Positions 1 to 64,000 of a stretch of DNA of 64,000 bases are shown here, one piece after another. Location: contig JAEINU010000001.1 in assembly GCA_016342685.1 (NCBI GenBank), positions 1,160,920 to 1,224,919 of the forward strand, in the 5' to 3' direction. Below the pieces are notes generated by a model. The model was not told the origin of the DNA. It saw only the letters and a program-made list of their open reading frames with translations, and ran no database searches. The position numbers and the translations under genes were made by a program. Numbering within the stretch: the first letter of the stretch is position 1; each line of letters starts with the position of its first letter. The stretch comes from Bacteroidales bacterium. GTDB lineage: Bacteria > Bacteroidota > Bacteroidia > Bacteroidales > UBA12077.

Positions 1-3000
1 GAAAGGACAAGAGAATTAATAAAATCATACCTTAATAACCATACAAAGAACGAATTTGTTGACCAGTTTTTATATGTTTATGACTTTTATGTAAATCAAC
101 AAAATATAGATGAGTCAAAAAACTTTTTAAAAAAGGCTTCGTTAAGTGCAGTAAAATCTATTCGTTTAATCAATTCTATACATAAAGAATTATTACTAAA
201 AGAGAAGTATCTTTTGGTTATTTTATTTTTAGAAATAGTTCGTTTTAAAGAAAAGATTCTATCAAGAGAGCATGACTTTATTGAAACCTTAGCAATCTCA
301 TTTAATTTAGAAGAAAAAGAATTTTATAATCTTAAGAATTTCATTCTGAAATCGTGGGTTGATATTCCATGGAAAAAGAATTTTATTTTAATTGATAATT
401 CAAAGGATCCTGAAAACGCAGAGTATAAGCATATTTACAGAGAAAACTTAGATGGTAAAGTTTGTTTATTACAACTTAAATCGATTAATGAAATTTGGTT
501 TTATTATAACGGAGAACAGCAACTTTTTTTAAATAGTAAAGAAATAAAGCCCAAAAAGATTTACGCTTTTAGTAAAGGGAATACTATATCTAGTTATAAA
601 GTTGGATTTCAAAACATCAAACTCAAGCCTATTTATTATACAGAGGTTGGAATTAAATTAACAGATAATCCTGAATATAAAAATATTAACTTCGAGATTT
701 CACATGTAGAGTTTAAATACCCAAATTCTAAAAAGGGGATTAACAATTTTTCTTTTAAATCGGAATCTCACTTATTTGTTGGTATAATTGGCCCTAGTGG
801 TTCTGGAAAATCGACTCTTTTGAATCTATTAAATGGTACTTTAAAGCCTAATAGTGGAAATGTTTTTATTAATGGAATTGATTTACATGAGGAAAAGGAT
901 AAACTTAAAGGTTTAATAGGATATGTGCCACAAGATGATTTGCTATTTGACGAACTTACTGTTTATCAGAACCTATACTTTAATGCTAGGCTCTGTTTTA
1001 GTGATTATGATGAAGAAAAAATTGATAAAACTGTTTTAGATGTATTAAAGGAGTTAGATCTAATAGATATAAAAGATTTAAAAGTTGGAAACACTATTCA
1101 CAAGGTTATTAGTGGAGGGCAAAGAAAACGATTGAATATTGGTATGGAGTTAATGCGTGAACCTGCAATTTTATTCATTGACGAACCAACTTCAGGATTA
1201 TCATCAAATGATTCAACGAACTTAATTAATACCTTGAGAGAACAAACTCTTCGTGGAAAGTTGGTTTTAATGAACATACATCAACCTTCGTCTGATATAT
1301 TTAAACTAATTGACCAATTAATCGTTCTTGACGATGGTGGATATGTTGTTTATACAGGGGATCCTTTAGATTCTCTTGTTTATTTTAAAACTCTGAGTGA
1401 TCAGATAAACCCCTCGGAAAAAGAATGCCCCAATTGTGGAAATGTTAACCCAGAGTCGGTTTTAGAATTGCTTGAGGAGCGAACAATTAATGATAACGGA
1501 AGATATACTCATAAAAGAAAAACATCGCCAAAACAATGGTTCGATATGTTTAGAGAGCATGTTCCTACCGATATTTCTTCGGCTCCCAAAATAAAGGAAT
1601 TGCCAAAAATACATTTTAAAGTACCTAAGAAACGAAAGCAATTTTTGATCTTCAGCAGAAGAAATTTCTTATCTAAATTATCTAACAAACAATATTTATT
1701 AATAAGTTTATTAGAAGCACCAATTTTAGCAATTATACTTGGACTTTTTACCAAATACAATATTGGAACACCAAACGATCCAACAGCATATATATATAGT
1801 AAAAATGTAAATATTCCAGCTTATCTATTAATGAGTATTATTGTATCTCTATTTTTTGGTTTACTTATTAGTGCCGAAGAAATTATTAAAGATCAAAAAA
1901 TACTAATTCGAGAAAAATTCCTGAATTTAAGTAGGTTTAGTTACATTAATTCTAAAATAGTATTTCTATTTATTTTAACAGCAATTCAAACATTATCTTT
2001 TGTTTTAATTGGGAATTTTATGCTGGAAATAAAAGGCCTTTCATTTAACTTTTGGCTAATTCTTTTTTCGACTGGTTGTTTTGCAAATATCTTGGGTTTA
2101 AATATTTCTGCCAACTTGAAATCTGTGATTGCAATTTATATTTTAATTCCGTTTTTAATAATACCTCAAATATTACTGAGTGGTACAATTGTAAAATTTG
2201 ACAAGCTACATAGTTCCTTAACAAGCAAAGAATATCCACCAATTATTGCAGATATTATGCCTTCGAGATGGGCATTCGAAGCACTCTCAGTATCGATGTT
2301 TACAGAAAATAAATTCGAGCGGCAGTTTTATAAAGTTGATAAGATTAATAGCGATGTTTCTTTCAAATTAAATTTTTTAATTCCTAAAATTACAGGATTA
2401 TTGGATGAATGTAAAACCAACATTGTAACTAAAAATGATGAAAGAGAACTAGAAAGAAAATTTTTAATTCTTGACAATTCTCTTCGCTATTTTATTTTAG
2501 ATATTCCAGGAATACGAACAAAAGTCGAGGGCTTGGAAAACTTATCCTACGAAATTAGGATTAATGAACTACAAAATCTACTTGAATATGTTAAACTATT
2601 TTATTCAGAATATCTCGATAAAGCATTATACAAGAAAGATGAAATAATTAATAATATTGCTAAAGAAAATAATGGAACAATGGGCTTTGTAAATTTCAAA
2701 GATCAATATTATAACGAATCGATTGCGAACATGGCCTTAAATAATGATGATTGGGAAAAACTTTTTATCCATAAAAATGTTGTTGTAAGAAAATATGAAC
2801 CTGTATTCATGACACCTGCAAATAAAATGGGAAGAGCTCACTTTTATGCACCCTTTAAAAGAATTGGGAATATTGAGATAAGAACATCCTATTTTAATTC
2901 AATTGTAATTTGGATACTTAGCATTATGTTATATACAGTCTTAATTTTTGATCTTTTTAAATATTTAAATTATAATTTGTATATTAATACGTTTAAATCA

Positions 3001-3021
3001 TTAAAAAATAAAGAACAATAA
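1..3021 (+). CDS. ABCG-type ABC transporter, fused ATPase-permease, 5' partial
   Basis: The reading frame is open from the first base, so the start lies left of the window. The first in-window start-like codon (TTG at 214) is internal. The N-terminal part (about 1-380) is helical and charged, possibly TerB-like. An ABC ATPase follows, with Walker A GPSGSGKST (about 790-816), signature SGGQRKR (about 1110-1130) and Walker B LFIDEPTSG (about 1170-1197). After it come a CPNCG cysteine pair (about 1427-1441) and an ABC2-type membrane domain with about six hydrophobic segments, split by a long soluble loop (about 2330-2880). ATPase-then-permease order is that of the ABCG (half-transporter) family; the substrate is unknown. 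Two exported-protein genes follow at 34 bp and 10 bp and probably form one operon. Family is certain, cargo is not. Confidence 0.9.
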   Translation, partial: ERTRELIKSYLNNHTKNEFVDQFLYVYDFYVNQQNIDESKNFLKKASLSAVKSIRLINSIHKELLLKEKYLLVILFLEIVRFKEKILSREHDFIETLAISFNLEEKEFYNLKNFILKSWVDIPWKKNFILIDNSKDPENAEYKHIYRENLDGKVCLLQLKSINEIWFYYNGEQQLFLNSKEIKPKKIYAFSKGNTISSYKVGFQNIKLKPIYYTEVGIKLTDNPEYKNINFEISHVEFKYPNSKKGINNFSFKSESHLFVGIIGPSGSGKSTLLNLLNGTLKPNSGNVFINGIDLHEEKDKLKGLIGYVPQDDLLFDELTVYQNLYFNARLCFSDYDEEKIDKTVLDVLKELDLIDIKDLKVGNTIHKVISGGQRKRLNIGMELMREPAILFIDEPTSGLSSNDSTNLINTLREQTLRGKLVLMNIHQPSSDIFKLIDQLIVLDDGGYVVYTGDPLDSLVYFKTLSDQINPSEKECPNCGNVNPESVLELLEERTINDNGRYTHKRKTSPKQWFDMFREHVPTDISSAPKIKELPKIHFKVPKKRKQFLIFSRRNFLSKLSNKQYLLISLLEAPILAIILGLFTKYNIGTPNDPTAYIYSKNVNIPAYLLMSIIVSLFFGLLISAEEIIKDQKILIREKFLNLSRFSYINSKIVFLFILTAIQTLSFVLIGNFMLEIKGLSFNFWLILFSTGCFANILGLNISANLKSVIAIYILIPFLIIPQILLSGTIVKFDKLHSSLTSKEYPPIIADIMPSRWAFEALSVSMFTENKFERQFYKVDKINSDVSFKLNFLIPKITGLLDECKTNIVTKNDERELERKFLILDNSLRYFILDIPGIRTKVEGLENLSYEIRINELQNLLEYVKLFYSEYLDKALYKKDEIINNIAKENNGTMGFVNFKDQYYNESIANMALNNDDWEKLFIHKNVVVRKYEPVFMTPANKMGRAHFYAPFKRIGNIEIRTSYFNSIVIWILSIMLYTVLIFDLFKYLNYNLYINTFKSLKNKEQ

Positions 3022-3055
3022 TTATTGTAACCTGCAAACTTTAAAAACCATAAAT

Positions 3056-3967
3056 ATGAAAAAACAATCATTCTATCCGATTCTTGCTATTCTTATATTT
3101 TTTGGGTCGTTAAGCTTATCATGTAAGTCGAATGTTGAAAAAGATGATACAACAGATATTGATTCGCAAGCTATAACAGATTCTCTTTTAGCAAGCAACG
3201 AAAGCTTAGTGTTTTATAGTTTTCCATCATCACAAGAAATGTTTTCTTTTATTAAGAAAGACGCTGAACTTGTTTATAGAACCGATTTGGTTAATTCTAC
3301 TGATAATTTTTCGAAATACATCGATACCAGATCTAAAAATCTTGCTTTAGGAATTTATCTTGCCGATTTATCATATATGACGCTTTTTAATAAAACAAGT
3401 AATTCATATGATTATCTTGATGTTATTACTAAGTTGAGTAATGATTTAAGAATTAATTTGCCATTTCAGAAAAGTTTTATTGAGAGAATTAAAAATAATT
3501 TGAACAACGAAGACTCATTGGCAAATATTTCCGATGAATACTCAACAAAAATTGTGGATTTTTTGTTACAGAACAACAAAGATAAAATACTGGCGAATAT
3601 TACTTCGGCAAGTTATATTGAAGGTTTATATATCGCTTTAAATTTAGTTGAAGGTTATTCAGACGATAATATTGTAATTAGAAGAATTGTAGAACAAAAA
3701 CATTCGTTTACCAATCTTATTAAGTATGCGAAAAAGTATCATTACGATGAGAACACGAATACTGCAATAGACTTGTTAACACAAATTTACAATGTTTTCG
3801 AAAAGTTTGATGTAATTGAAGAAAGTAAGTCGACAATAGAACGCGACGAAAATAACAGAATGGTACTTAAAGGTGGTAAAAAAATTATTATTTCGGAAAA
3901 TGAATACAATGAGTTAAAGCAAATTGTAACAGAAGTAAGAAATAAAATTATTGAAAACAATTTATAA
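3056..3967 (+). CDS. putative lipoprotein, unknown function
   Basis: A 303-residue protein with a lipoprotein signal peptide: a basic start, a hydrophobic core, then a lipobox ending LSLSC at about residue 23. The mature part is helical and acidic, without a catalytic motif I recognise. It lies 34 bp after the ABCG-type transporter gene and 10 bp before another exported protein, so an accessory role at the cell envelope with that transporter is possible. This is inferred from context only. Confidence 0.8.
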   Translation: MKKQSFYPILAILIFFGSLSLSCKSNVEKDDTTDIDSQAITDSLLASNESLVFYSFPSSQEMFSFIKKDAELVYRTDLVNSTDNFSKYIDTRSKNLALGIYLADLSYMTLFNKTSNSYDYLDVITKLSNDLRINLPFQKSFIERIKNNLNNEDSLANISDEYSTKIVDFLLQNNKDKILANITSASYIEGLYIALNLVEGYSDDNIVIRRIVEQKHSFTNLIKYAKKYHYDENTNTAIDLLTQIYNVFEKFDVIEESKSTIERDENNRMVLKGGKKIIISENEYNELKQIVTEVRNKIIENNL

Positions 3968-3977
3968 AAATTGAATC

Positions 3978-4445
3978 ATGAAAACTTATAAAATAGTTTT
4001 TTTAATTTCATTTACATTATTCTCTTTTGTTGCGTTAAGCCAAAACTGCGTAAATTATCATAGCGAAGAATGTAGATGGGCCGACGATAGTTTCCTTTAT
4101 AGTCGTCAGTCTAAGAGTGCAATGTTTACACCTGGAATGTCATCTGAATTTGTAATAACAGTTTACGACGAAGAGTATTATATTTCCATTAAAGGTGAAA
4201 AAGTTTTGGGAAAAATAAGAATAAGAGTTAGAGAAGATAATCCGGAAAAAACAGTTTTATACGACAATTCAAAATTTAAATACGAAGATTTCTTTTATTT
4301 TAAAAACGAAAATACTCGAAATTTAATTATTGAAGTCTCATCTGAGGCAAAAAAGAAGTTTTCTTCTTCGGCAGATCGACATTGTTTAGGAGTATTAATT
4401 GAGTTTAGGAATGAAAACAATACCAAAGGAGATACTGGTTTTTAA
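3978..4445 (+). CDS. small secreted protein, unknown function
   Basis: A 155-residue protein with a cleavable signal peptide (hydrophobic core, then a likely cut after VALSQ near residue 22). The mature chain has three cysteines (near C24, C32 and C136) that could form disulfides. The strand-rich middle suggests a beta-sandwich. Start ATG 3978 lies 10 bp after the preceding lipoprotein gene, so it is probably the last gene of the operon begun by the ABC transporter. I do not recognise the family. Confidence 0.7.
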   Translation: MKTYKIVFLISFTLFSFVALSQNCVNYHSEECRWADDSFLYSRQSKSAMFTPGMSSEFVITVYDEEYYISIKGEKVLGKIRIRVREDNPEKTVLYDNSKFKYEDFFYFKNENTRNLIIEVSSEAKKKFSSSADRHCLGVLIEFRNENNTKGDTGF

Positions 4446-4491
4446 TTATTCAATTTATATTCATTGATTTTAATATTTAAAGCATAAAAAA

Positions 4492-5364
4492 ATGAGTGTT
4501 TTAGTAAATAAAGATTCAAGAGTAATAGTTCAAGGTTCTACAGGTGGTGAAGGTACATTTCACGCTCAACAAATGATTGATTACGGCACCAATATAGTTG
4601 GTGGTGTTACGCCGGGTAAAGGTGGTCAAACTCATTTGGGAAAACCAGTTTTTAACACGGTTACAGATGCTGTGAGAGAAACACAAGCAGATGTTTCTAT
4701 AATATTTGTACCTCCTGCTTTTTCGGCAGATGCAATTATGGAAGCTGCAGATGCAGGAATTAAAGTTATTGTTGCAATTACAGAAGGAATTCCTACTTCG
4801 GATATGGTAAAGGTTAAAGAGTTTTTAAAAGATAAAGACTGTAGACTGATAGGTCCTAATTCTCCAGGAATAATTACTCCAGGAGAAGCCAAAGTAGGAA
4901 TTATGCCGGGATTTATTCATAAAAAGGGAACGATTGGAATTGTTTCTCGCTCGGGGACATTAACCTACGAAGCCGTTGATCAAATTACTAAGATCGGTTT
5001 AGGACAATCAACCGGAATAGGAATTGGTGGTGACCCTATAATTGGAACAACTACATTAGATGCAATTAAGCTATTTATGAATGATCCTGAAACAGAAGGC
5101 ATTATTCTAATAGGTGAAATTGGAGGAAGCATGGAAGCAGATGCTGCTTTATGGATAAAAGAAAATGGGACAAAGCCTGTTGTTGGTTTTATAGCAGGGA
5201 AAACGGCTCCCAAAGGCAGAAGAATGGGACATGCTGGAGCAATTATTGGTGGAAAAGATGACACTGCCGAAGCTAAGATGAAGATCATGTCGGAATGCGG
5301 AATTTACGTGGTAGACTCACCTGCTGACATAGGAAAAAAAATGAGCGAAGTTTTAAAAAATTAA
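4492..5364 (+). CDS. sucD: succinyl-CoA synthetase (ADP-forming) alpha subunit
   Basis: SucD carries the phosphohistidine that links succinyl-CoA cleavage to ATP or GTP synthesis in the TCA cycle. The 290-residue length is typical. The N-terminal CoA-binding Rossmann domain (about 1-125) contains VQGSTGGEG near residue 13. The ligase domain contains the phosphorylated histidine in [10 protein letters not shown] (H247). The beta subunit gene sucC is not adjacent in this window, so the two subunits are encoded apart. A hairpin terminator at 5389-5420 follows the gene. Confidence 0.97.
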
Positions 5365-5388
5365 TACTTTCTTTTTTATACATTTGTG

Positions 5389-5420
5389 AGCGGATAAATT
5401 AATATATCCGCTTTTCTTTT
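5389..5420 (+). terminator. Rho-independent terminator after sucD
   Basis: An 8-bp perfect stem, AGCGGATA (5389-5396) with TATCCGCT (5404-5411), is followed by a T-rich tail (TTTTCTTTT). It ends the sucD transcript 25 bp after its stop codon. Confidence 0.8.
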
Positions 5421-5453
5421 TACTAATAAACTTCTATTAATTATATTCAAATA

Positions 5454-5825
5454 ATGAGGAATTGGGAAGATAAAATTGTAGTTATTGCGGAAGACGAACA
5501 AATTAATTTTCTGTTTTTAAAAGCGGTATTAAAACCTACAAAAGCAAAAATTATTTGGACAAAGACGGGAAGAGAAACAATTGACATATGCAATGCTGAG
5601 CCAATTGATATTATTTTAATGGATATAAAAATGCCCGATTTAAACGGTTTAGAAGCAACTATTGAAATTAAAAAAATATTTCCTAATTTACCTATTATTG
5701 CACAAACTGCATATGCAATGGAAGAAGACGAGGAAGCAAGTATGGAAGCTGGATGCAACGATTATATTACTAAACCAATACGCCCAGATAATCTTCTTAC
5801 CATAATGTCGAAATATTTGTTTTAG
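5454..5825 (+). CDS. single-domain response regulator (CheY-like receiver)
   Basis: A 123-residue stand-alone receiver domain with no output domain. It shows the acidic pocket EDE (residues 13-15), phospho-acceptor D57 in LMDIKMP, switch T85 in QTAYA and the conserved lysine K107 in ITKPIR. No sensor kinase is adjacent. Its sequence closely resembles the C-terminal receiver of the hybrid kinase at 39232-41685 (both have LMDIKMP, NLPIIAQ, AYAM, AGC and DYITKPIR), so the two may be paralogous or share phosphorelay partners. A TACATTTG element at 5379-5386 could be its -7 promoter box. Its stop overlaps that of the convergent gene. Confidence 0.93.
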   Translation: MRNWEDKIVVIAEDEQINFLFLKAVLKPTKAKIIWTKTGRETIDICNAEPIDIILMDIKMPDLNGLEATIEIKKIFPNLPIIAQTAYAMEEDEEASMEAGCNDYITKPIRPDNLLTIMSKYLF

Positions 5826-6439
5826 AGAGAAATACTAAATCCAACCCTCAATTGAGGATAGGTGTATGGATTTTTCTCGTTTGGATTTAAATTCCACAAT
5901 AAAATTATGTAAGATTTGGCTTTACGACCCATTTGTTGAAAATATCCCCCACCTACTAAAACGTTATGAAGCCAATATCTGCTTAAATCAGAATCAGAAT
6001 CATTAAAATATATATAATTATATTCTGTATTTAAAAATTCATACTCAAGATGAGCAATAATTCCACTATGACCTTTAACTTTCAAAATATTTCTAAAATC
6101 TTTTATTAGTGCTATTTGTGAAAAGACACTTCCCCCATAAACACTTGTTTCGAAATTCCCACTAATAGATCTTTTATCATTTAAATATTGATATTTACCA
6201 CTCAAACCTATGTTTATTCTTTCTGTAACTTGACTTCCAAAAACCAGATTAACATCTATATAGGTATACGACCCAAATCCCATCCATAAAGAACCACCTG
6301 TAAATAAGTAAGGCTTAAAATCACCTTTTTTATCTTCTTTCGTTTTATTAATGATCGGATTTTGAGTAAAACCATTTATTGAAAATAAAATCAATAAAAA
6401 GCTTAATATTGTTTTTATTTTAAGTTTCATGTTCATCAT
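5822..6439 (-). CDS. putative outer-membrane beta-barrel protein
   Basis: The frame is open up to 6583, but that would overlap the divergent SDR gene. I prefer ATG 6439 (or 6436/6430), which places a clean signal peptide (ILSFLLILFSINGFTQ) at the N-terminus and gives about 205 residues. The mature chain shows alternating amphipathic strands (for example YIDVNLVFGS, INIGLSGKYQYL) and ends in a hydrophobic strand, LRVGFSISL, typical of outer-membrane barrels. Convergent with the receiver gene, with overlapping stop codons. A TATATTTG box at 6489-6496 on this strand could be its -7 element. The precise family is not recognised. Confidence 0.75.
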   Translation of the reverse strand: MMNMKLKIKTILSFLLILFSINGFTQNPIINKTKEDKKGDFKPYLFTGGSLWMGFGSYTYIDVNLVFGSQVTERINIGLSGKYQYLNDKRSISGNFETSVYGGSVFSQIALIKDFRNILKVKGHSGIIAHLEYEFLNTEYNYIYFNDSDSDLSRYWLHNVLVGGGYFQQMGRKAKSYIILLWNLNPNEKNPYTYPQLRVGFSISL

Positions 6440-6517
6440 TTTTTTAAATAAAAAGAGTAATTCCTTATAAAAATTAATTAATTTACTCCAAATATATTTT
6501 AAAGATAAAACAAAATT

Positions 6518-7231
6518 ATGAATATCGTTATAACAGGCTCTAGCAAAGGAATTGGATTCGAACTCGCAAAATTGTTTGCACAAAACGATGAAAATACGGT
6601 TATTGGGATTGCCAGAAGTGAAGTGTTGTTAACAGAGTTGAAAAATGAATGTATAAAACAAAATTTGAAATCTAAATTCAGACCAATCGTATTTGACCTA
6701 GAAGACTTAAGTGCAATTAATTCAAACTTAAAAAGCCAAATTGAACAATACGTTGATTGCATAGACATACTTATTAATAACGCAGGGTTTCTTTTAAATA
6801 AATCGTTTCAAGAAACACAAATCGAAGAAATACAGAGAACATTTAATGTGAATTTAATTAGTCCTGCAATTCTTTTGCAAAGCTTAACTCCATTGCTCGA
6901 AAAAAGTGACATTAAGCATGTTGTAAACATTTCTAGTATGGGCGGGTATCAAGGAAGTTCAAAATTCTCAGGACTCTCTTTTTATAGCGCTAGCAAAGCC
7001 GCTTTAGCAAACCTAACAGAATGTTTAGCTGAAGAATATAAAGAAAAACACATTCGGTTTAATTGTTTAGCATTAGGAGCCGTGAATACAGAAATGTTAC
7101 AAACAGCTTTCCCTGGTTATAAAGCCCCATTAAAGGCTGAAGAAATGTCCCAATATATTTATGATTTTGCCACAAAGGCTTATAAATATATGAATGGGAA
7201 AATTATTCCTTTAAGTCTATCAACACCATAA
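6518..7231 (+). CDS. SDR-family NAD(P)-dependent oxidoreductase
   Basis: A 237-residue classical short-chain dehydrogenase/reductase. The Rossmann nucleotide site is TGSSKGIG (residues 6-13), the structural motif is NNAG (87-90), and the catalytic serine and Tyr-x-x-x-Lys are S139/S140 and Y156-SAS-K160. The substrate cannot be told from sequence; cytosolic. Divergent from the outer-membrane protein gene and closed by a shared terminator at 7234-7260. Confidence 0.93.
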   Translation: MNIVITGSSKGIGFELAKLFAQNDENTVIGIARSEVLLTELKNECIKQNLKSKFRPIVFDLEDLSAINSNLKSQIEQYVDCIDILINNAGFLLNKSFQETQIEEIQRTFNVNLISPAILLQSLTPLLEKSDIKHVVNISSMGGYQGSSKFSGLSFYSASKAALANLTECLAEEYKEKHIRFNCLALGAVNTEMLQTAFPGYKAPLKAEEMSQYIYDFATKAYKYMNGKIIPLSLSTP

Positions 7232-7233
7232 AA

Positions 7234-7260
7234 AAAAGGCATCTAATTTAGATGCCTTTT
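7234..7260. terminator. bidirectional terminator between the SDR gene and buk
   Basis: The stem AGGCATCT (7237-7244) pairs with AGATGCCT (7250-7257), flanked by A and T runs so that it works on both strands. It separates two convergent transcripts. Confidence 0.85.
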
Positions 7261-7279
7261 AAAATTATATTGTAATTGA

Positions 7280-8356
7280 TTATACGTATACTTTAGGATC
7301 AACTTCACCTTTCATTACCATATAGCCATTCATTGCTAGCGCTTCCATTTCGTCTTCGCCAGGATATACAATAACTGGAGCAATAAAGCTAACCATTTCT
7401 TTAATGTAATCAATAATTATCTTATCGTAAGCCATACCACCTGTAAAAAGAATTGCGTCAACTTCACCTTTCAATACAGCGCTTAATGATCCAACTTCTT
7501 TACCCAATTGATATGCAATTGCATTGTGTACTTTAATAGCTTCCTCGTCTCCATCTTTTACTCTCATTTCAACTTCGTAAGCATCGTTTGTTCCAAGATA
7601 AGAAACAAATCCACCTTCACCTTTGATCATTTTTTTAACCTGATCGTGAGTATATTCACCACTGAAACAAAGTGTTGCAACTTGTCCACAAGGTAAAGTA
7701 CCTGTTCTTTCAGGAGAAAATGGGCCATCGCCATCTAGTGCATTATTAACATCAATAACACGACCTTTTTTATGAGCTCCTACAGAAACACCACCCCCTA
7801 AATGCGCAACAATCAGGTTTAATTCTTCATATGGTTTATCAACTGATTTTGCATATTTTCTTGCAATAGCTTTTTGATTTAATGCATGAAAAATAGAATG
7901 ACGTAAGAATTTTGGATGACCAGAATAACGGGCTACATCTTCCATTTCATCAACAACAACAGGATCAGCAATAAAAGCGCGTGCATTATCTAATGATTTT
8001 GCAATATCGTTTGCAATTAAACCACCTAAATTACTTGCATGTTCTCCCAATTTACTTTCATGTAAATCGTTAATTAAAGCTTCGTTTACTTCGTAAACGC
8101 CTGATTCTATTGGTTTAACCAATCCGCCACGACCAACAATTGCTGTAATTAAATCAATTCTTATTTCTGCTTCTTTAAGTTCTTTTAGAATAATATCTTT
8201 TCTAAAACTAAATTGCTCAACTACAGATTTAAAAGGTTTCAATTCTTCTGATGAATGTTTTATATTCTTCAAAAAAATTGATTTAGAACCTTGATACACC
8301 GCAATTTTAGTTGAAGTAGATCCTGGATTAATCGCTAAAATTCTTTGCTCTTCCAT
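7280..8356 (-). CDS. buk: butyrate kinase
   Basis: Butyrate kinase turns butyryl phosphate plus ADP into butyrate plus ATP, the last step of butyrate formation, and can also act on branched-chain acyl phosphates. The protein is 358 residues, normal for the family. The ASKHA-fold phosphate loop is near the N-terminus (INPGSTSTK, residues 9-17), and HLGGGVSVGAH and the late LFTGGMAY motif are present. It lies 34 bp after ptb and is the last gene of pta-ackA-ptb-buk. Distinguished from the acetate kinase encoded in the same operon by the shorter length and the PGSTSTK loop. Confidence 0.95.
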   Translation of the reverse strand: MEEQRILAINPGSTSTKIAVYQGSKSIFLKNIKHSSEELKPFKSVVEQFSFRKDIILKELKEAEIRIDLITAIVGRGGLVKPIESGVYEVNEALINDLHESKLGEHASNLGGLIANDIAKSLDNARAFIADPVVVDEMEDVARYSGHPKFLRHSIFHALNQKAIARKYAKSVDKPYEELNLIVAHLGGGVSVGAHKKGRVIDVNNALDGDGPFSPERTGTLPCGQVATLCFSGEYTHDQVKKMIKGEGGFVSYLGTNDAYEVEMRVKDGDEEAIKVHNAIAYQLGKEVGSLSAVLKGEVDAILFTGGMAYDKIIIDYIKEMVSFIAPVIVYPGEDEMEALAMNGYMVMKGEVDPKVYV

Positions 8357-8390
8357 TTCTATATATTTATCAAATTAATATTTCACTATT

Positions 8391-9287
8391 TTACATTGCA
8401 GCGGCTAGTGCAATCGACATCATTTTACTTTTGTCGGTATCTGCTCTAGACGTTAAAACTACAGGAACTCTCGCCCCCATAATAACTGCAGCTGAAGTAC
8501 ATCCTCCCATGAACATTAAAGTTTTGTATAAGATGTTTCCACTGTTTAATTCAGGTGCAACAAGAATATCAGCGTCACCAGCAACATCACCAGTAATTCC
8601 CTTATGCTCAGCAGCTTCTTTCGAAACAGCATTATCAATTGCAAAAGGTCCATCTATTGTACAACCTTTAATCTGTCCACGTTGATTCATAACAGTTAAC
8701 ATTGCTGCATGAGTTGTTGACTCTATTTTAGGATTTACAACCTCTAAAGGTCCAACAATTGCAACCTTTGGATTCATATTTCCTAAACGATGGAAAACTT
8801 CAACAGAATTATTAATAATATTTACTTTATCGTTAAACTCAGGTGCAATATTCATTGCGGCATCAGTTATTCCAATTAACTTATGGTAATAAGGAGATTC
8901 AATTAAAGCAAAGTGACTAAGTGTAGAAGCTTTACGTAAACCATTTTCTTTATCTAACACTGCTTTTAATAAAGGAGCAGTACTTACTAAACCTTTCATT
9001 AAAATATCAGCTTTACCTTCTTTTATTAAAGCCACTGCTTTTATAGGTGCTTTAGAAGGATTATTTTCTTCGTAAATATCGACATTAGATAAATCAAAGT
9101 TGATTTCTTTGCTTATTTTTTCAATTTCTATCTTGTTACCAACCAAAACAGGAACAATTATTCCAGCCTGATACGCATTCTTAACGGCTTCTAAAACAGG
9201 TTTATCTGCTGCTGCTGCAACAACTAATCGTCTTGTTTCTTTACCTTTCGCTAATTCAATTATATCGTTTAACGATTTTAAAGTCAT
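8391..9287 (-). CDS. ptb: phosphate butyryltransferase
   Basis: Exchanges CoA for phosphate on butyryl-CoA, giving butyryl phosphate for Buk. It is 298 residues, typical of Ptb and shorter than Pta. The PTA_PTB fold is recognisable from MKGLVSTAPLLKAVLDKENG and ADILVAPELNSGNILYK. It lies 86 bp after ackA; a TATTTTTG box at 9331-9338 on this strand could be an internal promoter, allowing ptb-buk to be expressed separately from pta-ackA. Confidence 0.95.
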   Translation of the reverse strand: MTLKSLNDIIELAKGKETRRLVVAAAADKPVLEAVKNAYQAGIIVPVLVGNKIEIEKISKEINFDLSNVDIYEENNPSKAPIKAVALIKEGKADILMKGLVSTAPLLKAVLDKENGLRKASTLSHFALIESPYYHKLIGITDAAMNIAPEFNDKVNIINNSVEVFHRLGNMNPKVAIVGPLEVVNPKIESTTHAAMLTVMNQRGQIKGCTIDGPFAIDNAVSKEAAEHKGITGDVAGDADILVAPELNSGNILYKTLMFMGGCTSAAVIMGARVPVVLTSRADTDKSKMMSIALAAAM

Positions 9288-9373
9288 TATTGTAGTTTTA
9301 TGTTTAAAAATTAGTTTCTGATTTTCGCTGCAAAAATATATAATTAATTCTTTAAAAAAAATGGAATTAGCAA

Positions 9374-10585
9374 TTACTGAGCACTTACAATTTTTTGTGT
9401 ATCTTGAGCAATAACCAACTCTTCATTTGTTGATACCATTACAACTTTTGTTCTTGACTCTGGTTTTGTTAACTCTAAATCAACACCACGTTTACCTTTG
9501 TTTAATTCAGCATCAAAATCAATTCCTAAATATTCCATATTTTCGCAAACGCGACTTCTTATTTCGCATCCGTTCTCTCCTATTCCACCTGTGAATAAAA
9601 CCATATCAACACCACCCATTGCAGCTGAATATGCTCCAATAAATTTCTTAACGCGATATATAAACATTTCGAAAGCGTACGTTGCTCTTTCATTACCTTC
9701 TTCTTTTGCTTTTTCGATGTCTCTCATATCAGATGAAATACCTGAAATTCCCAATAAACCACTTCGTTTATTAATCATGTTATTGGTATCCTGAATTGTA
9801 AGATCTTCTTTTTCAGCAATAAACAACAAGGCTCCTAAGTCTAAGTTTCCTGCGCGTGTACCCATCATTAATCCTTCTACAGGTGTAAAACCCATAGATG
9901 TATCAATAGATTTTCCATTTTTAATTGCTGCAACCGAAGCTCCATTTCCAAGATGACAAGAAATTACTTTTTTATCTTTCCAATCCCAACCAACGAGTTT
10001 ACAAGCTTTTTTAGCTACATATTTATGACTTGTTCCATGAAAACCATAACGACGAACTTTATACTTTTCGTAATATTCGTATGGTAAACCATATAGGAAT
10101 GATTTTGGTTCCATCGTTTGATGGAATGAAGTATCAAAAACAACAACCTGTGGTACGTTTGGAATTAATTTTTCCATTGCCAAAATACCTTTTAGGTTTG
10201 CTGGATTATGAAGTGGTGCTAACTCAATACATTCTTCAATTCTATCCTTTACCTCTTCGGTTACAAATGCACTTTCTTTAAAATACTGTCCACCATGAGC
10301 AACTCTGTGTCCAACAGAACTAATTTCTTCAACACTCTTAATAACACCATGTTCTGGCGATAATAAAGCTTCTAAAATCAAATCAATTCCTTTTGTATGA
10401 TCAGGAATATCAGCTGTTAAAGTATGTTTTTTATCGTCACTTGTTTTGTGAGTTAATTCACCATTACAAATTCCAATTCGTTCAACAAGACCTTTAGCTA
10501 GAAGATCTGCTGTTTCTGAATTTGTCATATCTAATAATTGATACTTTATTGATGAACTACCGCAATTTAATACTAAGATTTTCAT
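9374..10585 (-). CDS. ackA: acetate kinase
   Basis: Acetate kinase converts acetyl phosphate plus ADP into acetate plus ATP. The 403-residue length and motifs fit AckA: the phosphate loop LNCGSSSIKY near the N-terminus, VVFDTSFHQTMEP, RRYGFHGTSHKY, CHLGNGASVAAI with the following GFTPVEGLMMGTR, and LFTGGIGENG. It follows pta by 39 bp in the same operon and supplies ATP by substrate-level phosphorylation. Confidence 0.97.
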   Translation of the reverse strand: MKILVLNCGSSSIKYQLLDMTNSETADLLAKGLVERIGICNGELTHKTSDDKKHTLTADIPDHTKGIDLILEALLSPEHGVIKSVEEISSVGHRVAHGGQYFKESAFVTEEVKDRIEECIELAPLHNPANLKGILAMEKLIPNVPQVVVFDTSFHQTMEPKSFLYGLPYEYYEKYKVRRYGFHGTSHKYVAKKACKLVGWDWKDKKVISCHLGNGASVAAIKNGKSIDTSMGFTPVEGLMMGTRAGNLDLGALLFIAEKEDLTIQDTNNMINKRSGLLGISGISSDMRDIEKAKEEGNERATYAFEMFIYRVKKFIGAYSAAMGGVDMVLFTGGIGENGCEIRSRVCENMEYLGIDFDAELNKGKRGVDLELTKPESRTKVVMVSTNEELVIAQDTQKIVSAQ

Positions 10586-10624
10586 TGATTTATTTGCCTT
10601 TATATTTGAATATATTGTATAAAA

Positions 10625-11629
10625 CTATTGTTGTCCTATTGCTTGATTTGCTGTAATAGCAACTAAATTTACGATATCGCTAACAGAACAACCTCTCGAT
10701 AAATCATTAATTGGAGCTGCCATGCCCTGTAATACAGGACCAACTGCTTCGGCACCGGCTAAACGTTGTACTAACTTATAAGCTATGTTTCCTGTTTCTA
10801 ATGTAGGGAAAACTAAAACATTTGCTTTTCCTGCAATTTCGCTTCCTGGTGCTTTTTTCTGACCAATAGCTTCAATAATTGCAGCATCGGCTTGTAACTC
10901 ACCATCTATTTTTAACGATGGATCCATTTCTTTAGCAATTTTGGTAGCACTTACAACTTTATCAACCATTTCGTGTTTTGCACTTCCTTTAGTTGAAAAG
11001 CTTAACATTGCAATTCTAGGTTCTATTCCAGCAATTGCTCTTGTTGTTTCACCAGTAGCAACAGCAATTTCTGCTAATTCTTTATCTGTTGGGTTTGGAT
11101 GAACTGCACAATCAGCAAATACCATTAATCCGTCTTCGCCAAATTGTTTATCTTTTAGGATCATTAAAAATGCTCCAGAAACAACACTAAAACCCGGCTT
11201 TGTTTTTACATATTGAAATGCAGGACGTAAAACATCTCCGGTCGAGTTTTCAGCACCAGCGACTTCACCATCAGCATCACCATTTTTTATCATTATGGTA
11301 GCTAAATACAATGGGTTTTCAACTAATTTAGCAGCATCTTCTCTTTTTAAACCTTTTTTCTTTCTAAGTTCAACCATTAAATCAATATACTCATCCTTTT
11401 TTTCATGATTAACAGGATCAATAATTGTTGCTTTGTCGATATTCTTAAGATTTAAACGCGCAGCTTCTTTTTTAATTTCTTCAGAATTCCCTGTTAAAAT
11501 AACTTGAGCGATATTTTCTTCAATAATAATATCGGCAGCTTGTAGAGTTCTTTCTTCAGTTGATTCCGGAAGAACAATTTTCATACTCTGCTTCTTAGCA
11601 CTTTCTTTTATTTGATCTATTAAATTCAT
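10625..11629 (-). CDS. pta: phosphate acetyltransferase, short form
   Basis: Pta converts acetyl-CoA plus phosphate into acetyl phosphate. At 334 residues this is the short single-domain form, without the N-terminal DRTGG region of long enterobacterial Pta. Family motifs include VLPESTEERTLQAA near the start, GAENSTGDVLRPAFQ and FPTLETGNIAYKLVQRL. It is the first gene of pta-ackA-ptb-buk. The upstream 148 bp hold a TAACTTTG box (11668-11675, minus strand) and two symmetric elements that may be operators. Confidence 0.96.
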   Translation of the reverse strand: MNLIDQIKESAKKQSMKIVLPESTEERTLQAADIIIEENIAQVILTGNSEEIKKEAARLNLKNIDKATIIDPVNHEKKDEYIDLMVELRKKKGLKREDAAKLVENPLYLATIMIKNGDADGEVAGAENSTGDVLRPAFQYVKTKPGFSVVSGAFLMILKDKQFGEDGLMVFADCAVHPNPTDKELAEIAVATGETTRAIAGIEPRIAMLSFSTKGSAKHEMVDKVVSATKIAKEMDPSLKIDGELQADAAIIEAIGQKKAPGSEIAGKANVLVFPTLETGNIAYKLVQRLAGAEAVGPVLQGMAAPINDLSRGCSVSDIVNLVAITANQAIGQQ

Positions 11630-11714
11630 TGTATTTCAGTTATTTATAGTGATGTTATATTTTTATTCAAAGTTATACAAAAAAGCTTTTTTCAAATTAT
11701 TTTTCTAATGATAT

Positions 11715-11728
11715 TTTTCATATGAAAA
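11715..11728. promoter_or_regulatory. perfect 14-bp palindrome upstream of pta
   Basis: TTTTCATATGAAAA is a perfect palindrome about 40 bp upstream of the putative pta -7 box (TAACTTTG on the minus strand, 11668-11675). The position fits a dimeric regulator site. AT-richness makes chance palindromes more likely, so confidence is limited. Confidence 0.4.
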
Positions 11729-11750
11729 TGTGTTTCACAACAAGTTTTAT

Positions 11751-11770
11751 CTAACAATATCAATTGTTAG
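11751..11770. repeat. inverted repeat between aroE and pta
   Basis: CTAACAAT (11751-11758) and ATTGTTAG (11763-11770) form an 8-bp perfect inverted repeat with a 4-bp loop, 7 bp from the aroE stop. No U-tract follows on the aroE strand. It could be a weak terminator element or a regulator site for the pta operon. Confidence 0.4.
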
Positions 11771-11777
11771 GAGTATG

Positions 11778-12524
11778 CTAGGTATTCCAAATTTTCCAAG
11801 AATAATTTGCTTGGATTTTAAGCATCTCTAATCCATTTTTAATTACAGCTCCTTGCTCCTGTCCTTTTTTTAGAAAAACAGTCTGGTTTGGGTTATAAAT
11901 TAAATCATATAATATATGCTTCGATGACACTAATTTGTATGGGATATTCGGGTATTTATCCGTTTCGGGAAACATTCCTAAGGGTGATGTATTTATTATT
12001 ATCGTGTAATCTTGAAGAATCTGTTCGTTTATTTGATCGTAAGAAATACTATTTTCCTGAATGGGATTTCTGGATGCAAATAAACACTGAATATTTGCTT
12101 TTCGTAAAGAATAAGAAACAGCCTTTGAACTACCTCCTGTTCCTAGTATCAATGCTTTTTTATGATTTTCGTTTAAGATAGGTTTTAAACTCTCCCAAAA
12201 ACCAAGACAATCTGTATTGTAGCCATAAAGTTTAAGTTTTGAATTTTCTCGATTAAATTTTATTGTATTTACCGCTCCAATTTCTTTTGCTGCATTGTCT
12301 AAATAATCAAGAAATGGTATCACTTCTGTTTTATAAGGTATAGTAACATTTAATCCGGAAAGTTCAGAAGAATCAGTAATTAATTGATTAAATTCATCGA
12401 TGGTTTGTAAGGGGTATAAATTATAATATGCATCTTCTATTCCTTCCTTTATGAATTTCTCTTTAAAGTATGAAAGTGAAAATGAATGTGTAAGACTTTT
12501 ACCTATTAAACCATATAATTTCAT
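11778..12524 (-). CDS. aroE: shikimate dehydrogenase
   Basis: AroE reduces 3-dehydroshikimate to shikimate with NADPH in aromatic amino acid synthesis. The 248-residue chain has the substrate motif GKSLTHSFS (8-16), catalytic K65 in NVTIPYK and D105 in NTDCLGF, and the nucleotide loop LGTGGSSKAV (about 127-136). Its ATG overlaps the stop of the DUF368 gene by 4 bp, implying translational coupling. No other shikimate genes are nearby. Confidence 0.95.
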   Translation of the reverse strand: MKLYGLIGKSLTHSFSLSYFKEKFIKEGIEDAYYNLYPLQTIDEFNQLITDSSELSGLNVTIPYKTEVIPFLDYLDNAAKEIGAVNTIKFNRENSKLKLYGYNTDCLGFWESLKPILNENHKKALILGTGGSSKAVSYSLRKANIQCLFASRNPIQENSISYDQINEQILQDYTIIINTSPLGMFPETDKYPNIPYKLVSSKHILYDLIYNPNQTVFLKKGQEQGAVIKNGLEMLKIQANYSWKIWNT

Positions 12525-13447
12525 TTGGTTTCCTTACTTGCAAATTTTTCTATTAAAGATATGGAAATAAATCCAATTACGATTAAAACAACTGCAATAA
12601 TTACTTCATTATTAAAAGATTCTGGAATATATTGAGATGATGACTGGATTACTTTTTCTCCATTTTTCATGATATAACTCCCCGCTTCATCAACCATGTA
12701 TAAATAATTCTTCCATGGCCATAAAATGCCCAATGAACCAAGAATAAATCCTGTTAAAAGTGAAATAGTTTGATCTTTATACTTTTTGTAAATCCATGAT
12801 AAAATATGAGAAAATGCTATTAAACCGACAATAGCGCCCATAATAACCGGAATTAGAATTTTTATTTCCATATTATTTACCGCATGAATCATTACTAATT
12901 CATAATTTCCTAAAAGAATCAATATAAACGAGCCTGATAAACCTGGAAGAATCATACTGCAAATTGCTACTACTCCACAAAGAATTAAGTATAAGAATGA
13001 ATCGTTTTCGGTAGCTTGATTTAACATAGTAATTGTTATTGCAATTGCAGTTCCAATAACAAAACTAGCAACCACAGATATATTCCATTTCTTAATTGTT
13101 TTTCCAACATAGTATACCGAAGCCAAAACTAAACCAAAGAAAAATGCCCAAACAAATACCGGATAATTAATAAAAAGATACTTAAGTAATCGAGCTAAAG
13201 TTAAAACACTTACAACCATTCCCGAGAAAACAGCAATTAAGAAGTATAAATCGATGTGCTTTATTAACTCTTTTATTTTTCCAGCAAATAGTAGTTTAAT
13301 AGCTTTTCCATTAAATGATTTTATAGCATTTATCAACCTTTCAAAAACACCTGTTATTAAAGCTATAGTTCCACCAGAAACACCAGGAATTACATTTGCT
13401 GCTCCCATAGCAAAACCCTTTAATACAAGATATATATATGTTCTCAT
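12521..13447 (-). CDS. DUF368 (PopT-type) polyprenyl-phosphate transporter
   Basis: A 308-residue integral membrane protein with about eight hydrophobic segments. It has the DUF368 hallmark pair of related glycine/proline motifs, VIPGVSGGTIAL near residue 19 and MILPGLSGSFILIL near residue 166, which suggest an inverted-repeat transporter fold. DUF368 members have been reported to recycle undecaprenyl phosphate across the inner membrane for peptidoglycan and surface-polymer synthesis. Its stop overlaps the aroE start, so the two are cotranscribed. Confidence 0.9.
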   Translation of the reverse strand: MRTYIYLVLKGFAMGAANVIPGVSGGTIALITGVFERLINAIKSFNGKAIKLLFAGKIKELIKHIDLYFLIAVFSGMVVSVLTLARLLKYLFINYPVFVWAFFFGLVLASVYYVGKTIKKWNISVVASFVIGTAIAITITMLNQATENDSFLYLILCGVVAICSMILPGLSGSFILILLGNYELVMIHAVNNMEIKILIPVIMGAIVGLIAFSHILSWIYKKYKDQTISLLTGFILGSLGILWPWKNYLYMVDEAGSYIMKNGEKVIQSSSQYIPESFNNEVIIAVVLIVIGFISISLIEKFASKETK

Positions 13448-13536
13448 TCCAATTCAGTTTATATAAAAAAACGAAAATAACTTTTGTATAAAATTATTTT
13501 CGTTCTTATGTTTAAATTATTATATCATTACCTATT

Positions 13537-14949
13537 TTAATCTAAATAGTATTTATTCAATAGTTTATTAATTGATTTATTTTCAATTATTTCAGGAAAT
13601 ATAGTCACCGCCTCTTGATATTTCTTTGGATCTAATTTAAGTCCAGTTTCAAATGTTTCAAGAGATTTCTTTGGCTTTTTATCGAGCAAATAACATGCTG
13701 CAAGTTTAAAACAGATTGTTGCATTTCCTGAATGATCTTTTGAAAATTCTGTAAGCGTATTAATTGCTTTTATATACTCTTTGTTTTTAACGTATGCTTC
13801 GCTTAAAGCAACAACAAAATCTAATTCCTCGGGATCAATATCAACTGCCTTTTTGTAAGCGACAATAGCTTTTTTCCAATTATTAAGATCCACATTAACA
13901 TTTCCCAGAAGAAAATAATACTCTGGGTTAAGATCATCAATTACAATTGCATTTTCTACTAAAGGTAAAGCTTGAGCTGATTTACCAACACGAAACATTA
14001 CGTTTGCTTTACCATAAATAGCATCGGAATAAAAATTGTCTTCTGTTAAAGCCTGATCGTAATATTTTAAAGCTGTATCGTATTCCTTTAAACCATCGTA
14101 ACAATCACCAATATAAGTTAATATCTCAACGCTTTTACCGTCAAATTTCAGATATTCTTTGTAATTGAGAATTGCACTGTGAAAGTCTTCTTTATTTGAG
14201 TATGAATTAGCCAAATTGAAATAAGCAACTGAAAAATCAGGATTAATAGCTATTGCAAAATCATAAGCATCAATTGCTTTAGTGTAATTCTCGTTCTTAT
14301 TGTATAAGATTCCCAAATTATACCAACCATTCTCAGAAAATGGTTCTTTATCGAGATATTGTTTGTAATACTCTATGCTTCGGTTAATCTGACCAAGTTT
14401 TTCGTAGCAGTATCCAATATCATATAACAACATGATATTGCTAGAATCTAAATCAAAAGCATTATGCAAATACTTTAGAGCTGTTTTATATTGACCAATC
14501 TGCTCGAAAGACTGAGCTACAGTATGAATAACATCTATTTTATCGTCGATTGTTAAATCAATTGCAGTATCGAACGCTTTTTCGGCTTCTTTATAATGAC
14601 CTGATATATTTAAAGCACTACCCTTTATTAAGAAAACATCACTATTGGTATATTCGATTTTTTCGACATACTCAATTACTTGCAATGCTCTAGAAACGTA
14701 ACCTTTATCAACAAAAACCTGTGCTTTTTTTAACTCAAGACTCACCGAGCCGGGATGTTGCTGCGAAGCAAATTTCACAACATCTAATGCATTATTTGCT
14801 TTGTTTGTATCAATATAATAATCGATAATATTCTCGAACTCAGAAACATCAAAAAAGTATTTCGTTTTTCTCTTCACCATCTCCTCATAGCGATTAACTA
14901 GTTCGCTATATTCTTCATCATGGAAAATATCTTCAAATTCTTCTTTCAT
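13537..14949 (-). CDS. TPR-repeat protein
   Basis: A 470-residue soluble protein without a signal peptide. It is built of about a dozen 34-residue tetratricopeptide repeats (for example WYNLGILYNKNENYTKAID, AYFNLANSYSNKEDFHSAI), with an acidic N-terminus. TPR arrays are protein-interaction scaffolds; partners cannot be inferred. A TAGCTTTG box at 14970-14977 on the minus strand may be its -7 promoter element. Confidence 0.88.
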   Translation of the reverse strand: MKEEFEDIFHDEEYSELVNRYEEMVKRKTKYFFDVSEFENIIDYYIDTNKANNALDVVKFASQQHPGSVSLELKKAQVFVDKGYVSRALQVIEYVEKIEYTNSDVFLIKGSALNISGHYKEAEKAFDTAIDLTIDDKIDVIHTVAQSFEQIGQYKTALKYLHNAFDLDSSNIMLLYDIGYCYEKLGQINRSIEYYKQYLDKEPFSENGWYNLGILYNKNENYTKAIDAYDFAIAINPDFSVAYFNLANSYSNKEDFHSAILNYKEYLKFDGKSVEILTYIGDCYDGLKEYDTALKYYDQALTEDNFYSDAIYGKANVMFRVGKSAQALPLVENAIVIDDLNPEYYFLLGNVNVDLNNWKKAIVAYKKAVDIDPEELDFVVALSEAYVKNKEYIKAINTLTEFSKDHSGNATICFKLAACYLLDKKPKKSLETFETGLKLDPKKYQEAVTIFPEIIENKSINKLLNKYYLD

Positions 14950-15011
14950 ATCACTTAAAAATGTGCCTGCAAAGCTAATAAATTTAGATTCAATCTTAGT
15001 AGTTTTTAAGA

Positions 15012-17354
15012 TTATTTAACGTCCAAAAATACTTTATCGTATTTATTCAAAACATCTCGCTTAACTTGTTCAATTTGAGCCAGTAAAGATTCATCACTAA
15101 TTTCATACAATAACAAGTTGTATTGTTCTATTAAGCTGTTTTTAAATACTTTTGCAATACGAATATCTTTATTGTTTATTCCATTATTTTCTATTTTCTG
15201 ACAAATCTCGTTTATTCCAAAAAATGCATCGTTAAACTTTAGAAGAATTACAGCCATATCTCTTCCATATAACTTATTCAAAGCAATCCACAAACTCTTT
15301 TCCGGATTGTAATCTGTTGTGTTCCAATAATAATTCGCAGTTGTTAAAGCGGAAATTGAACTAAATTCTGTGATTGAATCTAATTTCAGAATTATTTTTG
15401 CCCCTTTTGTGTACTTGTGAAAATTTTCAGGAGCATTAAAATTATAAGGTTCAAAAAGTGAAGAAACTCTTAATTTTCCTGAATAATATTGTTTTAGATA
15501 TTCGGCATGAAATCTGAAATCAGATTTAGAAAAATTATTATCAAGATAAATTGACTGATCTTTAACTAAGTTATTGATTTGATTAATATTTAAATAATCA
15601 ATAGAATTAGAACATTTGTTTTCTCCGGTCCAAATCATTGCGACATCTACAGGCAAAGTATTGTGTAGATTTTCAAAATATCGATCTGCTTTACCCTTAC
15701 TTTTATTAATCTGGTCAAGATTATAAAACTCAGGTAATAATTCAATTTGAATCGACTTATTTTTCCTTTTTAAGATTTTAATGATGTGATTAAGTTGCTT
15801 TAAATCACCAACAGTATTAGAAATCAGTGCCGATTCTGTTTTATTGAAAACCTGCTTATCAATTGTACGAATAGATTCCAAAGCTTTTGCATAATCATTA
15901 TCTATAATCAAACTAATTTTATTGTAATCTTTTATTTGTTCGGTTGTAATTGAATTGATCGAAAAATATGGATTGTTTAGTTTAGCTTCTTTCAATAAAA
16001 TCCAACTTTTTGCTTCGGCAGCTAACTTATTCCTTGAGGGAATTATGTATCCTCTAGTTTTAAAATCTGGGAAATCGAAAATATTTGCTGAATGCAGAAC
16101 TGCTTTATTCTTATCGAGTAACTGAATTAAGGTTAAAACCCCATTATACAAACTCTCCTGATCATTTGCATTTACAAATAGAATATTTTCTTCGAGATCG
16201 GACTTTATATAATATGAGCTTGTATGCTTAAACAATAAAGAATCGGGTAACGTGCTCTGATAATGCTTGTAAATACTATTTTTCCCGATTGAAAGCACTA
16301 CGCTGTACTTTTTAACATCATCAATAGTTAGATTTTTTACAATCTTTATTTTTTGTTTATCGGTTATTTTAGTTTCAATCTCTCTTTTCAGTTTATTTGC
16401 TATCGATAATAAGCTGTTATCTTCTAAAACGATTATTGGAAGAAGATTATCTTTTGAATTAAAGTATGAAATTGCATTTTTTGCCTCAATTTGTTTTGGT
16501 GTTGGCAACAACATATCATAGACAGTAAATGAAGAATCGAAATAAGGTTTTAATCGTTCCAAAAGAGCAAAATTCTGGTTGGTGTAACGAAAATCTACTT
16601 TATCAATCCACAAAGTTCCAGTACCCTTTAAACCAACAAATATTTTTACATACCGAGCTTGATCTGGTATATCGCCATTAAAATATGGAAAGCTTGCTGT
16701 TTTCCCATGAACTTCACACCAATTTAAACTATCGATGTCCCAATAGTTTATAAAACTTAAGGAAGCAAATGAATTGTCGATGTTTTTCGACTCGAATGGA
16801 TTGAATTCTTTTGCATCTATCTGAATTTTATTTTTGTCGAAATAAATAAGTCTGATATTTACAGCATCATATAACTTCCCTCCCAATCTTTCTTTGTATG
16901 ATTTTATATTGTTCAATTTAAGATGCATTTTTAAAAAGTAATTACCTGGAATTACTTTTATATAATCGCTCAAAATACCCTCGCCTAAATCCTCTGTTTC
17001 GTGCGCTACCTGTCGTTGTATTTTTACAGAATGAATTCCGTCGAAAACTTCGCAGGGTTTATAATCTAGATTTTGCTTATTTACCCATTCAATGTTACTT
17101 CCTATTTTCTTCCATCCATCAATATCAAATGTTTTTATATTACTTTCTTCGTAAAATAACTTTCCCGATTCGAAAGAAGAATTTGGAGCGAGGTTTTTTA
17201 AATCGTATTGATGCAATCGGGTATTTAGTGGAATAATTACAGGATCCTTTGATGTCCATGATGCTTGTAGACGAGATTGATCTTCTTTTTTACAGCCGAG
17301 CAGGCTTATAACAAACAAAACAGAAAGAGAAACAATATTGAAGGATTTTCTCAT
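15012..17354 (-). CDS. GH84-like lipoprotein, probable inactive glycosidase
   Basis: A 780-residue lipoprotein (lipobox ending SLLGC21). Residues about 50-260 look like a carbohydrate-binding jelly-roll. Residues about 280-420 resemble the small domain that precedes GH20/GH84 catalytic domains. Residues about 430-690 align by eye with bacterial GH84 beta-N-acetylglucosaminidases: ELLPEFYN (538-545) matches the family's CPTEYN, MIWTG (573-577) matches IMWTG, and TTANYYWNT (671-679) matches the late asparagine/tryptophan motif. The catalytic Asp-Asp pair appears replaced by S512-N513 in ALISNTV, and the RGVVEGFYG motif is reduced to RGYIIP (434-439). It may bind a glycan rather than cut it. The alignment was done by eye, so the family call is moderate. 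Confidence 0.7.
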   Translation of the reverse strand: MRKSFNIVSLSVLFVISLLGCKKEDQSRLQASWTSKDPVIIPLNTRLHQYDLKNLAPNSSFESGKLFYEESNIKTFDIDGWKKIGSNIEWVNKQNLDYKPCEVFDGIHSVKIQRQVAHETEDLGEGILSDYIKVIPGNYFLKMHLKLNNIKSYKERLGGKLYDAVNIRLIYFDKNKIQIDAKEFNPFESKNIDNSFASLSFINYWDIDSLNWCEVHGKTASFPYFNGDIPDQARYVKIFVGLKGTGTLWIDKVDFRYTNQNFALLERLKPYFDSSFTVYDMLLPTPKQIEAKNAISYFNSKDNLLPIIVLEDNSLLSIANKLKREIETKITDKQKIKIVKNLTIDDVKKYSVVLSIGKNSIYKHYQSTLPDSLLFKHTSSYYIKSDLEENILFVNANDQESLYNGVLTLIQLLDKNKAVLHSANIFDFPDFKTRGYIIPSRNKLAAEAKSWILLKEAKLNNPYFSINSITTEQIKDYNKISLIIDNDYAKALESIRTIDKQVFNKTESALISNTVGDLKQLNHIIKILKRKNKSIQIELLPEFYNLDQINKSKGKADRYFENLHNTLPVDVAMIWTGENKCSNSIDYLNINQINNLVKDQSIYLDNNFSKSDFRFHAEYLKQYYSGKLRVSSLFEPYNFNAPENFHKYTKGAKIILKLDSITEFSSISALTTANYYWNTTDYNPEKSLWIALNKLYGRDMAVILLKFNDAFFGINEICQKIENNGINNKDIRIAKVFKNSLIEQYNLLLYEISDESLLAQIEQVKRDVLNKYDKVFLDVK

Positions 17355-17509
17355 TTTTAGTCGAGATTTTTAATAAATATTTTCAGCAAATTAATTTATA
17401 TGAAAATACTACATATATTAAAGTGAAACCAATATTGTGTTTAAAAGTTATTAAAAATGATGTGTTTTTTATTCACAAACAAAATCTTTTTCGAGCCACT
17501 AGCTTGTTA

Positions 17510-17706
17510 GTTCAAGCTTCCAAGCTTGGACTCAATACTTTCGTAATAATAAAATAGGTCCAATCTTTAGAATTGCACCTATTTATATTCTATTATTATA
17601 CTCTACAGCACAAGCGAGACGCTTGCGCTATTGGGTTTTATAGGATTGGAAAACTTTTTGCTATGGTTTGGTTCATACTTCGATAAACTCAGTATGACAG
17701 CGAATT
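17510..17706. repeat. composite repeat module, copy 1
   Basis: It contains in order: a self-complementary element GTTCAAGCTTCCAAGCTTGG (17510-17529, extending to 17532), an element with ACGCTTGCGC (17607-17629), and an element with CTTTTTGCTATGGTTTGG followed by the TTCATACTTCG... sequence (17648-17706). The same three parts recur in the same order at 17859-18005. Confidence 0.75.
17672..17699 (+). repeat. dispersed 28-bp repeat, reference copy
   Basis: The best-conserved copy of the element, identical to 27751-27778. It is self-complementary at its ends (TCATAC / GTATGA) and so is a small imperfect hairpin. Related copies lie at 17969-17996, 18205-18231, 18313-18342 and 18359-18387. Confidence 0.75.
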
Positions 17707-17761
17707 GTAAAATAGACGACCCCCGCTGGTGTGGACGTCTTCGTCCGTGTCTTCATATGTT

Positions 17762-17785
17762 AAGCGTAGCATCCCGGCTACGCTT
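17762..17785. repeat. palindromic repeat with 9-bp stem
   Basis: AAGCGTAGC (17762-17770) and GCTACGCTT (17777-17785) pair perfectly around a 6-bp loop. It is a GC-rich hairpin inside an AT-rich island, without a U-tract and without a gene to terminate. Confidence 0.65.
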
Positions 17786-17858
17786 TAATATGTTAATTAT
17801 AAGTCTTCCATTGTAAGCTTAATAATTCAACTTCCAGCAATCCTTTTTCTCCTGCATA

Positions 17859-18005
17859 GTTCAAGCTTCCAAGCTTGGACTTTATACTTTCATATTAATA
17901 AAGATACCATTATAGCACAAATGACACGCTTGCGCCAGTTAGGTAGAAAACTTTTTGCTATGATTTGGTTCATACTTCTATAAAATCAGTATGACAGCAA
18001 TTTAT
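17859..18005. repeat. composite repeat module, copy 2
   Basis: A second copy of the module at 17510-17706: the CAAGCTTCCAAGCTTGG element at 17859-17881, the ACGCTTGCGC element at 17914-17936, and the CTTTTTGCTATGATTTGG plus TTCATACTTC element at 17944-18005. The first spacer is about 40 bp shorter than in copy 1, and the elements differ by several substitutions. Confidence 0.75.
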
Positions 18006-18064
18006 AAAGTTCAAGTGGAAAACTTACGCCAGTTTGGAGGGCATCTAAAAACTTCATTATTGTC

Positions 18065-18085
18065 ATCTCCAACTTGATTGGAGAT
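18065..18085. repeat. short palindrome
   Basis: ATCTCCAA (18065-18072) and TTGGAGAT (18078-18085) form an 8-bp perfect stem with a 5-bp loop. Confidence 0.55.
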
Positions 18086-18115
18086 CTCCATATATGCTGT
18101 TTTTAAATACATTAA

Positions 18116-18142
18116 GAGATTCCTGCTTCTGCGGGAATGACA
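18116..18142. repeat. REP-like palindrome (ATTCCTGC / GCGGGAAT)
   Basis: ATTCCTGC and GCGGGAAT pair (one G-T pair) around TTCT, flanked by GAG and GACA. The shape matches short extragenic palindromes spread through many Bacteroidota genomes. Confidence 0.6.
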
Positions 18143-18204
18143 TGGACACTGTAAATAATCTTAAGGTTTACCTTTAGATTTGCATTGGCTATATATAGAT
18201 TAAG

Positions 18205-18231
18205 TAATGCTGAGTTTGTCTAAGTATGAAC
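18205..18231 (-). repeat. dispersed 28-bp repeat, minus orientation
   Basis: AATGCTGAGTTTGTCTAAGT is a degenerate reverse-complement copy of the element at 17672-17699. Confidence 0.6.
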
Positions 18232-18312
18232 AAGCTATTTTATGCATAACGCCCCTGCTACTTCTATAGCACAAGTGATACAATAAGCTTAATTTGGAAT
18301 CTAACACCTAAC

Positions 18313-18342
18313 TATGAACACTTCGATAGGTTCAGTGTGACA
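18313..18342 (+). repeat. dispersed 28-bp repeat, plus orientation
   Basis: Contains ACTTCGATAGGTTCAGTGTG, a divergent copy of the element at 17672-17699. It forms an inverted pair with the copy at 18359-18387, separated by about 16 bp, which could fold into a long hairpin. Confidence 0.6.
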
Positions 18343-18358
18343 TTATTCTTGCTTTATT

Positions 18359-18387
18359 TGTCATGCTGAGTTTATCGAAGTATGAAC
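18359..18387 (-). repeat. dispersed 28-bp repeat, minus orientation
   Basis: TCATGCTGAGTTTATCGAAG and following bases are a close reverse complement of the elements at 17672-17699 and 27751-27778. Confidence 0.65.
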
Positions 18388-18401
18388 AATTACAAAATAA
18401 A

Positions 18402-18427
18402 AAAGCGCAGCCAATACACTACGCTTT
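18402..18427 (-). terminator. Rho-independent terminator of the exported-protein operon
   Basis: Read on the minus strand, AAAGCGTAG and CTGCGCTTT form a 9-bp stem (one G-U pair) with an 8-base loop, followed by a T-rich tract. It starts 19 bp after the stop codon of the last gene (18446). Confidence 0.8.
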
Positions 18428-18445
18428 AAAATTCAATATTTAAAA

Positions 18446-19807
18446 CTACTCTTTCATTAAAGAATCTACTTTTTTATTAAGTTCTACGTTTTCATTCTTT
18501 AAATCAATAACATAAAGAGTTAGTTCTTCTATTTTTTGTAATAGTTTCGCATTCATTTCTCCAATAGAAATTCCATTTTCTTCAACTTCGGCTGTTGTTG
18601 GAATTTCAGGTAAATGCTTATTTTTATTTATAAACTTCTCAAGTTCGTTAAGACTCATTAAGTTGTAGTCTTTTTCGAAAACAAAATCAGCCCAAGTATC
18701 GGTATTTTCAACAATTACTTCGCCACATCCAATTATTCCTTTAACAGAAAGTTTATAGAGTGGATTTATAGTGCCAATACCTATGTTACCACCACCATCT
18801 ATTGTCATCCTTTGGTGAGTATTTGTTCTGAATGTCATTTTATTATCATTATGACTATAAATAATATAACCAGCATAAGTATCTTCAGGGTCACCAAAAA
18901 ATATATATTGGTTTGACGTATTTGGCGAAAGAAATTGCAGGCCTACATTTCCACTATTTTCAATGCTTACAGTTGCATTTCCATTTGAACTTACAGTTCC
19001 TGCACTGCCCTTTAGAATATGAAGTTTATTATCTGGAGTTGTTGTTCCTATTCCAAGGTTACCATTAGAATTAAGTGCCATTACATTTGCATTTAAATGA
19101 TTATTTTGTGTTCCATAATTAAATCTTAGACTTGAATTCCCTGCTCCGTTTGTTGTTTGTCTCACTAGAGACCAAACATCCGTATTTTCTGTTCCGCTTC
19201 CTTCAATAAAATTAATACCTGATCCCCAATTTCCATCTGAATTAGATATAAGATCCAACTGGGCATCTTGCGCTTCAAAAATAAATGATGAGTATTGAGT
19301 TTTAATCCCAACATTTGATGAATTAACATGTAATTTAGCTTCTGGATTTGTTGTTCCAATTCCAAAACTACCGTTTTGTAACAATGTCATTTTTTCAATT
19401 CCTCCGTTATTACCCGTATACCAATGCTGATCACCATTTTTAAAAATTCTATATCGTTTATTCCAATTCGTACCATCATATTGTGAAAAATAAATATTTC
19501 CTGCATAAGCATGCGTACCCTCTGTATTTCCACAAAAAATTAAATTCCCATTATGTTCGCCTCCAACGCCCATTGCATTTTCACCAAAAACAGATATATA
19601 CGCTCCATTTGACGCTGCAGTACCTCCATACAAACCAATGTATGATTCAATTGAATTCTTAATTGCTAAGGGATTCGATCCTGATGGACCATTTATAGTA
19701 CCAGTTGCTCCGGAATTGAAATTTAGATTATCTACAAACTGATTCTGCCCAAAAAGACTTATTGTAAAAAGAATTGCTATTGTTATTAATATTATTTTTT
19801 TACTCAT
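18446..19807 (-). CDS. secreted tail-fibre-like protein with GIGT repeats
   Basis: A 453-residue exported protein (signal peptide ILITIAILFTISLFGQ). The body has three GIGTTNPxxKLxV-type repeats (near residues 151, 251 and 345). The C-terminal region has WADFVFEKDYNLMSLNELEK, then HLPEIPT, NGISIGEMN and a coiled coil (IEELTLYVIDLKNENVELNK). This architecture is common in Bacteroidota and resembles trimeric phage tail-fibre or adhesin stalks; function is unknown. The last about 100 residues are nearly the same as those of the protein encoded at 25714-27549, which starts this operon. Followed by a terminator at 18402-18427. Confidence 0.85.
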   Translation of the reverse strand: MSKKIILITIAILFTISLFGQNQFVDNLNFNSGATGTINGPSGSNPLAIKNSIESYIGLYGGTAASNGAYISVFGENAMGVGGEHNGNLIFCGNTEGTHAYAGNIYFSQYDGTNWNKRYRIFKNGDQHWYTGNNGGIEKMTLLQNGSFGIGTTNPEAKLHVNSSNVGIKTQYSSFIFEAQDAQLDLISNSDGNWGSGINFIEGSGTENTDVWSLVRQTTNGAGNSSLRFNYGTQNNHLNANVMALNSNGNLGIGTTTPDNKLHILKGSAGTVSSNGNATVSIENSGNVGLQFLSPNTSNQYIFFGDPEDTYAGYIIYSHNDNKMTFRTNTHQRMTIDGGGNIGIGTINPLYKLSVKGIIGCGEVIVENTDTWADFVFEKDYNLMSLNELEKFINKNKHLPEIPTTAEVEENGISIGEMNAKLLQKIEELTLYVIDLKNENVELNKKVDSLMKE

Positions 19808-19869
19808 TGCTTATTATTTTATTTTTATTTGGGAACACTTCATAGTTCTTTTTTTTGATTTTAGTAGTG

Positions 19870-19907
19870 AGTAGTATCAAGACTTTAGAATTGGTCTTGA
19901 TACTACT
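19870..19907 (-). repeat. perfect 14-bp inverted repeat inside the operon
   Basis: AGTAGTATCAAGAC (19870-19883) and GTCTTGATACTACT (19894-19907) are perfect complements around a 10-bp loop. It lies in the 112-bp gap between the T9SS cargo gene and the last gene. No U-tract follows on the transcribed strand, so it looks like an RNA-processing, stabilising or attenuating hairpin rather than a classic terminator. Confidence 0.7.
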
Positions 19908-19919
19908 ATCTCATATTTT

Positions 19920-22094
19920 TTATTGTTTAATTATTTTTTCTAAATAGAGCTTATCATTTACCAAAACTCTTACAAAATACAGACCTGAAGGATAGTTACT
20001 TAAGTCAATTTTTTCAGTATTATTAAAATTACGCACTTCTTGAATTTTCTTACCTGAAATATCATAAACCTGAATATTTTTCTCTTCACCTTCAGACCCA
20101 GAAATATCTATATTAAAAATACCCTTTGATGGGTTTGGGTAGATTCTTATTGAATAATCATTTAAGGTTATATCTCGATCCTTTACAACAACTTTTTCAT
20201 CATTATTATTATCTTCTGTTTCAACAACTATATCGTTTGTCTTGCTTATATCAGAACATACTTTCATTTTTGCTGAAAAATTAGATCCCGCGACAGCATG
20301 AAACCCTTCTCTTAAAACAATTGGATTACTAGATGAATACAACAAGAGAGATCTGCTTGGAGTAACTCTATAATCACCGATTTTTAAAAAATCAACATAT
20401 TGAGATTGTGAATGAATATAAATATCATAATCTCGTGAATTTCCCTTATTAAAAGGAAGCATCGTGCAACTAATCATCTTCACACTAAAAGTCTTAGTGT
20501 AAATTACATGATTGTTTTCATCATAACATCTAATCACTATATTTCCAGAACCATTATTAAATAAACCATCATTAAGAGCTGACAGTGAAACTACAGAAGA
20601 ATTACTAAAATAAATTTCTCCATTTGTTCCTGTAAAGGAAAAGTGACTTGTACCATCAGGAAAATCAAAATCTGGGAGTCCAACCAAATTATCAGCAATT
20701 TCTTCAAAATTAAGAATCATACTTGGCTGTTTAACATGAATTGTTCTATAATGAACTTTATTTCCATCCACTTCTGAGTATGATTTCTCATTTGTTGTAT
20801 TAAAGTATAATCGTATATCAAACTCTCTTGTTTCCATTGAAAAATTGGATTGACACCTAAACTTAAATTTAGATCCATTCCATCCAACTTGTGTTAACCA
20901 CAGAAATTCCTCATCTGATTTATTTGAACTTAATATTTCAAATGCTGTGCAGGCATTACAACCTTGAGTTTCCACTTCAATTAATTCTCCACCTGGTGGC
21001 ACATCAATAGTTTCAGGAAGTTTAATAGGATCAATAATTACAACTTCAACGTCATTAACAAAATTGTCGTTTGGATTACCACCGGGTGGTACTACACATG
21101 AAACTATCATATTAAAGAAGTGCCATTTTGGATTATCAAATAATCCAGGACGACTACAACTTGTTGATTTATTCGTAAATTCTCCATAATTATGATCATA
21201 TAATGTTATCGGTTGGTCACAACCAGAATATGATATTATTAAATTTGAACAAGGTTTATATTTTGCTTTAAATCCTTCTGAACTGTTGTCTAGAATCTCA
21301 AAATATACTCCTGTACCATCATATGTTGTTTGTATATCAATATTGGGATTAAATCCTTCTATACAATCACAACCACCACCACCACTCGTTGTTTCTTCTG
21401 CTACATCAAAATTAAGAGTTTTGAATTTAATAAGATCATTATTTTGATATATCTCTAAATCAAATAAATAATTACCGACTTGAGTAGGTGTATATTCATC
21501 AATTAACTTTTTTATATATAAATCATCTTGCAAAATAAATCCTGTTTCAATATTACCTGTAAAACGGTTTTTTAATGAGTATGATAAATTACTATTTGAT
21601 GCGCCACTGGGAGTGATTCTGACATAAAAATCAATTTGTTCATTTGTGGCATAAACTAAGTGCTTGGGTTCAAGGAAAAAATCTACAGCCAAGTCAGCTT
21701 CTCCAATATAATAAGTGATCTGTTCTGTTTCTTGATTAATTTCAGGAAATTCACATTCTCCCGTAGTAAATGAAGAATATGTTGTTTGTTTCATTAAAAC
21801 ATCAATTTGAAAATAACCATTTGATATTAAACTTGAATTATTTAAATCGTATATATGAGTATAGTATTCTTGGATTGGGTAGTCTAGTATTTGACCATCT
21901 CCAAAATCCCATGTGCATTTATCACAAGGATTATTATAATAAATAGCCTCAGAATGAAGTATATATGTAATCTCAAGTTGATTGCCATTTTGAACTATTT
22001 GATAACTAAACCAATCGTTTGCTTTTACACTTTCTGAATTAAAAATAAAACATAAAGCTGTTATAATAAAAACATTGTATATATATCTTTTCAT
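19920..22094 (-). CDS. secreted protein with T9SS type A sorting domain
   Basis: A 724-residue exported protein. It has an N-terminal signal peptide (FIITALCFIFNSESVKA), a PKD-like segment (CTWDFGDGQILDY, near residue 61) and a CDCIEGFNPN motif after a glycine run (near 245). The C-terminal type A sorting domain covers about the last 75 residues (IRIYPNPSKGIFNIDI ... DLSNYPSGLYFVRV ... EKIIKQ), which directs export through the type IX system and attachment to the cell surface. Middle domains are beta-rich and unassigned. It lies 12 bp after the metalloprotease gene and is part of the five-gene operon. Confidence 0.88.
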   Translation of the reverse strand: MKRYIYNVFIITALCFIFNSESVKANDWFSYQIVQNGNQLEITYILHSEAIYYNNPCDKCTWDFGDGQILDYPIQEYYTHIYDLNNSSLISNGYFQIDVLMKQTTYSSFTTGECEFPEINQETEQITYYIGEADLAVDFFLEPKHLVYATNEQIDFYVRITPSGASNSNLSYSLKNRFTGNIETGFILQDDLYIKKLIDEYTPTQVGNYLFDLEIYQNNDLIKFKTLNFDVAEETTSGGGGCDCIEGFNPNIDIQTTYDGTGVYFEILDNSSEGFKAKYKPCSNLIISYSGCDQPITLYDHNYGEFTNKSTSCSRPGLFDNPKWHFFNMIVSCVVPPGGNPNDNFVNDVEVVIIDPIKLPETIDVPPGGELIEVETQGCNACTAFEILSSNKSDEEFLWLTQVGWNGSKFKFRCQSNFSMETREFDIRLYFNTTNEKSYSEVDGNKVHYRTIHVKQPSMILNFEEIADNLVGLPDFDFPDGTSHFSFTGTNGEIYFSNSSVVSLSALNDGLFNNGSGNIVIRCYDENNHVIYTKTFSVKMISCTMLPFNKGNSRDYDIYIHSQSQYVDFLKIGDYRVTPSRSLLLYSSSNPIVLREGFHAVAGSNFSAKMKVCSDISKTNDIVVETEDNNNDEKVVVKDRDITLNDYSIRIYPNPSKGIFNIDISGSEGEEKNIQVYDISGKKIQEVRNFNNTEKIDLSNYPSGLYFVRVLVNDKLYLEKIIKQ

Positions 22095-22106
22095 TTTTTT
22101 AATATT

Positions 22107-24998
22107 TTAGTCTGAAAAACCTACAATCCTTGTTAAAACTGGAATATGAGTCCAAGATCCATTAACTTCTACTTGTAGGCTAATTATAATCTTTATAGCC
22201 TTACCTGATGAAGTTATTTGATATGTTTTATAACTATGTTGAGGTATACCAGTATATTGAACACCATCAATAGTTATAACATGCCATTTATCGCTATTAT
22301 TTGAAACTGTTATTTCGATATTGTCTCCACAATTATTTTCTATAACAACATCTAAATAATCTTCTGGATTTTCGCCAACATCACCATCTACAAGAAAAAT
22401 GTAGTTATTATCTGTTCCTAGTAATGGTTTAACATCTACATCATAATCCCATCCAACTTGAGATTCGTCAATAAATAACTTAGATAATACTGGGTCTTTT
22501 TCTTTTATAATTGGTATATCCGCAAAATCCTTTCCACTAAATTTTAATTTATACAATCCAGCAGTTATTTTCTCAGAAGGAATTAAAAAAGTCCAATTTG
22601 TTTTTTTTGCAATTTCTTCTGAAGATAATGTTGTGGTATAAACTAATGCATTCCCGTTAAAAACTTCAATATTTAGACTTTTTAACGGTAAAGATGTTTT
22701 TACATCAATGTTTAAAGTTGTTGCTTCTAACACCTCAAAATTATTAGTCTCTTCGAAAGACCAAGTATTGCTGCTTTTATTATATTCACGTTCAAATTCA
22801 ACGGAAGGAATAACTTCTGAATTCTGACTAATTCCAACGCTTTCTATATAAGCTGGTAGAATATTAATGTAATTATTTTTAACAAATGTTTGTTCTGTAC
22901 AATCAATATGTTTTAAACTTACATTAAATGAACCTGATTTTGTATATTCATGACCTGTATTTTCAATAGTTGAACTTATTCCATCTCCAAAGTCCCAAAG
23001 CCAATCTCCTGTTGCACCTGTAGACAGATTCCTAAATTTAATTAGCTTTAGATCAAATATAGATTGTTTTGCATTAAAATTTAAATTGGCTTGTATTGCA
23101 TTATCCCATTTAATTTCATAATTACCAGGAATTACTCCTTCATTTCCATCTACTCTAGTAACTAATACAACAAAATCTTCACCTACAGCATGGCATATAT
23201 TCTTTTGTCCAACTCCATTAACGGTTTCAATTTCTTTACTACTAGTTATTTCGTTAGTTGTGGTATTAAAAGTATGGAATTGAACCTTAAAATCCGCCAT
23301 TATATTATCTCCATCGGGATCGGCATTAAAATAAAGCGATTTTGTTTGATAATTGATATTATTAGTTTCAACCTTATGCGCTCTAAAAGCAAAAGATTTG
23401 TCAATGTCAGTATCAGTACTTGGAAAAATTTGTGGAAAACTTGTTGATTGATTGCATGAAATTGCAATTGGCTCTGTAAAGGCAGGATTAGAAGGATTAG
23501 CTAGAATAGATGTATAAAAATTATTTGTATTAGGATCATCCCAATTATTTACTAAATGACCATCCTTTTTCCATCTGTTATCGTGAAAATAAGCTTTTTC
23601 GGTAAAATTAGACAAAGCTTCATCGTAGGTTTTGAAATTACCATTAACATTAAGTAATTCATTGCTCATGAAAGTTTCAATTTTTCCAAAATTTGAAGAA
23701 TTATTCTGTTCATATGCTTTGCATGTTTCACGAAAAATAGCCAACTTATCTTTATTTGTTATAGTATTATTCGTTTTATCTAAATTGTGTTCATACAAAT
23801 GCCTCCAGAACATGGCATAATCATATTTTATATCATGATGACTTTTAAAATTGTAATTTGAACCAATTGCATCATTTAAAAAGCCAGCTGTATAATATTC
23901 GTAAGAATATTTATATGTATTTATTGCAAAAGCTGTATTAGCATTAATTGTACTAAAATTTCCCTCATTCATAAATATCGTTTCAAGGGATTTAGCTTGC
24001 CCTTCTATTAGCCATAATCGATTATTTAATTCTGTTTGAGAATTTGGGAAATTTGCAACTATATTATTCCATGACATATGACTCCATTGAATACCATGTA
24101 AAAATTCATGGCTAATAATTTGATATATTAGTTCATTCTCTGTAAGGTGATTATTTTGAATACTTGATAGTGATTTTACATAATCTATACTTCTGCTATC
24201 TATATAAATCGCCCTATCTCCATCGTTACCAACAGCATAAATATCACTTCCAAAATAGAATGTTAAACTAGGAGCTTGATAATTTGAATGGATAAAAATA
24301 TGATAATCTCCATCTTGATCAAAGGGAATATTTGTTATGGTTCCTTGATTATTTGTTCTCGAAATACCTTTGCAAAGCTCCCATTCATCGACTTCTTTCG
24401 TCCAAGAATCTCTAAATGCATTTTCAACATATCCTGTAAATATATTAGAACTTATGCCTAAAGGATGATTATTAAAAAAGTTATCTGCATAATGAATAAT
24501 AAAATTATACGGAACACCTGTTATTGAGAACTGTTTTTGCTTTTCAATAACTAAATAGCTATCAAAGTTATTACTGTGATTATGATAACTAAAGTTCACA
24601 ATTAAATTACCAGTTAAACTACCGTTGTGTTCTCTTACCTCAATTTCAAAAAAACCAGAATTACCATTCAGTCCATTAGAAATATCTACACCCAAATTAT
24701 TATTTGAGGGTAAAATTGTTGAAATTCTACCAGAACTACTTACTGTTTGTCGCGAATTATAAATTATGGTTCCACCATATTGAGCAATATTTCTAACAAT
24801 TAAATCAACATCCTGACCAAGAGTCAAAAAGTTAACAGTTATTTTAAGCCTTGATCCTGTTTGTGCAGTTAAATGATAATAATCAACTTGATTGTTATTA
24901 AATGGGATACCATTAATTTGAACTTTAGGAGCTTGGGCATGTACTGATAATACTATGAATAATAGAATTATAATTATATTTACCTTTTTCATTGTCAT
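22107..24998 (-). CDS. secreted zinc metalloprotease with PKD domain
   Basis: A 963-residue exported protein with a signal peptide (IIIILLFIVLSVHAQ). ATG 24998 or the third codon (24992) may be the start. The zinc site is HEFLH (residues 297-301) with a likely third ligand E332 in WLIEGQAKSLE, as in gluzincin-type peptidases. An N-terminal beta-domain (about 30-140) may be a pre-peptidase-like module, and a PKD domain (WLWDFGDG ... HEYTKSGSFNVSL) lies at about 645-710. No T9SS sorting domain is seen at the C-terminus, which ends in a beta-rich segment, so its release route is unclear. It sits between a lipoprotein and a T9SS cargo in the same operon. The peptidase call rests on the HExxH...E pattern. 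Confidence 0.82.
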   Translation of the reverse strand: MTMKKVNIIIILLFIVLSVHAQAPKVQINGIPFNNNQVDYYHLTAQTGSRLKITVNFLTLGQDVDLIVRNIAQYGGTIIYNSRQTVSSSGRISTILPSNNNLGVDISNGLNGNSGFFEIEVREHNGSLTGNLIVNFSYHNHSNNFDSYLVIEKQKQFSITGVPYNFIIHYADNFFNNHPLGISSNIFTGYVENAFRDSWTKEVDEWELCKGISRTNNQGTITNIPFDQDGDYHIFIHSNYQAPSLTFYFGSDIYAVGNDGDRAIYIDSRSIDYVKSLSSIQNNHLTENELIYQIISHEFLHGIQWSHMSWNNIVANFPNSQTELNNRLWLIEGQAKSLETIFMNEGNFSTINANTAFAINTYKYSYEYYTAGFLNDAIGSNYNFKSHHDIKYDYAMFWRHLYEHNLDKTNNTITNKDKLAIFRETCKAYEQNNSSNFGKIETFMSNELLNVNGNFKTYDEALSNFTEKAYFHDNRWKKDGHLVNNWDDPNTNNFYTSILANPSNPAFTEPIAISCNQSTSFPQIFPSTDTDIDKSFAFRAHKVETNNINYQTKSLYFNADPDGDNIMADFKVQFHTFNTTTNEITSSKEIETVNGVGQKNICHAVGEDFVVLVTRVDGNEGVIPGNYEIKWDNAIQANLNFNAKQSIFDLKLIKFRNLSTGATGDWLWDFGDGISSTIENTGHEYTKSGSFNVSLKHIDCTEQTFVKNNYINILPAYIESVGISQNSEVIPSVEFEREYNKSSNTWSFEETNNFEVLEATTLNIDVKTSLPLKSLNIEVFNGNALVYTTTLSSEEIAKKTNWTFLIPSEKITAGLYKLKFSGKDFADIPIIKEKDPVLSKLFIDESQVGWDYDVDVKPLLGTDNNYIFLVDGDVGENPEDYLDVVIENNCGDNIEITVSNNSDKWHVITIDGVQYTGIPQHSYKTYQITSSGKAIKIIISLQVEVNGSWTHIPVLTRIVGFSD

Positions 24999-25001
24999 AT
25001 T

Positions 25002-25703
25002 TTAATAATTAAAAGTTGTAACACTCCATAAATCTTTAAATGATTCATCTTTAAATAAATAAATTCTTCCTACTTGATTATTTCGATAAATTAAATAGAA
25101 GGTATAAATAGTCTTTTCATATTTTACCTGTAAAATATATTGATAGTCTATATTGAACTGTTTTAAAGTCCCATCTATTTTTTTAATATCAATAATTTCA
25201 TAATTTACACCATAATTAAAAAACAAGATGCATCTTATTTTTTCAATAAATTCAATATTATTTGAACTTTGTACTTTTAAAAAGAGTTTATTAAAAGATC
25301 TAACTGGATTATATTTTATTCCATCATAATAAGCACTTATATTAACTTTGGAGCTACCTACAACTTGGGAGCTATAAAAATGAACATTAGGGAATACCTT
25401 CCTAATATAATCAGGTAATGAGTTAATTATATTATAAAAGTGATAATTGTCTGTTAGATTGTATCTAATACTGTCCAAAATGTTCTCTGCAACTTTTTGT
25501 TCTAGGGTCGATTTTGTTGTAATAGTATCAGAAACTTCTTCCTTAAGCACCTCCGCAACTGTAAGCTGCACTGGCGGTTCACTTTTTGGCAAAAACTGTT
25601 CTGGTGTTTCTTTCTCTGTTGTAATTTCTTGTTTGCTTTTACACATAACAAGAAAAAAAGAACAGAACAATAATAGAAAGGATATTCTTTTGTAATTTCT
25701 CAT
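25002..25703 (-). CDS. putative lipoprotein, unknown function
   Basis: A 233-residue protein with a lipobox ending FLVMC (about C21), followed by a Glu/Lys/Pro-rich linker and a compact alpha/beta-looking C-terminal region (about 85-233). It lies 10 bp after the LamG gene and 3 bp before the metalloprotease gene, so the three are cotranscribed and very likely coupled. No family is recognised; it may anchor or assist its exported neighbours. Confidence 0.75.
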   Translation of the reverse strand: MRNYKRISFLLLFCSFFLVMCKSKQEITTEKETPEQFLPKSEPPVQLTVAEVLKEEVSDTITTKSTLEQKVAENILDSIRYNLTDNYHFYNIINSLPDYIRKVFPNVHFYSSQVVGSSKVNISAYYDGIKYNPVRSFNKLFLKVQSSNNIEFIEKIRCILFFNYGVNYEIIDIKKIDGTLKQFNIDYQYILQVKYEKTIYTFYLIYRNNQVGRIYLFKDESFKDLWSVTTFNY

Positions 25704-25713
25704 AATTTTATAT

Positions 25714-27549
25714 TTATTTTTTTTCTAATTGCTCAACACGTTTTGCAAGAGTTTCGATTAGCTCTTGTTGTTTAATAGTATGAAGAGTTAGTTCTTCTAT
25801 TTTTTGTAAAAGTTTGGAGTTCATTTGTCCAACCGAGATACCGTTTTCTTCAACTTCGGCAGTTGTTGGAATTTCTGGTAGGTGTTTGTTAGCTTTTATG
25901 TAGTTATCAAGTTCTTTTAAAGACATGAGTTTATAATCGTTTTCGAAAACGAAATCGGCCCAACCATCTGTATTTTCAACTATTATTTCGCCGCAACCAA
26001 TTGTTCCTTTAACTGAGAGTTTGTAAATCGGAGAAGTGGTTCCAATGCCAACGTTGCCACCCCCATTAGCTATGATTACATTTCCTGATTCGTAATAATT
26101 TAAAAATACACTTCCGGTTGAAGTACCTGCCCTCAGATGTAAAATTCCATCTGTGGACCTTCCAAAAATATTTTTAAATCCTTTAATATAACTTTCTCCA
26201 TCAGGACCTTTAATATTCCCAGATATTTCTAGTTTCTCAGTTGGATTTGTAGTGCCGATACCAACGTTACCGTTACTCATAACCTTCATACGTACATTAC
26301 TTTCATCATCTTCAAGTTGTATAATAACCGCACTTGAACTTGCTCCACCCCAACCATTATGTATTAATAGGCCTTGAGAGCTTCCTCCGTCATTTTGAAT
26401 TCTTGCAGTCCAATAATCATTTGTTGATTTAAAAACATCAAATCCAGCACCTGGATCAGTGGTTCCAATTCCAACATTTCCGATATTATCCATAAATATT
26501 CCTGTATTCCACACTCCTTGCGTTGATGAATGTGTTTGCAACTGCATTTTACTGGCTCTTGTTTGTGAAGGGTCTGAAAAATGAACGATTCTACTTGTAT
26601 ATTCACCATAAGTTTCACTTTTATAACCTAGAGAAATCGCCACTCCTCTGTTAAAATCATAATCACCAGCTTTTGAGTCAATGTGTAAGGCATCAACAAT
26701 TGTATTTTCCTCCCCAAATGGTGAACAAATGCGTACAATTTCATTTCCAACGGTAGAAGAATAATTATTACCAATTTGAAGTTTTGTTCTCGGATCTGCT
26801 GTTCCAATACCAACATTACCATCAGTATTATATATTTTAGAACCTAATTTATTCCAAACAGCTACTTCTATAGTAGGAGGAGCAGGAGGAACAATAGACT
26901 CATCATTATAATGTTGGCTAATTTCTGTTTCACTGAGTGGTCTTGTATACATTAGGAGCTCATCCATATCCCCAGAAAATGACATTCCAGGTCCATTACC
27001 CAAACTTCCTTGTCCTCCAACACTATTTATCAACGTTTCATTTGGTAAATCTGTTTTTACGGCTGTATTACTCAATACTCCATTAACATACAAAGACATT
27101 TCATTGTTATTTCTTGTAATAGCAATGTGCATCCATTGTTCTGTACCTATATAATAAGAACCAAATTCACTGTTTCCTGAATAAACAGTAAAACCCCCAG
27201 ATTCTTCATCAACTTGAAAATTCCCCCCATTAAAAATAGTTAGGGGCATTCCCACCTCATCCCTAAGATTTATCCAGGTACAGATTGTATACTGGGTTCC
27301 CAAATCAATCGGTGTAAATTCTATCTTTCCTTCTAACTCAAAATAATAAGCTGAATTAGCTACATTATTTCTATCCATAGCTAAAGAAGCATCAGTAACC
27401 ACACCATCATTACCACTAACACTTCCATCATTTGCATTTCCATTAAAAGACCAGTAACCAACTAGACCGTCAGATGGCCATTGAGCGTTCACATATAAAC
27501 TACATGTTAAAAGAATTAATACAATAGAAAGATTTTTAATTTTTCTCAT
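25714..27549 (-). CDS. secreted LamG-domain tail-fibre-like protein
   Basis: A 611-residue exported protein and first gene of the operon. Signal peptide (SIVLILLTCSLYVNAQ); LamG/concanavalin-like domain at about residues 25-215 (GLVGYWSFNGNANDGS, MHIAITRNNNEMSLYVNG, MDELLMYTRPLSETEI), which often binds carbohydrate. Four GNVGIGT repeats follow (near 245, 357, 427 and 498), then the WADFVFENDYKLMSLKELDN / HLPEIPT / NGISVGQMN region and a terminal coiled coil. The C-terminus is a close paralogue of the last gene in the operon (18446-19807). Likely a trimeric surface protein with a sugar-binding head; this is inference. Confidence 0.87.
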   Translation of the reverse strand: MRKIKNLSIVLILLTCSLYVNAQWPSDGLVGYWSFNGNANDGSVSGNDGVVTDASLAMDRNNVANSAYYFELEGKIEFTPIDLGTQYTICTWINLRDEVGMPLTIFNGGNFQVDEESGGFTVYSGNSEFGSYYIGTEQWMHIAITRNNNEMSLYVNGVLSNTAVKTDLPNETLINSVGGQGSLGNGPGMSFSGDMDELLMYTRPLSETEISQHYNDESIVPPAPPTIEVAVWNKLGSKIYNTDGNVGIGTADPRTKLQIGNNYSSTVGNEIVRICSPFGEENTIVDALHIDSKAGDYDFNRGVAISLGYKSETYGEYTSRIVHFSDPSQTRASKMQLQTHSSTQGVWNTGIFMDNIGNVGIGTTDPGAGFDVFKSTNDYWTARIQNDGGSSQGLLIHNGWGGASSSAVIIQLEDDESNVRMKVMSNGNVGIGTTNPTEKLEISGNIKGPDGESYIKGFKNIFGRSTDGILHLRAGTSTGSVFLNYYESGNVIIANGGGNVGIGTTSPIYKLSVKGTIGCGEIIVENTDGWADFVFENDYKLMSLKELDNYIKANKHLPEIPTTAEVEENGISVGQMNSKLLQKIEELTLHTIKQQELIETLAKRVEQLEKK

Positions 27550-27605
27550 AATTTAAATTATTAATATTTTTAATTTGTTTGTTACAACAATTGTGAATTT
27601 GAACA

Positions 27606-27613
27606 CAAAAATA
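27606..27613 (-). promoter_or_regulatory. putative -7 promoter box of the exported-protein operon
   Basis: TATTTTTG on the minus strand matches the Bacteroidota TAnnTTTG element, 56 bp upstream of ATG 27549. A TTTG box is not seen at the usual 19-21 bp; that zone is occupied by an 18-bp palindrome, suggesting an activator-dependent promoter. Confidence 0.55.
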
Positions 27614-27619
27614 ACATTT

Positions 27620-27637
27620 CTGTTAAAAGTTTAACAG
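27620..27637. promoter_or_regulatory. 18-bp palindrome over the -33 region
   Basis: CTGTTAAA (27620-27627) and TTTAACAG (27630-27637) are a perfect inverted repeat with a 2-bp centre. It lies 6 bp upstream of the -7 box and covers the place of the -33 element, as expected for an operator of a dimeric regulator. Confidence 0.5.
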
Positions 27638-27644
27638 TAAATAA

Positions 27645-27716
27645 TTAAACGTAGCTATTTAAGCAATAAACGTATGATTTAATTAAATGAACGTATCTAT
27701 TTCGTTGATTAACGTT
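27645..27716 (-). promoter_or_regulatory. four tandem LytTR-type binding sites, 21-bp pitch
   Basis: Read towards the operon (minus strand) the sites are AACGTTAAT (27716-27708), TACGTTCAT (27695-27687), TACGTTTAT (27674-27666) and TACGTTTAA (27653-27645). Each starts exactly 21 bp from the next. The first three fit the LytTR-family direct-repeat consensus [TA][AC][CA]GTTN[AG][TG] with 12-bp spacers; the fourth differs at the last base. The nearest site ends 31 bp upstream of the -7 box, an activator-like position. No LytTR regulator gene lies in the window. Confidence 0.7.
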
Positions 27717-27750
27717 TTAAAATATACGATAAGATGTTTGATGCTTGGAA

Positions 27751-27778
27751 TTCATACTTCGATAAACTCAGTATGACA
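27751..27778 (+). repeat. dispersed 28-bp repeat, distant copy
   Basis: TTCATACTTCGATAAACTCA followed by GTATGACA is identical over 28 bp to the copy at 17672-17699, 10 kb away. The two copies lie on opposite sides of the exported-protein operon. Confidence 0.75.
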
Positions 27779-27843
27779 AGTTCTTTTAAACACTCTTTGT
27801 TGTGCAGTTGAGATATTTATTGAGATGAATGATAAACAAAAAA

Positions 27844-27869
27844 AAAGCCTGACATTTTTGCCAGGCTTT
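27844..27869 (-). terminator. Rho-independent terminator after folD
   Basis: AAAGCCTG and CAGGCTTT form an 8-bp stem; on the minus strand it is followed by a run of T. It lies 23 bp after the folD stop. Confidence 0.85.
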
Positions 27870-27892
27870 ATAATAATGTATATAGCTTATAT

Positions 27893-28780
27893 TTATTCTT
27901 TCGGGTAAATTTCTCCTTTGGCTGCTTTTAGTGTATTTAGCATTAAGGAAACAATGGTCATTGGACCTACACCACCAGGAACCGGAGTAATGTATTCGCA
28001 TTTTTCTGAAACCTCGTCGAACTTAACATCTCCTAATAGTTTCCAGCCCGATTTTGTTTTGTCCGATTTTACTCGTGTAATTCCAACATCGATAATTGTT
28101 GCTCCTTCTTTAACCATATCAGCGGTTAGGAATTCAGCAACACCCAATGCTGCTATAATAATATCTGCTTTAGCTACAACTTCTTTTAAATTCTTAGTTC
28201 GACTGTGAGCCATTGTAACGGTTGCATTACCCGGATTGGCTTTTTGTCCCAACAAAATTGTCATTGGTTTACCAACAATATTACTTCGGCCAATAACCAC
28301 AACATCTTTACCCGATGTTTCAATTTCATACCGTTTAAAAAGTTCCATAATTCCTGCAGGAGTAGCAGAAACGTAAGCAGGCAAACCAATCACCATACGA
28401 CCTAAATTAATAGGATGAAAACCATCTACATCTTTCTTAGGATCAATAGCTTCAATTATTTTTTGCTCAGAAATATGTTTTGGCAATGGAAGTTGTAAGA
28501 TAAAACCATCAATATCGGGATTGTTATTTAGCTTATTTACTTCTTGAAGCATTTGTTCTTCAGTAATATTATCTTCGAAACGAAGAACCGTAGAATTAAA
28601 ACCTACCTGTGCACAAGCTTTTTCTTTGTGTCCAACATATGTTTCACTTGCTCCATCGTGTCCAACAATTACAGCAGCTAAATGTGGTGTTTTACCACCT
28701 TTTTCTTTAATCTTCTGAACTTCAAGAGCTATTTCTTCTTTTATTTCGTTTGCTATTTTTTTACCGTCAATTAGTTTCAT
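27893..28780 (-). CDS. folD: bifunctional methylenetetrahydrofolate dehydrogenase / methenyl-THF cyclohydrolase
   Basis: FolD interconverts 5,10-methylene-, 5,10-methenyl- and 10-formyl-tetrahydrofolate, supplying one-carbon units for purines and formyl-Met-tRNA. It is 295 residues. Y48 and K52 lie in the catalytic [11 protein letters not shown] motif; [22 protein letters not shown] and [12 protein letters not shown] (Rossmann NADP site) are diagnostic, and [11 protein letters not shown] is near the C-terminus. It lies 64 bp downstream of ffh on the same strand and is followed by a terminator. Confidence 0.97.
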
Positions 28781-28844
28781 AATTTTTCCAGTATTATATT
28801 TTGTGAAATGACTTTTAACTTTTAACTAAAAGCTTGGAACTAAT

Positions 28845-30176
28845 TTATCTCATTCCCGACATTTTACTCATTAAACCAGCCATGCCTTTTCCGTCCTTCA
28901 TCATTTTCATCATTTTCTTGGTTTCTTCGAACTGCTTAATCAAGCGATTTACTTCTTGGATATCGGTTCCGCTTCCTTTTGCAATTCTTTTTCTGCGACT
29001 ACCATTAATGATTTTAGGTTCTGTTTTCTCTGTAGGTGTCATCGACTGAATTATGGCTTCAATACCTTTGAAAGCATCGTCATCAACGTCAACATTTTTC
29101 ATCATTTTTCCCATTCCAGGAATCATTCCAGCCAAATCTTTGATGTTACCCATCTTTTTAATCTGACCAATCTGAGATAAGAAATCATCGAAATCGAACT
29201 GGTTCTTAGCTATTTTCTTACTTAATTTACGGGCTTCTTCTTGATCGAATTGTTCTTGAGCTTTTTCAACAAGTGAAACAATATCACCCATTCCAAGAAT
29301 ACGATCAGCCATACGTTCAGGATGGAAAATGTCAATTGCTTCCATTTTTTCACCAGAACCAATAAATTTAATTGGCTTGTTAACAACCGAACGAATCGAT
29401 AAAGCAGCTCCACCTCGTGTATCACCATCTAACTTAGTTAGAACAACACCATCAAAATCTAACCTGTCGTTAAATTCCTTTGCTGTATTTACTGCATCCT
29501 GACCTGTCATTGAGTCAACAACAAACAGCGTTTCGTGTGGATCAATTGCTTTATTAACTGCAGCAATCTCGTTCATCATCTCTTCATCAATCGCTAAACG
29601 ACCAGCTGTATCGACAATAACTAAATTCTGTCCATCTTTCTTAGCTTGCTTAATTGCATTCTTCGCAATTTTAACCGGATCTTTGCTTCCTTCTTCGGAA
29701 TAAACAGGAACTCCAATTTGCTCACCCAATACTTTCAACTGCTCGATTGCAGCAGGACGATAAACATCACAAGCAACCAATAATGGAAGTTTTTGTTTTT
29801 TAGATTTAAGATGATTTGCTAATTTACCCGAGAATGTTGTTTTACCAGAACCTTGTAAACCTGCAATTAAAATAACCGTTGGATTGCCTTTTAAGTTGAT
29901 GTCAATTGCTTCACCACCCATAAGCTCAGCAAGCTCATCGCGAACAATTTTAATCATTAACTGACTAGGCTTAACAGCATTTAGAACATCTTGTCCTAAA
30001 GCTTTTTCCTTTACAGTATCGGTAAATGTTTTTGCAATTTTGAAGTTAACATCGGCATCAAGCAAAGCACGACGAACATCTTTCAATGTTTCGGCAATGT
30101 TTATCTCTGTTATTCTTCCCTGTCCTTTTAGTAACTTAAACGACTTATCCAGTCTTTCCGATAAATTCTCAAACAT
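28845..30176 (-). CDS. ffh: signal recognition particle GTPase Ffh
   Basis: Ffh (SRP54) binds signal sequences of nascent membrane proteins and 4.5S RNA and delivers ribosomes to FtsY. The 443-residue protein has an N-terminal helical bundle, a GTPase domain with G1 GLQGSGKTT (106-114), DVYRPAA, VDTAGR and TKLDGDTRGG, and a methionine-rich M domain (MIPGMGKMMKN to the C-terminal MAGLMSKMSGM). A TAAATTTG box at 30201-30208 (minus strand) may be its -7 element. Confidence 0.98.
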   Translation of the reverse strand: MFENLSERLDKSFKLLKGQGRITEINIAETLKDVRRALLDADVNFKIAKTFTDTVKEKALGQDVLNAVKPSQLMIKIVRDELAELMGGEAIDINLKGNPTVILIAGLQGSGKTTFSGKLANHLKSKKQKLPLLVACDVYRPAAIEQLKVLGEQIGVPVYSEEGSKDPVKIAKNAIKQAKKDGQNLVIVDTAGRLAIDEEMMNEIAAVNKAIDPHETLFVVDSMTGQDAVNTAKEFNDRLDFDGVVLTKLDGDTRGGAALSIRSVVNKPIKFIGSGEKMEAIDIFHPERMADRILGMGDIVSLVEKAQEQFDQEEARKLSKKIAKNQFDFDDFLSQIGQIKKMGNIKDLAGMIPGMGKMMKNVDVDDDAFKGIEAIIQSMTPTEKTEPKIINGSRRKRIAKGSGTDIQEVNRLIKQFEETKKMMKMMKDGKGMAGLMSKMSGMR

Positions 30177-30284
30177 ATTTTTAAATCTTATATAATCTCA
30201 CAAATTTAATAATTTTTCAACATTATTAAGATTCAAAGTCTAAGATTAATTCTTTGAACTTTGAACTAATAACTTTGAACCAAT

Positions 30285-32078
30285 CTACATTCTATCAGGT
30301 ACATTTATTCCTAACAAACTCATTCCCGATTTTATGATTTTACTTACTTGAGCAGATAGATACAATCTAAATGCAACCTTACTTTCATCGCTTTCGCTAA
30401 AAATAGGATGATCGTGATAAAACTGATTGTACTCTTTTACCAACTCGTAAACATAATTTGCTACCATTGCAGGGCTGTAATTCTTTGCAGACTCGCTAAG
30501 CACTTCAGGATATGTATGTATAAATTTTATTAATTGTAGCTCTTTTGCTGAAATTTCTGAATTGGTTTCAACTTCTTCAGTAATTGTAATGTTTTTCTCA
30601 TCAGCTTTTCTAAGCAATGCTTGAATTCGAGCGTAAGTATATTGTACAAATGGCCCCGTATTACCATTAAAATCAATTGATTCCTTAGGATCAAAAGTCA
30701 TTGTCTTTTTAGGATCAACTTTAAGAATGAAATATTTTAATGCCCCAAGTCCTATTGTCTCAACTATATTCTTTTTATCCGTTTCTGAATAATCATCTAA
30801 TTTACCAAGTTCATTAGACATTTCTTCGGCAGTTGTAACCATTCCTGCAATTAAATCATCGGCGTCAACAACAGTTCCTTCACGCGATTTCATTTTACCT
30901 TCAGGTAATTCAACCATTCCATATGATAAATGGTGTAAATATTCTGACCAAGAATAACCTAATTTACCTAAAATTAACTTTAGAACCTGGAAATGATAAT
31001 TTTGCTCATTACCAACCACATAAATCAATTCATTCGCATCATAATCCTTAAATCGTTGATGTGCGGTTCCTAAATCCTGAGTCATATAAACCGAAGTTCC
31101 GTCTGCTCTTAAAAGTAATTTTTGATCTAAACCTTCATCTGTTAAATCGCACCACACAGAACCATCATCCTTCTTAATAAAGATTCCTTTTTGTAAACCT
31201 TCTTCAACTAATGCTTTTCCTAGCTTATATGTGTCAGATTCGAAATATACTTTATCGAAATCAACACCTAATTCTTTATAGGTAACATCGAAACCAGCAA
31301 GAACCCACGAATTCATTTCTTTCCATAAAGTAATAACTTCTGAATCTTTTGCTTCCCATTTACGCAACATTTCTTGCGCTTCGAGAATTAATGGAGCATT
31401 CTTCTTAGCATCATCTTCGCTTGAACCTTTTTCAATAAGTTCGCTTATCTCTTTCTTATATTCCTGATCGAATTTTACGTAAAAATCACCAACTAAATGA
31501 TCGCCTTTCTTACCAGCTTTTTCAGGTGTAATGCCTTCGCCCCATTTTTGCCATGCCAACATCGATTTACAAATATGTATACCACGATCATTAACAAGAT
31601 TCACTTTCACAACCTTATTTCCTTGCGATTTTAAGATTTGTGATACAGAATATCCCAACAAATTATTTCGAATATGTCCTAAGTGTAAGGGTTTATTTGT
31701 ATTTGGAGATGAATATTCAATCATTACAGTATTTGATGCTTCGTGCTCCTTTATAAATCCATAATTGGTATTATTACCAACCGAATTTAAAAATGACAAC
31801 CAGAAACTTTTATCAATACTAAGGTTTAGGAAACCTTTAATAACGTTGTATGAACTTATTTCTTTTATATTTTCTTGAAGATAATCACCTAATTCTGTGG
31901 CAGTTTGCTCTGGTGGTTTTTTTGAAATTCTCAACAAAGGAAAAACAACCAATGTAAAGTCTCCGTCAAAATCTTTTCTTGTTTTCTGAATCTGAATTGT
32001 CTTTTTATCAGGTGCTTGATCATAAATTTTATGAACAGCTTCAATTACAGTCTCTATCAGTCTTGATTCAATATCCAT
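30285..32078 (-). CDS. argS: arginyl-tRNA synthetase
   Basis: Class I aminoacyl-tRNA synthetase charging tRNA-Arg; 597 residues. The N-terminal Add-1 tRNA-recognition domain is followed by the HIGH-type motif HLGH (H132-H135). The KMSKS-type loop is present as GKMKSREGT, and a DALR anticodon-binding domain closes the chain (VAFRLYLSAQVSKIIKSGMSLLGI). A full-consensus Bacteroidota promoter lies upstream at 32133-32164. Confidence 0.98.
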   Translation of the reverse strand: MDIESRLIETVIEAVHKIYDQAPDKKTIQIQKTRKDFDGDFTLVVFPLLRISKKPPEQTATELGDYLQENIKEISSYNVIKGFLNLSIDKSFWLSFLNSVGNNTNYGFIKEHEASNTVMIEYSSPNTNKPLHLGHIRNNLLGYSVSQILKSQGNKVVKVNLVNDRGIHICKSMLAWQKWGEGITPEKAGKKGDHLVGDFYVKFDQEYKKEISELIEKGSSEDDAKKNAPLILEAQEMLRKWEAKDSEVITLWKEMNSWVLAGFDVTYKELGVDFDKVYFESDTYKLGKALVEEGLQKGIFIKKDDGSVWCDLTDEGLDQKLLLRADGTSVYMTQDLGTAHQRFKDYDANELIYVVGNEQNYHFQVLKLILGKLGYSWSEYLHHLSYGMVELPEGKMKSREGTVVDADDLIAGMVTTAEEMSNELGKLDDYSETDKKNIVETIGLGALKYFILKVDPKKTMTFDPKESIDFNGNTGPFVQYTYARIQALLRKADEKNITITEEVETNSEISAKELQLIKFIHTYPEVLSESAKNYSPAMVANYVYELVKEYNQFYHDHPIFSESDESKVAFRLYLSAQVSKIIKSGMSLLGINVPDRM

Positions 32079-32132
32079 TACACAAAGAAATTTTCAATAA
32101 TATTAGTTAAAATATGCTATAATTTAAGCGCA

Positions 32133-32164
32133 CAAAGATAAACCCAAAATACTCATTAAACAAA
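32133..32164 (-). promoter_or_regulatory. consensus promoter of argS
   Basis: On the minus strand TTTG (32164-32161), a 20-bp spacer and TATCTTTG (32140-32133) match the Bacteroidota sigma consensus TTTG-N19-21-TAnnTTTG. It lies 54 bp upstream of the argS ATG. Confidence 0.7.
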
Positions 32165-32238
32165 TTTATTCTAAAGACTTGACAGGCTTTTTTCACTCTT
32201 TCTTGATACAAAAAATATGAAATTTTAAACAAAAAAAA

Positions 32239-32262
32239 GTGACTCGACAAAAGCCGAGCCAC
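32239..32262 (-). terminator. Rho-independent terminator after the WM-repeat gene
   Basis: GTGACTCGAC (32239-32248) and GCCGAGCCAC (32253-32262) form a 10-bp stem with two G-U pairs and an AAAA/TTTT loop. On the minus strand eight T follow. Confidence 0.85.
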
Positions 32263-32312
32263 AAACTACCCTTCATTAGTTAGAAATATGAAAATGAAGG
32301 ACAGGAAAGTAT

Positions 32313-32759
32313 CTAATTAACCAAAACCCAATAATTATCATCTAACATCCAAGGTTCTATAGATTTATAATCTTCGTGTGTTTCAATAACCCAAAAATCT
32401 TCGTCGAGCATCCAATCTTCTATTTTACGATAATCTAAGTTCCAAAATTGATCATCTGTCATCCAGCTTTCAATTTGTCTTTCATATTCATAAATAGTAT
32501 TGTTAAGTTCCATTTTCATTAATGAAATAGCCAAAGATGAGCTGTTTTCGAGATAGGACTTGTTAGACATCCAGTTTTCAGAATTATTACTAATTAAATC
32601 TAAGGTTTCTTGTTCATGGGAAACCATTTCGTTAATAATTTTTGCACTTTCACTTACATTTATTGAAGAAATTGCATTTTGGGAGTACATACTGCCGCAG
32701 AAAAAAATGAATAAGAATGTGGCAGCCAGAAATTTCATGAGGTGGTGTTTTGTTTTCAT
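32313..32759 (-). CDS. small exported protein with W-M-x-D-x-x-[FY]-W repeats
   Basis: A 148-residue protein with a signal peptide (FLAATFLFIFFCGSMYSQ; the C within it may not be a lipobox). Start ATG 32759; ATG at codon 8 is an alternative. After a helical middle, the C-terminal third is three spaced motifs, ESWMTDDQFW (97-106), EDWMLDEDFW (114-123) and EPWMLDDNYW (135-144), with a degenerate earlier one, ENWMSNKSYL (61-70). It is very acidic. No function is known to me. A monocistronic gene with its own terminator. Confidence 0.8.
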   Translation of the reverse strand: MKTKHHLMKFLAATFLFIFFCGSMYSQNAISSINVSESAKIINEMVSHEQETLDLISNNSENWMSNKSYLENSSSLAISLMKMELNNTIYEYERQIESWMTDDQFWNLDYRKIEDWMLDEDFWVIETHEDYKSIEPWMLDDNYWVLVN

Positions 32760-32901
32760 TGTGCAGCCTATTTAATTGTTTAAAATTGTGTCATTAATAA
32801 GACGAGTGAGAGAGAAAAACGTTACAAACAAATGACGTTATTTTATTATGAATGCTGCATATCTAAAATAAATTTATTTACTTTCAGGTTTTAATTTAAA
32901 A

Positions 32902-34032
32902 ATGAATCATACCATAGAAATTCATATTGTTTCATTCAATATTCCTTACCCGCCAAATTATGGTGGAGTAATTGATGTTTTCTATAAACTAAAAGCTTTA
33001 TCGGAACTGGGAGTTAAAATCCATTTGCATTGTTTTAAGTACGACCGGCCAAAATCTAAAGAACTTGAGAATTACTGCAAATCTGTTACTTATTATGATC
33101 GACCAAAATCATTAAGCTATTTTTTCTCTAGAAAACCATTTATTGTTCAAACTAGATCAAATAAATATTTATACAAAAATCTTATAAACGATTCATTTCC
33201 AATATTTTTTGAGGGTTTACATACAACTTACTTTTTAAAAAGATTCGTTGAAGCTAAGAAAAGGCAAATTATAGTTCGAACCCATAATATTGAACATGAT
33301 TATTATAATGCTTTGGCTAAAAGTGAAAAGAATGTATTCAAAAAACTCTTTTTCTTTAGTGAGGCACGAAAATTGAAAAGATATGAGCATATCTTGGAAT
33401 CAAATATTTGTATTGCAGCAATTACAGAGAAAGACTATTTATATTTTAATGGTATAAATCAGAATTCAATCCATTTACCGGCATTTCACCCTTTTAATAA
33501 GGTTGATATAAAATCAGGCTCTGGCAATTACATTTTATATCACGGCGATTTATCTGTAAATGAAAACATTGAGGCTATAAATTTTATAATGCAAGAAATT
33601 GCTTCTAAAGTTTCCTTTGATTTTAAAATTGCTGGCAGAAATCCCGGTAAAAAAATTATTGAGCTGATTAAAAAGTATAATAATGTAGAGCTTATTTCAA
33701 ATCCTGATCAAGATGTTATGACGGAATTAATTCAGAATGCACAGATTAATTTACTTTTAACATCACAATCAACAGGAATTAAATTAAAGCTCATAAATGC
33801 CTTGCATATTGGACGTTATTGTATTGTAAATGATAAAATGATTGAAGGAACACAACTTGAATCATTGTGCTCCATTAAAAACTTAGCCAAGGACATTGTT
33901 GAAGAAATCAAAACTCTTTTTAATAAATCATTCTCTGAAGAAGAGGTTCAAAATCGAAAACAAACATTGTTAAAAATTGTTAACAACACTGAGAATGCTC
34001 AAAAATTAATAAATTTGCTAGATAAAAATTAA
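32902..34032 (+). CDS. glycosyltransferase, GT4-like (GT-B fold)
   Basis: A 376-residue cytosolic protein. The N-terminal half opens with the GT4 acceptor-side motif IPYPPNYGGVIDVFYKLKAL, and RTHNIEHDYY follows near residue 134. The C-terminal half has the second Rossmann-like domain (LYHGDLSVNENIEAINFI, FDFKIAGRNPGKKI). The glycine- and glutamate-rich donor site is only weakly conserved (TGIKLKLINALHIGRY). It probably transfers a sugar to a surface polysaccharide or lipid, but no polysaccharide locus surrounds it. The thioredoxin-like gene follows 6 bp later, so the two are cotranscribed. Confidence 0.8.
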   Translation: MNHTIEIHIVSFNIPYPPNYGGVIDVFYKLKALSELGVKIHLHCFKYDRPKSKELENYCKSVTYYDRPKSLSYFFSRKPFIVQTRSNKYLYKNLINDSFPIFFEGLHTTYFLKRFVEAKKRQIIVRTHNIEHDYYNALAKSEKNVFKKLFFFSEARKLKRYEHILESNICIAAITEKDYLYFNGINQNSIHLPAFHPFNKVDIKSGSGNYILYHGDLSVNENIEAINFIMQEIASKVSFDFKIAGRNPGKKIIELIKKYNNVELISNPDQDVMTELIQNAQINLLLTSQSTGIKLKLINALHIGRYCIVNDKMIEGTQLESLCSIKNLAKDIVEEIKTLFNKSFSEEEVQNRKQTLLKIVNNTENAQKLINLLDKN

Positions 34033-34038
34033 ATAGAT

Positions 34039-35496
34039 ATGAATCTTAGAAAATCACTACTAACACTTTTAATAATTACTACAGGTCTTGTTTTGTCTGC
34101 TCAGACCTATAAAATTGATGTAGAAATAAGCGACCTAAGCGATAAAGATATTTATTTGGGATATTATTATGGTAACAAAACATATGTTAAGGATACGATA
34201 AGACTTGATTCTAAAGGGAAAGGCAGTTTTAAAGGAGATAGTTTATTAGATCAGGGATTGTATATAATTGTTATGCCTGACAAAAACTATTTTGATGTTA
34301 TTGTTGGTGAAGATCAGGTGTTTTCGATTGAAACAAAATTAGTAAATCTAATTTCCAACTTAAAAATCAAAGGTTCAGATGAAAATCAAGCATTAATTGA
34401 TTTTCAAGAACATATGCAATCTCAAAATAAAAAAATAGTTGCCAAACAAGTAAGATTAAAAGAACAAACAGAAGGCTCTGATTCCATAAAGATTTACCAA
34501 GAGGAATTACAGCAACTTTCGGATGATATTAAGATTTTTTGGGACAAGACCATTGAAGACAATAATGGAAATGTATTAAGTATTTTAGTTAATGCTATGA
34601 AAAATCCTGAAATTCCAGACTACGAAGTACCTGAAGAAATTGTAAATAAAGATTCTGCACGTTGGTTTCACTCGTACAATTACAATAGAACACATTATTT
34701 TGATTTTATCGATTTTACCGATAAGCGATTTTTACGTACGCCTATTTTTCATAATAAAGTAGAAACATTTTTCTCTAGAGTAATTATTCAAGACCCCGAC
34801 ACTATTATTAATTATATAGATGTTATACTAGTGGATGCTGAAAAAGATGCAGAAATGTTTGAATATCTGCTACGTTATTTTTTAAGTACTTATTCGAAAA
34901 GTGATATTATGGGTATGGATAAAGTAGTGCTTAATGTGGTTGAAAATTACTATTTATCAGGTAAAGCTGATTGGATGGACGAAGAATCTCTAGATAAAAT
35001 GAGGACCCAAATTGCGAAATTAAGATTTAATCAAATTGGAAATACAGCACAAGACTTAAAACTTGAGACAATACACGAAGAATATGCCCGATTGCATGAG
35101 ATTAAGGCGAAATATACCTTAGTTTACTTCTGGGAGCCACACTGTGGTCATTGCAAAAAAACAACGCCTAAAGTAGCAGATTTGTACCATGAATATTCAA
35201 GAGAAGAATTTGAAGTATTTGCTGTTTATACTCAAACCGATAAAAAAGAATGGACCGATTATGTTTTCGATAAAGGATACGACGAATGGATTAATGTTTG
35301 GGATAGGTATAATCTAACAAATTTTAGATTCTTCTATAACATTAATAGTACTCCATCACTCTATTTATTAGACGAGAATAAAAAAATAGTTGCTAAAAGA
35401 ATTAGCATAGAGACCATAAAAGAAATCTTAGATATTGAATTTGGAAAAACAAGTGTGAAAGATAAAATAGAACAAGAAAATCTCAAAAAAGATTAA
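34039..35496 (+). CDS. exported DUF4369 / thioredoxin-fold (TlpA-like) protein
   Basis: A 485-residue protein with a signal peptide (LLTLLIITTGLVLSAQ). Residues about 25-110 are a DUF4369 beta-domain. The middle (about 115-330) is helical and resembles DUF5106. A C-terminal thioredoxin fold carries the redox motif C369-G-H-C372 in WEPHCGHCKK and a cis-proline motif NSTPSLYLLDE. Such proteins are periplasmic thiol-disulfide reductases in Bacteroidota. Followed by a 15-bp perfect inverted repeat. Confidence 0.88.
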   Translation: MNLRKSLLTLLIITTGLVLSAQTYKIDVEISDLSDKDIYLGYYYGNKTYVKDTIRLDSKGKGSFKGDSLLDQGLYIIVMPDKNYFDVIVGEDQVFSIETKLVNLISNLKIKGSDENQALIDFQEHMQSQNKKIVAKQVRLKEQTEGSDSIKIYQEELQQLSDDIKIFWDKTIEDNNGNVLSILVNAMKNPEIPDYEVPEEIVNKDSARWFHSYNYNRTHYFDFIDFTDKRFLRTPIFHNKVETFFSRVIIQDPDTIINYIDVILVDAEKDAEMFEYLLRYFLSTYSKSDIMGMDKVVLNVVENYYLSGKADWMDEESLDKMRTQIAKLRFNQIGNTAQDLKLETIHEEYARLHEIKAKYTLVYFWEPHCGHCKKTTPKVADLYHEYSREEFEVFAVYTQTDKKEWTDYVFDKGYDEWINVWDRYNLTNFRFFYNINSTPSLYLLDENKKIVAKRISIETIKEILDIEFGKTSVKDKIEQENLKKD

Positions 35497-35504
35497 AACA
35501 TTGT

Positions 35505-35550
35505 CATTCTGAACTTGTCAAAATGCAAATTATTCGACAAGTTCAGAATG
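35505..35550. repeat. 15-bp perfect inverted repeat, REP-like
   Basis: CATTCTGAACTTGTC (35505-35519) and GACAAGTTCAGAATG (35536-35550) are perfect complements around a 16-bp loop. The arm relates to the CTGAGTTTRTCGAA core of the dispersed repeats at 17.4-18.4 kb. It lies between convergent genes and could help stop both transcripts, although it lacks a T-tract. Confidence 0.7.
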
Positions 35551-35577
35551 ATTATAATTATACTTGATGCTTTTTAT

Positions 35578-35790
35578 CTAGCTCTGGTTCGACTCAGAAT
35601 CGCGTATTAGCACCGAGAAAATAAATAATACGATTACGGATGCTACAAAAACAACAAATAAAGACGTAAAAATCTTACGCATAACATCTTCTAATGAAAT
35701 AACATCCCATATTCCTAATAAAGATACCACAGTAATTAGCAGAACAAAGGTTATTAGAATGTACGAAGTAATCTTTTTTAATGATTTCAT
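35578..35790 (-). CDS. small two-helix membrane protein
   Basis: 70 residues with two predicted transmembrane helices (YILITFVLLITVVSLLGI and IFTSLFVVFVASVIVLFIFSVL) and a short charged tail. It starts 3 bp after the ABC ATPase gene stops, so it is cotranscribed with the importer and is likely a real gene. The function is unknown. Confidence 0.7.
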   Translation of the reverse strand: MKSLKKITSYILITFVLLITVVSLLGIWDVISLEDVMRKIFTSLFVVFVASVIVLFIFSVLIRDSESNQS

Positions 35791-35793
35791 GGT

Positions 35794-36816
35794 TTAAAAT
35801 TTAGTTTGTGACTTTAAATATAAAGATAAATCATATATCGATTTAAAAACAAATTCATTGTTTTCAATGTTTAATATCCATTTACAATTTTCGTTCCCAA
35901 ATTCAATTTTAATATTTGTTATTTCCTGATTATCCTTCAAAACTTTGTAATCTAAACGTTCCAATGCCTTTTTCGTCCAGTTATAATGCAATCCCTCTCC
36001 CGACAAACCAATTTTTTCTCTCTGCGCTCTTTTCATTCTGAAATCGCCTTTGGTTTTATCAAAATTCAAAGTTGAATCTTTAAAAAGTTCGTTAAACTGA
36101 TCATTCAATATCAAATCTTCAGGCGCACCTTCAATTACCTTATCATCAAGCATTAACCAAACCTTGTCGGCTTCGTGAATTGCAGTATTTAAATCGTGCG
36201 TTGAAAATATGATTGTTTTATTTTCCTCTTTTGATAGTTTATTCAATAAATGAACTATTTCGAATTTATTAGGTAAATCAAGAAATGCAGTTGGCTCATC
36301 CAAAACAATAATTTTTGTATCCTGAGCTAGTGTTCTTGCAATCATAACTCGTTGGCGTTCGCCATCGCTTATCTCATCAACATTCTTATTAAGATATGAT
36401 TTCATTCCCACCATTCCGATAGCATCATTAGAACGCACAATATCCTCGGTTTGGAGTTTTCCCATCCAATTTGTGTGAGGAAATCGACCTAAAGCCACTA
36501 AATCAAATACTTTAAGATTATTTACACGAACAATTTCGGTTGAAACAAAACTCACCAATCTTGCAAATTCAGATCGTTTATATTTTCTTAGGAGTTTATT
36601 GTAAAAACTTATTCTTCCAGCCAAGGGCTCTTGTAATCCGGCAATATTTCTTAATAAAGTGCTTTTGCCAATTCCATTTTTTCCAATTAAGGCTATAAGT
36701 TCACCCGATTTAGCACTTAAATTGATGTCCTTAAAAAGAATGTTCTTTTGTTCCTTTTTTAAAGAGTATCCTATCTCTAAATTGTCAATATTTAATATAC
36801 TTTCAGGATTTTTCAT
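35794..36816 (-). CDS. ABC importer ATPase (FecE/BtuD type) with C-terminal extension
   Basis: ATP-binding subunit for a siderophore, haem or cobalamin importer. It shows Walker A GKNGIGKST (about 42-50), signature SDGERQR (about 145), Walker B IIVLDEPTAFLD and the switch histidine in STHDLNTA. The usual length is about 255; here 340 residues, with an extra about 85-residue C-terminal domain (from about residue 256, ending KSIYDLSLYLKSQ). It lies 5 bp after the permease gene. Confidence 0.93.
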   Translation of the reverse strand: MKNPESILNIDNLEIGYSLKKEQKNILFKDINLSAKSGELIALIGKNGIGKSTLLRNIAGLQEPLAGRISFYNKLLRKYKRSEFARLVSFVSTEIVRVNNLKVFDLVALGRFPHTNWMGKLQTEDIVRSNDAIGMVGMKSYLNKNVDEISDGERQRVMIARTLAQDTKIIVLDEPTAFLDLPNKFEIVHLLNKLSKEENKTIIFSTHDLNTAIHEADKVWLMLDDKVIEGAPEDLILNDQFNELFKDSTLNFDKTKGDFRMKRAQREKIGLSGEGLHYNWTKKALERLDYKVLKDNQEITNIKIEFGNENCKWILNIENNEFVFKSIYDLSLYLKSQTKF

Positions 36817-36821
36817 AAATA

Positions 36822-37859
36822 TTACGATACTCTGGATAATTTTTCATTTTTTATGATAATCCAAATAACGATTGGAATACCAACTAATGCAGTTATAGAA
36901 TTTATTGGCAATGTATTTTCTTTACCTGGTATTTGCGAAATAATATCACTTAACAATAAAACAATTCCGCCAACCAACATCGAACCTGGCAATAAGGTGT
37001 TATGATTTGCTGTTTTAAATATAATTCTTGCAATATGAGGAACCGCTATTCCTATAAAACCAATTGGTCCGCAAAATGCAGTTACACTTCCTGCCAACAA
37101 ACTCGTGCTAAAAAAAATCAGGAATCTCGACATGCGAACATTCAACCCCATACTTTTGGCATAGTTTTCTCCTACAAGCATGGCATTTAGCATTTTTATC
37201 GATAAGAATGTTATGGTTAAACCAATTATTACACTGGGTATTAAAACATTAAGCTGAGACAAAGAAACACCACCCAAACTCCCCATTGTCCATACTATAA
37301 AGGCTTTTAACATAGATTCGTTACTGAAATATTGTAAGATGCTCACAATAGCAGATGTGGCACTTCCAAACATTATTCCAAGAATAAGTATGGTCATTAT
37401 ATCTTTTACCCGAAGCGATACAACTAAAATTAAAAATAGAATTAATCCGGAACCAAGCCAAGCTGATATTACAATCATCCAATTTCCAATTGCGCCTACC
37501 TGACTAACAATTGTAAACGAAGAAATACCCATAACTAAAATAGCAACACCTAAACTAGCACCTGCACTTATACCTAAAACATAAGGACCCGCTAAAGGAT
37601 TTCTGAAAATTGTTTGCATTTGAAGTCCGCTAACCGATAAAGCAAAGCCTGCAAATAAAGCGGTTATGGCCTTTGGAATTCTAAATTTGTAGATTATGGT
37701 TAAATATTCGGGGCGATCTGCCTCCCCGGTGAAAATCACCCTAAACACTTCTTTAACAGGGATATTTACCGATCCTAGAAACACATCAAATACAAATAGT
37801 AGTATGAGTATAACAGATAAGGAGATCCAAAGAAATAAAATGCGGTTTTTAGAAATCAC
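36822..37859 (-). CDS. FecCD-family ABC importer permease
   Basis: A 345-residue inner-membrane protein with about nine or ten hydrophobic segments. Family motifs include YKFRIPKAITALFAGFALSVSGLQMQTIFRNPLAGPYVLG near the N-terminus (spread over residues 53-93) and GPIGFIGIAVPHIAR late in the chain, which contacts the ATPase. It is the permease of a type II importer for siderophore, haem or cobalamin. The gene lies between the binding protein and the ATPase. Confidence 0.95.
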   Translation of the reverse strand: MISKNRILFLWISLSVILILLFVFDVFLGSVNIPVKEVFRVIFTGEADRPEYLTIIYKFRIPKAITALFAGFALSVSGLQMQTIFRNPLAGPYVLGISAGASLGVAILVMGISSFTIVSQVGAIGNWMIVISAWLGSGLILFLILVVSLRVKDIMTILILGIMFGSATSAIVSILQYFSNESMLKAFIVWTMGSLGGVSLSQLNVLIPSVIIGLTITFLSIKMLNAMLVGENYAKSMGLNVRMSRFLIFFSTSLLAGSVTAFCGPIGFIGIAVPHIARIIFKTANHNTLLPGSMLVGGIVLLLSDIISQIPGKENTLPINSITALVGIPIVIWIIIKNEKLSRVS

Positions 37860-37912
37860 TGTATATTTTATTAATAAAATTCAGTTTGCTAATTTAAATA
37901 AAATACACGGAA

Positions 37913-39052
37913 TTACTCAATATGCTTATAATAAACAAGCTTGTGATCTGAAAGTAATTCGGGATGAAATATTTGAATCATATCTTTCAATACCAATTGA
38001 GGTTCGACTAAACCCGTTTCCCAATAGTCATTTCCTCCATATTTATTAATTCTATTGTTATTATTGAAAATCTCACTTTTATTAAACGGCTCAAAGTTTT
38101 TAAACCTTGTGTCTATTTTAAGTATATCTTCTTTACTATTTACAGAACCGGTATTTAGCCACACATCTGCCTTAGACGCCAGAACAAACATCGATTCTAT
38201 ATCATAAGGAGTACTTTCTCTAGATTCATTTTCTTTCCAGATATATTCTCCTCCCGCATCTTCAACCATTTTTGCCAGATAAGATTGTCCTCCTGGAACA
38301 TACCAAGAATCCTTCCACGGCAATCCAAAAAGTACTTTTGGTTTTTCAATAGAAGAGTTAACTACCTCAAGTAGATTATTATATTCGGTTTCAATATTTT
38401 CAAAATACTGATTAGCCTGATCTTCTTTATTATAAAACGATGCAAGAAATTTAACCCACTCCAATTTACCTAATGGATGATTTTCTAAATATTCGGCACA
38501 AATAATGGTTTTGATTCCCAAATCATTCAATTTTTGATTGTATCCAGCAACCTGGCTACCTATTCCATATGTTATTACTAAATCAGGATTTAATCCTGCA
38601 ATTAATTCATAGTTTAGACTATTATCGAAACCAACATCGAGAACTTCATTTTTTTCTATTCTATCTCTTACTTTCGGATTATTTATATAATCTTTTCCTG
38701 AGACACCATAAACTGTCTGAGTTTCATTTAAAATATCAATAAAAGCAATATGAGTTGTAGACAAACAAACGACACGTTCAACAGGAGTTTCAATAACAAT
38801 ATCTGCCTTAACATCAGGCACAACAGAACCTTTGTTTACAAGCAAATATTTATACTCAACTTTTTGTGCACCTTGCCATGGATTATGGATAGTAAGTAAT
38901 TTGTAATTTTGATTTGTTTTTATATCAAATCCTTTCGCATAAGTTAATATCTCTTGTTTAAGATTTGAATTATTATTAGTTTGCTTATGTTCATTAACAT
39001 TACAGGACACTAAAAATGATAATAGAATAATTCCAAGTACTCTAACTTTCAT
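37913..39052 (-). CDS. ABC importer substrate-binding lipoprotein
   Basis: A 379-residue lipoprotein (lipobox LLSFLVSC17). It has the Peripla_BP_2 fold typical of vitamin B12, haem and Fe-siderophore binding proteins: VERVVCLSTTHIAFIDILN near residue 92, PDLVITYGIGSQ near 155 and PKVLFGLPWKDSWYVPGGQSYLAKMVEDAGG (split over about 243-274). It heads the operon for permease, ATPase and small membrane protein. A TAAATTTGC segment upstream on this strand (about 39080) is a possible -7 box. No cobalamin riboswitch is seen, so the substrate is not settled. Confidence 0.93.
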   Translation of the reverse strand: MKVRVLGIILLSFLVSCNVNEHKQTNNNSNLKQEILTYAKGFDIKTNQNYKLLTIHNPWQGAQKVEYKYLLVNKGSVVPDVKADIVIETPVERVVCLSTTHIAFIDILNETQTVYGVSGKDYINNPKVRDRIEKNEVLDVGFDNSLNYELIAGLNPDLVITYGIGSQVAGYNQKLNDLGIKTIICAEYLENHPLGKLEWVKFLASFYNKEDQANQYFENIETEYNNLLEVVNSSIEKPKVLFGLPWKDSWYVPGGQSYLAKMVEDAGGEYIWKENESRESTPYDIESMFVLASKADVWLNTGSVNSKEDILKIDTRFKNFEPFNKSEIFNNNNRINKYGGNDYWETGLVEPQLVLKDMIQIFHPELLSDHKLVYYKHIE

Positions 39053-39231
39053 AATATATTTTTAATTTAGATTGCAAATTTACTTCAATATTTACAGACT
39101 TCATTCATCTGTTTACAAATTATGGGGCTAAAATAAACATGGTAATTATTACCAACTTTATTTTATTAAACCGTATAAATATGATATATTTATAACATTA
39201 CATTTAAACCTTAAGTTTTCTTGCAGTTAAT

Positions 39232-41685
39232 ATGAATCTAAAATCTTTTAAATCTATATTAGTAATAGTTTTATTATGTTCTTCTTTTAATAGTTTTGGG
39301 AATTATAATAGAACGGATACTATATTTTTTAAGGGAAACTACGACTATCCTCCTTATGAACTTCTTGATGAAAAATTGAACCCTACTGGGTTTAGTATTG
39401 ACATCCTAAGAGCCATTGAAAAAACCATGGGACTTCATATTAATATAGAACTTACATCGTGGAATAAAGCCAGATATGAATTAGAAGATGGTAAAATTGA
39501 TGGTGTTGCAGCAATGTCCTATTCACAAGAAAGAAATAAAGTTGTAAATTTCTCGACACCCTATGTTTACATTACTCATGCAGTATTTATTAGGGAAGAC
39601 AGTAAAATAAAATCTTTCGAAGATATTAGTAATAAACAAATAATTGTGGTTAAAGGAGATATAATGCACGATTATTTACTATCAAATGGTATTTCTAAAT
39701 ATTTAATTCCTGTAAAAAATTACCAAACTGCTTTACGCTTACTTTCCGTTGGCGAATATGATTGTGCAGTAATAAATAAACTTCAAGGGCAGTTTGCTAT
39801 CACTGAATATAACCTAATAAATTTAAACCCGGTAGGAACTCCAATACAGCCAAGCGAGATGTGTTTTGGAATACGTAAAGATAATATAGACTTATTGGCA
39901 CAAATAAATGATGGGTTACAGATTCTTAAATCGACGGGTGAATATGATAAAATATATGATAAGTGGTTTGGTATTTACGAGGAAGCAGATATCAAAACAA
40001 GGGTATTAAAAATAATAGCATGGATTCTAATTCCTTTTCTATTAATAATATTGGCCATATTAGTTTGGTCGTGGTCGCTAAAAAAACAAGTAGGATTAAA
40101 AACTGCTGAATTACAGAAAGAACTAATTGAACGGAAAAATACTGAAAAACAACTAACACACGAAAAATCATTGCTAAACTCAATGATTAATTCTATTCCT
40201 GATTTAATATTTTATAAAAATAAAAAGAACGTATATATCGGATGCAATGATGCATTTTGCAATTTTAACAATCTATCATCCGACCAGATAATTGGTAAAA
40301 GTGATTTTGAAATTTTCCCATTAAACGAAGCAATAAATTACTCAGAAACAGACAAAACAGTAATTGAAAATAATAAAATAATACAAACAGAATCGTGGGA
40401 AACAAATACAAATGGCGATAATTTTTTATTAAGCACGTTAAAGGTGCCGTTTAATGATAACCAAGGGAAACCTCTTGGAATTGTTGGAATTTGTCATGAT
40501 ATAACTGAAAGATACAAAAACGAGATCGATTTAAAAAAGGCAAAAGAAAAAGCAGAAGAATCGGATCGACTTAAATCTTCCTTTCTAGCAAATATGTCTC
40601 ATGAAATTCGAACTCCCATGAATGCGATTATCGGATTCTCAGATTTATTAGTTGATTCTAATATCGATTACGATGAACGAGAAGAACTAGTAACTCATAT
40701 TAACAATAATTGCAATACTTTACTCCTACTTATTGATGATATTATTGATTTAGCCAAAATTGAAGCCAACGAATTATCCATTTTTAAAAAAGACACGAAT
40801 ATTAAAGATATCCTTAATGAACTCTATAATACATTAAGTGAGACAAAAAAGAAACTAAATAGACAAAGCATTGAAATTATTATAGATAAAAAGTTTTTAA
40901 ATAATAATTTCATCTTAAATACAGATCCCTTTCGTTTTAAACAAATTATGATAAATCTGATTAATAATGCCCTAAAATATACTGAAGAAGGACATGTGGA
41001 AATTGGATATAATGTAATTAAGAATTTGAATACTGTTGAATTTTTTGTGAAGGATACTGGAATTGGAATACCCAAAAATAAACAAAAAGAAATATTTGAT
41101 CGATTTAATAAAATTGAACCAAGTAATGCAAAACTTTACCGTGGTACAGGATTAGGCTTAACAATAACACAAAATTTAGTTGAGCGACTCGGTGGAAAGA
41201 TAAATGTTGATTCCGAATTGAACGTTGGTTCTGTTTTTCATTTCAATTTACCTTTAGAAAAAGATGTTAACTCTATTTACATCGATCAAAAAGAAATAAG
41301 CATTTTCTCTAACGATAATTGGATTGATAAATCCATTTTAATTGTAGAAGATGAAGAGAGTAATTTTAAATTTCTTGAAATGCTTCTTAATAACAGGGGA
41401 CTCATTTTAATTAGAGCTCATAATGGACACGAAGCAATTGAAATCTGTAAAACAAATGATAAATTAGATCTTGTTCTTATGGATATTAAAATGCCAGGCA
41501 TGAATGGACTTGATGCAACAAGGCAGATTAAAAAGATCAAAACAAACTTGCCAATAATTGCTCAATCTGCATACGCAATGCAGAACGATGAAGAAATTTG
41601 CCTTGAAGCTGGTTGCGACGATTATATTACCAAACCAATAAGAAAAGATTATTTATTTGGACTTATAAATAAATGGCTTACTTAA
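39232..41685 (+). CDS. hybrid sensor histidine kinase with periplasmic SBP_bac_3 domain
   Basis: An 817-residue membrane sensor. Signal peptide (1-23); SBP_bac_3 ligand-binding domain (about 28-250, starting with FKGNYDYPPYELLDEKLNPT); transmembrane helix (about 258-282); short coiled coil; PAS domain (about 310-428); HisKA with phospho-histidine H457 in MSHEIRTP; HATPase_c with N box N579, DTGIGIP and GTGLGL; and a C-terminal receiver with D751 and K801. The SBP domain normally senses amino acids or other small solutes. Divergent from the ABC importer. No adjacent output regulator, so phosphate may pass to a distant partner; the orphan receiver at 5454-5825 is notably similar to its receiver. 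Confidence 0.96.
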   Translation: MNLKSFKSILVIVLLCSSFNSFGNYNRTDTIFFKGNYDYPPYELLDEKLNPTGFSIDILRAIEKTMGLHINIELTSWNKARYELEDGKIDGVAAMSYSQERNKVVNFSTPYVYITHAVFIREDSKIKSFEDISNKQIIVVKGDIMHDYLLSNGISKYLIPVKNYQTALRLLSVGEYDCAVINKLQGQFAITEYNLINLNPVGTPIQPSEMCFGIRKDNIDLLAQINDGLQILKSTGEYDKIYDKWFGIYEEADIKTRVLKIIAWILIPFLLIILAILVWSWSLKKQVGLKTAELQKELIERKNTEKQLTHEKSLLNSMINSIPDLIFYKNKKNVYIGCNDAFCNFNNLSSDQIIGKSDFEIFPLNEAINYSETDKTVIENNKIIQTESWETNTNGDNFLLSTLKVPFNDNQGKPLGIVGICHDITERYKNEIDLKKAKEKAEESDRLKSSFLANMSHEIRTPMNAIIGFSDLLVDSNIDYDEREELVTHINNNCNTLLLLIDDIIDLAKIEANELSIFKKDTNIKDILNELYNTLSETKKKLNRQSIEIIIDKKFLNNNFILNTDPFRFKQIMINLINNALKYTEEGHVEIGYNVIKNLNTVEFFVKDTGIGIPKNKQKEIFDRFNKIEPSNAKLYRGTGLGLTITQNLVERLGGKINVDSELNVGSVFHFNLPLEKDVNSIYIDQKEISIFSNDNWIDKSILIVEDEESNFKFLEMLLNNRGLILIRAHNGHEAIEICKTNDKLDLVLMDIKMPGMNGLDATRQIKKIKTNLPIIAQSAYAMQNDEEICLEAGCDDYITKPIRKDYLFGLINKWLT

Positions 41686-42405
41686 TTAATAATGAACTCT
41701 TCCTTTTAAATTATCCAGACAAAAATACAATGGAGTACCTGCATCAGAAGAAGATAATTCAAACTCTAAACTTTTAACCTTTCCAAATCCCGTTAAATCC
41801 ACATTTTCCCATTTATCTATAATATAATCTTGTGAATTATCTTCGAATCTATAATCAGCAAGAAAAATATCCATTTGATTTGTAATTACATTATTTACGC
41901 TAAAACCTGTAATTGTAAGTTTAAACCAATCAGGATCATCACCACTTCTTCCTCCAAATTTCTTAGCATAAGCATATCCATACTTTATAGAAAGAGCCGT
42001 ATAAGTACTATTCGTTAATCGCATTGATCGTGGTTCTTCCCCATTTTCATCGTTAAAAGTGATCATTATTTTAGCAAACTGATGGGCCACAGCATAATTT
42101 TCAGACTCATCGGCACCACCACTTGGAAAAGCTGCATATATGCTATTTGTATTAAGATAATAAATCTCTTGAACGTTCGAATAAATAAACCCACTCCAAG
42201 TATTCCAATCAGGATAGTAAGTATTATGATAGGTTTTATTCCCTTCAATAAAAAAGCCTTCATTCGACGATCCGTCCCAATATGAATTCTCGTTTAACTC
42301 AAATTCCTCAAAATCGGAAACATCAGTTTTAAATGTATCTTCATCTTTACAGGATGACATAAAAATTATAAATAGAGCAGATAAAAGAAGTGTATTTACT
42401 TTCAT
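41686..42405 (-). CDS. DUF4465-like lipoprotein
   Basis: A lipoprotein of 239 residues when started at ATG 42405, which places the lipobox FIIFMSSC correctly; an ATG at 42426 would add seven residues. The chain is rich in aromatics and beta strands (ENSYWDGSSNEG, FYSNVQ-like repeats, YAVAHQF), as in DUF4465 proteins of Bacteroidota. From memory, some members bind vitamin B12 at the cell surface; I cannot confirm it here. It lies next to the importer-kinase block and its stop abuts the kinase stop. Confidence 0.75.
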   Translation of the reverse strand: MKVNTLLLSALFIIFMSSCKDEDTFKTDVSDFEEFELNENSYWDGSSNEGFFIEGNKTYHNTYYPDWNTWSGFIYSNVQEIYYLNTNSIYAAFPSGGADESENYAVAHQFAKIMITFNDENGEEPRSMRLTNSTYTALSIKYGYAYAKKFGGRSGDDPDWFKLTITGFSVNNVITNQMDIFLADYRFEDNSQDYIIDKWENVDLTGFGKVKSLEFELSSSDAGTPLYFCLDNLKGRVHY

Positions 42406-42472
42406 AATAATATAAAAAAATAACAACCCGAAATTAACGAATTGTTATTATACATACAAATTGAGCTTGTGC

Positions 42473-43231
42473 TTATATTTTAAATAAGTAAATCAAACCC
42501 ATAGTATAGTAATTATCTGCAGAATTCTCAGACAATCCAAATCCTCCTGCAAAATCAAATTGCAAGCTTGGTGCAATTAAGTAAGTTATACCAGCATTTA
42601 CTTTGTTGTCAGCATGCCTATATTTTGAAAAATCGCCATACGCTTCAATAAAAGCACCGATTTTATCTGTTATAGAAAAACCACTAACCAAGGTATATGT
42701 GGCAATCGAATAGTTAATTTCACTAGGAAATTCAACGCCCAAGCTATAACCAACAGACCATACATCGCTCAATGTATGATTAAATGTTAAAGCCATTTGA
42801 GTACTATGGAATTGTTGCATAAAGCTACTTGTGCCAGTTTTGGCTACATTAATATGAGCTAACAATGCAATTTGGGGTAACCAAGCTTTCTCTTCATGTA
42901 CGTGTATTTTTGTTCCAATTGCGAACGGAGAAAAACCTTTCACATCACTTAATCCTTTAACCTTTGTTTTATTATATTCAGTTACAAAACGCAATTCGAA
43001 ATTCTTAAACAAGCCATACCTTAAAAGCATTGATGAATAAGAAATATTCTGCACAAAAGAGTTTTCGTTTTCGTAAATAAATCCATCTTCAAACTGAAAA
43101 TACCCTTTAGGCATAACAAAAGCCGATTCTGTTTGATCGGGTCTATCACCAATTAGTTCTGGAAAATCAGTTTCCTGTGCTGATACATTCAAAAAAAGAA
43201 TGCTCAATATTATTATAAGATAGTTCTTCAT
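42473..43231 (-). CDS. outer-membrane beta-barrel protein, Phenol_MetA_deg-like
   Basis: A 252-residue exported protein (signal peptide YLIIILSILFLNVSAQ). DRPDQTESAFVMPKGYFQFEDG near the mature N-terminus and repeated amphipathic strands fit the putative MetA-pathway transporter family, common in Bacteroidota. It ends in the outer-membrane-type strand YTMGLIYLFKI. Substrate unknown. It precedes the DUF4465 gene by 67 bp on the same strand. Confidence 0.82.
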   Translation of the reverse strand: MKNYLIIILSILFLNVSAQETDFPELIGDRPDQTESAFVMPKGYFQFEDGFIYENENSFVQNISYSSMLLRYGLFKNFELRFVTEYNKTKVKGLSDVKGFSPFAIGTKIHVHEEKAWLPQIALLAHINVAKTGTSSFMQQFHSTQMALTFNHTLSDVWSVGYSLGVEFPSEINYSIATYTLVSGFSITDKIGAFIEAYGDFSKYRHADNKVNAGITYLIAPSLQFDFAGGFGLSENSADNYYTMGLIYLFKI

Positions 43232-43285
43232 AATTTTACTTCTTAAATTTGTTGATTTCTATTGGTATTCTGTTAATAACAATAA

Positions 43286-43316
43286 TTTGAACTTAACAAA
43301 AGCATTCGTATTTTTG
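43286..43316 (+). promoter_or_regulatory. consensus promoter of ligA
   Basis: TTTG (43286-43289), a 19-bp spacer and TATTTTTG (43309-43316) give a full match to the Bacteroidota consensus, 23 bp upstream of ATG 43340. Confidence 0.75.
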
Positions 43317-43330
43317 TTCAGCTCTATTAA

Positions 43331-45349
<2,019 letters not shown>

Positions 45350-45396
45350 TTGAAAAGATGTAATTTCAAGAAATAAAAATTTATTATACTTGTAAA

Positions 45397-45936
45397 GTGA
45401 GTACAAAGAAAACTATTAAATGCAAAATAGGACGTTTTAACCTTAGGAAAAGATTAAAAACCCTTAAAAGACAAGTTAAAGTCCATAATTTTAATACTGC
45501 AAAAACAGCTGGGATTATTTTTAATTCGCCAGATGAAAAATCATTTGAGGCAATTAAACAATTTTTATCTTTTTTGTCTCAGTATGAATTAAAGGTGATT
45601 GCACTAGGATATATTCCATCAAAAAAAATCCCTGAGAATTTTTTAATGAGAAAAGGTGTTAACTTCTATTGTAGGACCGATTTGAATTGGTATTACAAAC
45701 CTAAAAATGAACTAGTTGATCAATTCATTAATCAGGAGTTCGATATATTATTTGATTTAAGCATAAAAGATTATTTTACTGTTAATTATGTTGGATCACT
45801 CTCAAAAGCAGTTTTTAAGATTGGGAAACAGTCCGACAATGCTTATCAAGATCTCACAATTGATATTAAAGAAAATAAAACGGTTGAATATCTTATTGAA
45901 CAAATAAAACACTATTTAAATATCATAAACAACTAA
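45397..45936 (+). CDS. DUF6913-like protein
   Basis: A 179-residue protein without signal or membrane segment. The start is GTG 45397, followed by a basic N-terminus (KIGRFNLRKRLKTLKRQVKV). The rest looks alpha/beta. I match it loosely to the DUF6913 family found beside dapA in Bacteroidia; no biochemical role is known. It starts 47 bp after ligA and ends 4 bp before dapA, so it is cotranscribed with dapA. Confidence 0.75.
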   Translation: MSTKKTIKCKIGRFNLRKRLKTLKRQVKVHNFNTAKTAGIIFNSPDEKSFEAIKQFLSFLSQYELKVIALGYIPSKKIPENFLMRKGVNFYCRTDLNWYYKPKNELVDQFINQEFDILFDLSIKDYFTVNYVGSLSKAVFKIGKQSDNAYQDLTIDIKENKTVEYLIEQIKHYLNIINN

Positions 45937-45940
45937 GAAC

Positions 45941-46831
45941 ATGAGTGCTAACAATAAATTTATCGGAACCGGAGTAGCGATAATCACCCCTTTTAAAAAG
46001 GATTTAAGTATTGATTACAATGGATTAGAAAAACAAATTGAGTACTTAATTGGCAACAATATAAATTATTTAGTTGTTCTTGGAACCACTGGAGAATCTG
46101 TTACTCAATCGGATTACGAAAAAGATGAATTGGTTAAATTTATTAAAGACAAAGTTGATAATCGTGTTCCATTAGTTTTGGGAGTTGGGGGAAATGATAC
46201 AAATGCTGTAGTAAACACCATTAGAAGAACTGATTTTGAACAAATAGATGCTATATTATCGGTAGCTCCTTTCTACAACAAGCCAACACAAGAAGGTATA
46301 TATCAGCATTTCAAAGCTATCTCTGAAGCAAGTCCTGTTCCTGTAATACTTTATAATGTTCCTGGAAGAACTTCATCGAATTTAAATGCTGAAACAACTT
46401 TAAGGTTAGCACATGAATTTGATAACATTGTTGCAATTAAAGAAGCTTCTGGAGATTTCTCTCAAGTAATGTATATTATTAAAGATAAACCAAAAGATTT
46501 TACAGTAATTTCTGGAGAAGATGCTCTAACACTCCCACTAATTTCGGTAGGAGTTGAAGGTGTAATTTCTGTTGTAGCTAATGCACTGCCAAAAGAATTC
46601 TCTAAAATGATTTCACTTTCATTAGATAATAAGATTGCCGAAGCAAAAGAAATCCATTATCAAATTTTAGAATTTATCGATACTTTATTTGTAGAAGGAA
46701 ATCCTGCCGGAGTAAAGGCTGCATTAAAAGTTCTTGGTATAATTGAGGACCATGTTAGATTACCTCTTGTTCCAGTTTCTGAAAACACATATAAGAAGCT
46801 TGAAGAATTGATTCACAAAATAAAAGGCTAA
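45941..46831 (+). CDS. dapA: 4-hydroxy-tetrahydrodipicolinate synthase
   Basis: Condenses pyruvate with aspartate semialdehyde, the first dedicated step to diaminopimelate and lysine. It is 296 residues. The TIM barrel has GTTGE (48-52), Y138 in ILYNVPGRT and the Schiff-base lysine K167 in AIKEASG. All catalytic residues are in place. Same operon as the preceding DUF6913-like gene. Confidence 0.97.
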   Translation: MSANNKFIGTGVAIITPFKKDLSIDYNGLEKQIEYLIGNNINYLVVLGTTGESVTQSDYEKDELVKFIKDKVDNRVPLVLGVGGNDTNAVVNTIRRTDFEQIDAILSVAPFYNKPTQEGIYQHFKAISEASPVPVILYNVPGRTSSNLNAETTLRLAHEFDNIVAIKEASGDFSQVMYIIKDKPKDFTVISGEDALTLPLISVGVEGVISVVANALPKEFSKMISLSLDNKIAEAKEIHYQILEFIDTLFVEGNPAGVKAALKVLGIIEDHVRLPLVPVSENTYKKLEELIHKIKG

Positions 46832-46884
46832 AGATATATTCTGGTCTGAATTTTGTTATTAGTTTTATCTAAAAAAAAGCGACT

Positions 46885-47478
46885 ATGAGTAAACATTACA
46901 GACTAATCAGCATCTTTTCTATACTATTACTAATAGCGAGTTGTGCTCCAAAAAAGCAAGTACAACGTATTGATACAAATCAAACGGTTGATTTAAGCGG
47001 AAGATGGAACGATACAGATTCTAAATCAGTTTCTATTGAGATAATTAATCAACTTTTACACGACAATTGGATTAATAATTACAATGCCGAGAATCCAAAT
47101 AAACGTCCAATATTAATTGTTGGACTTGTTAAAAACAAAAGTCATGAACATATCGATGCCAGTACCTTTATTAAAGATATTGAAAGAGCTATAATAAAAG
47201 ATGGTTCAGCACGATTAGTTCAAGCTGGAGATCGCCGTGACGCTCTTCGAAATGAACGAGTAGAGCAACAAGATTACTCATCGCCTGAAACCGCTAAGAA
47301 TTGGGGCTTGGAATTAGGCGCCGATTATATGTTACAAGGAACAATTAGCTCCATTGTTGACACCTACAAAAAAGATAAAATTGTTTATTATCAAATAAAT
47401 ATGGAATTGTCACACCTAGAAACAAATGAAATTGTTTGGATTGGCGAAAAGAAAATCAAAAAGTTAATAAACAACTAA
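46885..47478 (+). CDS. LpoB-like penicillin-binding-protein activator lipoprotein
   Basis: A 197-residue lipoprotein (lipobox LLIASC). The core matches the LpoB fold: VDLSGRWNDTDS, RPILIVGLVKNKSHEHIDASTF, and LGADYMLQGTISSI. In enterobacteria LpoB spans the periplasm to activate PBP1b; in Bacteroidota the partner is not established. It lies 12 bp before a COG3014-type lipoprotein gene, a pairing known in other phyla, so the two probably act together. Confidence 0.85.
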   Translation: MSKHYRLISIFSILLLIASCAPKKQVQRIDTNQTVDLSGRWNDTDSKSVSIEIINQLLHDNWINNYNAENPNKRPILIVGLVKNKSHEHIDASTFIKDIERAIIKDGSARLVQAGDRRDALRNERVEQQDYSSPETAKNWGLELGADYMLQGTISSIVDTYKKDKIVYYQINMELSHLETNEIVWIGEKKIKKLINN

Positions 47479-47490
47479 CCTTCTTTTAAC

Positions 47491-48903
47491 TTGAAATCTT
47501 TCACGAAATATAAAAAACTATTTCTGATAGTTTTAATACCTATGTTTATAATAGGTTGTGCTACTTATTATACCAAAAATATTGAATTTCAAAATTATTT
47601 AGCTCAAGGAGATTTCAACAAAGCGAATGTTTGGTTAAATAAGAACACAAAAGATTCCGACGGCAAAAACAAATTACTGTATTATTTAAATCGAGGTTAT
47701 GTTTCCTGGATTTTACAAGATTATAACGAAAGCAACAAAAACTTTGCAATTGCAGAAAATGTAATTGAAGATTACATTCAAAATTACTATCTCGATGCAT
47801 TAACCCTTATTTCAAATCCAACCATTAAACCTTATAAACCGGAAGATTTTGAAGTTGTGATGCTTAATTATTTTATGGCTTTAAATTATTTACAACTAAA
47901 TCAGTTCGAAGATGCAATTGTAGAATGTAAACGAATTAATATAAAACTGAATCAGTTAAATGATAAATACAAAGATCATAAAAATAGATATCAAAGAGAT
48001 GCATTTGCAAATAACTTAATGGGGATTATATATGAATCGCAGAAGGATTACAACAATGCGTTCATCGCCTACCGAAATGCTTTAGAGATTTACGAAACAG
48101 ATTATAAAGAATATTTTAATATCTCGGTGCCCGATCAATTAAAAATTGATTTATTAAGAACAGCATATCTCACAGGATTTAACGAAGAACTTAAATTTTA
48201 TGAAGGAAAATTTGATGTCCAATACAATCATCAAGAGAATAAAAATGGAGAATTAGTGTTTTTTTGGTTAAATGGTTATGGTCCATATAAATCAGAATCA
48301 AGTATTAATTTTACAAAAATTCCGAATTCAAATCATGGATATGTAACAATGGTTAATAACGAGCACGATCTTTCATTTCCATTATATATTGGAAACAAAT
48401 CTAAAAAGGAAAAAGATGCTTTTGAGGATTTAAGATTTTTCAGGGTTGCATTTCCAAAGTATATGGAACGTAAACCAATATTTACAAGTGCTAGTATAAA
48501 TGCAAATTCTGAGAATTATAAACTTGAACAAGTTCAGAACATTAATGACATTGCCTTTAAAACCTTAAAAGATAGAATGGTTCGAGAAATGGCTTCTGCA
48601 ATTATGCGTTTGGCTACAAAAAAAGCTCTTGAAGCATTAGCAGATGAGCAAGATGAAGGACTTGGGACTTTGTTAAATATTGTAAATACCCTGACCGAAA
48701 AAGCTGACACAAGAAATTGGCAAACACTTCCCTACTCTATTTCATATGCTCGAATTCCTTTAAAGAAAGGAATAAACACTATTAGCCTAGAAACAAATTC
48801 AGCATATACTAATTCCCAAACACATAGGTTTGAATTTGAAGGTAAAAATGATAAAACCTACTTTCATTCATATCATACGATTGCAAGTCATAATTCTAAC
48901 TAA
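47491..48903 (+). CDS. COG3014-like lipoprotein with TPR-like repeats
   Basis: A 470-residue protein starting at TTG 47491. The signal ends in a lipobox (MFIIGC, about C22). The N-terminal half has helical TPR-like repeats (YYLNRGYVSWILQDYNESNK, FMALNYLQLNQFEDAIVECK, NLMGIIYESQKDYNNAFI). The C-terminal half is mixed. The only later in-frame ATG (MFIIGC) would delete the signal, which supports the TTG start. Coupled with the LpoB-like gene; a shared envelope role is inferred. Confidence 0.82.
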   Translation: MKSFTKYKKLFLIVLIPMFIIGCATYYTKNIEFQNYLAQGDFNKANVWLNKNTKDSDGKNKLLYYLNRGYVSWILQDYNESNKNFAIAENVIEDYIQNYYLDALTLISNPTIKPYKPEDFEVVMLNYFMALNYLQLNQFEDAIVECKRINIKLNQLNDKYKDHKNRYQRDAFANNLMGIIYESQKDYNNAFIAYRNALEIYETDYKEYFNISVPDQLKIDLLRTAYLTGFNEELKFYEGKFDVQYNHQENKNGELVFFWLNGYGPYKSESSINFTKIPNSNHGYVTMVNNEHDLSFPLYIGNKSKKEKDAFEDLRFFRVAFPKYMERKPIFTSASINANSENYKLEQVQNINDIAFKTLKDRMVREMASAIMRLATKKALEALADEQDEGLGTLLNIVNTLTEKADTRNWQTLPYSISYARIPLKKGINTISLETNSAYTNSQTHRFEFEGKNDKTYFHSYHTIASHNSN

Positions 48904-48908
48904 AAAAA

Positions 48909-48938
48909 GCTGCTCATCCAATAATTAAGGAGAGCAGC
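48909..48938 (-). terminator. terminator after secA
   Basis: GCTGCTC (48909-48915) and GAGCAGC (48932-48938) form a 7-bp stem with a 16-base loop. On the minus strand T residues follow. It lies between convergent genes, 26 bp after the secA stop. Confidence 0.65.
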
Positions 48939-48964
48939 CAATTAAACAATTTGTATATTCTTCT

Positions 48965-51900
48965 CTAATTGCTCACTTCATTTTTTCCGTGGCAATTCTT
49001 ATATTTTTTACCGCTTCCACATGGGCAAGGTTCATTTCGTCCTACTTTCTTTTCAACTCTAACCGGTTCAGCCTTTTTAGCTTTGTCAGCCTCTGAGCTT
49101 CCACCTCCTTGATCAGGTCGACTTGTCTGTAATTTACTGTAATCTGTTTTACGTCTTTGCTGAGCTTCTCTAACTTTATCAGGATCTTGAGTTGGTATAT
49201 GCCCTTTAACAAGAGTTGCAACTACATCACGATTTACTTTATCCATCATCGTTTTAAACAATTCGAATGATTCAAATTTATAAATCAATAATGGATCTTT
49301 TTGTTCGTAAGTTGCTGCTTGTACCGATTGCTTTAAATCGTCTAATTCACGCAAGTGTTCTTTCCACGAATCATCAATATGAGCTAATATAGCCGATTTT
49401 TGATAAGATTTAACTAAATCTCTACCTTCAGACTCATAAGATTTTTTCAGATTTGTTATTACTTGAATTGTCTTCGAACCATCTGTTACAGGAACTACAA
49501 TATTTTCGTATGTATGTCCACTTTTCTCGAAAACATCTTTTATTACAGGATAAGCCTGTTGAGCAATAGCTTGTTCTTTACGTTTATATGTTTCTAGAAC
49601 TAATTTAAATAATTGATCTGTTAAATCTTCTGCATTACCTTTTAAGAAAGATTCTTGGTTAAAAGGAGGTTCTGTTGAGAAAGTACGTAATAATTCAAAT
49701 TTAAAACCTTCATAATCTCCATTCTCTTGATATTCAGAAACTATACTTTCACAAACATCCGACATCATATTGGCAATATCAACACCTAAACGTTCTCCGT
49801 ATAAGGCATGTTTTCGTTTTTTGTAAATAACTTCACGTTGTGAATTCATAACATCATCGTATTCTAAAAGTCGCTTACGAATACCAAAGTTGTTTTCTTC
49901 TACTTTCTTCTGCGCACGTTCTATCGATTTAGAAATCATTGAATGCTGAATAACTTCACCCTCTTTTAATCCAAGTCGATCCATTATTCCTGAGATACGA
50001 TCTGAACCAAACAAACGCATTAAATCATCTTCCAAAGAAACAAAGAATTGAGATGATCCTGGATCACCCTGACGTCCTGAACGCCCACGCAGCTGTCTGT
50101 CTACACGACGAGATTCATGACGTTCTGTACCAACTATTGCCAAACCTCCTGATTCCTTAACTTCTGTAGAAAGCTTTATATCAGTACCACGTCCAGCCAT
50201 GTTTGTTGCAATCGTAACGTTTCCTGACCTACCTGCTTCAGCAACAATATCAGCTTCGCGTTGGTGTAGCTTTGCATTTAATACATTATGTTTAATGCCT
50301 TTTATTTTTAGCATTCTGCTTAACAATTCCGAAATTTCAACAGATGTGGTACCAACTAAAACAGGTCTACCCGCTTTCGTTAAATCAACAACTTCGTTTG
50401 CTACAGCATTATATTTCTCACGCTTTGTTTTAAAAACAAAATCTTCGTGATCTCCTCTTGTAATTGGTCTATTTGTAGGAATAACAACTACATCTAATTC
50501 ATAAATATCCCAGAATTCTCCTGCTTCAGTTTCAGCCGTACCAGTCATACCAGCAATCTTGTTGTACATTCTAAAGTAGTTCTGTAATGTAATTGTTGCA
50601 AATGTTTGAGTTGCAGCTTCCACTTTAACTCGTTCTTTTGCTTCAATTGCCTGATGCAATCCATCAGAATATCTACGGCCTTCCATAATACGACCTGTTT
50701 GCTCATCAACAATTTTCACTTTATTGTCAATAACAACGTATTCTGTATCTTTTTCAAATAATGAATAAGCTTTAAGTAATTGATTTATTGTATGAACACG
50801 CTCCGACTTGATTGCATAATCCTGAAGCAATTTATCCTTTTTTTCTACCTTCTCTGACTCACTCAAATCTGATTTTTCCAGATCAACAACTTCCGACCCT
50901 ATGTCTGGAAGTATAAAAAACTCAGAATCATCTGATTTAGATGTAATTAAATCGATACCTTTATCTGTTAACTCGATTGAATTATGTTGCTCGTCAATAA
51001 TAAAATTAAGCTCATCTGTAACCTTATACATATTCTTACTTTTATCTTGCATATAAAAGTTTTCAGTTTTATGCATAAGAGATTTATTACCTTCTTCGGA
51101 TAATAATTTTATAAGAGCTTTAGTTTTTGGTAATCCTTTATAAGCTTGAAGTAATAAGAACCCAGCTTTTTCAGTATTATTATCATTTAATTCTTTACGT
51201 GCCTCGGCTAAAATCTGATTAATTAATTTGCGCTGTGCTTCTGCAAGTACTTCAACTTTAGGTTTTAACTCATCGAATAACTGGATATCACCTTTTGGAA
51301 TTGGACCTGAAATAATTAATGGTGTTCTAGCATCATCAACTAAAACCGAGTCAACTTCATCGACTATAGTGTAGTTATGTTTACGCTGAACCAGATCATC
51401 TGGATTAATTGCCATGTTATCACGCAAGTAATCAAATCCAAACTCATTATTTGTTCCGTAAGTAATATCTGAGTTATATGCTTTTCTTCTGGCTTCTGAG
51501 TTTGGATCGTGTTTATCAATACAATCAATCGACATTCCATGGAATTGATAAATTGGCCCCATCCACTCAGAGTCACGTTTTGCCAAATAATCGTTAACAG
51601 TTACAACATGAACACCTCTACCTGTTAATGCATTTAAGAATACAGGTAAGGTTGCAACTAAAGTTTTACCCTCACCAGTCGCCATCTCTGCAATTTTACC
51701 TTGATGTAAAACAACTCCACCTATTAACTGAACATCGTAGTGAAGCATTTCCCATTTAACCTCGGTTCCTCCTGCAATCCAAGAATTATAATATTTTGCT
51801 TTTTCACCTACAATTTCTACATTTTCGTAAACTGCTGCTAAATCTTTGTCGAAATCAGTTGCTGTAACTTCAATGTAATCATTTTCTTTAAATCTTCGTG

Positions 51901-52261
51901 CTGTATCTTTTACAATAGAAAATACTACAGGTAATATGTCATTTAATTTTTCTTCAAGTTTTTCATCAATTATTTTCTCAATCTTATCAATCTCATCATA
52001 AAATGGCTCTTTATCTAAAACATTAATAGTATCATCTTCAGCTTTTTCCTTTAATGATTTTATTTTATCTGTTTCCTCCTTAACAAAGTTCTGAATTTCG
52101 GCTTTAACCTCAATTGTTTTAGCTCTTAATTCATCATTCGACAATCCAACGATTCCCTCGTAAGCCTTTTTAATAATATCTAAAACAGGGTTGATTTCTT
52201 TTAAATCTCTCTCGGATTTATTACCAAAGAATTTAGTTAGAAGATTATTTACGATACTCAT
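48965..52261 (-). CDS. secA: preprotein translocase ATPase SecA
   Basis: Motor ATPase that drives proteins through SecYEG. It is 1098 residues, long for the family because of Bacteroidota-type insertions in the N-terminal region (about 60-115) and within the first nucleotide-binding domain (about 330-490). Walker A is MATGEGKT (193-200), DEAD-like DEVDS is near residue 298, and motif GRGTDI is present in NBD2. The last 20 residues hold the zinc site [14 protein letters not shown], which contacts SecB and ribosomes. A TACATTTG box lies at 52299-52306 (minus strand). Confidence 0.98.
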
Positions 52262-52298
52262 TATATATTAATTTTAAATTTTTATTCTGTTTAATCCA

Positions 52299-52306
52299 CA
52301 AATGTA
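52299..52306 (-). promoter_or_regulatory. putative -7 promoter box of secA
   Basis: TACATTTG on the minus strand matches TAnnTTTG and is 37 bp from the secA ATG. The -33 TTTG is not evident at the usual distance. Confidence 0.45.
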
Positions 52307-52436
52307 ATATTTTCAGATCAATTTTTTTTGTTAAAATTCGTTAAAGCAGTTAAATGTTTTTAAATCATTTCTATTATTATTTACTTTCAAAATTTTAATT
52401 ATTGCCATTCTTTTTTTCGTTTATCGATAAATAAGC

Positions 52437-52444
52437 TAAATTTG
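52437..52444 (+). promoter_or_regulatory. putative -7 promoter box of the lipoprotein-BNR operon
   Basis: TAAATTTG matches the Bacteroidota -7 consensus, 37 bp upstream of ATG 52482. No clear TTTG is seen at 19-21 bp upstream. Confidence 0.45.
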
Positions 52445-52481
52445 TATTCTTTATACATTTTCACTCTAAAAACCTGAATTT

Positions 52482-52943
52482 ATGAAATATCATCCTATTT
52501 GGAAAAATCTATTATTAATATTAATAGTAATATTCCTTATCGATTCGTGCACTTCTAATAAAAAAACAATAACTAATCAACATTCTAATGATACAGATAT
52601 TATTGAAGAAGCAATAAAAAATAATTTTAATGAAACTGATTCAGTATATAGTATATCTAATAATGAAGGAAATCTAGTTTTATATGTTGCTGAGAAGAAA
52701 GAGATGGTTCAAAATTCTATAAACATTAATTTCTTTGTTTATGATAAAGAAAGGAACTCTATAATATATAAAAATAAATATGACAGGGCATCTATAAAAT
52801 GGTATAACAATAATCAACTATTACTTGTAAGAAAACTTGGTATTGTTGATAAACAAACCGGAATGAATATAAAACATTATATAATAGATATTAAAAGCAA
52901 AAAAGTAACAGAACGTATACTTAAACCTGAAAACAATAAATAA
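52482..52943 (+). CDS. small lipoprotein, unknown function
   Basis: A 153-residue lipoprotein (lipobox IFLIDSC). The mature part is a short beta-rich domain (GNLVLYVAEKKEMVQNSIN, INFFVYDKERNSI). I do not recognise the family. It sits 17 bp before the giant BNR-repeat T9SS protein and is probably cotranscribed with it. Confidence 0.72.
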   Translation: MKYHPIWKNLLLILIVIFLIDSCTSNKKTITNQHSNDTDIIEEAIKNNFNETDSVYSISNNEGNLVLYVAEKKEMVQNSININFFVYDKERNSIIYKNKYDRASIKWYNNNQLLLVRKLGIVDKQTGMNIKHYIIDIKSKKVTERILKPENNK

Positions 52944-52960
52944 ACTTAATACTTAAAACA

Positions 52961-55900
52961 ATGAAAAAACTGTACTTAATTTTATTAACCGTAATACTTG
53001 GGGGAACCCTAAGTTATTTTTATTTTCTGGGATCGGATTCCAATAGATCATTTTTAGGAAAAAACTACATTTCTGAAGATGTACGTGAAGAATCAAAGGA
53101 AGCTGGAAAAGCAGATGAATATAGCAAATATTTTAATGCTATTACTACAAAATTTAATAAGAAAAAAAGTAATTATCCTTTCAATTATCGTATCAGTGAA
53201 TTTGACAAAGCTGTTGCAAAAGCTAAAACTAAAGGAAAATTTACAAAAGCTTCAACAATTACATGGACTCAAAGAGGTCCTGCAAATGTAGGTGGAAGAA
53301 CAAGAGGTTTAATTATTGATCCAGACGATGCTACTAATAACACCTGGTTTGCAGGTTCTGTTGCTGGAGGAATATGGAAAACTACTGATGGTGGTTCAAA
53401 CTGGACTTGCCTAACTGATGATTTCCCTAATTTATTTACAGTTTCGTTAGCAATGGCAGAATCAAATCATCAAGTTCTTTATGCTGGTACAGGAGAATTT
53501 AATGGAGCTTTTGAGAATCCTCAAGGTTGTGGAATGTTTAAATCTACTGACAAAGGTGCAAATTGGATTCAGTTAACCAGTACTAGTACTGATGATTTTA
53601 AGTACGTAAATAGAATCGTAGTTGATCCTTCTAATGCTGATATTGTAATTGCAGTAACTGGAACAGGTATACAAAAATCTATTAATGGAGGAACATCATG
53701 GACAGAAGTTTATTCTAGCACAACAGGTGTCGAAGATATAGATGCCGATCCTACTGATTTTAATAAGTTATATGCAACAGAATATGCTGTAGGTGTTGTA
53801 TTATCTACTGATGCTGGTGATAACTGGAATCGTTCAATTGATGGTTTAGAACAAGGAACACGTTATGAGTTAGCAATTAGCCAAGAAAATCCAGCAAAAA
53901 TTTATTTAAGTATAAACAGTGCTACTCCAATGGCATACAGATCAATTGACTATGGTGCTACATGGCAAAAATTTGTAATTGATGGTACTATTCCAGATCT
54001 TTTGGGTCAGGGAGATTATGATAATATAATTGCTGTTCATCCATATGAAGAAGATGTTGCTTTTATAGCAGGTGTTAATATGTACAAAGCAGATTATTCT
54101 AGCCCAGGAACAACTGCGGATTCTGATCCATCAATTTACAGAATTGATCTTGAAGATATAGATTCATATATGAGCTTTATTCCTTTTGGGGGTGCATATT
54201 TAAATGGTGGAATGGAGTTAGGAACAGCTAATGAAGCAACAAATCTAACTGAAGATGATTTTGTTGCTGTAGAAATTCGATTTGGATCTGGAATGTCTCA
54301 AAAGGCACATAGATTTACTGTAGGTGGTGAAGGCTCTGGAGTTGCTCCAAGTGGTTATATTTATGAAGATTATGTTGATGTTCCGTTTGAAGTTTGGGAT
54401 ATCACTAACAATAAACAGTTAATGGCTTCTTTTAGAGATCAAGCAGAAAATAGCATTTTTGATCTTGTTGCAAGAATTGAAGCAGATCCTGCTGTAGGTA
54501 GAGAATATCTTTTTGTAAATGCAGTTGATTATTCAGAAACAGCTTCTTCTGAAATTGCAAAAGACGCAGGACATTCATATAAACAACTTTATTTCTTTTG
54601 GCCAACATTAGCAGAAGGAGGAACTTGGGATGCTGCTAATTTACCTGAATCAAAAATCTCAATTAAGTACGGTACAATAACTGAAATAACAGGAACTCTT
54701 ACAACAGTTGCACATTGGTCTAATGGCCCTAATAGCTATAGTCAAGGAGCAGGAATGGGCACTACAAGCATTCCTGGATTACACCCTGATCATCATAATC
54801 TTATTATGATAAAAACTGATGAAGCAAACGAAAAATTCATTGTAATAAATGCAAATGATGGTGGTTTAGCTATATCAGAAGATGAAGCTGTTACTTTTAA
54901 TCAGTTACCTAACAATTATATTACAACACAATTTTATGGCGTTGCAAAAAGACCTGGTGCCAACGAATACATTGGAGGTATGCAAGACAATGGTACATGG
55001 GCAACTCCTGATGGAGAAAACTCTTCATCAAATACCGATTTTATATTCCATATTGGTGGAGATGGGTTCGAATGTGTTTGGAATACAAATGATGCAGATA
55101 AACTAATAGGTAGTGTATATGAGAACAACTTTAGAAAAAGCACAAATGGCGGTGACAGTTGGACTAGTTCTACAAATGGTATTGCAACAGTAAATCCTTT
55201 TGATGGAGATAGTCAACTTGATGGCCCATTTCTTTCACGAATTTCATATAATAAAAATGCACCGGATGTATTATTTGCTGTTGGTTATAACGGAATTTAC
55301 AAATCAACAAACTTTGCTACTAACTGGAATAAAATAATTATTGATGATGGTTGGAATAGTGAATATTGGACAGAAAGCGAGTATGTTTCTAGTCAGCATA
55401 ATGTTGAAGTTTCATTAGCAAATGAAAATATTGTTTGGGCTGGAGCAGCAATGAACGAAGGTAATGGTTGGAAAATAAATGTTTCAACTGACCAGGGAGA
55501 AACTTTTAGTGCTGTCGCTGAATATAGTGGTGGAGATTTAAGTGGATTTATAAGCGGTATTGCTACACACCCGACAGAAGATTCAACAGCATACATATTA
55601 TTTTCTTTTGCAGAAGAAACTAAAGTTATTCGTACGAAAGATTTAGGACAAACTTGGGAAGACATATCAGGATTTAATGGAAATACTACTAGTTCAAATG
55701 GTTTTCCTGATGTTGTAACTCATTGTCTTGTTGTTATGCCTCACGATCCATCAACAATTTGGGTTGGTACTGATATTGGAATATTCGAATCAACAGACGA
55801 TGGAGCTAATTGGAACTATTTAATTTCTGACTTACCTGCTGTTAGCATTTGGGACATGTTTGTACAAGATGGTCAGGTTGTTATTGCAACACATGGTAGA

Positions 55901-56701
55901 GGAATTTGGTCTGCAACAATTGAAGAATTAGGTTATTTCCCAACATTAAATACAGAATATGCAGGATTCCAAAACATTGATGTTAATGTTGAGTTAATCA
56001 ATGCAGTTGATTCTGTACTAATTTATATGAATGATGATCTTGTTGGTACTGAAAAAACAGTTATTGCTGGAGTAAACGAATTCCAGATTCCTGTTACAAC
56101 AGAAGGTACATTTACAATAAATGTAGAATCGTATAAGTCTGGTGAAGTTTATAATTCTTCTAACAAATCTGTTACTGTTGATTTTAGCCCAGTAATTGCT
56201 CTTGCAAATATTAATGATCAGAATTCTGTAACAATCTCCAGTGATTTTACTGAAGAATACGATTCTATTCAAGTATTTGTAAAAGATGTGTATGATTCTT
56301 CTGTTGAAGATCCTGCATCAGGAGCTTTTTCAACTACTGTTGATTTACCAGAAAGTGGAACTTACGATGTATTTGTTAATGCATATATTGGTGATGTTGC
56401 ATACAAATCGAATACAGAATCTATTAGCTTTACTTTTGTTGGAATCAACTTAAACAAAGCTAAAAGCTTAAATGTATATCCAAATCCAACACAAGGAAAT
56501 GTAAATATTGAATTGCCAGACAATTTTAATGGTAATTATACAATAGATGTATATTCTTTATCTGGATCAAAAGTTTACTCAAAACTTGTTAATAAAAACG
56601 ACAATCAAGTAAACTTAGAAAGCTTAAATAATGGTATGTATATTATCAGACTTGAAAATGATGGTAATGTTTATAGCCAAAAAATAAAGGTTAGAAAGTA
56701 A
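52961..56701 (+). CDS. giant secreted BNR/sortilin-like protein with T9SS type A sorting domain
   Basis: A 1246-residue exported protein. An N-terminal signal-anchor-like segment (YLILLTVILGGTLSYFYFLG) is followed from about residue 100 by WTQRGPANVGGRTRG and about ten Asp-box-like (S-x-D-x-G-x-x-W) repeats, for example TTDGGSNW, STDKGANW, STDAGDNW, TKDLGQTW and STDDGANW. These imply a sortilin/VPS10-like beta-propeller. A non-propeller insertion occupies about residues 380-585. Two beta-sandwich-like domains lie at about 990-1160, and a type A sorting domain at the end (LNVYPNPTQGNVNIELP ... SQKIKVRK). Likely surface-bound through type IX secretion; the enzymatic role, if any, is not clear. 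Ends with a terminator at 56722-56744. Confidence 0.9.
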   Translation: MKKLYLILLTVILGGTLSYFYFLGSDSNRSFLGKNYISEDVREESKEAGKADEYSKYFNAITTKFNKKKSNYPFNYRISEFDKAVAKAKTKGKFTKASTITWTQRGPANVGGRTRGLIIDPDDATNNTWFAGSVAGGIWKTTDGGSNWTCLTDDFPNLFTVSLAMAESNHQVLYAGTGEFNGAFENPQGCGMFKSTDKGANWIQLTSTSTDDFKYVNRIVVDPSNADIVIAVTGTGIQKSINGGTSWTEVYSSTTGVEDIDADPTDFNKLYATEYAVGVVLSTDAGDNWNRSIDGLEQGTRYELAISQENPAKIYLSINSATPMAYRSIDYGATWQKFVIDGTIPDLLGQGDYDNIIAVHPYEEDVAFIAGVNMYKADYSSPGTTADSDPSIYRIDLEDIDSYMSFIPFGGAYLNGGMELGTANEATNLTEDDFVAVEIRFGSGMSQKAHRFTVGGEGSGVAPSGYIYEDYVDVPFEVWDITNNKQLMASFRDQAENSIFDLVARIEADPAVGREYLFVNAVDYSETASSEIAKDAGHSYKQLYFFWPTLAEGGTWDAANLPESKISIKYGTITEITGTLTTVAHWSNGPNSYSQGAGMGTTSIPGLHPDHHNLIMIKTDEANEKFIVINANDGGLAISEDEAVTFNQLPNNYITTQFYGVAKRPGANEYIGGMQDNGTWATPDGENSSSNTDFIFHIGGDGFECVWNTNDADKLIGSVYENNFRKSTNGGDSWTSSTNGIATVNPFDGDSQLDGPFLSRISYNKNAPDVLFAVGYNGIYKSTNFATNWNKIIIDDGWNSEYWTESEYVSSQHNVEVSLANENIVWAGAAMNEGNGWKINVSTDQGETFSAVAEYSGGDLSGFISGIATHPTEDSTAYILFSFAEETKVIRTKDLGQTWEDISGFNGNTTSSNGFPDVVTHCLVVMPHDPSTIWVGTDIGIFESTDDGANWNYLISDLPAVSIWDMFVQDGQVVIATHGRGIWSATIEELGYFPTLNTEYAGFQNIDVNVELINAVDSVLIYMNDDLVGTEKTVIAGVNEFQIPVTTEGTFTINVESYKSGEVYNSSNKSVTVDFSPVIALANINDQNSVTISSDFTEEYDSIQVFVKDVYDSSVEDPASGAFSTTVDLPESGTYDVFVNAYIGDVAYKSNTESISFTFVGINLNKAKSLNVYPNPTQGNVNIELPDNFNGNYTIDVYSLSGSKVYSKLVNKNDNQVNLESLNNGMYIIRLENDGNVYSQKIKVRK

Positions 56702-56721
56702 TACCAAGTTCTTATAAATGA

Positions 56722-56744
56722 AAAAGCCCCTTAATGGGGCTTTT
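56722..56744. terminator. bidirectional terminator between the BNR gene and ferritin
   Basis: AAAAGCCCC (56722-56730) and GGGGCTTTT (56736-56744) form a perfect 9-bp stem with a 5-bp loop, T-run to 56748 on the plus strand and A/T tracts on the other. Confidence 0.92.
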
Positions 56745-56788
56745 TTTTATCTTAATCTGAGATTAAGATACTATTAATTTTTGCAAAC

Positions 56789-57280
56789 TTACTCTGCTCC
56801 TCTTAATCCCATAATATCGCGATCGAAGATATACATGTTCTTTTCACCTAACATTTTTAATTTATCAATTATTGTTTGAACAGAAGCTTCTTCTTCAACT
56901 TGCTCAGTCACAAACCACTGAATCCATCCGTGTGTAGCATAATCATTTTCAGAAATGGCCAATCCAACGATATCATTTATAGATCCAGAGATATACTGTT
57001 CGTGTGCCAAAACTTGATCAAATAATACTTTAATTCCATCAAATTTTGCAGGAGGTTCTTCAAACGAAGGAACTATTGCATGTCCCCCACGCTCGTTAAT
57101 AAAACTTACAAATTTCAACATATGCATACGTTCTTCTTCAGCTTGAGCAAATAACCATTGTGCTATTCCAGCATAACCTTCTGTATCAGCCCATGATGCC
57201 ATAGCTAAATATAAATTTGAAGAATAACCTTCTTTAATGATTTGTTCGTTTAGTTTTTTTTCAATTTTCTGTGTTAACAT
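56789..57280 (-). CDS. non-haem ferritin
   Basis: An iron-storage protein of 163 residues forming a 24-mer shell. Ferroxidase ligands are in the expected places: E17, E50, H53, E94 and Q127. This matches bacterial FtnA rather than bacterioferritin. TATTTTTG at 57318-57325 (minus strand) is a possible -7 element. It is close to and cotranscribed in the same direction as dnaX, but has its own spacer of 59 bp. Confidence 0.95.
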   Translation of the reverse strand: MLTQKIEKKLNEQIIKEGYSSNLYLAMASWADTEGYAGIAQWLFAQAEEERMHMLKFVSFINERGGHAIVPSFEEPPAKFDGIKVLFDQVLAHEQYISGSINDIVGLAISENDYATHGWIQWFVTEQVEEEASVQTIIDKLKMLGEKNMYIFDRDIMGLRGAE

Positions 57281-57339
57281 AATTTCTGAGTTTTATTTTA
57301 ACTTACTAAATATTAAACAAAAATAGGTAATTTTAATAA

Positions 57340-59070
57340 TTATTCGAGATCAAGATTAAATTCTTGTTTTAATTTCCCGAGACTTTCATTTTTAGAAAGC
57401 ATATGTTTAAATTTATCTTCAGTGGTGTACAATTTATTATTTTCTGCTTCCAATTCCGTAATTATTAACTTTAAGTCTATACTTGTATTTTTTAACTCCC
57501 TTTTTAGATAAACTAATAATTCATTACGAATTTCATTAATCTTAACTTCTTGTAAATTATTATCAATAATAAAACTTACAATATTGTTTCCTTCTAATTT
57601 AGGATCCTTGGAGGTTAAAGTGTTAAAAATTCTGGGCTTATTCCCTATGGAATTGGAAAATTCGTGCCATTTATTTACCAATTCCTTTTCTGTAAATTCA
57701 TTATTTAACTGTACTTCTTTTTTATCGAGCTTAATTTCAGGCTCTTCAACCTTATCAACTTGCTTTTGTAATTGATTAAGTTTCTCTTTTATCGAAAAAG
57801 TATTAAATGATGTTGTTTTTCCTATTGTAGGTTTTTGTCTCGGTTTTTGGGTTTCGAGCTTTACCTTTTCTTCCTTCTTTATTTCCTGCTTCTCTATATT
57901 CTTAGTTAATTTAGAGGGATCTTCATCATTTTCAGTCTCTTTTTTTTCAAAGAAGCTTATATTAGATTTTTTTTTTTCTGCCGTGATATTACACAACTCA
58001 ATTAAACTTAACTCAACATGTAAGCGTTTATTTTTGCTTAATCGATAAGAGACATCGCACTTATTTGAAATTTCAAGTGCTTTAAAAAGAAAATCTGGAT
58101 GACAAAGCTTTGTTTGTTCTCTGTATCGCTCTCTTATATTAGCACCAACTTCTAACAACTGTAAAGTTATTTCATCTCGACACACCAATAAGTTTCTTAA
58201 ATGCGCACTTAAGCCATTAATAAAATGATGGGCATCAAAACCTCTATCAATAATTTCATTAAATAGAAGAAGAGTATCCGATATATTATTTTTTAAGAAA
58301 GATTCTGTAATCTTAAAATAATAATCGTAATCTAAAACATTTAAATTTTCAATCACTTTTTGGTATGTGATCTCTTTTCCCGAGAAACTAACCACTTGAT
58401 CAAAAATTGACAAAGCATCTCGCATAGCTCCATCTGCTTTTTGAGCAATAATATTTAATCCATCAACTTCGACACTTATATTTTCATTCTTTGCAATATG
58501 CTCTAAATATGTTACTGTATCATCAACGCGAATCCTATTAAAATCAAAAATCTGACAGCGAGATAAGATTGTTGGAATTATCTTGTGTTTTTCTGTTGTA
58601 GCAAGAATGAAAATTGCGTGAGCAGGGGGCTCTTCCAGTGTTTTAAGGAAAGCATTAAATGCTTGTGAAGATAACATATGAACCTCATCTATAATATAGA
58701 TACTATATTTCCCAACTTGAGGAGGTATACGAACTTGCTCTATTAGGTTTCTAATATCTTCAACAGAGTTATTAGAAGCTGCATCTAGTTCGTGAATATT
58801 GTATGATCTATTTTCATTAAACGAATTACAAGATTCACAACTGTTACATGGCTCTACGTTTTCGTCGAGATTTATACAATTAATTGTTTTTGCAAATATT
58901 CTTGCGCAGGTAGTCTTTCCAACACCGCGAGGACCGCAAAATAAGTACGCTTGTGCCAGGTGATTATTTTTAATTGCATTTTTTAATGTTGTGGTTATCG
59001 AAGCCTGCCCTACAACTGATTTAAACGTTGATGGTCTGTATTTTCTGGCTGATACAATAAAATTCTCCAT
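57340..59070 (-). CDS. dnaX: DNA polymerase III subunits gamma and tau
   Basis: Clamp-loader ATPase, 576 residues. Walker A is GPRGVGKTT (46-54), the zinc module cysteines are C65, C75, C78 and C81, Walker B is IIDEVH (126-131), and the SRC arginine-finger motif is LSRC (169-172). Domain III ends near residue 360. An 11-A run in the mRNA (57967-57977) covers codons E365-K368. Adding one A (or a -1 slip) leads to a stop after 369 codons, and losing one A leads to a stop after 370, so a short gamma-like form made only of domains I-III is predicted. The remaining lysine-rich tail (about 370-576) is the tau-specific part. TACCTTTG at 59098-59105 (minus strand) is a likely -7 box. Confidence 0.97.
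   Translation of the reverse strand: MENFIVSARKYRPSTFKSVVGQASITTTLKNAIKNNHLAQAYLFCGPRGVGKTTCARIFAKTINCINLDENVEPCNSCESCNSFNENRSYNIHELDAASNNSVEDIRNLIEQVRIPPQVGKYSIYIIDEVHMLSSQAFNAFLKTLEEPPAHAIFILATTEKHKIIPTILSRCQIFDFNRIRVDDTVTYLEHIAKNENISVEVDGLNIIAQKADGAMRDALSIFDQVVSFSGKEITYQKVIENLNVLDYDYYFKITESFLKNNISDTLLLFNEIIDRGFDAHHFINGLSAHLRNLLVCRDEITLQLLEVGANIRERYREQTKLCHPDFLFKALEISNKCDVSYRLSKNKRLHVELSLIELCNITAEKKKSNISFFEKKETENDEDPSKLTKNIEKQEIKKEEKVKLETQKPRQKPTIGKTTSFNTFSIKEKLNQLQKQVDKVEEPEIKLDKKEVQLNNEFTEKELVNKWHEFSNSIGNKPRIFNTLTSKDPKLEGNNIVSFIIDNNLQEVKINEIRNELLVYLKRELKNTSIDLKLIITELEAENNKLYTTEDKFKHMLSKNESLGKLKQEFNLDLE
57962..57978 (-). promoter_or_regulatory. poly-A slippery site in dnaX
   Basis: On the coding strand GAAAAAAAAAAATCTAA: an 11-A run (57967-57977) followed by TCTAA. 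With one extra A, or a -1 ribosomal slip, the next codons are ATC then TAA (stop at 57964-57962). With one A fewer, the codons are AAT CTA ATA TAA (stop at 57959-57957). The site sits just after domain III. Confidence 0.75.
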
Positions 59071-59216
59071 AAATCTTTCCTAAATAAACATTGAATACAA
59101 AGGTAAAATTTTTGAGTAATATTGAATCAAATTGCATAAAATGGTTCTTATTTTTTTATTCACAATTTTAAGTGTCTATTATTTAACCAATTCAAGTCTA
59201 TTTAATGCATATTTGC

Positions 59217-59247
59217 TTTGTTATAAATAAAAAATAATTTAATTTTG
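59217..59247 (+). promoter_or_regulatory. consensus promoter of rpsF-rpsR-rplI
   Basis: TTTG (59217-59220), a 19-bp spacer and TAATTTTG (59240-59247) match the Bacteroidota promoter consensus fully, 30 bp upstream of ATG 59278. Confidence 0.78.
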
Positions 59248-59277
59248 CGGCTCATTAGTAATTTAAATATTAAAAAT

Positions 59278-59625
59278 ATGATGAATAATTACGAGACCGT
59301 TTTCATTACAACTCCCGTTTTGTCTGAGAATCAGATGAAGGAAACGGTTGAAAAATTCGTAGGAATTTTGAAAGAAGGTGGTGCTAAAATAGTGCACGAA
59401 GAAGATTGGGGCTTGAAAAAGCTTGCCTACCCTATCCAAAAAAAATCAACTGGATTTTATTATCTAATTGAATTTGAAGCTGAAGGAAATGTAATCCAGA
59501 AACTTGAAACTGAATACAGACGCGACGAAAAAATTATTCGTTTCTTAACATTCAAGAATGACAAGTTTGCAGTTGCATACAGCGTAAAGAAAAGAAGTAA
59601 AAAAGAAACAAAAAAGGAGGAATAG
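59278..59625 (+). CDS. rpsF: 30S ribosomal protein bS6
   Basis: bS6 pairs with bS18 on the 30S platform. Start ATG 59278 (or 59281) gives [17 protein letters not shown], the usual S6 N-terminus; the TTG at 59245 lies within the promoter box. It is about 115 residues and ends in a lysine-rich tail whose last codons form the SD of rpsR. First gene of rpsF-rpsR-rplI. Confidence 0.96.
59615..59620 (+). promoter_or_regulatory. strong Shine-Dalgarno sequence of rpsR
   Basis: AGGAGG, 8 bases before the rpsR ATG (59629), inside the last codons of rpsF. Most other genes here lack such a sequence. Confidence 0.85.
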
Positions 59626-59628
59626 GTC

Positions 59629-59898
59629 ATGGCTCAAAATCAATCAGAAATTAGATATCTTACGCCCCCAACAGTAGAGATTAAGAAAAAGAAATATTGT
59701 CGTTTTAAGAAAAATAAAATCAGGTATATTGATTATAAAGATCCTGAATTTTTAAAGAAATTTGTTAACGAACAAGGTAAGATTTTACCTAGAAGAATTA
59801 CAGGTACTTCTTTAAAATACCAAAGAAAAGTTGCAAAAGCAGTTAAAAGAGCTCGTCATTTAGCTTTATTGCCATATGTAACTGATATGTTAAAATAA
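59629..59898 (+). CDS. rpsR: 30S ribosomal protein bS18
   Basis: An 89-residue S18 with the core [24 protein letters not shown] and the C-terminal [21 protein letters not shown]. It binds 16S rRNA with bS6. In Bacteroidota bS18, bS6 and bS21 line the pocket that holds the 16S rRNA 3' end (anti-SD). The gene is preceded by AGGAGG, suggesting feedback from free anti-SD. Confidence 0.97.
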
Positions 59899-59906
59899 CA
59901 ATATAC

Positions 59907-59911
59907 GGAGG
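59907..59911 (+). promoter_or_regulatory. Shine-Dalgarno sequence of rplI
   Basis: GGAGG, 8 bases before ATG 59920, in the 21-bp gap after rpsR. Confidence 0.8.
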
Positions 59912-59919
59912 AAATAAAA

Positions 59920-60366
59920 ATGGAAGTAATTCTTAAACAAGATATACAGACAATAGGTCATAAAAATGACATTGTAATCGTAAAAAACGGTTATGGAAGA
60001 AATTATTTGATTCCTAAAGGATTAGCAACATTAGCTACACCATCTGCTAAAAAAATGCATGCAGAAAATCTTAAGCAAAGAGCTCATAAAGAAGAAAAAA
60101 TTAAAAATGAAGCTTTAGACGTTGCTAAGAAACTTGAAAAAGTTACTATTTCAATTGGTGCAAAGACTAGTTCTACTGGTAAAATATTTGGATCTGTTAA
60201 TACAATTCAAATTGCTGAAGCTTTAAAAGCTAAAGGATATGAAATTGAAAGAAAAAATATTTCAATTCCAGAAGATCAAGTTAAAGAAGTAGGAAAATAT
60301 AACGCAACTGTTAAACTTCATAAAGAAGTTAAAGTTGAGATTGAATTTGAAATCGTTGCTGAATAA
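59920..60366 (+). CDS. rplI: 50S ribosomal protein bL9
   Basis: A 148-residue L9. It has an N-terminal globular domain with VKNGYGRNYLIPKGLAT, a long connecting helix (about 42-75) and a C-terminal domain (KIFGSVNTIQIAEALK). Last gene of the operon, followed by a terminator. Confidence 0.97.
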   Translation: MEVILKQDIQTIGHKNDIVIVKNGYGRNYLIPKGLATLATPSAKKMHAENLKQRAHKEEKIKNEALDVAKKLEKVTISIGAKTSSTGKIFGSVNTIQIAEALKAKGYEIERKNISIPEDQVKEVGKYNATVKLHKEVKVEIEFEIVAE

Positions 60367-60387
60367 GCAAGTTATTATACTAAAGAA

Positions 60388-60412
60388 AAAGGCTACCAAT
60401 TTGGTGGCCTTT
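60388..60412. terminator. terminator of rpsF-rpsR-rplI, also usable by ridA
   Basis: AAAGGCTACC (60388-60397) and GGTGGCCTTT (60403-60412) form a 10-bp stem with one G-T pair and a T-run to 60416. The A-run on the other side makes it usable by the convergent ridA gene. Confidence 0.9.
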
Positions 60413-60434
60413 TTTTATATCAGATTAATTGTAA

Positions 60435-60809
60435 TTATTTAACTGCAATAGTTTCAATTTCAACCATAGCTCCAAGAGGCAATTTTACAACACCATATGC
60501 AGCTCTTGCTGGAGGATTTTCTGTATAGTAACTTCCATAAACCTCATTCATTGCCTGAAAATTATCCATATCACCTAATAGGCAAGTCGACTTAACAACA
60601 TGATCAAAGGTATAGCCAGCTGCTTCTAAAATGGCACCAATATTTTTCATTACTTGCGCCGTCTGGTCCTTAATACCCTCTGGCATTGTTCCAGTTTCTG
60701 GATTAACAGGTACTTGCCCAGAGATATACAATGTGCCATTTATTTCAATCGCCTGACTATATGGACCTATTGCTTTAGGTGCATTTTCTGTAAAAATTAT
60801 TTTTTTCAT
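60435..60809 (-). CDS. ridA: RidA-family reactive intermediate deaminase
   Basis: Hydrolyses reactive enamine/imine intermediates such as 2-aminoacrylate from threonine or serine dehydratases, protecting PLP enzymes. With ATG 60809 the protein is 124 residues; the ATG at 60839 adds ten non-conserved residues. The signature is complete: GPYSQAIEINGTLYISGQ, and the conserved arginine in NPPARAAYGVVKLPLGA with the C-terminal glutamate in VEIE. A minus-strand TAATTTTG box at 60837-60844 with TTTG 18 bp upstream is a likely promoter and supports the later start. Confidence 0.95.
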   Translation of the reverse strand: MKKIIFTENAPKAIGPYSQAIEINGTLYISGQVPVNPETGTMPEGIKDQTAQVMKNIGAILEAAGYTFDHVVKSTCLLGDMDNFQAMNEVYGSYYTENPPARAAYGVVKLPLGAMVEIETIAVK

Positions 60810-60879
60810 GTTTTCTGAATTATTAGTTTTGATCAACAAAATTAACTTAATTTGCTTGCTATCAAAAAAAATATTCTGA

Positions 60880-61443
60880 ATGAAAATATTCGTTTTAGAT
60901 AATTATGATTCATTTACATACAACTTGGTTCATATACTCGAAAAATATGCTTCTGTAGTAAATGTCAAAAGAAATGATCAGGTTTCTTTAGCTGAAATTA
61001 AAAATTACGATAAGATTGTATTTTCTCCAGGCCCTGGAAAACCTTCCGATGTAAAAATAATGCATGAAATTATTGCTGAATATAAAAAGTCGAAATCAAT
61101 TTTAGGTGTATGCTTAGGGCATCAATCTATTGTTGAATTTTTTGGAGGAAAACTTAGAAATATGCCTGAAGTAAATCATGGTCGCGAATTTGAAACGATT
61201 ATTCTAGCTGAGGATTACATCTACAACAACATTCCAGAATCTTTTTATTCTGGAAGATATCACTCATGGATCGCAGATAAAGATCATTTTCCAAAGGAAC
61301 TGCGCATTACAGCTATTGATCGATCCGATCAAATTATGTCGTTAATGCATATGAAATATGATATTAGAGGGGTTCAATATCATCCGGAATCAATAATGAC
61401 CGAATATGGCGAAAAAATACTTAAAAACTGGGTGCTAAATTAA
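60880..61443 (+). CDS. pabA: anthranilate / aminodeoxychorismate synthase glutaminase subunit
   Basis: A class I glutamine amidotransferase of 187 residues providing ammonia for p-aminobenzoate (folate) or anthranilate (tryptophan) synthesis. It starts LDNYDSFTYNLVHILE. The triad cysteine is in GVCLGHQSI and His-Glu in QYHPESIMTE. No trp or pab component I gene is nearby, so either role is possible; isolated copies in Bacteroidota are often PabA. Confidence 0.88.
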   Translation: MKIFVLDNYDSFTYNLVHILEKYASVVNVKRNDQVSLAEIKNYDKIVFSPGPGKPSDVKIMHEIIAEYKKSKSILGVCLGHQSIVEFFGGKLRNMPEVNHGREFETIILAEDYIYNNIPESFYSGRYHSWIADKDHFPKELRITAIDRSDQIMSLMHMKYDIRGVQYHPESIMTEYGEKILKNWVLN

Positions 61444-61454
61444 TTTGAATTCAC

Positions 61455-64000
61455 TTATAAATTTTCTTGCCAAGATTTTCTCTTATTGTATTTAAGAAGA
61501 TCTTTTAACGTTGATCCTTTAACATTTATCTGGAAATTATAACTCTGCATAGTTCCCACCGGAATCCATGAAAAAGTCATTTCCCAACAATGTAAATCTC
61601 GGTGAATATTAAATGAAGATGTAGTTAGTTTCTTTTGCTCAATATCAAAGTTTGCTCTAAAACTCACTTTCCATTTTTGTGTAAGGCTAAAATCTCCTGT
61701 TAATCCAAGTGTTTGAGTTATTTTTTTTGAATCTTCTAATCCTGTTTTTGAATAATTGTATTTATAATCAACATTTAAATTCCATGGAATAGAAAAATCA
61801 ACATAGGTTGCAATTTGCTCCTGAAACTCGTTCATCTCTCTAATCATAGGATCACGACTTGGGGCAAGAGCACTGCGCCCAGAATTGTTATTATTAGATT
61901 CATCTTCCGAATTTTTAGAATTCAATTTAAATGTTACACTAAAATCAAATGCCTCCAATCGTCCAATTTTTCCTAATGTTTTACCATCGGCAGCATCTGA
62001 GAACCAATGTGCTCTATTTGTTACCGCTCCTGTAGAATCTAATGCATAAGTATCAATCGTACCACCAAAATTCAAATTAACCTTATTTTCAAACAAGTTC
62101 GTTCGACCACTAATCCTTATTGCGCTCCATTTTTGTTCTTCAGCAAAAATATTATATGAAGTATTAAGACTTAAACTCTCTAAAATTTTTATTTTCTTTG
62201 TGGCGTCTGTGGTATCTTTATCTGATCTTACTTTCATTTCGAGGTTATTATTTAACCCAAAACTAACTGTACCACTTTCACCTGGTGTTGAAGGTAAGCT
62301 ATAAACACCACCTGAATAATATGAAAGATCATTTCCTGAAATAGAATCTGTAAAATAATACTGATCGACCATATTACCCATATCTGGACGGTATGAGATA
62401 CTAACAGATGGAGTTATTACATGCCGAACAGCAACAACCTTAGAGTCTGGATTCTTAAACTGATACATTCCATACAAATTCGGACCAACACTTAATGAGA
62501 TGGAAGGGTTAACAACATGTGCATAATCAAGATCACTCACAACTTCTTGATGTAAATATTTTACGGTATTTCCTTCTGAATCAAGCGAATCTTCTCTGTA
62601 TTCAAAATGATTTTTTTTAGGATATAAAACTCCCGTATATTCAATTTTTGGACTTAAATTAAAATACTGCAATATCTTAATATTTGTACTTAAAGGAATG
62701 CTATGTTGAAATCCATTTTCGAAATCTGAAAATTTAGTTCCATTAAAAAGCATACTATCTGGAGTGGAGATTTTATTTTCTAATTTCGATGAATACTGTA
62801 TTTCGATATCTTCGTACCATTTAGCCTCACCTGTTGCATTTTTTCTCTTAAAAGGATTCTGTCTATCAATATTAAATGTCATTATTGGTAATGTCATATT
62901 AACAACTTCTGCATTTGTATTTTGACTATGATTTAATTTTGCAGTTAAATGAAACGGTTTACCAATCCAGTTTTTACCATAAGAAATACTAGAACTTTTC
63001 TGATTTGTTGTTCTTTGTTGTACAGATTTACTATTTAACTTATCATATTCGGATGTACTATAATTAACACTAGCAGAAAATTTTGAAGAAGGATTTGCCT
63101 TTGCGTCTTGAGTATGATTCCATACTATTCGCATATCCTTAGAGTTAATGTCATTTTCAACTCCAGGTTCATCTTTCGTGAACTGCGAATAACTAAAACT
63201 GAAATTACTTTGGAATTTATATCGTTTTACATACCTATATTGAACATCGCTTGCCCAAGAACCTTTCGAATAAATATCTCCCCTCACGGCCAAATCCATT
63301 TTATCACTAATACCAAAGTAGTATCCTCCATCTCGCAAGAAAAAACCACGATTACGTTCCTCTCCATATTTAGGAACCATTATTCCGGAAGAAAATTCTT
63401 GTTGGTTTGGAAAAAATGCAAATGGCACTCCAATAACTTTTATTGGAATATCTAACATTACAAGATAAGCAGGTCCGGAGATTATTTTATCATTAGGAAT
63501 TACTTTTGCCTGATTCATGTGTAAATAAAAATGTGGATGCTCGTGATCACAAGTTGTATACTTTCCATTTTTAAGTAGAAAAGAATTATCTTCTAATTTC
63601 TTTGTTTGCTGACTATGAAGAAAACCTTGTTCTTCTTCTGTAAACACATCTTCAATATAACCTTTCTTTGTCTTAAAATTATATTTAATGGTACGAGCTT
63701 CAAACTCATCTCCTTTATCAGTGAATTTAGGTTTTCCAGAGATATACCCTAAAGTATCACTTACACCCCGTGCATAAACAAAGTTATTTTCTTGATCGTA
63801 TTCAATATAATCTGCTTCTAGAATAATATCGCCATATTCTATTTTAGCATTTTTATATAAATACACCTTTTGAGTCTCTGCTTCTATAATAATAGAATCT
63901 ATTGCAGTATATAAAACTTTAGATTCTATAACGTTGTCATTTTTCTGTTCTGTACCATTAACTAATGAGTCGGAAACAGGAATTGAATCATTCGAAGATT
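61455..64000 (-). CDS. lptD: LPS-assembly protein LptD, 5' partial
   Basis: Outer-membrane translocon that inserts lipopolysaccharide with LptE. The frame stays open to the right edge (64000), so the start lies outside; GTG at 63866 is internal. The visible N-terminal part is an OstA-type periplasmic domain (KVYLYKNAKIEYGDIILEAD, near 63866-63800), followed by the large beta-barrel with repeated strands. It is divergent in sequence from gammaproteobacterial LptD, as usual in Bacteroidota. The stop is 11 bp from the convergent pabA stop. Confidence 0.9.
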   Translation of the reverse strand, partial: SSNDSIPVSDSLVNGTEQKNDNVIESKVLYTAIDSIIIEAETQKVYLYKNAKIEYGDIILEADYIEYDQENNFVYARGVSDTLGYISGKPKFTDKGDEFEARTIKYNFKTKKGYIEDVFTEEEQGFLHSQQTKKLEDNSFLLKNGKYTTCDHEHPHFYLHMNQAKVIPNDKIISGPAYLVMLDIPIKVIGVPFAFFPNQQEFSSGIMVPKYGEERNRGFFLRDGGYYFGISDKMDLAVRGDIYSKGSWASDVQYRYVKRYKFQSNFSFSYSQFTKDEPGVENDINSKDMRIVWNHTQDAKANPSSKFSASVNYSTSEYDKLNSKSVQQRTTNQKSSSISYGKNWIGKPFHLTAKLNHSQNTNAEVVNMTLPIMTFNIDRQNPFKRKNATGEAKWYEDIEIQYSSKLENKISTPDSMLFNGTKFSDFENGFQHSIPLSTNIKILQYFNLSPKIEYTGVLYPKKNHFEYREDSLDSEGNTVKYLHQEVVSDLDYAHVVNPSISLSVGPNLYGMYQFKNPDSKVVAVRHVITPSVSISYRPDMGNMVDQYYFTDSISGNDLSYYSGGVYSLPSTPGESGTVSFGLNNNLEMKVRSDKDTTDATKKIKILESLSLNTSYNIFAEEQKWSAIRISGRTNLFENKVNLNFGGTIDTYALDSTGAVTNRAHWFSDAADGKTLGKIGRLEAFDFSVTFKLNSKNSEDESNNNNSGRSALAPSRDPMIREMNEFQEQIATYVDFSIPWNLNVDYKYNYSKTGLEDSKKITQTLGLTGDFSLTQKWKVSFRANFDIEQKKLTTSSFNIHRDLHCWEMTFSWIPVGTMQSYNFQINVKGSTLKDLLKYNKRKSWQENL

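Follow-up and report, generated by a model that had tools for sequence, protein, structure and literature searches.

The window, by which we mean the whole stretch of 64,000 nucleotides analysed here, contains four regularly phased 9-bp direct repeats of the LytTR type before a promoter box on the minus strand, and this array probably represents a multi-site LytTR-type operator at the promoter of a five-gene operon. Binding by LytTR proteins is suggested by the motif, the spacing, the distance to the promoter, the 23 LytTR domains of the genome and a comparable array beside a LytTR gene in another family of the same order (G091). On the same reading, the array family would also control other envelope genes of the genus. 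Since the same array recurs at the same promoter distance before other envelope genes in related species, the array in the window probably serves as one of the inputs to a regulatory circuit that is shared and as yet uncharacterised. An earlier note on this DNA had interpreted the operon as LytTR-driven, an interpretation that the present analysis supports in part.

Structure of the array and its promoter

The array spans minus-strand positions 27716-27645. Its sites are AACGTTAAT (27708..27716), TACGTTCAT (27687..27695), TACGTTTAT (27666..27674) and TACGTTTAA (27645..27653), with 12-bp spacers and a pitch of 21/21/21; the coordinates 27716, 27695, 27674 and 27653 bear out the four repeats at an exact 21-bp pitch described in the earlier note. 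The LytTR consensus is [TA][AC][CA]GTTN[AG][TG], which the first three repeats match at 9/9 positions and the fourth at 8/9. The promoter box TATTTTTG (27606..27613, minus strand), which we take to fit the Bacteroidetes -7 element TAnnTTTG, begins 31 bp past the fourth repeat, exactly as the earlier note had it. Its figure of 92 bp from the array to the first ATG requires correction, as the distance from the last site to the ATG of gene 1 (27549) measures 95 bp. As an observation, four 9-bp LytTR-type sites before a promoter box are thus confirmed.

Several lines of evidence bear on the view that the array is a chance alignment or a functionless remnant of tandem duplication. In favour of this view, no orthologue of the window operon was found that could show conservation of the array. 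Against it, the cores of the four sites are kept and their spacers differ, AACGT is the sole 5-mer of the 64-kb window with at least two G/C to occur in four copies with a constant pitch between 12 and 45, and four-copy equal-pitch arrays arose in 0 of 100 dinucleotide shuffles. A weight matrix built from 48 sites in arrays of 16 other genomes of the genus (16 of the 17 training loci, L153 being left out) gives the four sites 11.7, 6.4, 9.2 and 8.8 bits in order, and ranks the array first in the window with 27.3 bits for three sites, the next place reaching 8.2 and the shuffles at most 17.4. The corresponding four-site score is 36.2 bits, against a shuffle maximum of 7.1. With the pitch left free between 20 and 22, the maxima for the backward-read controls are 20.0 bits across 31 loci and 18.3 bits in the window, still below the 27.3 bits of the array. 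These results, together with a gap to the box that lies within 1 bp of that in all 18 conserved arrays described below, make a chance or remnant origin extremely improbable.

A perfect inverted repeat, CTGTTAAA-2-TTTAACAG (27620..27637), lies between the array and the promoter box and is possibly due to chance. With up to one mismatch allowed, the genome has no second copy of it. As a second operator it was rejected, given that the window holds 16 palindromes of its class against a shuffle mean of 15.8, which is the chance level.

The operon behind the array

The array precedes five minus-strand genes (27549-18446), of which the first four are separated by 3-12 bp and the fifth follows after a further 112 bp. 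Gene 1 (25714..27549, 611 aa) combines a LamG (Laminin_G_3) domain with a tail-fibre-like C-terminal domain; gene 2 (25002..25703, 233 aa) encodes a lipoprotein-like product with no family match; gene 3 (22107..24998, 963 aa) contains a PKD domain and the zinc-protease-like motif HEFLHGIQWSH; the product of gene 4 (19920..22094, 724 aa) bears a T9SS type A sorting domain; and gene 5 (18446..19807, 453 aa) encodes a second tail-fibre-like protein sharing the C-terminal domain of gene 1. The tail-fibre, lipoprotein and protease labels were assigned by eye and are named by no family model. The unit is flanked by two terminator-like hairpins on the minus strand, one (27844..27869) 3' of the upstream gene, which by eye resembles folD (27893-28780), and the other (18402..18427) directly 3' of gene 5.

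Among the matches listed for 59 relatives, gene 1 has no full-length match outside its own genome, and the matches of gene 3 among the 80 loci retained lie solely around the PKD region. The tail-fibre-like C-terminal domain is multicopy, with at least 9 matches in the genome under study and at least 27 in the relative G012, often on short contigs; the copies in the former include those in the window (25714-27549 and 18446-19807) and others on contigs C17, C18 and C22.

A conserved array beside a tolC-like gene

The genus was represented by 20 genomes, including the one from which the window derives (G000). In G000 itself, a scan for the exact triple at up to one mismatch returned two overlapping matches at the window array and one other place (with one mismatch), the backward-read control giving 16. 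The exact ACGTT triple with no mismatches at pitch 20-22 was found in 0 of the 19 other genomes. This absence could be taken as a refutation, a reading that is overturned by the ACGWT form present in the genus, for which the exact pattern is too strict. Three copies of ACGWTNA at pitch 21 with up to one mismatch match in 18 of the 20 genomes. In number these matches are not enriched (27 versus 48 in the backward controls), and it is their positions, rather than their number, that are informative.

In 18/20 genomes, one such match stands before orthologues of a 94-aa gene and of a trypsin-like one, with a tolC-like gene transcribed divergently, so that the array precedes the same operon in 17 of the 19 other genomes; the 94-aa gene is unmatched in L157 and the tolC gene in L164. 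No array of this set was found in G009 (78% complete) or G019 (83% complete). All 18 tolC-linked arrays have a TAnnTT.G box whose start lies exactly 32 bp past the last site, and the 31-bp gap in the window falls within 1 bp of this value. The distal pair stands at pitch 22, strongly (at least 19 bits) in 8 of the 18 arrays, and is weaker or absent in the remaining 10. The tolC-linked array of G000 itself lies at G000:C9:343891-343941. The genus consensus is ACGWT, often ACGAT, a form that breaks the GTT of the LytTR consensus.

At 15 of the 18 tolC-linked arrays an ORF of 42-54 aa stands before the next gene. The conserved 42-aa form (L136:3513-3641 and its orthologues, 54 aa once) comes right after the array promoter, appears by eye to contain one membrane-spanning stretch and was annotated by none of the tools used. 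Downstream of the conserved operon, the ORF L136:4910-6814 resembles by eye a fusion of a cyclic-nucleotide-binding domain and an aspartate ammonia-lyase/fumarase-like enzyme.

Single pairs of sites at pitch 21 were discarded as uninformative (135 versus 512 backward controls, and 10 versus 27 in another scan). In the latter scan, the five pair places outside the two arrays are all located within ORFs (L015, L291, L294, L295 and L296), among them the one that sits 3 kb from a LytTR gene.

Arrays at outer-membrane genes and outside the genus

A gene for an outer-membrane beta-barrel protein (OMP_b-brl_2), which in L160, L166 and L174 adjoins a gene that by eye is superoxide-dismutase-like, is preceded by arrays in G002, G010 and G011. 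On contig C38 of the genome under study, two tandem copies have weaker arrays (20.6 and 21.3 bits) situated 31 bp before TATATTAG and TATATTCG. The array of G010 lies 32 bp before TATTTTCG, and in G002 the nearest box is 41-43 bp off. The corresponding locus has two sites in G016 and a degenerate set in G004; at the loci of G003, G011:C35 and C9:1041733 of the genome under study no array was seen.

Across the order, triples with no mismatches occur in 27 of 295 genomes, and eight loci outside the genus were inspected (L176, L177, L178, L182, L183, L184, L193 and L194). Arrays that we judged to be non-coding and distinct from simple repeats are found in five genomes (G071, G072, G091, G170 and G290); many of the remaining listed matches resemble coding sequence or simple repeats. 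In G071 the gene after the array is tail-fibre-like and encodes 1703 aa, and the 12 kb read there contain no LytTR gene; no clear gene follows the array of G170 in the array direction, and that of G290 has no clear promoter box. The array of G072 (L233:8125-8194 on G072:C98, also L184) is composed of CACGTTCA/CACGTTTA-type sites and by eye is followed by some 150 bp of sequence that ends, ahead of thrS, in a hairpin and a T-rich tail; a small RNA could be driven from it. The idea that tail-fibre operons in general bear such arrays was also considered and rejected, none of 50 further regions selected by their tail-fibre domain having one; LytTR genes occur in 2 of those 50.

Possible connection to LytTR regulators

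The earlier note presupposed a LytTR regulator encoded elsewhere in the genome, and such regulators are indeed at hand, with 23 LytTR domains above the cut-off. The closest association of an array with a LytTR regulator comes from G091, where a stretch with three ACGTTCA sites at pitch 21 separates a LytTR response regulator (E 2.6e-17) from an operon, a box beginning 31-33 bp past the last site. The regulator adjoins a sensor with Reg_prop, Y_Y_Y and His_kinase domains, the third gene of the operon encodes a tail-fibre protein sharing the C-terminal domain of the window proteins, and two other proteins of the operon end, by eye, like T9SS cargo. With the genus matrix the G091 sites score -3.2 because their flanks differ, and the tie to the genus arrays consists of core, pitch and neighbourhood only. 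The position of this array next to a LytTR/LytS pair and a tail-fibre operon offers support by association.

When 22 of the 23 LytTR places of the genome under study were compared as proteins with the G091 regulator, the best match (34%) was the response regulator G000:C9:37408, whose kinase has the same domains as the G091 sensor. Its orthologues in eight relatives, 82-88% identical, lie 12.5-20 kb from the conserved array, a linkage that is one inherited arrangement rather than eight observations. In the genome under study 306 kb separate the gene from the tolC-linked array, and in G006 the regulator near the array is a 36% paralogue. We tentatively name G000:C9:37408, with its Reg_prop/Y_Y_Y histidine kinase, as the candidate regulator, an assignment more apt to be wrong than right. 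The 19 LytTR regions of this genome that were examined contain no clear array, the best score being 13.6 bits. A further locus, G000:C23:684033-685138 (L133), contains three single-domain LytTR genes in tandem, an organization seen again in G012 (L240:17686-18830).

The array might instead be a real operator for regulators of another family that recognise direct repeats separated by two helical turns, for instance AraC-type, hybrid two-component or BldC-like proteins. In AraC-type operators the half-sites are longer and bipartite, spaced by about 21 bp and contacted by two helix-turn-helix motifs. The short 9-bp core with its 12-bp spacer argues against this origin, as does a pitch that can be 22, as in the strong distal pairs of 8/18 tolC-linked arrays. 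It is nevertheless in keeping with another family that the genus consensus is often ACGAT rather than ACGTT, that direct repeats at a pitch near 21 bp are known from AraC half-sites and, according to the excerpt available, from BldC, and hence are not specific to LytTR proteins, and that resemblance in motif is weak proof because LytTR sites, in the accessible part of the source, have no common consensus (PMC4847170). On the other side, the distance to the promoter is close to that of published LytTR promoters, including those of Bacteroides, and the G091 array adjoins a LytTR pair. Taken together, these features make a different regulator family unlikely, and we retain the LytTR-type operator as the preferred interpretation.

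Proposed mode of regulation

In the mechanism envisaged for the LytTR-type operator, dimers of LytTR proteins would each occupy two sites on the same face of the helix, the sites being two helical turns apart, and would fill the array cooperatively. The proximal pair would recruit RNA polymerase, its centre falling near -60 for a transcription start about 7 bp past the box, and the window operon would be switched on along with core envelope genes. Activation, cooperativity and the response to a cue are what we infer in this scheme. Repression by a LytTR protein, as in the case of CoxC, which in the portion of the source available represses from three direct repeats (PMC11347149), would be compatible with the palindrome between array and box. 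The repeats of CoxC overlap the -35 box, whereas all four window sites lie upstream and end 31 bp before the -7-like box, in the placement of the activators AgrA and HdrR, and repression is accordingly very unlikely here.

As a more speculative and rather doubtful extension, a LytTR two-component system with a Reg_prop/Y_Y_Y sensor might govern an envelope regulon, so far undescribed and shared by the whole genus, by way of phased arrays that have from two to five sites. Each promoter's threshold would depend on how many sites it has, and a strain-specific surface operon would have been captured into this ancestral regulon by the acquisition of a four-site array.

Comparison with known LytTR operators

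The published operators are compared here on the basis of the accessible parts of the sources cited. LytTR sites are direct (or inverse) repeats of 9-11 nt with spacers of 11-13 nt and no common consensus (PMC4847170), a range that includes the 9-bp repeats and 12-bp spacers of the window. As in LytTR promoters that are activated, the array also has an upstream position, its end lying 31 bp ahead of the -7-like box, and it fits published LytTR sites except in having four sites. In the operators of AgrA, HdrR/BrsR and other LRS systems, direct repeats of 9 bp separated by 12 bp stand upstream of the promoter (PMC6193735), so that both dimensions are as in the window; these operators differ in having two repeats versus four, and in the core. 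The proximal repeats of AgrA are centred near -60 (PMC4227749), which would roughly coincide with the centre of window repeats 3-4 if the start is about 7 bp past the box.

RcoM1 and CoxC sites are triplet repeats with 12-13-bp spacers bound by the LytTR domain (PMC11347149), and thus share with the window more than two evenly spaced direct repeats and similar spacers. They differ in their 8-bp TTCNNGCA-type repeats and in belonging to Proteobacteria, and CoxC differs further in repressing from repeats that overlap the -35 box. The LRS-like promoters of Bacteroides (B. thetaiotaomicron and B. ovatus) have repeats at pitch 22 and 11+4+19 = 34 bp to TATCTTTG (PMC6193735), a gap near the 31-32 bp of the window and the genus, before the same class of promoter box. 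They differ in having two 11-bp repeats with another core and, as described in the same source, precede predicted autoregulatory membrane-protein operons rather than a multi-gene envelope regulon (PMC6193735).

In the accessible portions of the open-licence literature no multi-promoter LytTR regulon of Bacteroidetes was found, the two predicted Bacteroides LRS-like promoters being the sole relevant item (PMC6193735). LytTR regulators are numerous in the genome under study, yet their targets in the phylum are little described. The present analysis supplies a motif with a fixed distance to the promoter, gives target genes for 18 genomes and names a candidate regulator, and the question is therefore directly testable. 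Set against these known systems, the array is known in kind, and what it adds to them is a family of arrays at envelope genes across a genus, together with that candidate regulator.
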